Assembly (NCBI RefSeq): GCF_018873765.1
Contig: NC_057920.1
Coordinates: 11,607,307-11,671,306 of the forward strand
Direction of reading: 5' to 3'
DNA length: 64,000 nucleotides
DNA from: Telopea speciosissima
Lineage: Eukaryota > Streptophyta > Magnoliopsida > Proteales > Proteaceae
This document shows, in pieces, positions 1-64,000 of this stretch. The stretch's first letter is position 1. Every line of letters starts with the position of its first letter. The notes under the pieces were generated by a model that saw nothing but the letters and a program-made list of their open reading frames with translations, was not told where the DNA came from and made no database searches. Both the position numbers and the translations under genes were made by a program.

Positions 1-1173
1 CCATCAACTCTATTAAATTGTCATCCCAACCATTTGCGGACCACTTGTTCTCTCCCCTGTCAAGATCGAGAGCCTTTACTACCAAAAGAGTGGCGGTAAT
101 GCTGGCAACCACCCTACCTCCCAACAATGTCTCAATCCCTAATAAATTTTATAAGGAACTGTGGAGACTGAAATTCACCCAAAATTCACACTTTTTGCAT
201 GGCGATTGATTAATGATGGCATTCCAACACAGTCCAACATGTTTTGGACTGATCAATCTCTGAATCGCTGTCCATTCTGTCTCTCTTCACCCAAAACGTT
301 ATGGCATCTTTTTTTCTCCTGTCCTATTACTAAAAGAATCTGGGCTGTGGGCCCCCTTGGAATCCGGACTGAAGCTTTCACGGGGGCCACTACTATGGAA
401 GCATTGCGATCCTTTTTGGACTCCTGTGTCATGGGCTTTCCACTTGATTCATATATCCTTAGTATCATTTGCATTACTCTCTACTTCATCTGGATCCACA
501 GAAATTCGATTGTTTTCTCTCATCAGTTGCTCAATCCTCGTCAAATCCTCTAGAATATTTTACGATGGACCAATGATTTAGGCCTTTACCCAACACCGAT
601 CAAGCAATTCCACCTAACCCCCTCCCCACCACTACAAACACATACCACATCCATTTCCATGTCACAATCGGCCTTCAGGAACTTGGGGTCAAGAGATCAG
701 TGTGTTCTTATTTCAGATGGGAGTTTCTGTACTTCTACAGCATATGGGGGATGGGGATTTTTAATTTGTTATAACAATATTTTCTATGCTTCTGCCATGG
801 ATTTTGGTATTGTATGGTCCCCACAAGAAGCGGAACTGCGAGGATTATACGCAGGGCTCCAAAAGTCATTTCCATTGGACTGCAAGGAAGTAGTGATCTG
901 GACAGATTCCCAGGAGATGGTCGATTGGTTGGGGAAGCCACGTAAAGCTGAATGGCCATATGATCTTTTTACTGGTTTGTTTGACATCCCCCACCTTATT
1001 TCATCCCTTAGGTCTGTAAGATTTATAAAACAATATAGGAGTTTAATAACTCCAGTAAATAAACTTGCTAAATTTGCTAGACTAAACAGGTGCTCCTCGG
1101 AGGAGATGCACAAGACTGTAGATATTATGTTTAATTAGTAAAGTCTTTATTTTCCACCAAAAAAAAAAAAAAA
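1..1173 (+). mobile_element. 3' part of an L1-type LINE ORF2 (zf-RVT and RNase H domains)
   Basis: The window opens inside the C-terminal end of a plant L1-type ORF2. The translation at about 161-553 has the zinc-binding reverse transcriptase module, with FTLFAWRL, CPFC and a His/Cys pair (LWHLFFSC). At 659-1138 there is an RNase H domain with the acidic triad visible: Asp in ISDGSF, Glu in QEAELRGLY and Asp in WTDSQ. After the stop comes about 20 bp and then a 15-base A run ending near 1173, as expected of a LINE 3' end. The two parts lie in different frames (the upper part also overlaps other short frames) with a stop between them, so the copy is dead. The 5' end lies outside the window. 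Confidence 0.85.
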
Positions 1174-1847
1174 CTGTCCTCTCTAGTTACTCTCTCTCTC
1201 CTTTGTCTTTTGAGGGGGTAAAATGGGCGGCTTAGATATGCCAAGTTGGCTAAGTATATTTGGCAATGGAAGGTTGGGATTTGCGATTCATGTTTTGGGA
1301 TTTCAACTTTCAACTGTAATTTATTCTTTTGTAGTAAAAAAAAAAAATAAAAATTTCTACTATAATTTCATCACTTGGATATTCTCTGTGAGTAACCATG
1401 CTTGGTTAAACATAGTTGTAACTTGTAACAAATCACATCTATTTGAATTGGGTTGATTAATATTGAATTTTTAAGGTTTGGTTCGATTTTGGCCCATTCG
1501 GCCTTGGTTATAATCATTTGATATGGATCAAATAAGAATGGATCGAGTTCCCCTTCACTCATGGGAAAAGAGAAGGAAGAATTCCTTCGTCAATGGGCAG
1601 TTACCCTCTTAGGGTCTAGGGTCAAGAGGTGAAGAAAGGGTGCTTTATGACACAAACGTTTAATAGGAAAGTTGATCCCTAAACCTCCTAGGGGCATGCA
1701 CTCTACTGACAAGCCCCCGAGCATAGTTGATTACATTGAGGTTGTCCTCAATTCAAACATCCGTATAATAGGGATATTTTGGATAACGAAATGTTACTTA
1801 TAATGGCTTTTTTTTTTTGGTTACCACAAAAGATAAAAAAAATAAGG
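1174..1847. other. Intergenic, nothing recognised
   Basis: AT-rich sequence with short poly-A and poly-T runs. I see no coding pattern, RNA gene or clear repeat here. Confidence 0.5.
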
Positions 1848-1985
1848 AGTGGTGTTCTTTATGCTGTAGCGTAGCCTGGGCCTAGATACATGGGCTTGCC
1901 ATTCAGGGGGCAAGGTAATCATTTCGCCCCCCCATGTGTCTGGATATAGCCTGTGCCACCGGCCCACAAAACATTCTCCCAAAAA
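1848..1985. repeat. Degenerate foldback repeat, same family as 61877-62014
   Basis: An imperfect inverted repeat. The left arm has the sense of GTTCTTTATGCTGTAGCGTAG; the right arm, read in reverse, has matching GTGGCACAGGC and ACACATGGG blocks. The centre carries GGCAAGGTAATCATTTCG, a degraded form of the GGTCATT core seen in other foldbacks here. The copy at 61877-62014 shares the layout and keeps better arms. Confidence 0.55.
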
Positions 1986-2293
1986 ATCATATATGGGTTA
2001 ATGACTAATAGAGGAGTATTAGGGGAGGCGGTTGAGGCCGATACTGACACCTGGCCTTTAACGGACTTGACTTTATTTGCTGGAACGGGAATAGGTCTTT
2101 GTTGTCAAATCTTTTTTTATTATTTATTTTAATTTTATGGTAAAGAGATTTTGTTGATGAACCACATGAATGAAACAGACCTTGAAAATTGGAATAGTAC
2201 GCTTAAATACTATACCTTGTATGGTATGGAAAACACTTATTTACATGTCCCTTATAGATAAGATTATCTTCTTGGTCCACTGAGCCATATACA

Positions 2294-2597
2294 TAGGGGT
2301 GTCAAAACATGAACTCAACCGACCAACCCGAGACGACCCAATAAGGCCCGAGCCGAGCCGAGCCGATAAGGCCCCCTTGGGCCCTAACCCATATCCATAT
2401 GGCATTATGTTATATAAATTTCGATTTAAAATCGGGCTGGTAACGGTTTCAGATCGGGTTTTAAACCGATCCAAACCGTTCCACACCTGTTACTACAAAC
2501 CAACCCGAACTGAAACCGAAAAAACCTTATAGGTCCAGTTTTGGATTCAGCTATTTCCACACCGAAACCGGCCTGACCCGACCGTTTGACACTCCTA
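2294..2597. mobile_element. Non-autonomous hAT-like MITE (304 bp) with 8-bp target duplication
   Basis: The element starts TAGGGGTGTCAAA and ends TTTGACACTCCTA, a 13-bp terminal inverted repeat with one mismatch. It is flanked by CATATACA at 2286-2293 and 2598-2605. An 8-bp target duplication and TAGGGGTGTCA termini fit the hAT superfamily. The interior is rich in GGCCC and CCGAGCCGAG words and has no coding capacity. Confidence 0.75.
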
Positions 2598-2785
2598 CAT
2601 ATACATGAAAGGTTAATTAGTCAAGTTCACTCTTAGATAAATTTAACCATCTTGAATTTCCCTGAAAATGCATTATGGAAGAGACTTCCAATGGGGTATT
2701 TTGATGGAAGCAGAGTTGGTTTAAAGTGATGAAATGTGGAAAGTCCGCAACACAGAGAAAGCAAGAGGTGAACGCAAAATTTGGT

Positions 2786-2936
2786 GAGCCGTGGTGCGCT
2801 TCATGCCCATGCTCACCAGGAGGTCTCGAGTTCGAGTCTCCTGGTTGGTACCTTATCCCCTCCTCGGTTCGATCCCCCCCCCTCTATACAAAATATATAT
2901 AAAGCTTCCAATTCCGCACCCAAAAAAAAAAAAAAA
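2786..2936 (+). mobile_element. tRNA-derived SINE candidate
   Basis: The segment begins GTGAGCCGTGGTGCGCTTCA, then has two B-box-like motifs (GAGTTCGAGTCTCC near 2827 and GGTTCGATCCC near 2866). The first lies in a tRNA T-arm-like hairpin context. It ends in a 15-base A run at about 2922-2936. Length, an internal pol III box and an A tail fit a plant SINE. The target duplication is unclear (only AAATTT on both sides). A 23-bp piece of its head, in reverse orientation, occurs twice upstream of serpin 1. Confidence 0.5.
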
Positions 2937-3681
2937 AGAAATTTTTTTCTAATTTTGATCATTTTTTTAACTTATAAAATAATATCCAAATCGGTGATCA
3001 GTTACATGGTTGGATAAGGGTAGCAATGAGAGATATTATTATGTGGTTATTTGTTGTTCATTATTATGTAGTTATTTTATTAGTCATGGGAAGTTATTAT
3101 TAATGGATAATAGTAAAAGGAGAAGTTATAGGTAGAAGTGGTGGAGTTATGTAAGTATTTGTCTTATATATAGAAGTATTGGATAAATTAAAGGAGATTT
3201 TGAAAAATTAAAACTAATCTTGAATTTATCTTGAGAGAGGTTGGCTACCTCCCAATAAACCAGATGCCATTATTTCGTTAAAGCAAAATTCTATCTCATA
3301 TTTATCTCTGTCTTCCTTTCTTTCTATCTTAATTATTTCTCATTTATTTTATTTTATAGATTATCTCGAACATTGGGGTTTAACTCTCCTTCAATTGTTT
3401 CATGAACTAAAACCCGTCCATCTATACCAATAATGTTTATTGAGATCGAAAATGAAAAGGAGAATTAGGAAAAGTAAAAATACAGTAAAAAAAGAAACGT
3501 TTACCTGCTCCAACTGAAGAAGATACACAACCTTTCGAAGCAGGGTTTTAAGAATTGGAGTCAGATATGGGATCGGTGATACTGATCCAGATCACCCTGT
3601 ATTGGTCTGAATCAGACAATTTTAATCGCTTTTTTTTATAAATAATTTGTACCATTTTACCCTTTGTCCGTATCATTCCAC
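2937..3681. other. Intergenic AT-rich, nothing recognised
   Basis: Low-complexity AT-rich sequence with TTATTATGTAGTTATTT-like repetition around 3040-3085. I see no gene. Confidence 0.5.
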
Positions 3682-3887
3682 CGATATTGATAGGATCAGT
3701 TCCACCGAAATTTAACTCGTCTCCAAGGAGCCCAGCACATCCAGAGTGCTATCAACCGTTGAGCTGTGCCACACACATCTCTAGGTGCACCGAGATGTGT
3801 GTGACAAACTCAACTATTGGATGCCCCCTAGGCACTGGGCTCCTGGAGACGATCCTGATCCCAAAAAAACGATATTGATAGGATCAG
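3682..3887. repeat. Foldback bracketed by an 18-bp perfect direct repeat
   Basis: An inverted repeat runs from about 3716 (CGTCTCCAAGGAGCCCAG) to about 3857 (CTGGGCTCCTGGAGACG), with an inner ACACACATCTC / GAGATGTGTGTG hairpin. The sequence CGATATTGATAGGATCAG is at 3682-3699 and again at 3870-3887, enclosing the foldback. The repeat is much longer than a normal MITE target duplication. It may reflect a retroposition-type target duplication or an insertion into an existing duplication. Confidence 0.65.
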
Positions 3888-4010
3888 ACGATTCCTTCGA
3901 TCCGCAACCAATTCTAAATCCCACTTTCCAAGACCATAAATGTCGTTGTCTGGATGATCATATGTCCTATCATAAATGTTTTTTTTTATTTTTCATTTAT
4001 TTTCGGATCA

Positions 4011-4188
4011 GGATCGTCTACGGCCTACTGCTTGTAGCAATCGTAGCAGCCTCCTAATGAGGCACGACACAATGACCGCCTTACCCCTGCTCGGGCAAGG
4101 TGCTCAAGCAGGGGTAAGGTGGTCATTGCACCACACCTCATTAGGAGGTTGCTACGGCTGCTACGGGCAGACAGGCCGTAGACGATCC
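4011..4188. repeat. Near-perfect 178-bp foldback (type A)
   Basis: GGATCGTCTACGGCCT at the left end is matched by AGGCCGTAGACGATCC at the right. GCCTCCTAATGAGGC is matched by CCTCATTAGGAGG further in. The centre holds AATGACCGCCTTACCCCTGC and its mirror GCAGGGGTAAGGTGGTCATT. The whole could fold into one long hairpin. Relatives with other arms lie at 19667-19852, 39222-39410 and 58409-58552. Confidence 0.8.
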
Positions 4189-4599
4189 AAATTCTTCATT
4201 TTCTGTGGTCGTTTTTGCTATACACAACCAAATTTTAAAGGGAAATTACATCCCCTGCCTTGAACTATGCCTAAATCATCATACCTCTTCCCATGTATTT
4301 TCAAAAATTACATAAACCTCCCTTATAGTTTAAAATATGTTAAATATAAGGAGATCTTTTTCCTTATATTTAATTCTTAAAATATCCTTCTGTCTTCCTC
4401 TTCTTCCTACCTCACCCCTTTGTAAATCGGATTTTCATCCTCTCAAGTGTGATGCACTCATTAAATATTGTTTTATTAAATTCAAAAATAGAAAAAAAAA
4501 AGAAATTAAAAAAAAAATTACAATAATAAAAAAGAGAAACGTTTACCCGATATCATAATATTATTTTACATTTTACTTTTCGTCCATTCCAACCCACCG

Positions 4600-5170
4600 A
4601 TACAGGATCCGGGACCACCGATACCTGTAGGATTCGTCTTAATCGATCACGAACGTCTCTTTTTGCATCTCTCAGTTCTTTCTTTTTGGATTGTTTGGGT
4701 AGTCATGATTCATGAATACAAGATTTTTGGTTTTGATCAATTTTTTTCCCCTGTTTTTTTTAAAAACTCATAAAATATCATATAAATCTCGTTTCATAGT
4801 TCCAATTAAGAACCGTAAATCCTATATCCATAACCTAAAAAAAGAAACGATCCCATAAAAGAGAACTGGAAAATTGTAAAAAGAGAAGGTAGCGATCGTA
4901 CGTTTACGTGTAGCATGCATGTGCACTATAGCACGGCTATAAAAAGATAATCTAGGTTTAAGTAAATTTTTTTTTGGTAATAATCTAGGTTTAAGTAAAG
5001 AGTTCCCGTTCCGTTGCACATATGGGTCAGTGAAATGACCACCTTACCCTTTCACTTGGATGCCTTTGCACGTTCCCATTGGCTCCCGTGTGGACTCCGC
5101 GTTGGCACAGACCACATAAGCTGGCACCAAACCCCTTCTCCAAGAAAATAGTTATAAAAATCAGAAATAT
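4600..5170. repeat. Dispersed repeat R, copy 1
   Basis: The most conserved part is about 5028-5147: GTGAAATGACCACCTTACCC, a CACGTTCCCATTGGCTCCCG-like stretch, then GGCACCAAACCCCTTCTCCA and AGAAAAT. Upstream are AAGAACCGTAAATCC and a TTCTTTCTTTTTGGATTGTT block also seen in the other copies. Copies 2 and 3 lie at about 6480-6950 and 7990-8250. I find no coding sequence. Confidence 0.6.
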
Positions 5171-5819
5171 TTCCCCTAGAAATCGGGTGAAAAATAGGAT
5201 TAGGGGATCCGTCATGATAGTGACTATTGATTTCTGTTTTTTTCAATCTTGTTTTTTTTTTCCCTTGATGTTGTTATTTCTATGAGCGATTCAATAGCCG
5301 ATCCGATAAATCTGGGATTTTAATAATTTTTTTTGCCAATGTAAGACTATTTTGACCTTTTTAGATCGATATCGGTCCTGACCGATCTCAAGATTAGGAA
5401 TCTTAGTTCCAAGTCACACCCTTGACCTAGGGGTATTAAGCGGTCAATTCAGCTCGGTTTCGATCGGGCTGAATCGGTGTCGGTCTCGGAATGAGTGAGA
5501 TCAAAACCAAACTGTTAAAAAACTTTGGTCGGTTTCGATTTCTGTCTAGTGCGATTTCGATTTATTTCATTTTTTCAATATCAGGTTAATACCGATTTAT
5601 ATCAATTTGAACCACAATGAAATCTTATTTTCATAGTTTGTAGTGAGAAAAGATAGGATAAAGACACTTTAATTCACCTTTCCCAAGTCAAAACAAGTAA
5701 ACAATCATGAATAAGATATGTTTATGTTGTAATTCGAACAAAAAATACATAAGGGAAAAAATTAAAAGATAACTAATATTTAAATCAATAGATAAATAGA
5801 GTTGGTAATGAAATCATTG

Positions 5820-6230
5820 TTACAAATCATGGGGAGGGGGAAGAGTGAGATGCATGGTTCAGCTAGGTTGGGGAGAAAAGTATCAATTTTACATAATAAC
5901 ACTATAACAAAATATATTTATATCATTTATTATCTTAATTTATAATATATTATATAACAAACTATGTGTAACGTTTAAAGTTTATAATATATATTTTATA
6001 GTATCTTACCAAAAAATATATATATATATTTTACAGTATAGCTTAAAACAGGGTTGGGTTAGGCTGGGCCGAGCTCAGGCCAAGGCCTCAACCCTAGCTC
6101 GTCCCGACCCTAAGTCAAGGTCAGAAATTTTCAGCCCTGACCCGCCCTCAGGGCCAAGGTATCTCAGCCCAGGCCCTACTTGAGGTCAGAGCGGGTTCGG
6201 GTCGACAAAGCAAAACTTGCACCCCTACCT
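5820..6230. repeat. Dispersed repeat S, copy 1 (partner at 47930-48450)
   Basis: It shares with 47930-48450 an AT-rich block (AACACTATAA, TATATCATTTATTATCTT, TATAATATATTATA, AGTTTATAATATATA). A GC-rich tail follows: GGCCTCAACCCTA, GGTCAGAAATTT, TTGACCCGCCCTCAGGGCC-like sequence and CTCAGCCCAGGCCCTA. The tail resembles the terminal regions of the TAGGGGTGTCAA hAT-like MITEs. It does not code. Confidence 0.6.
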
Positions 6231-6479
6231 GAGGGGGTATTTGTGAACCGAAAGGGGAAGGGAATTATTCCAAGTTGGACCCTGCAATTGGGGGCAGCAG
6301 GAACATGGGTTGTAACCAAAATTTTCCTCCACCACTGTGGGGTATGGGGAGGATCATGATGTACCCAACATTACCCCTACTTTCGTATTGAGTCTGTTTT
6401 CAAACTCGAACCCATGACCACTGGTCACAATAGAAACCCATTATTTCACCAGTAATATTCATCGATATCGAAAATGAAA

Positions 6480-6950
6480 AGGGAAATTAAAAAAAAAATC
6501 CTTGTATCCTCTCACAGAGGGTCAATGAAATGACCACCCTGCCCCTTCCCTTGGACGCCCTTACATGTTACCATTGGCTCCCGTGCTGGCTCTGCGCTAG
6601 CACCCAGGCCAAATATAGCCCAGCACCAAACCCCTTCCCTAAGAAAATGCAGTTATAAAAATGAGAACTGTTTCCAAGGGATATGAATATCGTTATAAGG
6701 ATATTGAGAAAAAGCCCAGTGCTGCCCCCACCTAGTTCCTATGAATGAGCTGAGCGCCTTCATTGTTTCATCGATCAATCACGACTTTCTCTTTCTCGAT
6801 TTCTTCAAGTTCTTTCTGTTTGAGGCCGTTTGGTTAGGTTTATTTCCCTATCGTGTTCGTGTTCCAATTAAGAACCGTAAATCCATAACCTAGCGAAACG
6901 ATCTCATACAGAAAGAACTTCAGGAAATTGGAAAAATAACGCGCAGAGTA
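6480..6950. repeat. Dispersed repeat R, copy 2
   Basis: Contains GAAATGACCACCCTGCCCC, ACCATTGGCTCCCGTG, CAGCACCAAACCCCTTCCC and AAGAAAATGCAGTTATAAAA, matching copy 1 block by block. Downstream are TTCTTCAAGTTCTTTCTGTT and AATTAAGAACCGTAAATCC. Confidence 0.6.
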
Positions 6951-7989
6951 TTAAATTATGGTTCACAGAACGGAAACAGGTTTCTCTTAAAACTTTAATT
7001 ATTATTATTTATGCAGAGTGGAGACCGGAGTATTAAATTTTTTTTTTTATTGATTTTTGATAATGGATTTCTTGTTCTTGATTTTGATAATAGTTTTCTC
7101 TTCCTCATTACCAAATCTGGAATTCTTAATATTTCTCCTTTTCAATTTAATCCATTGGGTTTATGTGCAGCTGCAAAGGTGCAGAATCGGAGACAAATCG
7201 GTCAGTAATTAGAATTGGTTCTTAAGAACCCTTGCATCAGTCCTCCGATCTGAACAGAGAATTTCAAATAGATTTTTGGATTTGAATCAGCTGTGTCAAA
7301 GCAGTTGGAATTAGAATTGGTCAAGTTACTGATTCTAATCAAAAGTTCGTATATTCTGATACGAATCGGTCGAGTCACCGATCCAATTCCTGGTTCTTGA
7401 AATCTTGTGGTGGAAGTTTTTTTTGGGTCGTTGACGATACAACGCATGTATAGAAATATTTTTTTGGAGGGTAGAAATACATGTATAAATTTTTTTCATC
7501 CAAAAAAAAAAAAAAAACAGCGTTTGATGGATCCCAAATTTTTGAAACCAAATTATACTACTAATAGGAATTAAATCTCATTGGAATCCATGACAACTCA
7601 TACTAAACATGACATTTAGAAATAAAAACCAATTTACCAAAAAAAAAAAAAAAAAAAAAACACAAGGAAATAACAAACCAAGGAATTTGTCTTAGGCAAA
7701 CTAACTTCACTGTTTTTATTCTAAGACAAACACTCCAATGGGACTAAGGTTTTAAAACAAGGAATTGGTGACGGAATCGTTACCTATTGATTTCTGATTT
7801 AAGATCGGATTGAGATCGGCCTGAATTGGTCCGAAAGACTTTACAATCCCCTTGGAATGATAGAAACCAGGGAATCTTGGCATGAATAAATATACTGATC
7901 CAAAACGACTGAAATTGAACAATTCTCGATCTGATTCTGATTTTTTGAAACCCTAAAAATGACCCTAACCAAGCAAAACAAACAATGAG

Positions 7990-8250
7990 TTTGCTTTTTC
8001 ACCAATCGCTACCGTCTCCATCTCTTCAAGTTATTTTCTTCTAGGATTGTTTGGGTAGAGGACATGCATATAGAAATTATGCTTTTGAAAATGAAAAGGG
8101 AAATTTTAAAAAATGGGAAATGACCACCCTACCCTCTCCTTGGATGCCCTTGCATGTTCCCACCGGCTTTCGTGTTGGTTCCGTGCTGGCACAGGGGCCA
8201 CATAGCTTGGCACCAAACCCCTTCCCCAAGAAAATACAGTTGTTCAGGAA
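7990..8250. repeat. Dispersed repeat R, copy 3
   Basis: Contains CTCTTCAAGTTATTTTCTTC and GGATTGTTTGGGTAGAGG, then GGAAATGACCACCCTACCC, TTGGATGCCCTTGCATGTTCCC and TTGGCACCAAACCCCTTCCC. This is the block order of copies 1 and 2, shortened. Confidence 0.6.
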
Positions 8251-9344
8251 ATTGGAAAACAACAGAAACAGAATATCAAATAACGGCTCTTCTTATGAGT
8301 TTCATTGCTCTCTGTTTTCATATACAGAGATATCAAACGGGTAATATCTTCATAACAGCCCAATAAGAACCCGTTAAGGTAATCTAATAAAGAATGAACC
8401 GAATAGAAAACAAAACAAGCCTTTGGCTCACTCACCCGACCCAAACCAGACCAAATAGATTAATTTGGCACCACTAGTTGGTTGGTACTTTTTTTTTTTT
8501 TTTTGGTGGTAAAAGCACTTTATCAACGCAGGGGGGGGGGGGGAACAATGTTCCAATAACATCAACATACAAAAACATAGAAATAGACATGGGAGAGGAA
8601 GAAAACCAACAGAGACTGCTCTGAGGTAGCAGCAAGCGAAGCAAAGGGTACCTTGTAAGTACGTACAGTCTTTTTTTATTTTTTATTTTTTATTTGGTAA
8701 CAGTTTTTATTTACCCACAGTGAAGGTGACCAAGGCATTTTTTTTATTTTTTTTGGTGCAAGTGACCAAGGTTGATCAATAAAAGGGTATTATCAACTCC
8801 GTACAATAGACGGTAAATATTAATGACCCTAAATGAATGTATTTTTCCTGCAGAAAAAAACCTCTTCTTTAGTGTGTCTGTGTGTGTGTTTGGGAGGGGG
8901 GGGGGGGGGGAGGAGGATTGGTCATGGAAGACGACAACTAGTTGCGAAGCTGGCATCTCTTTCAGTAAAAGATAAGGTTACAGAGGATTGGTCTTTATGG
9001 TGCTACTAATATTTTTATTTCTCATTCTCTTATTCTACTACCAATTTTAGTAGTATTGTCTAATAGCAAAGTACCAAAAGCAAAGCAAAAATGATTCCAA
9101 AAGAATTTTCTGACCGCAGTTCCTGATCTTATCTCCTCAGTACCCCAAAACTATGTAGTATGAGGTCCACAACCAAGATATTAACTTTGTAATTTAATAT
9201 GATTTAGAAACTCAATACATTTTCTCCAAAAAAAATTTAAGTAAAATCCTACTCTTTTGCACTGATTTTACTTGAGGATTTTTTTATTATACTTGTTTTA
9301 CCTAGAAACGAATAGAGTTGGAGGGAGAAAAAAATGAGTGAATA
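8251..9344. other. Intergenic, homopolymer-rich
   Basis: Holds poly-T, poly-G (13 G at 8531-8543, 15 G at 8896-8910) and TTTTTATTTTTTATTTTTTA-like tracts. No gene is seen. The right end is the 3' flank of RPC4. Confidence 0.5.
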
Positions 9345-12300
9345 CTAATCCAAGTCAGCAATCCTGCTCAAAAGGGAATTGACATTTGGGGTAACGATGG
9401 CGCGCTTGTCAGGCAACCCGAGGATGCAACAATGCTTCTCTTCAGTATTGACCGCCACAACATCTTGAGCAAATGCACAATCTGAACCTGGAGAAACCTA
9501 CACAATCGCCAAAAAATTAGGCACACCACAACAAAGCTGGTATATCATAAATTACACACATAATCTCAAACGCTCGTTGGCTTTGTGGGCCTTTGTTTAA
9601 GACTATTCTTGCAAGCAAGTATGTTAGGTTTGCTGGAAAAAAGAAGTCAATAACATGTGACATATGAGAGTTAATATATATGTGTGTAAATTCAATTTTA
9701 TATGTACACTACAAATAAAATTCATTTGATCTTTTATACCCAAAATAGGATATCAGTAACTTTTAGGAAGAAATCCAAAAAATAAAAGTCTGTTTCATCT
9801 TCATCTCCCTACATAGATAAGATTTCTTCTCGTGCACAGGTATTCTTCTTTTAGTGAGAAATATATAGTTAAGAGCTATATCTTGTACAAGTATAATAAA
9901 GTACAATCTCCAATAATTGTTAATAAAAGTTCTAGTATATATCCAACAACTATAATATGTTTTTTCTTCGTACAGTGTTGTTGAGGAAACCCAGGGGAAA
10001 AGATAAAGAATTAAAACTTTTGAAGAATGCTTAATTTGGACAAAAAAATAAGAGGTGCAAAATCATAGCCCCAAGAAAATAATTGTGGTATATACTCACA
10101 TCATAGAGGGTATCTCCAAGCTTCAGCTTGACTGCCCCACTTTTATACACTAGCATTTTACCCATTAGACCAGCTGATAATTGTTCCAAGCTGCAGCCTT
10201 TATCTGAAGAACCCACATTACTGGATGGTCCTGCACTTCCAGTTATCTGATTGCTCTCAGCAACCGCTGATCGCTTTACTAAAGGCAAAGATGTAGGCAA
10301 TTGAAAAAAGATCATTTTTTGTTCTTCTTGTTCTTCCTATCAAGAACCACAAGTAGCTGTTAAGAGAATCTGCATTCAGCATGCTATGTATTATTTCATC
10401 TTGAATTATCAAACTACCAACCATTAGCCCAAGCTCTATAGCTGAATTTGTAGAATATTCATTATTGGTTATGTTCGTAGAAGCCTCTCCGAATTCCTCC
10501 TCATCAAGAAACACTGTAAACAAATAGAGCAAGTCATATGCAAATCTACAGTCAGAGACAGAAGCTCCCTTCTGCATAATGAACATGCCAAGCCATTTTT
10601 TTTCTAAAGGGTACAGTGCGTTATAAAACTTCTAAAGTAATTCATTGCTTTCAAGATACACCATGAAACGTACCTGGGTTTCCTGAGTATGGTCTCCTCA
10701 GAGGAAGGGTGAGAGGATAGTAAGAACAATAATTCTGCAGTATCAGGGTGGAAAGGGAAGTAAAAAATGAATATGGAGATATAAGCTCTTCTTTTCTTTT
10801 TTCGATGTATGAAATATTGTGGTCTGTGGAAATGCATGAGTCACAATATTACTTACCCATGGTTCTATGTATTCTTTCTCCAACATGTGGCTTGACATGT
10901 TAGCACCATCTGCAGAAACAAAATGGTAAGGGTTACGTGCATTTAAATGGCAGGGTCAGTTAGATTTCAAGATGGAAAAGGAAGGACCATAAGAAACTGA
11001 ACCTTGAGATCTGCTAGCACCAGCCCCTCTGGGAGGGCCATATGACCTCATAAAATTTGATGCTTGTCCTTGACCAAATGCAACTTGCACAGGTGCCGCT
11101 GCAAGTTCAAAAACCAAAAAACGGTTAATACAAAAAGTGATTAATCAAGTTGACAATGTATAAGCTAACCAATAAAGATCTTTCTATTTTGGGAGGGATG
11201 GTTTTTTTGTATAAACCCAATTTAATATTTGGGAAGGAGTTTTCTGTCCGGGAGTGTGGCCTACGCCAGCACTCCCATGTGTTTATCTCTCTCCTCCTCA
11301 AAACAAGGGGGCAAAAGTGTCTTTTCATATAGGGAGGAGAGAGATAGACTCGTGGGACTGGGAGTGTTAGTGTAGGCCACACACCCAGGCAGAGTTCTTT
11401 TTCCCTTAATTTTTTTTAATAAGTAACCCCAATATCCGGTGCTAATGTCCAACACACAGTTTCCTATTAGACCCATCTTTCCAGAAGGCCCTAATGTTTT
11501 CTTTAAGTTCTTGAAATACATAATTTTTATTGCTACTTTTTAGTCCAATGTATAAAACATCACTTGCTCCCAATCAACAAGAAAAATAAATAATTAAATC
11601 ATTTTCAAACCCTAAGCTAAACCTCGGCAACCCTCTCATTGTCTAACTTCTGATAAGTGAGTTAAAAAAAGCACTCAACCAAAACATGTGGGAATACCTA
11701 GATCATTAAAACTGAACTCTTGATCAACATAAGTAATTCACCTCAAGTCAAACATTTTCTTTTTTGATTAGTTTTTAATTTAGTTAGAACAATGTCATCC
11801 AACAAGCAACAAATCCTATTTCACTTTACTAGAACACTTATTCTTCTCTTTAGCGTCACTGATTCCATTAGGACATATGCAATACAATTTATAATTTCAT
11901 CCTAGTGGACAAAAATTAGTCATGAAAGGCGTAAGTCCACTTGGAAAAAGAAAAATGTTGGTTTGATAATTGCCAATAGCGAACAAATCCAATTGTTTAT
12001 GGATAAAAAGTGATGCATTGAATTCCCAGGACCCCATTTACTTCAACAGGAAGAAAAAGAAAACCATGAAAAAACAAATTTTATTTATTATGTTTCCTGA
12101 CAAGAAACATATTAGGCACTGTTGTGTGCAGAAAAGCATCCATTGATGTGATGGGGTTTAGCGTCTTTCGTGGCTAGCAGTTGCATCATTCTCTACAATA
12201 CAACCACCTTTTTTTGGGGGTGGGGGAGGAAAAGACATCAAAAAAAATTAAATTAGAATATTTTCCAAAATTTGAATTGCATTTCAGTAATAATTTATTT

Positions 12301-13479
12301 TTGTTTTAAAGACATTTCATGTAAATATTTTCAATTGAAACAAATGGAGCCCAAGAGACTTGGAGCCTGAATTGAAGTTTGCTTGCACCAACTGCATCTT
12401 ATTGTTAACCCAATAGACCACATACAAAGCCATGGAAGGAATAAATGGCTAGAATTCGACGTGGCATGAAAATGGATGGTTAGCTAAAACTTTCTAAATA
12501 AATATTAACCATAAGTGTTGAAATTCCTATTTTCTATGAAAAGAAGTAAAAGAGAGGCATCATCAATTTTCAAAGGTCCCTTTGGTGAATGCAAAAAGAA
12601 AGCATAACATGGAACACAGATTCGAGACTACACATTTTTCCTCGTGTGTAAACCCAATTTTCAGCTTAGTACCTCAAATTTGGAACTAGAATTTGCATTA
12701 CCATAATCCACTAGAGTGCCCCCCCCCCCCCCTTCTTTTTGGGTGCTACCTTAGAGTGGTGAAGTGGTGATTTCATATTAATGGAGTGATGACAAAGACA
12801 ATTGGGTAGTGAATTGCATAGTGTTATTTGTCAAACAAGCCACAAACTGAAACAAATATTGAATGTTTTGATGCACCAATTGGATAGAAGGCAGAACAAA
12901 AAGACAGTAACTAGAATTATACATTGTAATCTAAGTTGGAAATAATATAAAATGTGAAAGATAGTTATACTTACATTTCTTTTCAATTTTAGGCCTTCCC
13001 CTACCAGAACTTTCCTATAGAAGCAGACCAACAATTCAAATCAAGAAGAGTAAGGAACAAACGGCCCCTCCAAGGAAGTATCAGGGCTATCAATGATAGA
13101 GTAATTATGATAGAGCAAATGTAAGGAAAAAAGGAAATACATTGATTCGTTGCAGCAATTCCCTGGTCTTGGCATCTTCATTCTCAATCACTTCACTAGA
13201 AAAAAATCAGGGAGGAACAAGAAGTTTTATAAGATGTCCAACAAATTCCAGCAATTATTAATAGGCACAGTGGAAGAAAATAATGTTACTTCTTGATTAA
13301 AACGGGTTTGGATTCTCTACGAGGAGGAACTTTTGGTTTAAATTTCACCTGCAGAAGGTTAATGAAAATCAGAATGAAGTGGAGCTTTTCATTTTAAACC
13401 ATAAATGAATGAAACAAGAGTATAAAAGTCGAACCTTCCTAGGAGCAGCAGATGGATTGCTTGTTGGATCTGGCTCCAT
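9345..13479 (-). CDS. RPC4: DNA-directed RNA polymerase III subunit RPC4 (POLR3D homologue), 10 coding exons, 296 aa
   Basis: RPC4 pairs with RPC5 in the TFIIF-like module of RNA polymerase III and acts in initiation and termination of tRNA and 5S genes. Coding exons in order: 13479-13435, 13348-13290, 13195-13141, 13014-12975, 11098-11003, 10909-10857, 10734-10674, 10513-10422, 10336-10100, 9497-9345. All junctions are GT-AG, frames join without a break, and the sum is 297 codons including the stop. The N-terminus reads MEPDPTSNPSAAPRK, then the basic VKFKPKVPPRRESKPV block, ESSGRGRPKIEKK and VAFGQGQASNFMRSYGPPRG. The C-terminal Rpc4 domain holds ELGLM, FFQLPTSLPL, GKMLVYKSGAVKLKLGDTLY and VSPGSDCAFAQDVVAVN. 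One donor (after ELGLM) is GTTGGT, weak but usable. The gene looks intact. Confidence 0.9.
11228..11405. repeat. Foldback (type B) inside RPC4 intron 4
   Basis: The left arm has TTTTCTGTCCGGGAGTGTGG, CAGCACTCCCATG and ATCTCTCTCCTCC. The right arm has GGAGGAGAGAGATAGACTCG and TGTAGGCCACACACCC. It lies in the 1,876-bp intron between coding exons 4 and 5. A close relative with cleaner arms is at 46978-47152. Confidence 0.75.
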
Positions 13480-14619
13480 TTTTTTTACCCCTTTTGATAG
13501 ATTTTCTTGGTTGAAGAAAAAGCTAGTTCTGGAGGGTGCAAAATATTTAGTACAAAATAATTTTACTAGCTTCAGGCTCAGTCAATGACAACAAGAAGAT
13601 TATCACAAAATCAAATGAAGTTGGCACCACAATTGTTTTATGGTCCTTCACTTGAAGTGCAAAATTCCAATTTACGATTTAGTGGTTTTCAGAATTGCAA
13701 AACACATTTTGATCAAACCAAAATTGTACCTTACCAATAAAATATTTGAAAAATTAATGAGAATCATTGTGTAGCTGGAGAGAACAAATGGCTTGATGAG
13801 CGTGATTATAGCTAAATTGTATCATAGACTCACAGCTACAATCCATCTGATCATTGCTTATCGATCATCCATATTGCTAAAGTAGTAAGAAGGATCCATA
13901 GTGTTACATTAGACCAAACCTAGAGAGGCTGAATGACCAGAACCATCCAATTGGTAGTGGGCTGATTTCAGAAGGCAATCAAATAGTTCACTAGTTGGAT
14001 GATTAGGACCAACTAATATGTAGCATTTCTATCAACTTGACTGATGAATTGTGCACGCATTCATATACCAATTCAAATATCTAAAGTTAGTATAGTTAAA
14101 AAATTTTGCACCAAATTATATTTCATATATGCTAAGAAAATAACATTTGACATTTCTTGTATTGCAATTAGATCAAAATTGATTAATTTTCAAATCCCTC
14201 TGTACCGAAATTTGAATCGAATCATGAAATCTGACCAGAAATGTAATGAAGAAGGAGAGAACTTAACTTGAAGTATAAACCTATGAAACTTGTCATTTTC
14301 TATGGTCTTATGCTTGGAAAACCTACTGTAACTTAATATGGTACAGATGAAGGATAGAAGGATATGCAAAGATTCAAGAAGCAAAGGGGCTTTGCTCTCT
14401 GACCATAACACAGACTTGAAAAAGTTGCAGAGTCTAAAGAGACAAACAAGAGAGAGAGAGAGAGAGACAAAGAGAGAATAGAGGACAGTTACCTCCAAAG
14501 ACACCACAGAGAACTGGGTTTGCATCGTTTAGGCTCTCAAACTAGAGATAATTTGGAGGATCATAAGTGGCCTAAGAAACAGTTCAAAATATAGCAACAT
14601 TGGGTACCTTGTTACTATA
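13480..14619 (-). other. 5' flank of RPC4 with a candidate 5'UTR exon at 14541-14493
   Basis: On the minus strand, an acceptor (ATCTCTAG) before 14541 and a donor (TTTGGAG then GTAACT) after 14493 enclose 49 bp that could be a 5'UTR exon; it contains an upstream ATG. A (GA)n tract lies at 14450-14467. The rest shows nothing recognisable. Confidence 0.3.
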
Positions 14620-14629
14620 TTGACACCTT

Positions 14630-15375
14630 TTTTGCCGGTATGACTACGACGCAAAGAGGAGAGTCAATCAATAACTACTTTAAGAGCTTCTTCACACCAT
14701 CAACCCCCATCAATGAATTTGTAATACAATATGAAGAGGCTATTAAGAAACGACGAGGAAAAGAAGCCAAGGCAGATGTCACTTGCATCACCTCAACCCC
14801 ATCTTGTGCTACAGGTCATAGAATCGAGCATCAAACAAGTAAAGTTTATACGGAAAAAGTGTTCAAGGTTTTCTCAGTAGAGAGTTATTCATGCTTTGGT
14901 CTTGAGGCTAGTTAGTGCGATGATGAAATCACAGTTAAGAAGTACAAGGTTTGTTCGGATGGTGATCGAGAGAATGATGTGAACTATGTGTTGGACAACT
15001 AAGAGGATGAAATCACTATTTGTGACTACAAATTGTTTGAGCAGAAAGGGATACGTTGCAGACACATCCTTAAGATTTACATGATAACTGATAACGGAGG
15101 GATCCCAAATTCCTCATCGCTATATTATGCCTAGATGGACCAAAGGTGCCCATTATATTGAGTCTAGACCTGGCGAAGACTCATCTCAACGACAGTCCCA
15201 GCAACATGTGTGAATTCTTCATGACATTGCCTATTACCCTACTTAACAACAGATGTTGGTTGGGCCATAGATTAGGGATGGTTCAAAGGGACATACTATT
15301 GCAGCCCACGCACATTCCAAATACACATGTTGGGTGGCTTCTCAGCCTAACAGCTACTAGTCAGCATAAAAAATA
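14630..15375 (+). pseudogene. FAR1-related / MULE transposase fragment, dead
   Basis: Reads (F)AGMTTTQRGESINNYF, then INEFVIQYEEAIKKRRGKEA, matching the part of FAR1/FHY3 and MuDR-type transposases after the DDE core. After two stops the SWIM-like segment follows (ICDYKLFEQKGIRCRHILK), then in another frame a PRWTKGAHY block (IMPRWTKGAHYIE). At least two in-frame stops and a frame change show that it is not functional. It lies opposite to the RPC4 strand, between the RPC4 start and the far 5'UTR exon candidates. I cannot tell a decayed FRS host gene from a MULE fragment. Confidence 0.7.
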
Positions 15376-17734
15376 AAACTATAGATTGTAACTGTTCAAG
15401 GGAAATTGACTTCATTAAGTATAAAACCCAGATAAAACAACCACCTTGCAGAGACCAAGTTCTTCCTAGTGCAAGATCTGCTTATGGTTTTTCGACACTT
15501 GATCACAGAGAAAATTGTAGTATGACTTCAAAGAAAACTGTTCTCCACCTCTGAAATTTCTTTATTTTATCTTCTTCGCAATTTCTTCCTTAGTAAAACA
15601 ACAATTAGGTGCTCATTGCTATTATATTCAAGCAATATCAGCAAAAACTAGGGCGTGCTACATTTGTGCGATTTTCTGTTATGTTCATTCCTCCCCTCTT
15701 CATTCTTCTGTCTTCTACTCTTCTTGATAGTAATTTTGTTCGACTCATTCCTAATTTCGGGTAACCCCTAGAACAGCCAGTGCACTATTAAGGGCAGCTC
15801 TGTTTTAACAGTCTTCTCCATCCTTAACTCAACCAACACAAAACCTCCTAAGATGATCCAATTCTAGAAATAGGGAATGGGTATGCCCTTTTCTATATTA
15901 TATGATGTGTTTATATACAATTAGAACAAGCAAGTTTGGAGCATGGTATGAGAGTAAATACCTGCAGTTCAAATGGTTCTGACCTCTGGACTAGTAATGG
16001 TATTAGAGTAAATAAAAACCTCTGGACTAATAATAGATGTTCATGGCTATAGAGACCTAATTCATGAGATTATTTAAGGTGGAGCATGGCAATCCCTTCA
16101 TCTTATTTAATTCCACTTACTGCCCTTTCATAATCTCATCACTGTTCTCGAATATGAAAAAAGTTGGTAGATAATGTTCATGCCTTCTCGGTGCCCTCTC
16201 TCCTCTTTCTAGAAGAAAGCCACTCTAATCCAATGCCCCAAACACAAGTCAACAACTGCAACAGACCCCTTGGTTATGGAACTCCCTTCCCCTCACACAC
16301 AAGTCCTCATTCTCTCATATATATTTACTAAGGATCTACAACATTGTAGATAATGCCATTACAAGTTCATTAAGATGCAATCCCATTGGACTTGCACCAC
16401 TCACCCAACAAACAACTTAGAAGATTGAATAGACAAAGAAAACAAGAGGGGAATAAGCCATAACACAGAAAAAAAAAATCATAAAATGAAATCAAAATAG
16501 TGTTAATGTGTTGAAACATTATCGGATGCGAGATCAGGAGAAACAGCTATATCTGGTCAAATTGGAGTAACCAAATCGACTATTTGCTGAGCCAATTGCG
16601 ACAAGGCAAACATTGATCACAACAATAAAACTTAGTTGATAAAATATTAAGCAGTGGGTCAAAATCATGCTGCATTTTCTTTTTTTTTTGTGTGTGCTTT
16701 CATAAACAAAATTGCAGCCAAGGATTCTGGAGGTCTTTACGCAACTCTTAAAATTTCAATTTTCTGAAATCATTGAGATATCATCAGGATCTGGGTTGCA
16801 AGTGCAGACTACCAGAGCACAAACAGGCTGTTAAATCTAGAGACCAGATGTCCATAGCCATTTGCACCTAACAATGCAGCAAACGGGGTTGAATTTGGCT
16901 TTTATGAAAGTGATGACCACCTAACATACAATCTAGAGAAGAAAAAAACTAAAGTTAAAGGCGCAGTTCCAACTTGACATACATTCAACATCCCCATAAT
17001 AGAACACATAAAAGTTCCTTCTCAAAGAGGAAAGGAACCCCCTAACTTTGGGATTCTTTGATATTTAATTCATGAATTATGAAATTGTACTATTGTGATC
17101 TCAGCTATATCATATTATATTGGTTAATAAACAAACTGATGGTAACCAAGGGCAACACATGCATGTACATGTATGGTGTTATAAATATATGTAAAATTGG
17201 ATCTCATTTTCCACTCCTAGAAGGATTGGAATTTTCACAAAGCAAATTGGATCTCATTTTCCACTCCACCTTTAGTGCAAGTTAAAGGCTATAAAAGGAT
17301 AAAGGGAATGCCGGAAGGACTTCGGTTCATGATTTTCGTTTTAATGGCAACAGCAAAAATATTTCATTGGAAATAGAAAGGAAGATCAGATTATAACAAA
17401 ACATATAGCTAATTGTAGGATCAAATGCCAAAAAAAGGCTTGGTGATGCTGAACCCAAATAGTTGATATAAAGCTTAATAATGATGAAGACAGCAGTAAT
17501 GATTTTTATGGTATTCTCTATTCAGTCACCTTTTGTACTAACATAAGGAATTTTCTGAAAGCTAGCAACTACCAAAAAAAGGGATCGAGGACAAAATAAG
17601 CACAAAGGTAAACACCAAAATCATTACTGCTGTCTTCGGTAACCAGAGCATAAATGCATAAACAAATGCAAATAAGCAAACACACTGTTAAAGAAGGGGG
17701 GAATGCACAAAGGTAAACACCAAAGTCGACTCAC
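15376..17734. other. Non-coding stretch (possible 5'UTR intron of RPC4)
   Basis: No coding pattern. It holds a 17-bp inverted repeat (ACAGCAGTAATGATTTT at about 17490, AAATCATTACTGCTGT at about 17620) and a near-direct repeat of AATTGGATCTCATTTTCCAC (about 17195 and 17245). Confidence 0.4.
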
Positions 17735-18300
17735 TTTTGGGGATTGCAGGGTATGAACTGAACTTGGTTCACTGCTTATCCAACTTCCTCTCTAATTTTC
17801 CCTGCAAAATCAAATCCAATAAGTTCAAAAGTCGAATTCAGCAGTGAAACAGTGTGGATTCCCAATAATCACTTGAACTTAGTTTGTGATTGCAAGCAAT
17901 CGTATGCGGTTTTTGGATTCTTAGGCTTTGGGGTTGGACACAATGGAGAAAAGCTCGATTAGTACAACAGGGAGAGGGAGAAGCAACGGTTCCCCTGCAA
18001 CCCATTCACCCATGAAGCTCTACTCTACTCCGGTTAATGGAAACCTAGGGTTCAGAGATTCTGATTATGAGACCAAGAGAGAGTCACAGTTTCGGTACTA
18101 CCTGAGGTCGTAGGAAGGGGACGTCTGCGCGAGGAGTTGCAGAGAGAGTAATGCGGAGATCGTGCTAGAGAGAACAGCTGAATCCACCACTACTTTCATT
18201 GCAATGGAGTCTAGTTGAGTTGCAGAGGGTTGTGCGGAGGTCGTGGTAGAGAGAATGGCGTGAGAGGAGAGACACCAAAATTGTGTTTTTCAATTAAAAA
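17735..18300 (-). other. Candidate 5'UTR exons and start of a minus-strand gene, possibly RPC4
   Basis: Two splice-bounded segments on the minus strand: an upstream exon ending at about 18104 with donor CAG/GTAGTA, and a 67-bp exon 17801-17735 (acceptor TTTTGCAG, donor GTGAGT). Neither has a long frame. The next coding exon on this strand is RPC4 exon 1 at 13479, so these could be its 5'UTR exons across a 4-kb intron. The upstream segment holds two diverged copies of AGTTGCAGAG...TAGAGAGAA, about 100 bp apart. A separate non-coding transcript is an equal possibility. Confidence 0.35.
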
Positions 18301-18548
18301 AAAAATTTTCATCCGGTTTAATACGTGGGAATAAAAAAAAATGGACCGGGTGTCCTAAAGGCATTTCTATTCTACATTGATTCCCACAGAATTTTTATGA
18401 AAAAAAAAAAAAAAAATTCCCACAGAATAGAAGAAAACATCACAAATATTCCTGACGAGTGTTTACCAAACGAGGGCTAGGGTTTGGTAGACCTGTTCTT
18501 GGCCACTTATCAATGCCACTAGGGCCATGGGTTGGGGATTTTTTGTCA

Positions 18549-19019
18549 TGCTATGTTAATCTTTAGAATTTTATCTATGAGAAGAAGCAACACACAAACG
18601 CACAACACAGAGGATTTACGTAGCTCACCCCCAAGATTGGAAGCTACATCCACGATCGAACAACAGAACGAATTTTACTATCTCTGAAATGTTACAAATC
18701 CTCAACTTATTGTTCTCCCAAAGAAAAGAACAATATATAGAGAAACCCTGACCCAGAAAATACAGAAATGCCTCTAGAACCCAAAAATGACCACCCGATC
18801 AGGGTCGGATCAGAACTGAATATATGTCAAAATACATATTGATTCGAAAGTCTCGACGAGCCCTACAGGACACACCCCTTTTGGTAATGATGTATGCAAT
18901 TTTTAGGCCATCCGAGCTTATTTCAAGGCCAAAACGACCCACCAAAGATACTCGAAACCACTTTTTAGACCGAAATCAGGCTTCACCAATAACAACCTCA
19001 GAAATTGTACTGCTAGGTA

Positions 19020-19057
<38 letters not shown>

Positions 19058-19080
19058 GTAACGAAGAATCGTGTGTGATG
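18549..19080. repeat. Possible LTR-like fossil segment plus (GA)n tract
   Basis: Contains AACACAGAGGATTTACGTAG and ACCCCCAAGATTGGAAGCTA, wording I associate with Copia-type LTR leader regions of plants. No second copy or clear ends are seen in the window, so this is only a guess at a solitary LTR. A (GA)n microsatellite of about 30 bp lies at 19025-19054. Confidence 0.25.
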
Positions 19081-19666
19081 AATGGCAATGAGAATGATGG
19101 TCGAGAGAATTCTTCCGTTGATACCCTTTCTCTCCACTTGTGATTTGGGTTGGGTAGGTTTTATCGGGAACGATATTTTTTTTCCTTCAATTGTTCTCGT
19201 AAATATGGACTTCCCATCTACAGAACATGTAAAACTATTTTTTTTTGGGTAGAACAGAACATGTGAAACTTGTTCATTTGAGGGTTTTTGTCCCAGTTTA
19301 TTCTATGAGAACAGAAGAACAAATCAGATTTGCCAAATGGTTTTTGGGTGCTCTTATGTTTCCACAGAACAAAAGAATAGAAGAACTGTTCTGCGGGAGA
19401 GTTACCAAACGTAACCTAAATGGGTCCAGTTTTATGTGTTGAAACCATAAATAGATCTATTTGATTTTGGCTTCATTCCATAAAACCCCCACCTGAAACC
19501 AATCTATTAAGAATTAAATTTTATTCAATTCGATCAGGGCTCAATCAATCGGTTCAGTCGATCCAACCAGTTCGGGCTGAACTTTGACACGCCTCCACCT
19601 TGCTCTTTTGGGTTTGTTGTGCTATTATTATTCCCAACCAATTCGTTTAAATGGTATCACATTTAG

Positions 19667-19852
19667 GATCCAGATCTTCTATGGTGTGGTGCCCGTAGCG
19701 GTCTGTGAGGCACAGACTGGGCTGCACATGCAATGACCGCCTTATCCCTGCTTGGGCAAGGCGTTTGGACAGAGGTAAGGTAGTCATTGTGCGCACGGTT
19801 CAGTTTGCGCCGCTCAGGCCGCTACAGGCAGCACGCTGTAGAGGATCTGAAT
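19667..19852. repeat. Foldback (type A, GTGGTGCCCGTAGCGG arms)
   Basis: The outer arms ATCCAGATCTTCTA and CTGTAGAGGATCTGAAT enclose CCCGTAGCGG / CCGCTACAGG. The core AATGACCGCCTTATCCCTGC pairs with AGAGGTAAGGTAGTCATTG. It is the same design as 4011-4188 but more diverged. Upstream, 19500-19600 has GGTTCAGTCGATCC and TTTGACACGCC words of the hAT-like MITE type. Confidence 0.7.
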
Positions 19853-20070
19853 TGTCACGTTTATGGCCCCTATTGGAATCTGGCTTCTCAAACCTGTCTG
19901 AGAAACTTACCCAAACATTCAACCATGCCGTGAAAAAAGAAGTGAAGAAATTCACTAAATATCGTTACAAGTCCCTAAATCAGAACCAAGAATAGAAGGA
20001 TGAGAGTAAGACATGGTAGCAACAAATTAATATGATTCCTAAACAAAATCCCATTCCTGAGTTTGTCTAA

Positions 20071-23000
20071 TTAATTACAAGGTTTAACTTCACTACTACC
20101 ATCACCATTACTGTCCATTAATGGCTTCACCTCCACTTCCTTGTATCTATACCAAGATGCACAAACCAGATAAACTCCAAAATTCACCACACTCAAACCT
20201 GACAAAACCCAATAGAAGTAATTCAGATGGTCTCTGTTCAAGTTATTGTTGGCCAACCACCCACCACTCACATTGTTCACAAACCCCACCACCAATGAAC
20301 TCAAAAAGTACCCAAATGCAATAGAACACCATGAAATTGCTGTACTCAAAGATTTCATCCCTACTGGGCTCTCTGCATAGAAGAACTCCAAGAGTCCCAC
20401 AAATGTAAACAGATCAGCTCCCCCAAAAATTGCATATTGGAAGCTCAGCCAAAACACACTTATTGGTAATGGGTCTGTTGAGTCTACCATGTTGTGTTCC
20501 ATTGCAACCGATTTCCGGCGAGTTTCGATAATCCCTGCAACTCCCATGGAGATTGCTGAAAGCACTAGCCCTACTCCTATTCGTTGGAGGTGCCGGATTC
20601 CGGTCGGAATTCCTGTGAGCTTTCGGGCAAGAGGAACAAAGATGCGATCATACATTGGGACAAGGAGGGACATGAAGACAAGGGGGATGACAGGAAGTGA
20701 TGGCCCTGGGACTTGGAAACCAAGGAGGCTTGTGTCCATGGTAATGCTCTGTTGGATAGAGAATGTCTGGAGTTGTGCCATGCAAGTGTTCATGAAGACT
20801 GTGCTGAGTATGATGGGAAGCATGCGTAGTAGGATCTTGGCCTCTTCTACTTGTGTCACTGTACACAAGCTCCATGATCTTGGTAGATTTGATGTGGATG
20901 AGAAGTGGGTGGTAGTCATTTTTGCTGCTCGATCCAAGAATCTGTGGAAGTTCATGTAATTTAATTAATTGAGGGTAAAACACAGTTTCAATCACATTAG
21001 GTTTATAGAGTATATCAGTAGATACAAATCAAATAAAGGTAATCCAGAAGAGAAATGGAAATTGTTTTGTGGTATTGAAGCTAGGTTGTGTCACAATCAA
21101 AGTCGGAAAAGATCTCAATTGCTCCTATGTGGAGGAGAAATTGTTAATCCTATATTGGATATGAGCAGCCCAATGTGGGCACTCTCTCCTTAATGGCTAG
21201 CTTTTAAGTATGACTTATACCCACGACCCAACAAGTGGTATCGGAGCCAAGTTGTGGCAAAGCCAAAGTTGGAAAAGATCTTGATTACTCCTGCGTGGAG
21301 GAGAAACTGTTAATCTTATATCGGATATGACACTCTCTCCTTAATGGCTAGCTTTTAAGGATGAGTTCTACCCAAGTCCCAACAAGTTCAAGTGGGCCAT
21401 AAATACTACAAAAATTCCAGGCCTAGGCTCACCCAAACGCTAGGCTGGGCCAAGACCCACTCAACATCTCTAATATTCCATATTCAGGCCAAGCATCAGC
21501 AGAGCCCATCAAAAGGCAACATCAACCTATATGGCTTCAACCATTATTCAGATTTCATACCTGAATTGATCAGTTCTCTGAAGAATTTCAATGTCATTAA
21601 TCCCTGCTTCTTTATCATATAACTCATGTAATGTCTCCTTCATATCAGGTACCGGAAGCTTTCGGTTTCGTATTGCCACCACAAACACCTGGTTATGAGC
21701 ATTCAATTAACTTAAGACCACAAATCAAACAAACAACTAGAGAATTCTGTTCTTATGAAGGATTTTGATCAGAAACATTATCAAACATACCTGTAGAATT
21801 CTAAGAATGGAGCTTTCTCTAGGCACATTATTTCGATAAATTGACTTGCCCATGAACAGAAACATGATTGCAGAGAAAACAGCCATAGTACAGACACCAA
21901 ATCCCCAATCCCAGCCTCTGTTTTGGCTAATCCACACAACAAAAGTTACTCCAATCATAGCTCCAACTGTAAGACTGAACAAGAACCAGTTGAAGAAACT
22001 AGAAAGAAAGGTTGCCTCTTTGGGGTTCTTCTCATCAAATTGATCTGCTCCAAGTGATGGTAGTGTTGCTTTAACTCCACTGGTTCCCAATGCAATTAGA
22101 TACAAACCAGAGAAAAGGATTGCAGCTTGGTCACTATCAGCAGCCTTGCATTGATTCATGTCACTTGTTGCCATTGATTTACAAGGGATAGGTCTTAATA
22201 CATCGAAGTGTGCTTGTACTGTTAGAATGGCATATCCCTACAAAATTGTGAATGATCGGTGTTAACAAACATATCCACAGATGCATATATGCATAATAGG
22301 GTTAGTACATTTATTGGATCAGACCGAATGAAACCGGACCAATAAGGTGTCCGGTCCATAGCTATTGGTCTGGTTGGTTTCGGTCCATTATCGGGTCTTA
22401 TCGGTCTATTATTCATGCTGTCTCCTTTTCCATATATAACAAGAAAAAATTGTAAATCGGTTTGTCCGATTTCAATCCAAATGATCAATTTTGGTCAATC
22501 TGGTCGTTTCAATTTCCTAGCAATTTCTCAACTCAACTCAGCCTTGATCACAGCTAAATGAGGTCGGCTACATGGATCCTATTTTCTCCAATTAGTTCTA
22601 TTCAAAGCCATACAAGATTCCAATCCTAAGCTATACAAGTCCTTCCTCATCACTTCTTCAATGGTTATTTTAGGTTTACCCCTAACTCTTCTAGCTCCTT
22701 CAATTTTTAATAAAACACTTCTCCGTACTAGAGCATTTGAAGGCCTTTGTAGCATATGTTCAAACTATCTCAGACGAGTTTTTTGCAACTTGACATGAAT
22801 AGAAGTAACACCCAAGTTTGCTTTAATTTGTTCATTATTTATTTTATCTTTTCTAGTTTTACCACTCATCCATCGCAAAATCTTTATTTTGGTCACATTA
22901 AGTTTGTTTAAATGTTTTTTTCTCTACTACCCAACATTCAGCCGCATACGCCATTGCTGATTGTATAATGTATTTTAAAAGGATACGTCGATTACACAAC

Positions 23001-24763
23001 ATTCCAAACACACCCTTATATTTCATCCACCCTATTCTAATTCTTTCTATAATATTATTCTCTATTTCTCCTTCTTTATTCATGATTGACATTACGTACC
23101 TAAAAGTTATCAATTTGTGGTAAACTCCCTATCATCAAGATCACCACCCCACTCTCAATCCTATTATTACTAAAGTTACACATCAACTATTCTATTTTTA
23201 TACTACTTATCTTAAAACCTTTTGACTCTAAGGTTGATCTCCATAAATCTAATTGTGCATTTATTCCAACATTTGTTTCATCCACCAAAATAATATCATC
23301 TGCAAAAAACATACCCCAAGGGATCTGATCCTGAATGTCTCTAGTCAACTCTTCCATAATTAGTGCAAACGAATACAAACTTAAAGCTGAATCTTGGTGT
23401 AATCCAACTGTTATTGGGAATCACTATCATGTACCCTCAAAGTCCTTACACTAGTCACTACATCATGATACATATCTTAAATATGTTCGCATATGTACTC
23501 GAAACATTTTTCTTCTTTAAAATTTGACAAATTAACTCTCTAGTCTCGTAGCAAAATTTAAATACCAAAAAAAAAAAAAAAAACTATAGGACCAAGTTTC
23601 CCCACACTCAAAGTCAAAAGAGACCATGCATTTAGTTCCATAGGGTATACGAAACAATGAGGGTATTATCGATCATTCGTAAATAAGGGGCAAACACTAA
23701 CAACCATTGATGACTGTAGAATTTGAATTGACAAGAATGATTTAAAAATACTAAAATTATAGACTTTTGCATATTATGTCTACCATGTGTTGCTGGAGGA
23801 CACCCAAAAAACAAAATGAAATTTTGAGGAAGGGATCTGAAATATGTATTCTAAGGATTACTCTACATGGCACATATCAAAGGGAGGCAAGATGCATCAT
23901 ATAGGTTTTTTAATCAATTCCACGTCTTTATAGAGTGGCATGCATGCTAGTAGTGTGGAATTTTCTTTTAAGAGAGAGAGAGAACTACTACTGTTTTTTT
24001 TTTTTCATAAACTCTAGCTTTACCCCATTAAAATTAAAGTAATGTCCCTCATCATGGAGACATAAATCATTTAGTTCTTATTCTAATCGTTGCTTGTGCA
24101 ACCAAGTTTTGCATATGAAATTGAGCATATCTTGTGCAGTCTTGTATTCCACTTTGTGGGACCCATATGGAATGGATTCTATTTGAACGATTGTGAGTCG
24201 TATTTGTACGTTCACTTTGACGACTACTGTGTCCCTCTTTGAGAGAGAGAGAGAGAGAGTGACTTACCACCAATTCAATGGAAGCAAAGAGCAAACATGT
24301 CTTGAATCTGGACAAATAGGTATCAGAGATCAACCCTCCAAACAAGGCCAAGATATATGAAGTACCCATGAAGTTGGTAAGTGTTGTAGCTGATTTGGTT
24401 AAACTATAGTTCATGTATCCATAGAAATAAGTCACCAAGCTAACTGCATTTGATACAAAAGCCATGTTCTCCAATCCTTCCATTGCTGCATAAAATTAAT
24501 GAAATTTCAAAAACCCAATTCAATTAAGTACTCAAAAAACCAGAGAGAAACAGAGAGAGAGAGAGATGAATCACCATATACGAAGAGAGCTGCTCTTCTT
24601 CCTCCCACCCTTGTTTGTCGAGGAGACTGTGTGTTAACATCTCTGCAAATACCCTGATAATCAAACAAGAAGTGGGTTTGTTAAGAAAGATAGATATGGA
24701 AATGGAAGTTTTGGAAGAAAAGAATGAGAATGCCTCCCAAGGGATTTATAGATTAATTACCAT
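20071..24763 (-). CDS. NPF: NRT1/PTR family (NPF) transporter, 581 aa, NPF4-like
   Basis: A plasma-membrane proton-coupled transporter of the POT/PTR superfamily; plant members carry nitrate, peptides, ABA or other small solutes. Exons: 24763-24761 (ATG only), 24653-24575, 24485-24268, 22237-21791, 21688-21561, 20941-20071. Frames join throughout to 582 codons with stop, a normal length. Landmarks: AAFVY-like ALFVYAMEGLENMAF in TM1, TNFMGTSYILALFGGLISDT, LGADQFDEKNPKE, FFNWFLFSLTVG, YRNNVPRESSILRILQV, RFLDRAAKM, FQYAIFGGADLFTF, EFFYAESPVGMKSLSTA. The TM1 ExxE(R/K) coupling motif reads EGLEN, with Asn in place of the basic residue; as I recall, NPF4 members read alike. The one-codon first exon is inferred from the ATG/GTAATT donor and is the weakest point. 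A TATATATATA box lies near 24860. Confidence 0.88.
21087..21387. repeat. Small LTR / primer-binding-site-like fossil (TRIM-like) in the NPF intron
   Basis: Two similar direct repeats of about 135-150 bp (21087-21235 and 21253-21387) both run from a CAAAGTYGGAAAAGATCT region to CCCAACAAG and share TTAATGGCTAGCTTTTAAG. Between them, right after CCCAACAAG, is TGGTATCGGAGCC (21236-21248), close to the initiator-Met-tRNA primer site of plant LTR elements. Two short repeats around a primer site with no coding room suggest a TRIM-type fossil. It looks degraded. It lies in the last NPF intron. Confidence 0.45.
22525..23395 (-). mobile_element. RTE-clade LINE 3' fragment in NPF intron
   Basis: On the minus strand the reverse transcriptase part reads FALIMEELTRDIQD, FFADDIILVDET (the FADD active-site box) and LESKGFKISSIK. 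After a frame break come ERIRIGWMKYKGVFGMLCNR and AYAAECW. The 3' tail ends in the GTAGCCGACCTCATTTAG / GGCTGAGTTGAG tail typical of RTE-like plant LINEs. Several frame breaks make it dead. It occupies part of the 2-kb intron 22238-24267. A second copy of the same 3' tail is at 50262-50880. Confidence 0.75.
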
Positions 24764-25046
24764 TATTGGAAAGCTATTATGCTTTAAAACCAAAGGATGG
24801 AAGAGCAATGGAAGCTTATCAAGATTCAGGATAACATCATATAATGTTTGGACTTATATATATATAGACATATCTCTTCCTCTCTCCCATGCATTGACAA
24901 ATTTGAAACAGAAAAGAGACCTTTATGTTTCTTTATTGGAATTAAATTCACATAACATAATAAACAAAAATGATTTAAAATGAGAACCAACATAATAATA
25001 TCATTTTCTGGTTACCTCTCACACTCTCTCTCTCTCTCCCTGTAAG
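24764..25046. promoter_or_regulatory. 5' region of the NPF gene
   Basis: On the minus strand a TATATATATATA stretch near 24857-24870 sits about 100 bp upstream of the inferred ATG and is a plausible TATA box. The segment also has pyrimidine tracts. Confidence 0.4.
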
Positions 25047-25537
25047 GATGTCAATTCAGAATAGAAACTGAAATGGGTTGTTTAAAATCGAATTGAATTG
25101 AACCAACATAAATCGGTTTGATTTTTATTTCAAAAGCTTGAATCTTTTTTCGGTTTGGTTTGATTCCAATTTCATGACTAAAACCGATGAATCAAACCAA
25201 ATTACATACTTTTTAACTAAGTAAAAAATTGATAAAATGATATTCTTTTTTTTTTACATTTCAATCATATTGTATGATAAATTATATATTTTTGTTTAAT
25301 GTTTGGAAAAAAGTTTAATGGATTATGATCCTAACAAATAAATGTTTTTTCATTAGTGAAGATGTAAAAAGTTTGGTCCAAGCATCTAAAATAGATTTTA
25401 AATTGAATAAAGAATCAGATAAAAACTGAAATTGAACCGACTGATACGGTTTGGTTCGATTTTGAAAATATGTTATTCTTGGGTTGGTTTAGTTTTGATT
25501 TCTACATTTTGTATCTTGAACTGAACCAATTGACACC
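25047..25537. mobile_element. Degenerate hAT-like MITE
   Basis: Begins AAGGATGTCAATTCAG and ends CAATTGACACCTCT, an inverted terminal match to the TAGGGGTGTCAA type. The interior is dominated by GGTTTGGTTCGATT and AAACTGAAATTG words. CT-rich DNA on both sides hides any target duplication. Confidence 0.5.
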
Positions 25538-28500
25538 TCTCTTTCTCTCTCTCTCTCTTTGAGATATATATTCAAATTTTGGTGGTTGTTATCAATGATT
25601 TATAGTATATACTTCTATGGAGATGGACCATATGCATGTTTCAATCAGGTGAAGATGCAGACCACTTGGCCTTATAATAATCAAATGGGTTCTGATACAA
25701 GAACCTCTTAATCTAATGATTGCTTAACAACCTCTATATAAGAAATCTTGGTTTTTCAATGTCAACAACTATCATGAAAATGGTGAATGGAATCCACAGA
25801 TTATTAGAAACCCAATTTGAGTTAAAACTGAAAATACCAATTCTGAAGCAGTAAACAGGAACTGGGTCAGATTAATTAACCAAATCAACTATTTGGGTTG
25901 AAAGTAAAAATACCAAACACCAGCACGAAACTGGAAGCTTAAAGGTCTATTCAATCAAATATAATTTTTACAAAATAAAATAAAAGAAATGAAAAAGTCA
26001 AAGGGTATTGGATCAAGTTGATTATTATACACATAGACGTGCCAAAGTTCCAACCTGAGAAAATTAATTATTTTTAAACTACAGAAGAGATGGGATTAGA
26101 GACCATTTAAACAGTATTTGCATATAATTTAGTACTTTTGGTGGTTTGTTGTGCACAAAACCACAAACAAAAATATGAGAAATAAAATAGTAAAGATTGT
26201 TTTATCATGTCTTTAAATGAAGCTTGTCACGTTGAAAGATTGACGGGTGCCTCTACCCTCAATCCTATATACAATAATAGGATGGTAGATTATAATTAAG
26301 ATATCATGTGGCAGCTTAGTGCCTTAGTTGCAACCCAATTTAACAGCACTAATCAACTTGTCTAATTGTAGATCTTCTAATCTCTTGTTGGGGTTATGAG
26401 GTCTTGGATTCTAGGCACATGGATTTGTTGGTTGATTTTGAAGGGTCATTAAGAGGTCATAGGGCTTGAAGTAGTCCAATCGGAATAGCATTGGGTATTT
26501 TCACTTTCGACCCAAATAGTTGATTTTTTAGGGTTATATGGGTATGTCGATAAATTTTAGTTATATAATATTGCAATGATTTTGTAGCGAATTCATTTTC
26601 TGTACTCTGAGAGAGATGTGAAGACAAGTGTTTGTAACCCTCTCACCAGTTTGGAAGTGTCTTTATCCATATCCTCCATTTTGATGTAATAGGGTCTATA
26701 CGCCACCTGTATGTATTTATCTTTCACGCTAAATCAATGGACATAGTGAAAGAAATACTTCACGATTCGTATACAAGACATTCATAAAGTCAGAGAGGAG
26801 AAAGAGAGTGTCAGAGAATATTAGTAATAGTATATATCTGTATGTCAAAACGCGTATTGGTCAAAATTGTTGCATTATCAGCTAGTCATGTATCCAATTC
26901 TAAGCCAATATGACTTCACAAGTTGTTAAAATACTTTTAAAATTGTTTTAATAGTGAGTCATATTTAAAAACAAAAGGAGGGACACAACCCAATACATGA
27001 TCAAATTAATACATTCAATCACTTTACTTACATGATAGGGCATGTGAAGAGCATTCCTTCACTTCCATTGGTTGTTTTTCCATGAAAAGCACACATTAGA
27101 TAACTAGTCTATTTGCCACATTACATGGCACAACTAACTGTTCTGTTCTGGATAATTCAAAGAAAAATATGATACATGACAAGGTACATGATTTTCGCAT
27201 AGTACCTATCCTATAGTTAGGTTTTTCACATCAATCATCTTTCTATATTTTTTTAATAAATTACACTTAGGGTACCTAATGTTTCGAGAAATTATTGTAA
27301 AAGTAGCCAATGGGATACTTAAACAATGATATCGTCTGTTAATTTTAAGGATGTAAAAGGATTGAATTTAGTCGGATAGTGGCATTATCATATTTGTATC
27401 CGATTATTTTCGGACGGATTCAAATAGTTTTTAGATAGTGATTTTTTTAATATGAATTCTCCTAAATGGATATGAATGTGGATCGAATACGAATATTTGA
27501 CTATCTGTTGACATCTTTATGATTTTGTTGATGATTAAGGTTGAGACTTGAGAATTCAACAACTATCCTTTCTTCCACTCTCTCTCTGAATCTTTGATTT
27601 TCTTACGTTTTTATTTTTATTTTTGACAAAGATATATTTCAAACATTTTATTATTATTGGATTGTTAAACGAATCGGATAATAATCGGTCAGATAGGGGG
27701 AGGGATTATCATATTCGTATTCAATTAGTTTTCGGACGGATTCGGATTCTTCTAAATGGATATGAATGCAGATCGAATACAGATTTTCGAAGACAATTAA
27801 CTTTAATTAGAATTTTTTCAGAAAGCCAACCACCTATATTCCAGAATATAAATCTTAGACATAACTGCAACCAGATTCCAAATCAAAATCTATTCCAAGT
27901 CCAGGTAGTTCCTCGATCCATTCCATTAACCTCTTAAGATTCCTATTCCATTTGCATCAACATTATTCTCTAAAACAGTGAATTAAAAATCACAATTATG
28001 GCAACCCTGGATTTTTTTAATGAATAAACTAGCAGTCCAGTGAAGCAAAAGGTGAGCTATCAGTGAAGAAGTCACAAAGCAAGAGAGAGGATCAATACAA
28101 ATAGAGGGTCTGGACTGATTCACAACAAATGGTGAAATTGCTAAAGGAATCAAAGATATAGATGATAGCCATGGGAATTTAGATAGATCATAGTTCAGAC
28201 CCATCTCAAAAGAAGCAAAGGTAGAGCCATGACATTGTCTAACATGGTACATTTCACATTTCTCTGAAGATGTTTTCGATATATAGCTTACATATGCCAC
28301 TCTTGGCATAGGCATTAGACTGTCTGATCCATTCTACAGAGTCCTCTGTCTTGAAGAACCTGTCAGCCATTTTATCATCTCATCCTGGTTTAGCTGTTCT
28401 ATACCACATTACCACCACTCAAATCAGCCCCAGAATAGTTAGACTCATATTGCACAGACAGGCAGCAAGATGAACCAGATTAAAAATCATGGCTGCCTGA

Positions 28501-28865
28501 TACATGCAACAATACAAATTAAGTGGCCAAGCTCATCCCAACTGAAACTAGGGAGCAGCAAGCACATGGTTGTAGGCATATCTTTACCACATTACACTCT
28601 GAACACAGTGGTCAATGTTTCAGGAAATTCTATCAAGCTCACAGAGTCACACCTATTGCATAATGCCAAATTTAAAATTAAAAAAAAAAAAAGAAGCTGC
28701 TTGTAGCAGCAAAGTAATCTTTACTATTCTTCCTCTACTTGATAAACAAAAGATGCTTTTCCACAATCAAGGCAGAGCAGACAACACATGATACATGGGC
28801 AAAAAGATTTCCAGGAACTCATTTATACATTACAAATGCTAGAATAAACTAAAACATTGGCATTT
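25538..28865. other. Intergenic region between NPF and SKIP
   Basis: No gene seen. Two diverged copies of a repeat (about 27345-27510 and 27655-27795) share TTTTCGGACGGATTC and AAATGGATATGAATG, then GATCGAATAC; they look like hAT-like MITE fragments. The right end is the 3' flank of SKIP. Confidence 0.5.
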
Positions 28866-30020
28866 CTAGTGTCCCCATTCGAACCCAATTCGAGTTCTGC
28901 CAGACCCTTTATCATGGCCATCACGCATCGAAGATCCAGCACTTGCACTCATGGTCCCTCCACTACCAACTTTTTCCATTGCCTTCTTACCCTTCTTCAC
29001 CTCCATTAAGAACTCCTCAGCAGCCTTCTCAAAATCAACTGGCCCAGTTCTTGGACCTGCCATCTCAAGGGCACCAGTAAATCCTTTATCAGCCTTGAAA
29101 CGGTCTGTCTTCATAATCTTCTCCAGCTGCTCGTCTGCACCTCCATACATATCAGCGTCTGCATCCTTCTTGGGTTTGTACAAGCTGGAGAGTGTAGATT
29201 GAGCAGTAAAGAGGCCTTTATCATATAAGTTGTATTGATCATCCGTAGCAAATCCAGAGTCCATTCCTTTCTCCTGGTTGAAGAGCCTCTGGTCATACAT
29301 CAACTCACCACGTGCAGCTCCAGTACTAGCCATACCAAGTGCAACCTTCTCACTGATATCACGATCTCTATCTCTAGTAATCTTACTCTTCTTCCCCATT
29401 GCAGCATCTTTTGCTTCCAACCGTCTTTCACGCTCCCTCTCCCGACGATGTTCTTCACGTATCTTTTCTCGTAGCAACCGCTCCTCTCTCTCCTCCTTCG
29501 TCTCCCTTGGGGGCTCCCTATCTCTCTCCTTCACCCGTTCACCATCACCCCTCATTTCACTGTCCATCATGCCCTTGTCAGCAGGGACGGGAACAGCAGC
29601 AGGAGCTGCACCACCAGTCGTCTCAGAACGAGCTTTCTGAGCCAATGCACGCAGCTTTTGCTCCTTCCTTTCCTTGTCTTTCTGCCACATTTCTTTCTGG
29701 ACCTTTGCTCTCATTGCAACAGCTTCTCTAGCCTTCTGTTCTGCAACATTCAATGACTCCGAAACCTGGGCAAATTTGTCATTGACTTGAACCTCATGTA
29801 GACCTCTTCCATCCGCTGCCAGACACTTATCAAGTGGGATGGTATACCCTTTTGGATTTTTCCAATTTGAGATGCAAGGATTGACCTTAGCAGCAGCCGA
29901 ACGCTCGGCCTCCCTGGTATTGAAGCGTTGCTTGAACCAAGGGTCATTCGAGTAGTCATAAAACGTTGCAGTCGAGCACTTTGCAGGAGGAAGCAGGTCT
30001 TTCAGAGCCACCATGACCAC
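28866..30020 (-). CDS. SKIP: Shortened SKIP (SNW/SKI-interacting protein), 384 aa, core of SNW region missing
   Basis: SKIP is a nuclear protein of the spliceosome and of transcription complexes; in Arabidopsis it works in clock, flowering and stress responses. The N-terminus (ALKDLLPPAKCSTATFYDYS, NDPWFKQRF) is followed at once by PCISNWKNPKGYTIPLDK. In full-length plant SKIP about 200 residues lie between these points. The remainder is well kept: VAEQKAREAVAMRAKVQKEM, the charged REEHRRERERERRLEAKDAA stretch, MGKKSKITRDRDRDISEKVA, FNQEKGMDSGFATDDQYNLY and IGFEWGH at the end. A second gap removes the conserved DPFGLD motif near the C-terminus (VDFEKAAEEFLMEVKK). Both gaps keep frame. The usual start MxxLKDLLPP could be the second Met at 30014. 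It could be a functional short paralogue or an early pseudogene. Confidence 0.9.
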   Translation of the reverse strand: MVMVALKDLLPPAKCSTATFYDYSNDPWFKQRFNTREAERSAAAKVNPCISNWKNPKGYTIPLDKCLAADGRGLHEVQVNDKFAQVSESLNVAEQKAREAVAMRAKVQKEMWQKDKERKEQKLRALAQKARSETTGGAAPAAVPVPADKGMMDSEMRGDGERVKERDREPPRETKEEREERLLREKIREEHRRERERERRLEAKDAAMGKKSKITRDRDRDISEKVALGMASTGAARGELMYDQRLFNQEKGMDSGFATDDQYNLYDKGLFTAQSTLSSLYKPKKDADADMYGGADEQLEKIMKTDRFKADKGFTGALEMAGPRTGPVDFEKAAEEFLMEVKKGKKAMEKVGSGGTMSASAGSSMRDGHDKGSGRTRIGFEWGH

Positions 30021-33000
30021 ACCAGGGCAAAGCGAGAACCTGATGAAAGATAAGGATTGAGCAACCTGAAAGGGGAAAAAAACGGAAAATACATTAGAGA
30101 AAAAAACAAATAATCCTTATACATAGATGCAGACATGAAAAGAAACCTTCATTAGAGATCTTGAACCGAGAAAAGGCATGAATCTTAGGAAGGGGAGAAA
30201 TAGAAATTTAAACAACAAAACCCTAAACATAGATTCAATGACAACAGAGTCCCCAAATCATACAATGGAATCAAAGAGATGCATACACATTTTTAGATAA
30301 TATTTTGAATCTTTGATACAGAAACCAAAACCCTAAATCAGGATTTTGTAAAAAGTACTCAAATCTAATACCCAAAAGCAAATTTCATTGCATAATAATA
30401 GACAGTTAGATTTTTATTATACTATGAGAATGAAGTATCTAAGGAGGTAATTACTACAATGGTAAGAGCACCGCTAATGGTCCACTCAGAAGGGGTGGAT
30501 AATACAATTAAAGCCTCTCCAGTTGTGATAGCCTATCTGGAAGTTATTGGAACACAGAATACATAGAAGAGATACAAGCACTGAAGACAAACAGTACCAC
30601 AAAAATATAGAGAAAAACTCTTGAATTATTACTTGAAAGCAAAATTTCAACTTCAAAACCAGTTATACAGTTACTTGGTTACATCAAGCATGCATTAAGA
30701 ACCTGGTAATAAATAGGAGAGGAAAAACCCATTAAAGTACAGCCTCCTTATCAAGCAACCATTCCTGAGCAATTCTTACAATTACAGATGAATTTTTTTT
30801 TTGGGGGGGGGGGGGGGACCAAATTCTTGGTCTCGACTGTATAGTTATAAGAATCCGACCAAAGTTGTATTCCTACTATAAGGCCAGTGAAATTTTTGGG
30901 AAGATAAACCACAAGCTTATGCAGCTAGTGTTCTATTAAATCAACCATCCAAAAGAGAGAAGCTGAACAAATACCCATTTTTCAAATCAACCAATCATAG
31001 CTAAAGAGAGAAGATCTCAAGAAATATTCCAACAACAACTCAGCCATATCCCAACTATCTCAAGAAATATTCCAACGGAAACAAATCAAACAAGATTGTC
31101 CTGGAAGACAAATAATCTCTATTGATAAATTACTATTGAAGAAAAATTAAGGTGGCACACAATATAAGAAATGCAACGGAAGGTACATAAAATGCATTAA
31201 ATTCGGGTTCTGACAGTAGACTCTGTAAGGAGCAAAAAGAGGAACACAGAAATGATTTTTTCTAACCAATCTAATAACAGTGACAAACCAAACCATAATC
31301 CCAATGATAACCTACAGCTGTTGCTGCAAGGTTACAGCCAGATGATTCCAGCTTAGTTGAGATTTTTATCTCTCCTTTCAGTTGAAGACGTATGTAATCT
31401 TCTGCAGATGTTAATAATGGCTTTTATTTGGGCATTTTGAAAGAAAGAAATTCAAAATGTTTTGAGGACTATTGAGTATTGACCTGATATCTTTTTTTTT
31501 GGGCTTTATTTTGAGGCATTTCTTCAGAATCCATATGCTAGTTCTGATCCTTATGTCTAAATATTGTTCATATTTATTATCTCGTGAGTCAAATGCAGTG
31601 TAGCTCCAATTTGGAAGCTTCTGCTAACCTGGGGTATTAGAAGAGTTTCTTTACAAAAGCTCCATTCTGGTTTCTTGGATTTCCAAAAAAGAAAGTTTGC
31701 TGAAATATTTAATTTTAAATGAAAGTAGTGTCCAACCAAAGCCATATCTGAGCTTATTTAAAGTGGATTTGAGTTAATTATGGGATACACTATGTTTAGT
31801 GGCGTGTTGTTGCTTCACTTGTTTTGCATACAATGTTTTTTCCTTCAGATGCGGGGTAAGAATGTTGCTAGATATTAACATCTGCAAAAGATTACATACA
31901 TCTTCCACTGAAAGGAGAAATAAAAATTTGAACTAAGCTGAATCATATCACCAGAATAAATCACTAAATACAGGAATGCATCATATTCTGATGTGAAATT
32001 GATGAGTACTGCCAGAATGATCAAGCTATTGGTCCCTAAGACCATATTCCATGCATGTGACACACAAGTCAGGAGAATCCTTCACTTCTTAATTTCATCA
32101 AGAAGTCACTAGTCTTTCCCCATCAGTACGTTTCTCTTTGGTTAAAAAGAATTAAAGAGGATTTGAGTATCAAGTTACTTGGACCTAGTTTTGAGCTAGG
32201 AAACTTTGCGGCAGTACCATAGGAGGATCAGTAATACAGAAGTTTATAATCCTAGATGACTATCTCTGTTTGCGAGGCAGGGTCTGTAAAAAGGAATATT
32301 ATATTCTATAACATAGCACCTAAACCAGATTCCTTGAAGTAAAAAATTCATGACATATGACTAAAGTTTCTAATCATTTATTCATTTTCCTCTACTAAGC
32401 AGGGCATAAAAAAATAGTTGTGAAAGACATATGGTCTAAATGGAAATGAGCATGGAATCAATGTGTCTCAAAAAGAGCATAACATCCCTTTGACAAAAGC
32501 TTCATAAGCCTTGTAATAGAGCATATCATCCAAATGGAGTGGGAGGGGATCCCAGTTCAGCTACACAAAATCTGCTTCTCATAACAACCCTTTTTTAGGA
32601 ATCCTGCCTATGATTGGGAGGAGCTTTTATACTTTGTTTTGGTTTTGTTTGTTTTTCATTCTATCCAGGAAAGGCTCTTATTTTCTCTAGCTTTCCTAAG
32701 ACCAGTCTGAGTCAGCCTTACACTAGTCTATATAAGCATTTACAAGCTTACAGTCACCCCACGATTTTTGTTGAATGAAATTTGCTTTCAGCTTAAGGTT
32801 CTGTGGGATTCAGAACGTGTTCTGCTTTCAGTTGTTGTTGTTAACTCTGGTTTAAGGGTTTCAGTTCACTAGTTAACATCTGTTTTCTGGTAACCTACTT
32901 CAAGTACACTTCCTATCTTAACTTTGGTTTATTGTCATAAAATCCTGCCATCGAATTCTGCTATTCTAGTTTCCTGAACTAGTACCATCAGGATTTCCTC

Positions 33001-33271
33001 ATAGCCGAGAATACTAGTTCATCACATTATGATCCAACTTTGTGGGAACAACCACCTGTCTGAAACAAACCTTCGACCAGAATTTGGCCTCAAATCCGAT
33101 CTGTCTTTGATCAGATATTTAATCTTCTCTAATCTGGTTTACAGTTCCTTAACTATGGTTCTAAAAATCCTAAGCTCCAAGTCGAGTAGAATACCCATTA
33201 CTTTATTTCTTCCAGAACTCGACATTCTCATATTCCCTTACCTATTCTCGTTTAATTTTTTATCCTACCCA

Positions 33272-33313
<42 letters not shown>

Positions 33314-33510
33314 GGCTTACCTGAAATGAATTGGAAGAAACTCAGATCTTCGGCTACGGCTCTGAAACAGAGAGGAGCAGTTCACAGACGGTGGAGAATT
33401 TCAATAGGGCTGTGTAAACCAAAAGCATATATATATAACAGAAATTTTGAGATTGCCAGAAGAAAACAGAAGAGAAGCCCAAATCCGCAACGGAGACGAA
33501 CACCAAAATC
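30021..33510 (-). other. SKIP 5'UTR: noncoding exon 1, 3.26-kb intron, start of exon 2
   Basis: On the minus strand exon 2 begins at 30065 after TTTTCCCCTTTCAG. Noncoding exon 1 ends at 33321 with CAG/GTAAGCC. The intron is 30066-33320. Exon 1 extends to about 33510. A (GA)n tract of about 32 bp (plus strand) lies just inside the intron at 33279-33310. Normal splice signals and a 5'UTR intron show that this SKIP locus arose by DNA duplication or internal deletion, not as a spliced retrocopy. Confidence 0.7.
31337..31955. repeat. Inverted-repeat element in SKIP 5'UTR intron
   Basis: The left arm (about 31350-31418) reads AGCTTAGTTGAGATTTTTAT, CTCCTTTCAGT and CTGCAGATGTTAATA. The right arm (about 31870-31942) is its reverse: TATTAACATCTGCAAAAGAT, ACTGAAAGGAG, ATAAAAATTTGAACTAAGCT. 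About 450 bp of spacer separates them. It looks like a non-autonomous TIR or foldback element. Confidence 0.6.
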
Positions 33511-33676
33511 CTAGTCGTACCAACCCTCTTAACGGTTATGGTTTTTTCACTAATTTGTGTTTACCACGTGGCCAACTTTGATTGGGTTGACACATGACAA
33601 ATAAGGTCAGGACTTGGGATCTACGTGTCAAAAAATTCAATCCCACGTGGCAAATATGAATATTGCTCCAAAACCG
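33511..33676. promoter_or_regulatory. Divergent SKIP/serpin 1 promoter with two G-boxes
   Basis: Perfect CACGTG G-boxes lie at 33565-33570 and 33644-33649, with an ACGTG core between them at 33623-33627. The same arrangement is kept in unit B (39457-39462, 39502-39506, 39524-39529). SKIP is transcribed leftward and the serpin rightward, so the ancestral intergenic region was about 480 bp and probably bidirectional. G-boxes bind bZIP and bHLH factors of ABA and light signalling. In unit A an insertion now separates them from the serpin. Confidence 0.6.
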
Positions 33677-33729
33677 CTTCTTTTTGTTTTTTTTTTTTGA
33701 ATTGAATTGGGAGTTTTTTAGATTTTTTG

Positions 33730-35241
33730 AGAAAATTATTTAAACACCCCTGTACTATGGCCATTTTGCTTATGATCATCAACGTTTCAAACAATTACTT
33801 AACACCCTCTGAAACCTGACGGTGTTAGTTTGCTGTTAGTGGTTGAATGAAAAAATCCATTTTACCCTTATCACATATTCAATAGAAAAACAGTGAAATA
33901 GGTTGAATGGATAAGTCCATTTTACCCTTATTACATATTCAATAAACAGTGAAATTGATATATTTACCCCCCTTACCCTCCTCCTTCTTCCTGCAACACC
34001 ACTGCCCCTACCCCCTACTGCATTGCATCTGCAACAAGACTGTTCGGTGCCCGTGGAATGGAAAAAAAATAATTTGAAATGACCTTATGAATTCCATATT
34101 TCTAGATACAAAGGTTGGTTCTAGGGTTCTTGGGGATTGATTCCATCTCATTTTAAATTCAGAGACAGAATAGAAATTGGTGCTCAAGAACCCAAAATCC
34201 AGTCCAAAAAGAACCAAACATAAGAAATTTGTAAGGATCCCTCGTTTTTTCAATCTTAGACGTTAATGAAATTTTTTCAATTTCTCAAACGAATTTCCCG
34301 CCCCCCATCCGTAGAGCACCTTTCCAATTCAATAAAAACGAAATTCCTTCAGTAATCAAGGTTTAACAGCTAAACATATGGTTTCAAAACCGGAGTTGTT
34401 CAACCAATGCTCCCAAGAAAAAAGTTTCAAATCTGATCGAATTACCTTGGAAATTTGCCGGCCTAGCCAAACCTGGATTTTTCTCATTTGATTCAGCCAT
34501 ATTGATTATCTACAAGAAAAATCCACAAGACGAAAAGAACCTAATTCAGACCACCTTTATAGTTCATAAACCCATAAACCCATTATAGATAGATAAAACC
34601 CCGGTAGCGACAAGCAGGAAGGCATAAAAAAGAAAGGTCAAACACACAAAACCCAGAAGGCAAATTCACAAAGATAATCTCATAAGAACAATGATCCAGA
34701 AACCTACAGAGACCCTTCTACCAATCTGTGGGCTTTCGACGAACAAGCCGAAATTCCAACCTTCCAGGGTCAATATTGATCATCCACCGGAATTCCCAAC
34801 TCCTAACCCGAAGAAAAGAGGGAACTACATAGAGGACTCTATTGAAATAATCAATAGAGTCCAATTCGACCTTTCCGGCTGCCCCTTTTTTTTCTTCACG
34901 CACAACCATTATGCTTTTGTTCTCTTTGATTCTGACTCGACCTTTCAAGCTTAATCTTCAAGGATGCCTTTATGGTTTTTGAAACAGCAGCCATGGCTGC
35001 GGGTTTTTTTTTCGGTTGCAGGAGGAAGGAGGAGGAGAAGGGGTAAATATGTCACTTCACTACACCTTAAGGGTAGTTTAAGTATTTACAAAATATTTAA
35101 CCCATGGTAACGGTAACTGACTAATGGACAAGGTTACTTGAAAGAAATGGTAAACTACAGGGGATGTTCAAGTAATTGTTTAAAAAATTAGAAAGAATAA
35201 ATAATTACACCATAATAAAGGAGGTGTTCAAGTAATTTTCT
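33730..35241. mobile_element. 1.5-kb TIR element (Mutator-like, non-autonomous) in the serpin 1 promoter
   Basis: Ends are AGAAAATTATTTAAACACCC and (reverse of right end) AGAAAATTACTTGAACACCT. Further inside, TTTACCCC / CTCCTCCTTC and CTGCAAC recur inverted near 33965 and 35030, so the TIRs are long and imperfect. The left arm has a 56-bp tandem repeat (about 33840-33955). The middle holds a perfect 11-bp palindrome arm pair GGACTCTATTG at 34834-34862. No transposase is seen. The larger insert between units A and B is bracketed by CTTCTTTTT (33677-33685 and 35338-35346), which would fit a 9-bp Mutator target duplication but does not sit at the TIR ends. Confidence 0.55.
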
Positions 35242-35278
35242 ATATAATTTTCTTTAAGTCGGAACTGGGAAGGGAGAC

Positions 35279-35340
35279 ATGAAGCGCACCACTGCTCACC
35301 AGACTTGAGGACATGAAGCGCGCCACTGCTCACCAGACTT
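35279..35340 (-). repeat. Tandem pair of SINE-head fragments before serpin 1
   Basis: GACATGAAGCGC(A/G)CC, then ACTGCTCACCAGACTT, occurs twice back to back. Its reverse complement matches the head of the SINE candidate at 2786-2808 with one mismatch in about 23. Absent from unit B. Confidence 0.55.
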
Positions 35341-35476
35341 CTTTTTACTTTCTTTACCCCGCAAAAGTCCACTGTCTTTACTCCTTCGATTCGCCGAGCA
35401 TCCATTCTTGCCGATACTCGAACTTTAATCTCATTCAATCGCAGCGGCGTTTTCTTTTCTGCATTGAGCTTTCGAT

Positions 35477-38141
35477 ATGGATCTCCGAAAATTGATTAGC
35501 AACCAAACTGATGTCTCTTTAGTACTATCGAAGAGCTTATTGTTAACGGAAGCGAAGGAATCCAATCTTGTGTTCTCTCCCTTGTCGATCCATGTCGTTC
35601 TGAGTGTGATGGCTGCGGGTTCCAAGGGTCCAACCCTAGACCAGTTGCTTTCCTTTCTCAAGACGAAAAGCAATGGAGATCTCAACTCGTTTGCTTCTGA
35701 GATTATCAGTTTAGTCTTTGCCGACGGTAGCCAGAGCGGTGGGCTACGTTTGTGCTTTGCGAATGGTGTCTGGGTTGACAAGTCTCTCCCTATGAAACCC
35801 TATTTTAAAGAGATTGTTGATGACGTTCACAAGGCAACATCGATGCAAGTTGATTTCCAGACCAAGGTTAGGCTTCCCTTCTCACTTACATTCTTTGAGG
35901 TTTTTTATTGATTGGTTTCATTTCTTCTGTCAAACAATGAAGGGAAACAACCCTTTCAGGGTATGAATTTACACATCTACGTTCAAGTTTCCACCTATCC
36001 CTTCCTCTGTTGCTCACTTGGGTGGTGTGCTATTACCCTTAGTCAATAATTCACTAACATTAAGGCTCTCCTGAGGTGGTTATTGAAAGATAGAAGAAAC
36101 TTTAAAGAAAATACTCCAGTAATGTAGTGTATGAAACAAGAGGAAAATAGTTCAGTTCATGGGAGGATGGAACAATTAACTTTGTTCTTCTTGCCAAACT
36201 GATATGGAGATTCCCTGGAGAACCTCTATATTTTGCCATTAGCAAGAACTGACAATAATTTTCAGAAGATAATTGTTATCTTTTTTTTCCTCGGCGAAGT
36301 AATCAATGGAAAGGGGGGGGGGGGGGGTTTGGGGGTTGGCATGAAGGTTTAAAACATGCTTTGTAAAAGTTTTCCTTCACTTGCCTTACCAGCGGCTTGA
36401 CCATGTGATTGGACTCATGGGTCATTATTAACTCCCACCCCTTATTCTACAGGATGAAAATTACCCCTCCATACCAATTTGACAGCACCAATGACCATTT
36501 GACCATGGTGAGAATATTCCTCCTCCACCATGGGATAAAGAATGGTGCTTGCTCACGTGGCACCTACACCCAGACACATGAGCACACAAAATTACCACCC
36601 AAACCCTACCGAAATAAAAAATCCCATCCGTTTTGATGTCCTTTTGGGTGCTCTCATTGGCCCCTGTGCTGGTGTAGGGGCTTCACGACCAAGCAACAAT
36701 CTCTTGTCCATTTTTTTTATACACTTGGCTTAAGAGGATTAGAATAACTACAACATGGGCTCTGTTTTAGGCACTTAGCTTAAGCCTTTTGAACTAGTGG
36801 ATCTAAAAAATTTCCAAAAAAAAAATAAAAATACACTGGAGTTGATATTTACAAATCATTTTGGATGTTCTCTTCTTCTTGTTGTACTAAAAAATAAGGG
36901 CCGTACCCAGTCTCCCGCATTTAGCAAGGTTTGGGGAGGATAAATGTATGCAGCCTTACCCCTGTTTCCAAAGAGGCTGTTGTTGTTGTACTACATGACA
37001 ATAAATTCTTTATTTTCTACACTTGAAAAAACAGAAGGAAAAAATAAAAAGAACTGGAGTTGATATGAACCAATCATTTTGGATTTGTTCTGTATTATTT
37101 ACTTGGTTGGAACCCATTTTATGTATGCCCTAGTCCTCTTTATGCCTGCCTCATATTTGTGTCTGAGGATGTCTGGTTACAATTTGGACCAATTAAGGGG
37201 TTGGGGGGGGGGTGGATTCAGGGGAAAAAAAGGAAAGAGAAGAGTACCTAGTTTTACATTCAACTAGATTGCCCTTAAAGACCTTAATAGGAATTCCATT
37301 AATTTTGTTTTTGGTTATTGTATAACTGATGCTTATTGTGCTTTCTGATGGTGAGAAGGCTGTTGAAGTGGTGAATGCAGTAAATTCGTGGGCTGAAAAG
37401 CAGACAAGTGGGCTTATCAAAGAGGTTCTTCCTCCAGAATCAGTTGACAGCACAACCAAACTCATCTTTGCAAATGCACTCTATTTTAAGGGAGCCTGGA
37501 ATGAGAAGTTTGATGCATCCAAAACTAAAAACTATGACTTCTACCTTATGGATGGAAACTCAGTACATGTCCCCTTCATGATCAGCAAGAAAAATCAATT
37601 GGTTAGAGCTTATGGTGGTTTCAAAGTTCTCAGGCTTCCGTATAAACAAGGTGAAGACAAGAGGCGTTTCTCCATGTACTTCTTCCTACCAGATGCAAAG
37701 GATGGGCTTCCAGCTTTTGTAGAGAAGGTGGGTTCAGAACCTGGCTTCTTAGATCACTACCTCCCATGTAACGCAGTTAAAGTGGGTGAATTCAGGATTC
37801 CGAGGTTCAAGATTTCGTTCGGATTTGAAGCATCAAAAGTTTTAAAAGATTTAGGACTGGTGTTGCCTTTTTCTGTTGGTCTAACTGAAATGGTGGATTC
37901 GCCCCAGGGACACAACCTCCATGTCTCCAGTATCTTTCACAAGGCCTTTATTGAAGTCAATGAAGAAGGTTCTGAAGCTGCTGCTGCTTCTGCTTTTGTG
38001 GTAACTACTAGATCCAAACCGTTCCGAACTAAACCGATCGACTTTGTGGCCGACCACCCATTCATGTACCTGATCAGAGAAGACATGACTGGAGTTGTGC
38101 TATTCATAGGGTATGTCTTGAATCCCTTGCTGGCTGCTTAA
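35477..38141 (+). CDS. Serpin 1 (plant LR-type serpin), 390 aa, two exons
   Basis: Plant serpins are suicide inhibitors of serine and papain-like proteases; in Arabidopsis the LR type targets RD21 and metacaspase 9. Exon 1 is 35477-35866 (130 codons), exon 2 is 37359-38141, with a phase-0 intron of 1,492 bp (GTTAGG donor, GAGAAG acceptor) at the position typical for plant serpins (VDFQTK / [14 protein letters not shown]). Landmarks: [52 protein letters not shown], hinge SEAAAASA, and the C-terminal [11 protein letters not shown] ... [10 protein letters not shown]. The reactive loop reads [10 protein letters not shown], so P2-P1-P1' is Thr-Arg-Ser with Phe at P6; the usual loop is GVI(K/A)LR. 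It is two residues shorter than serpin 2 (FSVGLTE against FSGEGGLTE). No signal peptide is seen, as usual for cytosolic plant serpins. The frame is intact. Confidence 0.93.
35867..37358 (+). other. Serpin 1 intron
   Basis: Contains a 15-base G run at 36313-36327 and, at about 36890-36985, a plant repeat tail (AATGTATGCAGCCTTACCCC, GAGGCTGTTGTTGTTG) also present in the serpin 2 intron at about 43455-43545. No other gene is seen. Confidence 0.7.
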
Positions 38142-38989
38142 TGCCAGCCAAACAAGCTGTAGAATGTGTATGACCAAATGCAATACAGATGACTTTCGGT
38201 TTCTGCCTTCATCAGTGATGGTGCTAGTTCTCTTTAAGATATTATTATGTAATAACTAATTTTAGTATGTCTCACTTTCCCAACTCCCTCTCATGCTAAT
38301 GTAATAAAGGGATATATATATACATATACAATGCCTTTCTTCTAGGTGTGACTTTGAATGGATTTGAATGGCTGAAAGAGAATCAGCAATCCTGTTTGGA
38401 TGGGATAATGCTTTAGTTAATGATTTCAGTTTTTACATCAATATACTAATCCGAAATTCCCGATTTGATTTATGTTTTCAAAACCCTAACTTTCTACTTG
38501 GTTTAAAACAATGTACTTCAAGTACACTTCCCAGATTTCTGGTTTTCTGAATCTGAACTCTGGTTTAAGGGTTTCAGTTCACTAGTTAACATCTGTTTTC
38601 TGGTTAATTACTCCAAGTACACTTCCTATCTTAACTTTGGTTTATTGTCATAAAATCCTGCCATTGAATTCTGCTATTGTAGTTTCCTGAACTAGAATCC
38701 TAGTACCATCAGGATTTCCTCATAGTTGAGAATCCAAGTTCATCAGATTCTGATCCAACTTTGCGGGAACAATCACCTGTCTGAAACAGACCTTCGAACA
38801 GAATTTGGCCAAATCAGATCTATCTTTGATATTTAAACTTCTCTAATGTGGTTTACTGTTCCTTACCTATGGTTCTGAAAACCCTAAGCCCCTAGTTGAG
38901 TAGTAGAATACTCATTACTTTATTTCTTTCAGAACTTGATATTCTCATATTCCCTTACCTATTCTCGTTTAATTTTTTGTCCTACCCAC

Positions 38990-39025
<36 letters not shown>

Positions 39026-39035
39026 GAAGGCCTAC

Positions 39036-39210
39036 CTGAAACGAATTGGAAGAAACTCCGATCTTCGGCAACGGCTCTGAAACAGAGAAGAGCAGTTCAC
39101 AGACGGTAGAGAACTTCAATAGGGCTCTGTAAACTACCAACCCATTTTCAGATTCTCAAAAGAAAACGGAAGAGAAGCCAAAATCCGAAACGGAGACGAA
39201 CACCAAAATC
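39036..39210 (-). other. Orphan copy of SKIP noncoding exon 1, with donor site
   Basis: Matches the SKIP first exon at 33321-33510. Its donor at 39036 reads CAG/GTAGGCC and should still work. On the minus strand it faces the 3' end of serpin 1. No SKIP coding exon follows within unit B, so any transcript would be non-coding, or would splice over about 9 kb to the SKIP acceptor at 30065. Confidence 0.6.
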
Positions 39211-39221
39211 CAAGTCGTATT

Positions 39222-39410
39222 AGATCCAGATCCTCTATTGCCGAGCTGTCCGGTAGAACGGTACTGCCAAGACATAGCAAGGTGAGGAATGATCGCCTTG
39301 CCCCTTCTCAAGTGCCTTGCTCGAGCAGATAGAAGGCGATCATTGCACACCTCGCCATGTCTAGGTAGCACGGTCCTACTGGGCAGCTCGGCAATAGAGG
39401 ATCCAAATTG
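39222..39410. repeat. Foldback (type A core) inserted in the serpin 2 promoter
   Basis: The arms ATCCTCTATTGCCGAGCTG and CAGCTCGGCAATAGAGGAT pair exactly; GACATAGCAAGGTGAGGAATGA pairs with the right arm less exactly. The core is AATGATCGCCTTGCCCCTTC. It sits exactly between orphan SKIP exon 1 and the G-boxes, where unit A has no such element, so it inserted after the duplication or was lost from A. Confidence 0.8.
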
Positions 39411-39693
39411 TCTTTAGTGGTTAATGGTTGTGGTATTTTCACTAATTTGTGTTTACCACGTGGCCAACATTGATGACAGATAAGCCCAGTACTTGGGATC
39501 TACGTGTCTAAAAATTTCAATTCCACGTGGCAAATCTTACCGCCTTCTTTACTTTCTTTACCCAAGAAAAGCGCGAAACTCCACTGTCTTTACTCTTTCG
39601 ATTCGCCGAGCATCCATTCTTGCCGACACTCGAACTCTAATCTCCATCAATTGCAGCGGTGTTTTCTTTTGTTTTGTGGGTTTAGCTTCCGAA
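39411..39693 (+). promoter_or_regulatory. Serpin 2 promoter with two G-boxes
   Basis: CACGTG at 39457-39462 and 39524-39529, with ACGTG at 39502-39506, about 165-240 bp upstream of the serpin 2 ATG. Serpin 2 keeps the ancestral spacing that serpin 1 has lost. Confidence 0.6.
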
Positions 39694-42600
39694 ATGGATC
39701 TCCGAAAATTGATCACCAACCAAACCGATGTCTCTTTAGTACTATCGAAGAGCTTATTGTTGACGGAAGCGAAGGAATCCAATCTTGTATTCTCTCCCTT
39801 GTCGGTCCATGTCGTTCTGAGTTTGATCGCTGCAGGTTCCAAGGGTCCAACCCTAGACCAGTTGCTTTCCTTTCTCAAGACGAAAAGTAATGGAGATCTC
39901 AACTCGTTTGCCTCTGAGATTATCGGTTTAGTCTTTGCCGACGGAAGCCAGAGCGACGGGCCGCGTTTGTGCTTTGCGAATGGTGTCTGGATTGACAAGT
40001 CTCTCCCTATGAAACCCTATTTTAAAGAGATTGTTGACGACGTTTACAAGGCAAAATCGATGCAAGTTGATTTCAAGACCAAGGTTAGGCTTCCCTTCTT
40101 ACTTACACTCTTTGAGCTTTTATTGAATAGTTTCATTTCTTCTGTCGAACAATGAAAAAACCCTTTCAGGATATGAACTTACACATCTATGTTCAAGCTT
40201 CCACCTATCCCTTCCTCTGTTGCTACCGGCCTTACCACCCCCCCCCCCCCTCCCCCAAAACCCTTCGTAGTGGATGTTTCTTATTGGAAGTCACATCCAA
40301 GAAATTCCTACTGGAATTAAATCTCCTCTCCACGCAAGTATTTTGCCTTTTTCTAAACATTTCTTTATTTTTCCCTGCGTTCAGATATCCTTTGGCACAC
40401 TTTATTCAATTTTAGTAAGCCCTTCTATTCAATTCTGGAACCACCCATCTAACATTTGAGGATCCACAAGCCTATGGAACAATTATTGGAATCAACTGAC
40501 GCCCAGAAAACTCATAGTTGAGCCTGGAGGGTCGTACCCATCCTACTTTAGTCCAATGTTGCCACCAGATGGTTAAGAGCCTCTGGTCATTGTTAGCATT
40601 CTCGAATTGTATCTTGATTTGCACCATGTCAGGGATTGCGATTATCATGTATCATGTTATCTTTTGTTGTTTTCACTGTGGGTTTTTATAAATATTCTGT
40701 TCTCTTAGCATAACTGCACATTTGGTGCTATCAGTTGTTTAGTCCACTTATTGTTCTCACAACTGTAGATTTATTTCTCGTCATTTGCTGTTGTTGCAAG
40801 GTTTTATATTGGCTTAGTGCTTGATCAGCTACACAGCTCTTTCTTCACCTACTGTTCCAACTCAGACTCGTGTTTAACTACACATATAAATGCCTTTTAG
40901 TTCAATTTGGTTCTATAGTGATTAGAAGTACAAGTATGCTATGTTTTCCATACAGCTTTGCGTAGAACCAATTTTAAGTTTCTTTTTTAGCACCTTTTTT
41001 GTGTTCATGCCACTTGATGCTACTGAAATCCTAGAGGCCTTACGCTTCAACTAAATCAATTGCTTCATCTTGCTTTTCTTCTTGACTGAAACATGTTGTC
41101 CCACCTCTTTCTTGAGCTTAATTGTGTTCGTCATGTCTTCTTGTTGTACTTTGGCAATCATTTTCTGTGTGACCTTGAAGTATGGAATGCGCAAATATAT
41201 TAGGGTGTATGGCTGAGGAATGGCCTCTTATATAATTGATTATTCTCTTTATTCTCCTTGAAGATGAGCCAAGGTCCATGAATTTTGGTGCCAACCACTG
41301 AACTCTCTCTCCCCCTTGAGTGGTGTGCTATTACCCTTGGTCAATATTCACTAATATTAAGGCTCCTGAAGTGGTTATTGAAAGATCGAAGAAACTTTAA
41401 AGAAAATACTCCAGTAATTGTGATAATACTGGAAAACCTCTCTAAATGAGATGTAGTGTACGAAACAAGAGGAAAATAGTTCAGGTCATGGAAGGATGGA
41501 ACAATTTGCTCTGTTCTTCTTGCCAAACTGATAAGGAGATTCCCTAGGGAACCTCTATATTTTTCCATTAGCAAGAACTGACAATAGTTTTCAGACCCTG
41601 GGTGTAATTTTCATCTATTGTACCTGGGTGACTGGACCTGTCTTCATTTATTTACTCTGTTCATGAGTGTGATCATCCTAGTGTGATTTCTGTTCAGTTG
41701 CACTCTTGTTGGCATGATCTTCCAGTATGGGGAGGGAAACTCAAAGATTTTCCATGATAATTTACACTTAACGAAACCATGAGTTAAGATTATTATTATG
41801 GTGGATCTGTGGCCTGTCACAATTACTTATCCTTTTCCGGTTGTGCGTATGTTTGTAAACATTGGCATTGTCCTTTTTCTGTGATAAAATTCATCAAAAA
41901 AATGAAGGGAAGGGGGGGGAGTGGAAGATCCTAAGTATGGTCTGGAATTACTGCTGAATGGGCACATTAGAGATTTTTGGCCCAAAACATCTGCATGATC
42001 AAGGTTTCCTGAGATCGTACCTTGCCCCCTCGCGTTTGCAACTTCAATGAGGATTTTTCCACTGTTCGAAGTGAGTAAAATTGGAGTTGACTAGTCTCCT
42101 GTTCGGTTTCTAGGTTGCGTTCTCTCGTTGTTGTTGTACTACATGGCTATAAAAATTGTATATTTTCTACCTAGGGGGAAAAAAGGGAAATTTCTTAGAT
42201 CCACTAGATAAGAAAATTAATTACAAAATAAGTAGATCGTAAATTTGTTTTACATTCATTAGTTTTATTTTTGAAAAGATTTACTTTATCCCCAAAGTTA
42301 CTTATTGGTCATGCCACCTAAGAAGAAAATAAAAGTGAACTTCCTAAAATACCCCAATCTAACTTCTCGTTTTTTACTCTACATGATCCAAATCCACTGT
42401 GCTGTCAAGAAATAACAACTGCAATGGGGAAAAGAGCAGGAAAACGCACACCACTCTATTTACTTGAGTGTGTTTCTTAGACCAATCCAATAACTGAAAA
42501 GGAATAAGCTTTGAAGTGATCTTTGTTCTCCTCCCTCTCCATCTAGACATGGCAATGATTGGCCTAACAGAACCACCATGGCTATGGCCAGCATCCGTTT

Positions 42601-44710
42601 CTAGTCCTCTCCTTTTCTTCTTTTTAAATTGGTCTTTTATTAAACAAACCACAGGATTATTTCTTGAAGGGATTGACCGTTGATGCCAATACAAATCCAC
42701 ATCGAATGGGGTTGTATGTGCCTAAGTCTTGCAGGTTAAAGCAGTGTTGTGAGGTCGAGTTCTTCTAGTCTCGTCCAGCTATGGAAAAGTTTCTTATTAG
42801 ATCTCAGTCTTCTACATGTTGGGATAAAATTTGGAGAAGTTTCCTATAAGATCTCAGTCTCATCGTGTTGGGATGAAAATTGGAGAAGTTTTCTATTCGA
42901 TATCAGTCTCTACCTGTTGGGTAAAAATTTAAAAATTGGAGAAGTTTCCTATTAGATCCCAGTCTCTACATGTTGGATTAAAATATGAGAAGTTTCCTAT
43001 AGATCTCAGTCTTCTACATGTTGGGATAAAGTCGGAGATCATCGGAATTAAGAAACCTGCATGCATCTTCCTGCATATTTTTTCAATTGTGATTTAAAAC
43101 TGTTATTTCTTTGAGAATCGTATGGTAGATTTGGATTACGTAGATTTCGAAATAATATATTAATGTGAGACTCCAACTTAGTAGTGAAAAACGAGAAGTG
43201 AGGTTGGTGTATTGTAGGAAGTTCACTTTTATTTTCTTCTTAGGTGGCATGACCAATAACTAACTTTGGGGATTAAGTAAATCTTTTCAAAATTAAAACT
43301 AATGAATGTAAAACAAATTTAAAACCTACTTATCTTGTAATTAAATTTCTTATCTAGTGGATCTAAGAAATTCCCCCCCCCACCCCCCAAAAAAAAAATA
43401 AAAATGGAGTTGATATCTACAAATCATTTTGGATGTTCTGTTGTTGTTTTTATTGTGCACAAGGCTTCCGCATTTAGCAGGGTCTGGGGAGGGTAAATGT
43501 ATGCAGCCTTACCCCTGTTTCCAAAGAGGCTGTTGTTCTTGTACTACATGACAATAAATTCTTTATTTTCTACCCTTGAAAAAACAGAAGGAAAAGATAA
43601 AAAGAACTGGAGTTGATACAAACAAATCATTTTGGATTTTTTCCGTATTATTTTCCTTGGTTGGAATCCATTTTATGTAGGCCCTGTTCTTCTTTATGCC
43701 TGCCTCATATTTGTGTCTGAGGATGTTTGGTTACAATTTGGACCAATTAAGGGGTTGGGGGGGGGGTGGAATTCAGGGGAAGAAAAGAAAGAGAAGAGTA
43801 CCTTGTTTTACATTCAACTAGATTGCCCTTAATGACCTTAATAGGAATTCCGTTATTTATTTATTTATTTTTTTTGGTTATTGTGTAACTGATGGTTATT
43901 GTGCTTTCTGATGGTGAGAAGGCTGTTGAAGTGGTGAATGAAGTAAATTCATGGGCTGAAAAGGAGACAAGTGGGCTTATCAAAGAGGTTCTTCCTCCAG
44001 GATCAGTTGACAGCACGGCCAGACTCATCTTTGCAAATGCACTCTATTTTAAGGGAGCCTGGAATGAGAAGTTTGATGCATCCAAAACTAAAGATTATGA
44101 CTTCTACCTTAAGGATGGAAGCTCAGTACATGTCCCCTTCATGACCAGCAAGAAAAAGCAATTTGTTAGTGCTTATGGTGGTTTCAAAGTCCTTGGGCTT
44201 CCTTATAAACAAGGTGAAGACAAGAGGCGTTTCTCCATGTATTTCTTTCTACCAGATGCAAGGGATGGGCTTCCAGCTTTGGTAGAGAAGGTGGGCTCAG
44301 AACCTGGCTTCTTAGATCACTATCTCCCATCTGAAGCAGTTGAACTGGGTGAATTCAGGATTCCGAGGTTCAAGATTTCGTTCGGATTTGAAGCATCAAA
44401 AGTTTTAAAAGGTTTAGGACTGGTGTTGCCTTTCTCTGGTGAAGGTGGTCTAACTGAAATGGTGGATTCACCCCAGGGACAGAACCTCTATGTCTCCAGT
44501 ATCTTCCACAAGTCCTTTATTGAAGTAAATGAAGAAGGTACTGAAGCTGCTGCTGCTTCTGCTGGTGTGATAGCTCTTAGATCCCTGCAGTTTCCAACTA
44601 ATGTGATCGACTTTGTGGCCGACCACCCATTCGTGTACCTGATCAGAGAAGATATGACTGGAGTTGTGCTATTCATAGGGTATGTCTTGAATCCCTTGCT
44701 GGCTTCTTAA
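39694..44710 (+). CDS. Serpin 2 (plant LR-type serpin), 392 aa, two exons
   Basis: Exon 1 is 39694-40083 and exon 2 is 43922-44710, with the same phase-0 splice sites as serpin 1. The start [20 protein letters not shown] is chosen by alignment with serpin 1; an upstream in-frame ATG at 39493 falls in the promoter. Landmarks are the same: [38 protein letters not shown], hinge [11 protein letters not shown] and [20 protein letters not shown]. The reactive loop is [10 protein letters not shown], so P2-P1-P1' is Leu-Arg-Ser, close to the Leu-Arg-Gly of the well-studied LR serpins; protease targets are probably conserved. The 3.84-kb intron is 2.3 kb longer than in serpin 1. The frame is intact. 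Confidence 0.93.
40084..42170 (+). other. Serpin 2 intron, 5' part with insertion absent from serpin 1
   Basis: Homology with the serpin 1 intron stops near 40230 and resumes near 41310 (GAGTGGTGTGCTATTACCC). The roughly 1.1 kb between, after a 13-base C run at 40238-40250, has no match in serpin 1. I see no coding sequence in it. Confidence 0.55.
42185..43375. mobile_element. 1.2-kb long-TIR element in the serpin 2 intron
   Basis: The left end reads AATTTCTTAGATCCACTAGA; the right end is its reverse (TCTAGTGGATCTAAGAAATT). The inverted match continues for roughly 180 bp, e.g. TTCATTAGTTTTATTTTTGA and GGTCATGCCACCTAAGAAGA against TCTTCTTAGGTGGCATGACC. The spacer contains a five-copy minisatellite. 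No transposase is seen. The serpin 1 intron keeps only a trace of the right end (CTAGTGGATCTAA at about 36797). Probably a non-autonomous Mutator-like or foldback element. Confidence 0.65.
42785..43031 (+). repeat. Five-copy minisatellite, unit about 45-57 bp
   Basis: Units run GAGAAGTTTCCTATTAGATC, TCAGTCTCTACATGTTGGG, ATAAAATTTG with small variations: five consecutive copies inside the TIR element. Confidence 0.75.
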
Positions 44711-44992
44711 GGCCAGCCAAACAAGCTGTAGAATGTGTATGACCAAATGCAATACAGATGACTTTCGGTTTCTGCCTTTATTAGTGATGGTGCTAGTTCT
44801 CTTTAAGATAGTATTATGTAATAACTAATTTTAATATGCCTCACTTTCCCAACTGCCTCTGATCATGCTAATGTAATAAAGGAATATAAATATACAATGC
44901 CTTTCTTCTAGGTGTGACTTTGAATGGATTTGAATGGCTGAAATAGGATTAGCAATTTTGTTTGCATGGGATAATGCTTTAGTTAAGTTGAG

Positions 44993-45559
44993 ATCTAGTT
45001 TATGAGTTTCTAATTTGCATTTGTTCTAGTCCGTTTAACATGTCCTTAGTATACTTATTCTCATTCAGATTTACTCCATGGAGAAGAGGGGGGGGGGGGG
45101 GGGGGAGAAAGAAAAAAGAAAAAACTGTTAATGACGAAGTTTTAGAAATAACCTAAACTACAATGAGCACCGACTGTTCGAGGAGGGATGTGTTCAAGTG
45201 GAATCAGCAACAGAATCGGCCTCCTCTGATTTCGGTTGATCTGATCCACTTCCTTATACCATGGAAAAGGCTCTAAGGCAATGTTGAGAAAAAGCAACCA
45301 TTTCTCACATGCAAAATTTGCGTGTGCTTTTGCAGGTGGATTGATTTTTTCAATATGTTATTGTTTAGTGCATGTTTGATTATTCTTGTGTATCTCCATT
45401 AAATTACACACAAGTGGGACAATGGTTGTTTTTTTTTGTTTTTTCAACAAATGGTAAATCGTAAATAAAAAAATGAGGAAAACATTACAACACTAATAAC
45501 CAATTTGAACAGAAGCAATTGGATGATCTGAAAAGAAAATATGGAAGATTTGCTATACT
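44993..45559. other. Intergenic, poly-G tract, nothing recognised
   Basis: Contains an 18-base G run at 45088-45105. I see no gene or repeat. Confidence 0.5.
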
Positions 45560-46535
45560 GGAAGGATTTGTAAACAAACATAACGAGTGATATGGTGAAA
45601 CCAGATAAGATGAATGATGTTGAATGGAAGACCTTAGATCGGAAAGCCGTTGAATTTAAAAGACAATATTTGGATGATACTAGTTTCCATCACTTTTTCA
45701 TAGAGAAGATGATGCATTCACTGTGGAAGAAGTTAGAAGGATTGTACGAAAGGAAGATTGTCAACAACAAAGCTTTCTTGATCTAAAAGCTTGTGAACCT
45801 AAAGTACAAAGAAGGAAGCTCAATTGCGAAACATTTGAACGAGGCACAAACTATTGTGAATCAGTTCTCTCGTCCATGAAGATGTGATTGACGATGAGTT
45901 ACAAACCCTATTACTTCTTAGTTTGTAACTCGACAATTGGGAGATACTAGTGGCGTCTCTTAACAATTTTGCACTAGATGAGATGCACTTGGTGAATCAA
46001 GTAACATGAAATCTATTGGATGAAGAAACAAGAAGGAAATCGTTGGGTTCACCTCAGCAAGAAGCAGTTGTTACAGAATACTGTGTTAGAAATAAAAATA
46101 AATCAATGAAGGAAATTGCACGCCACTACTGCAAAAAGGAATGTCATATGAAAAAAGAGTGCATGAAGCTCAAAAGAGATTCAAAGAAAGAGAGGATGAG
46201 GAGAAGACAGATGAAAAAGACACCAATGTCGTCTATTCAAACGGTAATATTTTTTAAATCACGTCACACCTCCTCACCAGGGTGTTGATACTGATGACCT
46301 CCTTGATCTTACTTAGATCTTCCATTCCATGATACATAATGATGGGGGAGATGTACAACAAGGCAATGGAGATGTAGGTATGATGACGTTGATTATGCTT
46401 CTACGGCTGGTATAGTTGATCTAAATAGGGGGGAGCAACCATCTCAAAAGTAACCTATTGAACCTCAGTTAATGAGACGATCTACTAAAGATCGAAAGTT
46501 GTCTAGCAAAGTTCCATCACATCAGTATATACAGG
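45560..46535 (+). mobile_element. Ty1/Copia LTR-retrotransposon fossil (gag side plus a short pol piece)
   Basis: Parts seen: a UBN2-type gag segment (about 45590-46010), a CCHC-like nucleocapsid knuckle region near 46120-46190, and a short stretch near 46465-46530 resembling the region that joins integrase and reverse transcriptase in Copia polyproteins. No LTRs are recognised. The copy is broken in several places and most of the pol region is not present. It looks old. Confidence 0.65.
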
Positions 46536-46668
46536 TAAACCGAAATACTTTGAAGAAGCAAAAATCAATGAATTTTAATTTTACCAAAATTAAGTTGTTA
46601 GGGACTTGGGTGGAATTTTAATCCTACCATACCACCATGAAAAAAACAAAAATCCTCTGCAGTGCCTT

Positions 46669-46840
46669 AATCTTGTGGTGCCTTGCAGTTCGGGCCTGAA
46701 TGCTTGACACGTGGAAGATGCGACATCCAATGATGCCAAGCTCAAGAAGAAAAAAATGGGTCAATCGGGCTCGCACTGTTGGATGAAGCATCTTCCACGT
46801 GTCAAGCTCTCAGACTCAAACTGCAAGGCACCGCAAGATG
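46669..46840. repeat. Foldback (type C) with CACGTGG in the arms
   Basis: The left arm at 46669-46722 (ATCTTGTGGTGCCTTGCAGTT ... CTTGACACGTGGAAGATG) pairs with the right arm at 46787-46840 (CATCTTCCACGTGTCAAG ... AACTGCAAGGCACCGCAAGAT). The loop is about 64 bp. Direct copies of GTTAGGGACTTGG lie on both sides (about 46600 and 46899). Confidence 0.75.
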
Positions 46841-46977
46841 AAAAAATTGCCGAGAATTTTAATCCCACTACCATTGTCTTTGCTTTGATACTACTTGTTA
46901 GGGACTTGGATAGAACTTTATCCTTAAATTTTAAAACATAGTTGTTTAAGAGAGGTTGCTTAAATTCTTATAAAGAT

Positions 46978-47152
46978 TAGGGAAGCAGTTTTCTGTACAG
47001 GAGTGCTGGCGTAGGCCAGCACTCCCATGAGTCTATCTCTCTCCTCCTTAAAATAAGGTGGCAAAGGTGTCTTTTCACATGGGGAGGAAAGAGATAGACT
47101 CATGGGAGTGCTGGCGTAGGCCACACTCCTGGAGAGAGATCTTTTTCCCTAA
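46978..47152. repeat. Foldback (type B), cleaner copy of 11228-11405
   Basis: The left arm (TTTTCTGTACAGGAGTGCTG, GCACTCCCATGAGTCTATCT) is mirrored by the right arm (AGATAGACTCATGGGAGTGC, GCCACACTCCTGG). The centre GGTGGCAAAGGTGTCTTTTC matches the centre of the RPC4 intron copy. Confidence 0.8.
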
Positions 47153-47929
47153 AGATTATTACTTCATCCCAATTTTTAAAACCATTATTAGTAGAACTAC
47201 GTGGAAGTTTCTTGAAGATAGATTAATAGAACTTCAGGCTAATTGATGTGGACGTTGGAATCGTAGGAAATCTTGATGTGCGTTCTACGATTCTTCTACC
47301 AAACTTAAACAGTAAAGAGATTACAACAACCGCTTTCATTTTCTTTTGGTCGGTTGGTTCTATTGGGGTCTATATGGAAGAGATGTGACGTGACAGAATG
47401 AAAGAAAAATAAAATATTAATCCTTATAATTTATCTGCTAAACAATCTTTATCAGGTAATTTGGTATTAGATGTAGAATATGATCACGTATTAATGACAG
47501 ATCTTCAAAATATGAACAAACTGATAGATGACCTCACTTCCACCCTCTTTCATTGACATGTTTTACTATCTTATAGCTATGTTTGTTTAGTTGCAAAATT
47601 TTTGGAAAAAAGATTTTTACGATGCTGGAGTGGGAATTCTATCTGATGCTCTCTTACGTAATGAGCTGTGGGGTTCACATTGTCACACATTGAACGAATT
47701 AATTTCCTATCATCTCATCAGGGAAAATCTTTACCTAGACCTTTTATTTGAAATATTTTACATGGAAAATGATTTAAATGTTATTGTAAAGATTTTTATA
47801 ATGTTTGTTTGTCATTGATTTTTTTACATTGTAAAATCATTTAAAATAATTACATAAAATACTATGGCCAAATGTTTTGTGCACCATGCAAGGTCAGGCA
47901 CAAAACGTTGGATAGGGACAATAAGGGGT
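47153..47929. other. Intergenic, nothing recognised
   Basis: AT-rich, no coding pattern or repeat recognised. Confidence 0.5.
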
Positions 47930-48450
47930 CGAAATGATCAAAACCTCCTTCCTTTTATTTGACGAATGGTTCGATCTAGGGTTGCAATAGAGTCGGCCTT
48001 TATGGAACCCTAGCCTAAACCTAAGTCCCCTTAGTTGGACCCAGGCCCCTGCCCTCAGGGTTGGGCCGGGCTGACCCTGATTGACTCTGATCATGGGGAT
48101 GGGGAAAGAAATGCATGGGTTGGAATGGACCAGGGAGAACATTATAGATTTTACATAAAATAACACTATAATAAAATGTATTATATCATTTATTATCTTC
48201 ATATATAATATATTATACAAAAAATGTGGGTGGCATTCAAAGTTTATAATGTATATATTATATCAATGTATATTTTATAGTATAACTTAAATCCGGGTCA
48301 AGCCGGGCCAAGCTTAGCCTGAGGCCTCAACCCTAACCCGACTCGATCCTGACTCAGGGTCAGAAATTTCCAACCTTGACCCGCCCTCAGGGCCAAATAT
48401 CTCAGCCCAGGCCCTATTCGGGCTCAGGGCGGATTCAAGCCGACAGACAC
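47930..48450. repeat. Dispersed repeat S, copy 2 (partner of 5820-6230)
   Basis: Shares the AT-rich block and the GC-rich tail (GGCCTCAACCCTAACCCGAC, GACCCGCCCTCAGGGCCAAA, CTCAGCCCAGGCCCTATTC) with 5820-6230. It also has GGTTGCAATAGAGTCGG and CAGGGTTGGGCCGGGCTGAC at its left end, so it is the longer copy. Hairpin-prone and probably a hAT-like non-autonomous element. Confidence 0.6.
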
Positions 48451-48619
48451 ACACTGGGCACAAGTCGCACAACCGCACAACGCAAGCGTCCCTTCTTTAA
48501 CCTGAGTTTCAATTTACATGTAGAATTTGGTGGAATAAAATCTAAAAGCATATGTAATATTTTTTTCTATGAAAATATAAATGCTAGGCACACTGACGTT
48601 GTGCCCAGCTCGAGTCTAT

Positions 48620-48900
48620 CTCTTTTATTGGCCGTAGTTGCTAGCTCTAGAAAAGGGACCTTTATCCGTTGCTGTAACTGGAGCGCTGCTGTGCGCATTG
48701 TGCGGCACTGCAATGGCCATGTGTGCACTTACGCACAACAGTGCTGCAGCAGCCATGTGTGCACAGTGGGGCCCGCTGTGCATACATGGCCACTGCTACG
48801 CCGCACGATACGCACAGCAACGCTCCAGTTAGGCCCCACTGTGCACACATGGCCATTGTTGTGCCGCACGATGCGCACAGCAGCACTCCAGTTACAACAG
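48620..48900. repeat. GC-rich compound foldback (three-arm, type D)
   Basis: CTGGAGCGCTGCTGTGCGCA, then GTGCGGCACTGCAATGGCCA and TGTGTGCAC on the left, is mirrored twice on the right: about 48780-48832 (ATGGCCACTGCTACGCCGCA, CGATACGCACAGC, GCTCCAGTT) and 48840-48892 (CACACATGGCCATTGTTGTG, CCGCACGATGCGCACAGCAG). One left arm and two right arms give alternative hairpins. The open frames across it on both strands are by-products of the repeat. Confidence 0.7.
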
Positions 48901-49247
48901 CAGATAAAAATTCCAAGAAAAGCCAGCAAAATGTTCACAAATTTTTTAAAAAATTACTTAAAAAAATCTCATTATGTTTTTTAAATTAAAATAAAATTTT
49001 ATTTCCCAACTATATGTCAAACAAATGGAGCCGTAAGAGATAAGTAATGGTACCTCTTAGGTGCCGACATGTAGAAAATGGTGGCATGACCGTAATTTTA
49101 TATGGACGGAGTGGGATAATTTTTGGATTTCAAAATTCTTCTAAGGTATGCAACTTCCTGAAACTTAGAGGCTGAGAGTGAAGGACTAACCCGGCTTTGA
49201 AGTAGCCCATGCTTTGGCTCCTCGTTACAGACAAAACCATAAAATGC

Positions 49248-49286
<39 letters not shown>

Positions 49287-49561
49287 GACTAATTTGTTTC
49301 TAATAATAAAAGAAAACCCAATAACCCAATAATAAATATCTGCATGTCTTGATCAGGTGAGAAGACTCCACTAAATCTCTGTGTCTGACTAATTTTTTCT
49401 ACAATGATGATGAAAGGAAAACCCAATAATAAATATCTGCATGTCTTGATCAAGTGAGACTCTATCTCTTCTCCACTAAAGGAATAGAAGTAGCTAGGAG
49501 AAGGGTGAAAGAAGAAAAGAACCACTCGTTCTCAATCGAAGCAGAGGAACTCTGTAAAATA
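48901..49561. promoter_or_regulatory. 5' flank of the NAT gene with (CT)n
   Basis: A CT microsatellite of about 34 bp lies at 49249-49283. After it, AACCCAATAATAAATATCTG, then CATGTCTTGATCA, occurs twice (49317 and 49422), a direct repeat about 105 bp apart. A CT tract followed by the first exon is a common plant promoter or 5'UTR layout. Confidence 0.4.
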
Positions 49562-52500
49562 ATGGTAGAGACGAACGCTCCTCCTCGTCCAAAGCCGGTG
49601 GCACCACCTCCACTTGCAGTACCAGGAGGTTCTGTCTATAATCCAACAGAGCAGCTTCGCCAACTCAACTACTGTATCCATTCCAATCCTTCATGGCGTG
49701 AGTTTCTTTCTTTTTCTGGCTTAGTTTTTCTTCCCCTACCCCCCACATATATATAGATATATATATATATATATTTATTTTCGATTTGGGTTTTCTGGAT
49801 TCATCACGGCTTCGTCAAAGTGCTGTTATACCTTGGGATTTCATATGGAATTTTCTGAGTAGCAGGTATTTGATGGGTCTTTTTAGTTTTATGGTTTCCT
49901 ATGAGACTACAACTGGAACTTCTGCAACCTTGGTTTTAAGCTCTTTTGGTTTAGAAGTCTGTTACATCTTGGAAGTATTTCCTTAGGATTTGGTCTTCTA
50001 CTATGTGGTTTAATTTTGGATCCCAATTCTGTGTGTGTGTGTGTTGGTTGGGGGTTGGGGGTTGGGGGTAAGGGGTTGGGGGGGGGGTGTGGAGGGTATG
50101 TGTTTCTCTGCTTAACAGGATCAATCTCTACATTTTCTCTCTGTTTTTTTTTCAGTTTCTCTGCTTAACAGGATCAATCTCTACCTTTTCTCTGTTTTTT
50201 TCCATTGCCACTACTCCACCCCCCCCCCCCTCTCCCAACTGAAGCAGCTTTCATAGAACAACTACAGCTCAGCTTTATCCCAATTAAATGAGGTTGGCGA
50301 CATGGTTCCTTGCCCTCCAATCAGCTTTAGTCGAGGTCATACTTGATACAAGGCCTAAGTTATGCATGACTTTCCTCACTTTTCCTAAGGTCATTTTAGG
50401 TCCGCCTCTGTTTTTTTTAAGTTCATTCAATCAAATCACTTCTGTACTGGAGCATCCAAAGGCCTCCATTGAACATGGTCATGCCACCTCAAACAACTTT
50501 TTCATAGCTTATCATGTATCGGATCTACTCTCAAATCAACTCTAATATGGTCATTCCTTAATTTATCTTTCATAGTTTTGCCATTCATCCATCTCAACAT
50601 TCTCATTTCCGCCACACTAAGTTTATCTATATGATGCTTCTTAACTGCTCAACATTTCACACCATACATCTTAGCCGGCCGTATGATTGTCCATTTGTCT
50701 TATAAAATTTTTCTTTAAGTTTTGAAGGAATACATCGGTCACACAACACTCCGGATGGACCTCTCCACTTCGTCCATCCTATTTTAATTATCTATGAAAC
50801 ATCATCCTCTATATCACCTTCTTTATTTTTGATTGAGCCAGATACCTAAATAATCACTTTGGTATTTTCCATATTGTGTTTAATTGTTGTCCAGGACAAG
50901 GGATTGAATACAAAACTTTTGATCCTGTAACTTATTGTCATGGTGCATTAAACTTTTGCAGTGGTAACAGTTGCACTGGCTTTCCAACATTATATTGTGA
51001 TGCTAGGAACTACTGTCATGATTGCCTCCCTTATAGTTCCCCAAATGGGTGGGGACAATGTGAGTTATTCTTCATCTTACATCTCATTGAAACACAAACA
51101 GTTGGATAATTCTATAGATTTCTGTTCCAGACATTTGAAAGTTCATTTTTGGTGGACATGAAACAGAAAGATAAAGCCCGTGTAATTCAGACATTGCTCT
51201 TTATGGCGGCAATCAATACACTGCTTCAAACACTTCTTGGGACGCGGCTTCCTACAGTGATGAGGCCATCCTATGCATATGTGTTATCAGTTATGTCAAT
51301 TATCAATGATATGTCTGATAGCAATTTTGCGAATGAGCAGGAGGTATGCAGAACACTAGTAGGGAACTTGACGAAATTGAATGAATATGTTCTTAATAAT
51401 TTCACCCAAAGTTGGACTTTATTAAAGTTCACCATTGCCACATGGGTCCACCAGAGTGGATCCATATGAGAGAGGACCTCACACCCATCTTACTATTCAA
51501 ATTTCAGCCACAAACATGTAGGGGAAGTCTCTCAAAAGTTACTGCATGGTGATGCTAGACAGAACACTATGATAGGTGGTCTGACTTTTGACCACTTCCC
51601 TTGCTTGCTGTAACTTGGCCTGAGAGATGGGTATGGCTTCTTCCATCACATTAACGCTCTCAACATCTATCCATGTGTGCCACTTGGATAGTTTTAAAAT
51701 TGCTGACGATTACATTGTTCTAACAATTGTTTGTGAGAAGGTAACGCTTGTTCAAAGTTCCTTTACTAATTTATGAATGATAAACAGCTCTAAATTCAGT
51801 GCTATGGTAGCTTTCTGATGCATTTGATACTGCATTTTCTTGTAAGAAATGCCAGAGACAGTTCAATATTCATTATTCTCAGGGTGTTTGCAGAGATTTG
51901 TCCATACTTTAAGAGCTATTCAAGGGTCTCTGATTGTCTCTTCTTTTTTCAATATCATTATCGGGTATAGTAAGGCATGGGGGAAGTTTACAAGGTAATA
52001 GCAGTATTCTTTTCAGCTTCTAGATTTTCTAACAAGGTCAAGGCTTGAAGACTTGGCAAAAAATATGGTGGGGGCTCTTATGATGCTTATTAACACGTGC
52101 TCTTTGATCTCCTCTGCAGGTTCTTCAGTCCTGTTGTTATTGTTCCAGTGGTCTGTGTTGTGGGTCTTGGTCTGTTTGGGAGGGGCTTTCCCCGGGTATT
52201 GGCATCTCATTGAACCGTTATGCATGAGTAGTGGATCATAATAGACCTCAAGAAAACCATCTTATAATGTTCTTGTGGTATTTTCAGGTTGCTGACTGCA
52301 TTGAGATTGGTCTCCCCATGCTAATTATTCTGGTTATTGGCCAACAAGTAATGTATCTTAATTGAGCTGAGATTTGCCAATATTGTTCTTCTCTAGAAAG
52401 TTAAAAACAGAAGTCTCAAGTCTCAACCCTAATTGCTGTCCCTGCAGTATTTGAAGCATGTTCATGAATTCTCACATACCCTACTTGAGAAGTTTGGCTT

Positions 52501-55500
52501 GCTTTTCTGCATTGCAATTGTCTGGACTTTTGCTGCTATCCTTACTGTTGGTGGCGCTTACAATAATGCCCGTCAGCAGACTAAGATTAATTGCCGCACT
52601 GACCGTTCATACCTCATAGCATCAGCTCCTTGGTATAGTTCAAGTTACAATTTTGTCCATTTGTTTTTCCAAGTAATATTTTTTTGATTAAGACTAGTCA
52701 ATGAATTGACTTCTCTTGACACCTTCGTTTGCATTGCTTTGATTCTAGGATTAGAATTCCATATCCTTTTCAGTGGGGTGCACCTATCTTCCGGGCCAGT
52801 CATGTCTTCAGCATGATGGGTGCAGTACTTGTTTCAACAGCTGAGGTTTGTGGTTACATTTTTCAAATATTTTTTTTGGGGAAAGGGGGGGGGGGGGGGA
52901 TTAGTTATATACAGTATCTATTGTTTCCTGTCAACTTTATTCACCCAACAGTTCTTCAATGCAGTCAACTGGAACATATTTTGCAGCTGCACGTTTTGCA
53001 GGAGCTACACCACCTCCAGCACATGTGCTTACTCGAAGCATTGGTCTGCAGGTTTGTTTACATAGAAACTTGTCCACTAAATTGATTTTTCCTATTTGAA
53101 TCTTTTCCCCTTCATTTGTCAAAAATGTTACTGCAAATTTCATGAAATTATGTAAAACACGAGGACTATTTCACAAATAAATTTTATGTTGATTCTTGAA
53201 TCACATTGGTACACCTCTGATTTGTAATCCTTTTGGGGACCATTTCTCAATTTTCGGAAAATGGTGCTCCATCAAATCCTGGTTTCCTGTTTTCCTGGAT
53301 TAATGTGGTGGAAATGGACTAGCTTTATCTTACTTTATTTTGACCTTAAGCTTGTTCAATGGGGGGAAAGATGTTTTGTTGTTCTCTTGGAGAAGGCTTG
53401 AAAGCTTGTGTTTTTTAGAGAAAAGTTGCAAGTATCCAAGGAAAAGTGTGTACGTGTATGTGGAGAAAGTTTGTGCATGTACATGCGCAAGCTCATGTTT
53501 GAATGCTCTCCTGGGATTTTGTCACTTGGGTATTTGTAAACTCCAAGCCTTGAGATTATTGGAAATTTCCTTCTTCCTAATTTATCCGTTTCTTTGATTA
53601 GTGAAGCTTTCTCCTATTAAGGGATTTGTTTGGGCCTTACATCTTCCATTAGAACATCCAAGGAAGGGATTCATTGGTAGTCTCTATTCTCTCTAGGTTG
53701 ATCGGATCTTCATTGGATTGCAATTCTTGGGATCTATAGAGTATCGACAATGAGTTATGTTATCCTTGGTTTGAGCATTGCTGAGTTTGGTGACTGAGCT
53801 TACACTTTGATGTCCCCAATTCAAAGTGAAAGGTCCACTTGGTGTGTTTTAACTTTTAACCTTTTAGGGGTAATATTTAAGGTTTTTTTGGTTGTAGAGT
53901 CTTATTTGCAATTTGTACAATTTTTTTTGGGTGCATGTCTGTTTTCTTATAAAAGAGTCTTGGTCTTGTATATCATTTTTTAAGAAAATAATGAAGAGGT
54001 AGAAGGAATTAAGTTATATGTTTATGACTAAAGGAGAGAGGTGTCAGGTGTGCTTATTGTATGATAATATGCATATGCTGTCATGTCCATAGATGCTGTT
54101 TTGCAATACTAGTAATATGTAATATTTAAAACATTAAATTTTGAACATTGTAGTTCAAAATATTCATGATTGGTAACTGGAAAAGATAAGCTTAACCTTA
54201 TTGTAAAAGTTCTGACGAGTCTCCAGCACTTAAGAGGTGATTCCTTAAAATTTAGTGTGCTTTTTCTGCTTGTTCTTTAAGGAAGAGTTGGTGTTGTAGA
54301 AACAATTCTAAAAGATAAATATAATTCTTTTGAGTATCAATATAAAGTGAACAGTAATGGCACCTGCGTGAGGATGATATATATAAATTGAGAAATGTCA
54401 TAGTTATTTGTTTTCTTTTATTATGGCAAGCCATCACGAAGATCTCGATTTAAGCTCATCATTATGGGTGTTGGAGATCGAATGTACCCGGAATGTATTG
54501 GCTGAAGCATATATCATATATTTTATCTCTGCGCTTATTCTGATGATATGAGATATTACTTATTGGTTGCCTGTAAAAAAAAAAAATACTTAAATGTTGG
54601 AAGTTGGCAGCTTTCTAGACCAAGTCCAAGACTCACATATGGCAACGAGACACATGCTTACCCATAAAAGGGTGAAGATTGTTTTATGCATGGTGTTATT
54701 TTTGTGAGATGAAGCCTTATTTTTCATTTGAAGTAGATTTCTATGACTCAATGTTCCTCCTGGTATAGAACTAAACTAAAATGTGGATGGTAATTGCAGT
54801 TTGGACTCTAACAAGCATCATTTCCAGAGCAATCACCGGGTTTTCTTTTTTCTTTTATTATTTTTTAGGTCTTCTCTGTTTTTTTTTTTTTTTGGGGGGG
54901 GGGTGTTAAAGCAGTGTATTAGAGGGAGCTCTTTAAAACTTGCTGCACTTAAAAAAACTAAAATGAAGTATATAGATGAGCCTTCTAGCATTTCTTAAAC
55001 ATACAAAAGTAAAAGGAAAAACGTGCATGCGTTATTCTGCAAAGGAACAACTTTCACAAAAGTAATAACTGTAAATTGGACTATAACAGGTGTTCACTCT
55101 TTTTTGGGGGTTGGTCCTGTGGTATATTGTTATTTGTCATTTGCTTAGAAGACTTAACACACACTCACTGAACTTCCCTTACTAAATCTGTATTTCTGTC
55201 ACTGCAGGGTATTGGTACGCTGCTTGATGGGATGTTTGGTTCTATTGTTGGCACTACTGCGTCTGTGTAAGGCACCGATGAGCATATGTTCACTATTACT
55301 TCCTTTGTGTGAATAAACCTACCTATTCTCTCTCACACGTAGTTATTGGAACTCCTACCATTCTCCTGCTGATGCAATATGGACAAGTGATCTGCTGCAC
55401 TCCCATATTTTTTTATTCGAAGGAACAGAAAAGCATGTGTATAGGGGTCTGGGGACAGTGAGACGATTTACTTTATCAGTGCTGCATCTAGTTCCTATCT

Positions 55501-57230
55501 TTTTTGTCTTTTAACCCCATCTATGGACAAGACTGCTAACTTTACATTTTAGAGAGAGAGAGAGTGAGAAAGGGGTACAAGAAGCTTGTGAGGGAGCCTA
55601 CCATAGTTCCATTCCTTGTGTGAAGGACATTTTCCAAATTGCATATACCTTACCAGGGGGCTGTCACTTTGAGCAATAATAAAAAGCTCTGGTTGCCAGC
55701 ATGAAGTTGTAGTTTGAATCTGAATGCACCCTCTTTGTGCAAATATGCCAAAGCTTAGGACCTCATCCAACCCACCTTCCTGGGATGCTGCAAAAGTAGA
55801 TCTTGCTCCAGGTTATGGCCCTTAATATCATAGACCTCGATCGATAGATTCTTCTGTAGTTGAATGTTAACTAGTTGAATTATATAGTTAGTGTATGAAT
55901 ATTGTTTAGGAAGTCTGGTACAAAATGAGTTCAATTAGTAGTGAATAAAATATTGTTTAGGAAGTCTGTGATACAGAACAAGTTCACTTAATTTCCAAGC
56001 TGTTAAAACAACATCGGTAGGTATTTTTCTTTTTCGTTTTTTAAGCAGTAGACTTGCTATTGAAAAAGAATAAAATGCCACTACCATGTATGTTTGATAA
56101 CGTTTCTGTCTTCCAAGCATCAGTCTTGAATTCTCTCTGGGCTTCTGACTCTGTACTAATAAGACCAATTTCTGTTGCAGTGAAAATGTTGGCCTTCTTG
56201 GATTGACACATGTAGGCAGCCGAAGAGTAATCCAGATATCATCTATATTCATGATCTTCTTTTCGATATTTGGTTAGTTCCCCGACTCCAAAAAAAATTA
56301 AAATGTATACTCTACTTCAGCTTATCGATGTTTGTTCTTTCATTTTTCCTCAGGAAAGTTTGGGGCCTTCTTTGCATCAATTCCGTCGCCAATATTTGCT
56401 GCTACATACTGTGTTCTATTTGGACTTGTTGGTAAGTTTAAGAGTACAAAGGTTCTCTCATGATCAACCTCGTTTTCTTCTTGTTTCATTAATCAATGTA
56501 ATAGACATAGCTGTCACCATTATATTTTCTCATCCATGTTAGTGTCATTCTAATGGAACATTCTGTTGTTACCCTTGTAGCTGCTGTTGGAATCTCATTT
56601 ATTCAGTTCACCAACAATAACTCTATGAGGAATCTCTACGTCTTGGGTCTCTCTCTCTTCTTGGGAATATCCATTCCTCAATATTTTGACCAGTACACTG
56701 CTTCACATGGCCATGGACCAATCAAATCAGGTGGTGGATGGGTGAGTGATAGGGTTCTTGCTCATACTCATTGTTCAGTTACCCGAAGCTTCTGAAAATT
56801 TTTTCGCAAGAAGAGTTTCATCATGTTTCACAAAACTTGAACCAGTCCTTTTCTACTCAGAAAATACATTAAAATGGCATCACTCAGGAGTCAGGACTCC
56901 ATTGTTATTAAGGTATCTGAGGAGTGATCTCTTTGGTTGATACAGTTTTTAATTTTTGTGTGTTTTTTGCAGTTCAATGACATATTTAATTCAATCTTCT
57001 CGTCACCCCCAACTGTGGCAATGATTGTTGGGACGCTGCTTGATAATACACTCGATCCTAGGCATTCAGCTGGAGACAGAGGATTAGCTTGGTGGGTACC
57101 CTTCCAGAACAAGAAGGGAGATTCCAGAAATGAAGAGTTTTACAGTCTTCCTCTTAGAATGCATGGGTATATCCCCACCAGATTCGTCTGGGTACCTACG
57201 CATCCTTGTACATCTTGTTTCGATTACTAA
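49562..57230 (+). CDS. NAT: Nucleobase-ascorbate transporter (NAT), 554 aa, 14 exons
   Basis: NAT/NCS2 proteins are membrane transporters of purines, uracil or (in animals) ascorbate. Exons: 49562-49697, 50962-51059, 51167-51343, 51894-51994, 52120-52195, 52288-52347, 52448-52632, 52749-52845, 52965-53051, 55208-55266, 56181-56272, 56354-56431, 56581-56741, 56973-57230. All frames join (555 codons with stop). Landmarks: the FQHY motif of TM1, [56 protein letters not shown] and [13 protein letters not shown]. Several family-invariant spots differ: the signature reads [10 protein letters not shown], ending in His instead of Arg/Lys/Gly; the TM3 GGSYAF is RPSYAY; the TM8 FDAGH is FRASH. The C-terminal tail [15 protein letters not shown] is unusual. 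The gene is open throughout, so it may be a divergent functional paralogue. Confidence 0.9.
50262..50880 (-). mobile_element. RTE-clade LINE 3' tail in NAT intron 1
   Basis: On the minus strand it ends with CGCCAACCTCATTTAATTGG, then GATAAAGCTGAGCTG, the same tail as 22525-23395. Inner words shared with that copy include ATGGATGAATGGCAAAAC and the reverse of CATCCAAAGGCCT. The remnant is non-coding and dead. Confidence 0.65.
53052..55207 (+). other. NAT intron 9 (2.16 kb)
   Basis: The largest NAT intron. It holds a T15 run followed by a G10 run at 54879-54903. No gene or inserted coding element is recognised. Confidence 0.6.
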
Positions 57231-57814
57231 TTGTGTTTGTACTATTAGACAATATATGAAGTTAAATTTTCAGCTACAGGAAAAATCAAATTTCTGAGTT
57301 TTTCTTTTTGTTTTCACTATGAAGTGAGGTATATAACCAGGTTGAGCTTCTGCTTGATAGGTCCAGCATTGATGATTTCCTCCACCTGATGATCATCCAG
57401 GTTGAGGTTTATCATATCAGTAATAGAACTTCAAAATCCTTGTTTTGATAAGAAAAATATTTAAGTAATTTTTCAAAAATTTTCATTGTGGATCAAGAAG
57501 AACAGATAATTTTTGAGTGTTCCTGATGTATGTGAAGGTTACACAGCATTGAATGTTGAAGATAACATCATAGGGTTAGTAGAATTCACTGTACATAATA
57601 TCAAGCAACAACCCTCATAAGATTAAAAAACTCAAAAGTTTAAACAAACTACATCCGCTGATATGAATGATGGAATTAATCAAACAACTCCACCTCAAAG
57701 AAGATAACTCTGTTGTGTAATGAAGTCCCACAGTTTCTGATCCATTTATTGAACAATGGAACTGGCAAAGGAATTGGGATCTATTTGGAGCATTTTCTAA
57801 TGGAATTTAATGTT

Positions 57815-58408
57815 ACTAGCCTCCAATCCTTCATATCCCCTTTTCAAGCAGCTTTTATTCTTGGGAGACAAATTTCAGACAATATCATCCTTGCAGGCTT
57901 GCATATGAAATCTTTCACTCTTAATACCTATAGTAGTAGCTGCCGATCTGATAAATGATAAGAAATTGGACTGAAGGATCATCATGATGTGTTATTAGTT
58001 ATTTATCTTTCTTTGTTAAACTGGCATGAAACCAATCTACACCGGAACCATACCCTTATTTTATAGGGAAGGACGTAGCCTAGTTACTACAAAAGAAAAA
58101 GGGTAAACAAGAATTTATTGACCTGAAATTGGATATGGCTAAGGCCTAGGACAGGTTTGAATGGGGCCTTATCTGAGCCATCTTTGAGTATCTGGGTTTC
58201 AATAAGGATTGGTGCGATTTAATTGGTCACCTCATTTTATCTGTAACATACTCGAAAACTCTTTTGACTTCATTGATCTATCAAGAAGGATCAGACAGGG
58301 TTGCCCTCTTAGTCCATATATTTTTTACAACAGATATGGAGCTTCTCTCTAGACTACTGTTTGCTTACAAAGAACTCAATATGTTCAAAGGAATCAAAGT
58401 TGCTCAAC
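57815..58408 (+). mobile_element. L1-type LINE reverse transcriptase fragment
   Basis: Reads SPFQAAFILGRQISDNIILA, then (other frame) LDMAKA and RFEWGLI with FEYLGFNKDWCDLI, the palm region of plant L1 reverse transcriptases. Many stops and frame changes: dead. It lies only in unit 1 of the reticulon duplication. Confidence 0.7.
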
Positions 58409-58552
58409 ATGCACTAATGAGTCACGCTGCAATGATTGCCTTACCCTCATTTGGACAAGGCACCGGGCAGGGTAAGGCGGTTATTACGCCATGCCTCATT
58501 AGGGTGCTGTTCTGACCGCTACGGGCAGGCAGACCGTAGACAATCTGGATTG
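58409..58552. repeat. Truncated foldback (type A)
   Basis: AATGATTGCCTTACCCTCAT pairs with CAGGGTAAGGCGGTTATT, and ACTAATGAGTC with GCCTCATTAGGG. The right arm continues GACCGCTACGGGCAGGCAGA, then CCGTAGACAATCTGGAT, as at 4150-4188, but its left partner is missing. Confidence 0.65.
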
Positions 58553-59057
58553 CTCCCTAAAAGGTTTGAAAGCCTCTTCGATTTGTTGAGGGGCCGTGCT
58601 AATTGGTATTGCCTATTTGGGCGATCAAAGCCACGCAACTTCAGCTTCTTCAAGCTACATAAGGCTATCTCGACTAAAGACCGAACACCGATCAATTGAA
58701 ATAAAACAACACCATACTTGTCTATGCAAACCTGAATGATTATACGGTGGAACACGATGCAACCTATAAAATTGATGAGGCTCTAGATTAAGCCGATCCA
58801 AATGATTTTTGGTTCGAATAATTCGCAGTCTACATGTCAAGAAGACCCAACTCCGTCCCTTCAATGTCAAATTTGCGCCACGTAGCTTACAGAGCTTCCA
58901 CGTCTTCTGTTCTTTGGAAACAGAAAGGGCCGGCTGTAGTGCAGCAGCGCCGCTAACTCTTCAAGAAAAAAAGAAACCATCTTAGATTTTAGATCATTCA
59001 TTTCCCATTCTCTGCTTATACGGTTATACCATCGATCTCTCTCTTCCTCTCACAATC

Positions 59058-60058
59058 ATGTCTTCAGTTGAAACTGAGATAAGCACATCTCCAAATCTCC
59101 CTGATGATACTATTACCAGTGCTGCTAGCCCATCTCGACATTCTCCTGGTAAGCTCTACTAGTATAATTACAGAGCAATTAATTTTACTTTCTCACCCTC
59201 TCCACCGAGTGATTCTTTGTGGCATTCTTGGTTGGTTTCAGATTTAATGAAAGATATATATCTATGGAAGAAAAAAAAACTAAGCTTAGCAGTCCTTGTT
59301 ATTTCAACAGCTACATGGGTATTGCTGGAAATCTATGGATTCAACTTCATTCCAGTTGTTTGCTGGGTCGCCATTTTCATTGTCACTTCCATATTCTTGT
59401 GGGGAAACCTGGCCAGACTCTTCCACAAGTAATAAATCAAAGAATTAAGTGTTACAATTTATATCCTTTACCGTTCGTTTCTTCGTTTAATTTACTCTGT
59501 TTTTCATTTTTTGGTCTCAGAGAGATACCGGCCATATCTATATGGGAAGTTTCAGAGGAACTCACAATGTTTTCACGGAACGCCCTTCGGGTAGCGGCGG
59601 AAGAAGGGATACTTTGGATGTTTCGGGTGGGTGTAGAGGATAAATGGTTCATCTTTGTTGGAATAGTTGCAGGATTGTGGTTGCTCTCCATGGTTGCTGG
59701 TTTTTTGAGTTTCATTTCTTTCTCATATATAGGTAATAACTAAAAATGCTAACCTTTTAGATCTTTTTCTTTTCCCCAAATTTTAAATTGGACTAGGGTT
59801 TCCTAAATCTTGTGAAATGTTTTACGCATTGAAGGTGTATTGATTGGCATGAGTGTTCCGTTCATTCTTTTCACGTACGAGAGTAATATAAAAGGATTCA
59901 GAGATCGTATGGAGGCGCAGGGGAGAAGATGGTTCCATAGGACGACGGAGTCTGAGTACAAGGTTGCTGAAGATAAAGTGAAGAACAAGGTTGGTGAAGA
60001 TAAAGGGAAAAACAAGGTTGCAGAAGATAAAGGGAAGAAAGGGAAGAAGGTCGAGTAG
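59058..60058 (+). CDS. RTNLB: Reticulon-like protein (RTNLB), 237 aa, four exons
   Basis: Reticulons insert hairpins into the ER membrane and shape tubules. Exons: 59058-59148, 59242-59428, 59521-59732, 59835-60058, all GT-AG, 238 codons with stop. The short Ser-rich N-terminus (MSSVETEISTSP) is followed by the reticulon domain: DLMKDIYLWKKKKLSLAVLV, the first hairpin TATWVLLEIYGFNFIPVVCW, FLWGNLARLFHK, EIPAISIWEVSEE, then DKWFIFVGIVAGLWLLSMVA and VLIGMSVPFILFTYE. The C-terminus is a lysine-rich repeat (KVAEDKVKNKVGEDKGKNKV ... KKGKKVE), about three 10-residue units, unusual for reticulons and possibly a lipid or microtubule contact. The upstream DNA shares GCGCCACGTAGC with the second copy. 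Confidence 0.88.
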
Positions 60059-60857
60059 TGCAAGGCTTGGTTGATTTGTACTTATCACATTGTTTGGTTT
60101 GATTTTTGCACCTTATTTCATTAAAATAACCTTATTTCATTAAAATAAAAATTAAAAGAAATTAAAGAGTAGAAAATAGGAAATAGCTAAGGAAGTGCTT
60201 CGATTTTGAAATTGAAATTGATTTTACTCTCGTTCTTTAATTAGCACATTGTTAATTTGATGAATAATGTAGGAATTTCATTTTAAAAATAAAACACTAC
60301 CATTCCTTTTTTAATGGTCTCACCACCACCACCATCCTGCCACCATTTTCCTACCACCATTGTTATCACCACCGCCAATACCACCACTATTGCTTGCCGT
60401 TGTCGTCGCTGCCACTATCACCACCCTGTTCGAAAGAAATATAAATAATTTATTCTAGATTGAATTATCAAATGAACTTTTTATTATTTATTCTAGATTG
60501 AATTATCAAATGAACTTTTTATTAATTTATTCTAGATGAACTTCTTATTCTTGAATTGTGTCAAATTGATGCAACTAAAATAATTTTAATTTCTTGACAA
60601 AAAAATTTATTGTTGATTGGTTTATAAAATCAATCCAATATTGAAATATAAATCATACCAAAATTGGCCTAAGGGTGTCAATTGATCCAGTTCTAGGTTA
60701 TCAATCAGGTTTCTTAACGGTTTTGGCCCTAAGAAGTCTGGACCAAATTTGAACTAATAAGTTAATCGATTTCAAACCTGAGATCCTGGACCATTAACTA
60801 ATGGGTGGACTAGTTCTGATTCCTAATTGGTTCTAAACAATCCAAATTAAAAACCAG
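60059..60857. other. 3' flank of RTNLB copy 1 with short tandem repeats
   Basis: A CACCACCAC-type trinucleotide tract at 60318-60425 and a roughly 48-bp unit (TTTATTCTAGATTGAATTAT, then CAAATGAACTTTTTA) repeated about 2.5 times at 60448-60550. From 60665, AAGGGTGTCAATTGATCC marks another hAT-like MITE end. Confidence 0.55.
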
Positions 60858-61876
60858 GTTGGGCTTCTGCTTGATAGGTCCAGCTTTATTGATCCTCCAC
60901 CTAATGGCCACCTTGGTGGAGGTTTTATCAAACCAGTAATAGATCCTCAAAATCCTTGTTTTGATTAAAAAAAAAACTGAGTAATTTTTGAATTTTTTAT
61001 TTGTCGATCAAGAAGAACGGATACTTTTTTGAGTGTTCCTAATGTATGTAAAGTATTTTTTTTTTTAATTTTAGTAACAATGTATGTGAAGGTTGCACAC
61101 CATTGAATGTTGAAGATACAATTCGTAGAATTGTAGAATTCATGTACATACTATCAAGCTACAACCCTCATCAGACTAAAAACTCAAAAGATAAACAAAT
61201 TACATTTGCTGACATTAACAATGGAATTAATCAAACAACCCCAGTTCAAAGATGACAGCTTTGTTGTGTAATGGAGTCCCACAGCTTCTAATCCATGTAT
61301 GGAACAATCAAACTGGCAGAGGAACTGCGATCTATTTGAAGCGTTTTTTAATGTAATTCAATGTTTGTTATGTATCTAATGGGGTTTCAATCTAGTGTAT
61401 GGGGGGTAGATTGAGTCAGCTTAGTATGAGATAAGTTAAAAGACTTGATTTAACACGTTTCATCAATTTTGGAGATTTTGATATAATGGTAAATACCTAA
61501 CATTTGGTATCACGGAAAGACTACATAGGAAAGGGTTACTTGGAGTAAAGTGAAAACCGTTAAGAAGGATTACCTGTTGTTGCTAGATAGAAACCTGAGG
61601 TAGAGTGGAGCCCATAAGGAAAAGATTACCTGCCTTCAAAGTGAGAGGGGAAGGGAAGTCAAATTAAAAATGATTTATTTTTTAATTTACATCTGATATG
61701 GTTTAATCGGTTTCGATTCCTTGATGGTTCTTGGCCCTTGGAAAAGACTGACAAAAGACAAATGTATGAAGCTCCGGCCATATGTAGCGAGCTGAGGTTA
61801 GAAGGTAAGCGGTAAGCCTCGCTCGTGAGATACACTCAAATTAGTCCAAAATTCTTAAGAATATAAATAATTAGAA

Positions 61877-62014
61877 GGGAGAATGTTCTTTGTGCCGTAG
61901 CGTAGGCTGCGCCCAGGCACATGGGCCTGCCACTTAGGGGGGTAGGGTGGTCATTGCGCCCACCCCCATGTGCCTAAGCTCAGCCTGCGCTGCGGCACAG
62001 AGAACATCGCCCCT
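61877..62014. repeat. Foldback, well-kept copy of 1848-1985
   Basis: GAGAATGTTCTTTGTGCCG and GTAGCGTAGGCTGCGCCCAG pair with CTCAGCCTGCGCTGCGGCAC and AGAGAACATCG; CACATGGGCC pairs with CCCATGTGCC. The centre GGGTAGGGTGGTCATTGCGC carries the shared core. Confidence 0.75.
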
Positions 62015-62590
62015 AAAATTATATTCCTAAAATATACAAAAACTCAAAATTCAATCTTTATTTTTTTGCATAATTACGATATAACCCTTATACATTATAA
62101 TATTAACTAAAATTAAATATGCATCTTAAATTGCTGTTGGATTCCAACCGGTTTCTTATTAATCTTTCGGTTCTCGAACCATTGGAAAACCGTCCAGTTC
62201 TATTAAATGGGATGGATCGGTTCTAGGTTTTAGCGGCTCAATTCGATTCATGATTTGCCAATGTAATCTGTGGGTTATGGTTATACTGGGGATGGGGAAG
62301 TTCATCAAACTCAACCCAGACCGGATTTTTTTGGCCCAATTGATTTTTGGTTCGGACGATTCTTTGATTGCAATCTACGTGTCAAAGAATGCAGTGGCTT
62401 CAACCTTAAAGTTGCGCCACGTAGCCTAAAGAGTTTCCACGTCTCCTGTTCTTTGCCGTGTCCGCGAAACAGAGAGAGCTCCAGCACCGCCAACTCTTCA
62501 AGAAGGAAGAAACCATCTTAAGATTAGATAATTCATTATTTCCCTTCTCTGCTTAAAGCATCGCTCTCTCTCTCTCTTGCTGTTACAATC

Positions 62591-63697
62591 ATGGCTTCTG
62601 TTGAAACTGAGATAACCACATCTCCAGAGAACTCTGATCACGATACTGTTTCCAGTGCTTCTTCAAACCCATCTCGGCATTCTCCAAGTAAGTTTTGTTG
62701 GGTATATTCTATAATTCAAATATATGTTCAAGTCTATTTGAATAAAGAATCGGGCTGTGATAAGCTTCACTTGATAAATCAAACTTGATATGAATTAATT
62801 TGACCGAATGATTCTTGGGGGTGTTCTTGGTTGGTTTCAGATTTAATGAAAGATATATATCTATGGAAGAATAAGAAACGGAGTGCATCAATCGTTGCTA
62901 TTGCAACAGCTATATGGGTAATGCTGAAAGTCTGTGGATTCAACTTCCTTACAGTTGTTTGTTGGGTCACAATGATCATTGTCACTTCCGTATTCCTTTG
63001 GGGAAAGCTGGCCAGACTCTTCCACATGTAATAAAATCAAAGAATTTAGTGTTCCAATTTCTATCCTTTTCTGTTCGTTTCTTCTTTTTAACTACTACTC
63101 TTTCTTGTCCTTTTTGGTCTCAGAGACATGCCGGAGATTTCTTTTTATGGGAAATTTCAGGGGAATTTGCAATGGTTTCACAGAACGCGTTCCTGATGGC
63201 GGCCGAAGGAGGGATAGTGTGGATGTTTAAGGTGGGTGTAGAGGATAAATGGTTCATCTTTGTTGGAATAATTGCAGGCTTGTGATTGCTCTCCATGGCT
63301 GCTGGATTTTTGAGTTTCTTTTCTTTCTCATATATATATATATATATAGAGGTAATAACTAAAAATGCTAACTTTTGAGATTTTTTTCTTTTCCCCAATT
63401 TTTTGAAACTGGATTAGGGTTTCCTAAATCTTGTGAAATGTTTTACGCATTGAAGGTGTATTGATTGTCATGAGTGTTCCGTTCCTTCTTTTCACGTACG
63501 AGGATAATATAAACGGATTCAGGGATCGTATGGAGTGCGAGGCACAGGGAAGAAGATGGTATAGAACTGTGGGTGATAGGTTCCGTAGAGAGACGAAGTC
63601 TGAGCACAAGATTACTGAAGATGAAGCGAAGAACAAGGTTGCTGAAGATGAAGCGACGAGCAAAGTTGCTGAAGATAAAGCGAAGAAGGTCGACTAG
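62591..63697 (+). pseudogene. RTNLB: RTNLB copy 2, pseudogene
   Basis: Four exons match copy 1 in position: 62591-62687, 62841-63027, 63124-about 63352, 63456-63697. Exons 1, 2 and 4 are open (MASVETEITTSP..., NLMKDIYLWKNKKRSASIVA, VLIVMSVPFLLFTYEDNING). In exon 3 a 2-base gain after GAGATTTCT shifts the frame (about 63140), and in the original frame the Trp codon of AGLWLLS has become TGA (about 63285). The exon 3 donor region is expanded by (AT)n. The longest product would stop inside exon 3 and lose the second membrane hairpin. The C-terminal Lys/Glu repeat is still present (KITEDEAKNKVAEDEATSKV). Confidence 0.82.
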
Positions 63698-63784
63698 TTT
63701 TTTTTCTGTGAGGAGAAAGGCGGTCAAGGCTTGTTTGATCCTTTATAAGTCTTTATTTTATCAATGTTATTTAAACAGTTGGGA

Positions 63785-63927
63785 AAGAGAACGCCACCTG
63801 GTCGCCGCCCTGCCCCTGACACAAGGGCACGTGAAATGACCGTTGTATAACGTAGAACCCCGGAAATGAACATCACCTGGTCGTGGTCCCTATACGTGTC
63901 AGATGCAACCGGGTGGTGTTCTTTCTC
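63785..63927. repeat. Foldback with GGTGGTGTTCT arms
   Basis: AAGAGAACGCCACCTGGTCG pairs with CAACCGGGTGGTGTTCTTT. Inside are CACCTGGTCG repeated at 63868 and GTGAAATGACCGTTG, again close to the shared AATGACC core. Confidence 0.55.
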
Positions 63928-64000
63928 CTTTTTTACAATTTTATGAATTCATCCTTCATTCCAAAGGCCGATGTGTCTATCATACTCTCATTTTCTTTGT
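63928..64000. other. Window end, nothing recognised
   Basis: AT-rich tail with no recognisable feature. Confidence 0.4.

Follow-up and report, generated by a model that had tools for sequence, protein, structure and literature searches.

The stretch of DNA analysed here, 64,000 nucleotides of the Telopea speciosissima genome (the window), has three strong foldbacks, at 4011, 19667 and 39222, and a shorter fourth at 58409. They raise the question of which part of such an element moves and how its two arms come to match. An earlier note had seen in the window seven hairpins with unlike outer arms around one shared core, conserved without conserved termini, and had suggested that the core is the mobile or replicated part, or that arms were recurrently captured.

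The core motif and its carriers

We found that the core AATGACCRCCTTACC is matched 11 times in the window with at most two mismatches, against 0.12 expected from shuffles (sd 0.33). In the 823-Mb genome (1287 contigs), the exact motif occurs 2260 times (1118 + 1142), against 6 (2 + 4) for the reversed control. The form AATGACCNNNTTACCCC gave 3007 genome matches and 1 in the control; among 100 matches listed, its NNN positions are mostly ACC or GCC, the remainder being mostly one or two steps off, and it therefore looks like a single specific sequence in decay. Two cores facing each other 5–35 bp apart were found at 190 places in the genome and at none in the control.

The carriers of the core were sampled at the first 61 exact sites listed, all in the first 11.7 Mb of contig C1. 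Fifty of them were read (loci L001–L008 and L053–L092), and the other 11 lie in elements of the foldback family, here FB, that had been fetched otherwise (L038–L042, L012). Among the 50 sites read, a script flagged FB ends at 31 and five more were recognized as FB by eye, some of them truncated; the rest were assigned by eye to family F3 (nine sites) or to an F2-like family (three), and two could not be placed. FB thus accounts for 47 of the 61 sampled sites in total, and 59 lie within FB, F3 or F2-like elements (mostly by eye), the remaining two being without such arms. A superfamily with a common core, as claimed in the earlier note, is borne out by these counts, since F3 and F2-like elements carry the core as well. 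In one hairpin (L002:1400-1700), the core motif by eye faces inward, with GGTCATTTC towards the centre, the reverse of FB.

Within the window, the core (at most two mismatches) is two-sided at 4011, 19667 and 58409 and one-sided at 39222 and 61941, and it is also found at 5034, 6529 and 8119. The hairpins contain a loop of the GCAAGG/CCTTGC type, as had been noticed before. The FB copy of subfamily a6 (locus L009) spans 4005–4194, with octamers at 4005–4012 and 4187–4194, arms at 4013–4070 and 4128–4186 and the core with loop at 4071–4127; its 9-bp target duplication (3996–4004, partner 4195–4203) matches at 8/9 positions. The copy of subfamily b4 spans 19666–19854 (octamers 19666–19673 and 19847–19854, arms 19674–19731 and 19789–19846, core with loop 19732–19788), and its duplication (19657–19665 and 19855–19863) matches at 8/9 as well. 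In turn, the copy of subfamily c10 spans 39222–39410 (octamers 39222–39229 and 39403–39410, arms 39230–39287 and 39345–39402, core with loop 39288–39344), and no target duplication was seen there, the flanking 9-mers matching at 2/9 positions. Both ends of these three copies read [octamer]ATCNTCTAY, and their arms are 58 or 59 bp long. The earlier note had placed the c10 copy exactly, while the true borders of the other two lie slightly outside those it gave. The fourth foldback, 58414–58552, is by eye an a6-type FB element with a truncated left arm, in which only the right end is kept (core 58431–58485, right arm 58486–58544, octamer 58545–58552).

An F2 MITE with ends of the GTTCTCTGTG type lies at 61877–62014 and has a one-sided core on the minus strand (61941–61955). 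The decayed hairpin at 1848–1985 resembles F2, or a relative of the 61877 element, by eye (this hairpin and the F2 and FB features, with the a6 duplication, are given without strand). The window scan found no core within two mismatches at 1848–1985 or at 63785–63927, the latter having only AAATGACC and looking like a different hairpin. Of the hairpins first described, those at 4011, 19667, 39222, 58409 and 61877 have the shared core. It was also rightly noticed in repeat R, with matches within two mismatches at 5034–5048 (plus strand), 6529–6543 and 8119–8133. This repeat has three copies in about 3 kb of the window (5028–8250) and one about 47 kb upstream (C5:11565105), i.e., four within about 50 kb; the other 28 matches to the repeat R query are partial and cover mostly bases 20–90 (some to 139–162). 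Repeat R is mainly local, a duplication in which one piece carries the core. Strong inverted repeats with other sequences lie at 11231–11405, 46649–46860, 47007–47123 and 48661–48908 and are perhaps further MITE families.

FB ends, target sites and related families

The FB plan was read from 65 usable elements, left from 75 registers listed after 10 in which the arm contained the core were dropped; they had been picked partly by exact core, with ATCNTCTA required within one mismatch and the core within four. The order is an octamer, ATCNTCTA, a mid-arm and the core with loop, followed by the same parts inverted. Arms are mostly 58–59 bp long across groups (range 40–72 among the elements kept), and the usual length of the core with loop is 57 bp, with 38 or 44 bp in some elements. 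The octamer pair is asymmetric, with GGATCNNG on one side and CAATTNNG on the other, and is degenerate in some copies. In every FB group, ATCNTCTA stands behind the octamer at both ends, so that a conserved core without conserved termini is not what these elements have. Of the 68 copies obtained from whole-element searches, 67 carry ATCNTCTA within the two mismatches allowed in that set.

At the border fixed by the octamers, the flanking 9-mers match at 7 or more of 9 positions in 41 of the 65 copies, against 0.6% of 4160 mis-paired flanks; 24 copies are without a 9-bp duplication at this level, and the count becomes 38 of 62 after three copies from one duplicated block are dropped. The target duplications looked for at the arm ends are hence there in the larger part of the copies. 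With the best border common to a set, 8 of 20 c10 copies chosen by similarity to 39222 (mis-paired, 1/380) and 7 of 20 b4 copies chosen by similarity to 19667 (mis-paired, 0/380) match at 8 or 9 of the 9 positions. The 8-bp, 3-bp and TA duplications of hAT, PIF/Harbinger and Tc1/Mariner elements were not found at FB and F2, where the match spans 9 bp at a fixed border. A looser 8-bp count (at least 7/8) compares with the 9-bp count as 9 to 8 in c10 and 8 to 7 in b4, is equal in F2 and is 5/11 to 3/11 in F3; an 8-bp duplication of the hAT type is thus possible for F3 alone. The FB duplication is of the MULE type.

FB elements are about 190 bp long, and one query had 1470 first-look candidates, of which 40 were scored and nearly all were full length. 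For each of the three FB queries, the great majority of the 40 scored copies match over nearly the whole length, and 29 (other than the query), 20 and 20 of them were fetched for the consensuses. Both strands of most copies match the query, i.e., the elements are mostly palindromic TIR, as in foldback MULEs. Being short, of high copy number and furnished with TIRs and a target duplication, they are MITEs, and at about 190 bp they are expected to be non-coding. Because the 9-bp duplications lie at the arm ends and copies are nearly full length, the mobile unit is the whole FB element and not the core.

FB copies tend to abut, with facing ends unusually close. Facing FB ends 0–30 bp apart were found at 43 places (2 in the reversed control), which reduce to 33 when places within 150 kb are collapsed, and a spacing of 50–80 bp was found at 6 places (1 in the reversed control); these are counts of end patterns, which need not all belong to full FB elements, and a few could be due to chance. 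The spacing at the 33 collapsed places is at most 9 bp in 12, 10–17 bp in 13 and 18–30 bp in 8. At L008:1435-1828, two FB copies from different groups have the 9-bp target in common, and it is present three times. At G000:C2:63020017-63022056, seven facing-end junctions have the same 5-bp spacer and follow each other at intervals of 194 to 548 bp (about multiples of 180–194), which may be a small tandem array.

For families F3 and F2, 10 copies each were fetched of 40 scored each. F3 has the ends GGATCTTTATCCCCTGCGG and GGAAAATTATCTCC; a 45-bp core-loop is common to F3 and FB (score 28, maximum of 300 shuffles 16), and the GGATC end of F3 equals one form of the FB end at 14/19 positions by eye. 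At a fixed 9-bp border, at least 8/9 positions match in 3 of 11 F3 copies (mis-paired, 0/110), or in about 8 of 11 at the 7-of-9 level by eye when the right border is allowed to move by a single base. In F2, at least 8/9 positions match in 9 of 10 copies (mis-paired, 3/90), and the targets are AT-rich. Identity of the F2 and FB cores over the whole length was considered and rejected, as the best alignment score was 14 and the shuffle maximum 17; F2 has only the short motif in common with FB.

As for an autonomous partner, the MULE transposase domain PF10551 gave 150 scored matches of 826 candidates, many of them in long open frames. No inverted pair of FB ends was found around the transposase in the three MULE-domain stretches read (9.0–9.8 kb). 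In one of the loci (L154), a separate full FB copy lies about 4 kb from the MULE domain, over which runs a 763-aa frame that looks FAR1-like. A half element (L060, extended as L153) adjoins other MITE-like inverted repeats, and no second arm was found in 8 kb.

Arms, core and loop orientation

Of the steps proposed in the earlier note, the genome-wide core search gave the 2260 exact sites, and clustering by arms, done on the 65 elements, gave 12 groups, five of which have at least four members. In all five, the consensus arm of either side is matched best by that of the other side (0.78–0.96, against 0.47–0.76 between groups; shuffled-arm baseline 0.47, sd 0.06, maximum 0.62), with a small margin in groups 3 and 4 (0.80 and 0.78 against 0.76 between groups). 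Copies picked by whole-element similarity (one of 21 b4 copies was lost, and three duplicates and a second record of the 4011 copy were left out) have own two arms identical at 0.82 in a6, 0.78 in c10 and 0.72 in b4. Between subfamilies, identity is 0.52–0.61 for same-side arms and equally 0.52–0.61 for opposite-side arms. That same-side arms are not closer across subfamilies argues against a palindrome formed once, with arms that then evolved apart.

The consensus arms of a6, b4 and c10 are identical at 26–38 of 50–51 positions between subfamilies. For a6 and c10 the figure is 26–28 of 50–51, barely above shuffled arms (0.45, sd 0.06), so that their common descent rests on constant length and intermediate groups and not on that alignment. 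The description of the outer arms as unlike is overstated: the ends of the 4011, 19667 and 39222 copies are alike, their arms are 58 or 59 bp long, and the 58409 copy is by eye of the 4011 type. Recurrent capture of arms from host DNA finds no support in these data, the arms being nearly constant in length and still partly alignable between subfamilies.

In a tree of 54 arms (27 of 67 copies; alignment of 58 columns, most forks open), the c10 arms of both sides form one clade (100/100), as do those of a6, with only 53/100. The b4 arms were not recovered as one clade, and a one-clade constraint was not rejected either (p-AU 0.36). A single clade of all GGATC-side arms was rejected (p-AU 0.0005), side labels being an imperfect marker of descent in this test, as the octamers and the interior can change their relative orientation. 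Since arms within subfamilies are 72–82% alike and the GGATC-side clade is rejected, FB arms seem, from these comparisons, to change in concert on both sides. The counter-case that the earlier note had named, a single ancestral element whose ends are conserved and which otherwise only decays at random, fits the ends but not fully the arms, both of which appear to have changed together in each subfamily. A copy's own arms are about as alike as its same-side arms and those of other copies of the subfamily (0.83 in a6, 0.77 in c10 and 0.74 in b4), so that there is little or no sign of pairing being maintained once an element has inserted. Arm exchange, if it occurs, must therefore take place mainly in the source lineage. 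By eye, the FB arms of L080 and L073 look like a mosaic of group 10 (start) and group 9 (middle), in L080 on both arms. Subfamilies may have exchanged segments of their arms.

The core was judged on copies picked by whole-element similarity, since the copies in the group profiles were partly core-picked. Between consensuses, the core with loop agrees at 53 (a6–b4), 55 (a6–c10) and 53 (b4–c10) of its 57 positions in the better orientation, i.e., 93–96%, and the five well-populated arm groups have one core-loop in common. The 19667 and 39222 copies have degenerate cores themselves, whereas their relatives give a canonical or nearly canonical consensus (a single base is changed in b4), and thus the query did not impose the core. 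Within subfamilies, non-CpG variation is 0.003–0.034 in the ATCNTCTA ends, 0.046–0.070 in the core stems, 0.055–0.140 in the loop and 0.079–0.149 in the arms; in c10, variation is as high in the loop as in the arms. The lower variation of core and ends than of arms may partly reflect sub-subfamilies.

The FB loop is asymmetric, with CAAGG on one strand. Relative to the octamers, concordant and discordant orientations number 23:2 in a6, 1:18 in c10 and 4:16 in b4 (3 of the 67 whole-element-picked copies could not be oriented). In an earlier, partly core-picked sample, the split was less clear-cut, with ratios of 26:1 in group 6, 5:4 in group 10, 3:2 in group 4, 3:1 in group 3 and 1:4 in group 9. 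Both orientations exist in either sample, and minority copies occur inside subfamilies. A crossover between inverted FB arms would invert the loop.

Possible origins of the matched arms and known relatives

FB is probably a superfamily of non-autonomous, palindromic MULE-type MITEs that is moved in trans, with arms that would exchange sequence and a core that would be under selection. A MULE transposase would act in trans on the FB ends, ATCNTCTACNGC behind the asymmetric octamer (GGATCNNG / CAATTNNG), and insertion would make the 9-bp target duplication. Because the element is a palindrome, sequence could be exchanged between its two arms in the source lineage by conversion or crossover, e.g., in repair or replication by way of a cruciform or hairpin. 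Any change arising in one arm would then be copied to the other, so that arms diverge between lineages and stay matched within one, and crossovers would invert the loop relative to the ends. Selection on transposition may keep the core almost unchanged, the reason being either a second binding site for the transposase or a host factor or a structural need.

Matched arms could also be obtained by repeated formation of new palindromes or by structural selection, and conversion is the route that we infer. Each subfamily might have been formed anew from the long matched TIRs of an autonomous MULE of its own, either through an internal deletion or through a half element being duplicated in inverted orientation; no arm-to-arm exchange inside the MITE would be needed. 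Arms matched within subfamilies and unlike between them would follow, and in the available excerpts on the foldback MULE Tm1, TIRs are about 93% identical within an element (PMC3169594). We regard this as unlikely, since the three FB subfamilies have one asymmetric loop and 57-bp core in common (53–55/57), and independent joins should give different centres. Less likely still is selection on the folded strand, in which compensatory changes would keep the arms complementary for a hairpin RNA as a source of small RNAs or for a DNA hairpin required in transposition. It agrees with the pairing of arms at 72% in 14 same-length copies, against 55–61% in three random re-pairings of halves, but not with own arms being about as alike as same-side arms of other copies; the window also gave no Rfam match at gathering level, either for such a folded RNA or for a miRNA precursor.

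We consider it very improbable that it is the core that moves or is replicated, with new arms acquired from the neighbouring DNA. Such a core would readily be common to FB, F3, F2-like elements and a few unplaced repeats; however, target duplications lie at the arm ends, arm length is nearly fixed, the ends are conserved, and nearly all sampled exact-core sites fall within the three kinds of element. As for the MULE-type MITE with exchanging arms, we can put forward, tentatively and as a possibility that we do not favour, a further-reaching version of it, a self-proofreading palindromic transposon. Its arms would repeatedly recombine by conversion and loop inversion, and arm sequence would be replaced on both sides at once with the ends and the 57-bp core fixed. 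Several MULE MITE families would share the core as an additional, indispensable recognition site, and insertion of new copies would be directed next to existing ones.

To our knowledge, the means by which palindromic transposons keep their arms matched have been assumed more often than measured. Neither concerted arm evolution nor a conserved core in palindromic MULE MITEs was found in the titles and abstract openings listed by literature searches, which is no proof of absence. The part of FB worth following comprises the concerted arms, the constant core and the loop inversions. With several subfamilies on one centre and with asymmetric ends and loop as orientation markers, FB lets arm-to-arm exchange, loop inversion and internal-core constraint be counted separately, and its core flags an internal conserved site that is a candidate for binding by the transposase or a host factor.

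The nearest known systems are MuTAnT and Tm1. In the available excerpts of its description, MuTAnT of Medicago truncatula (PMC4486113) comprises Mutator-like foldback elements, first described at 292 bp, that target TA microsatellites and have an autonomous member. Like FB, they are short, consist almost wholly of near-identical long TIRs that fold back, fall into subfamilies, belong to the MULE class and have 9-nt target duplications where these are not hidden in TA repeats (PMC4486113). Those excerpts give two subfamilies and describe no conserved central core or loop inversion (PMC4486113). In contrast, FB is about 190 bp long and has five well-populated arm groups, and neither a TA-microsatellite target nor an autonomous member was found for it. 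Tm1, a Mutator/Foldback element of root-knot nematodes, is similar to FB in its asymmetric 7-bp outer-end motifs inside 9-bp duplications, MITE-like members and matched TIRs, as far as the excerpted account goes (PMC3169594). Yet its TIRs have a variable number of 13–15 bp tandem repeats (PMC3169594), while FB has arms of mostly 58–59 bp and a constant core at the centre. Long palindromic ends are also known from the FARE foldback elements of Arabidopsis, now counted among MULEs according to the same MuTAnT excerpts (PMC4486113) and named in those on Tm1 (PMC3169594) as well. Drosophila Foldback4, in the part of its description at hand (PMC2955051), is palindromic, modular and non-autonomous like FB, but most of its ten copies shown have palindromic termini longer than 400 bp, and the variation lies inside; in FB, the centre is kept and the variation lies in the mid-arm.
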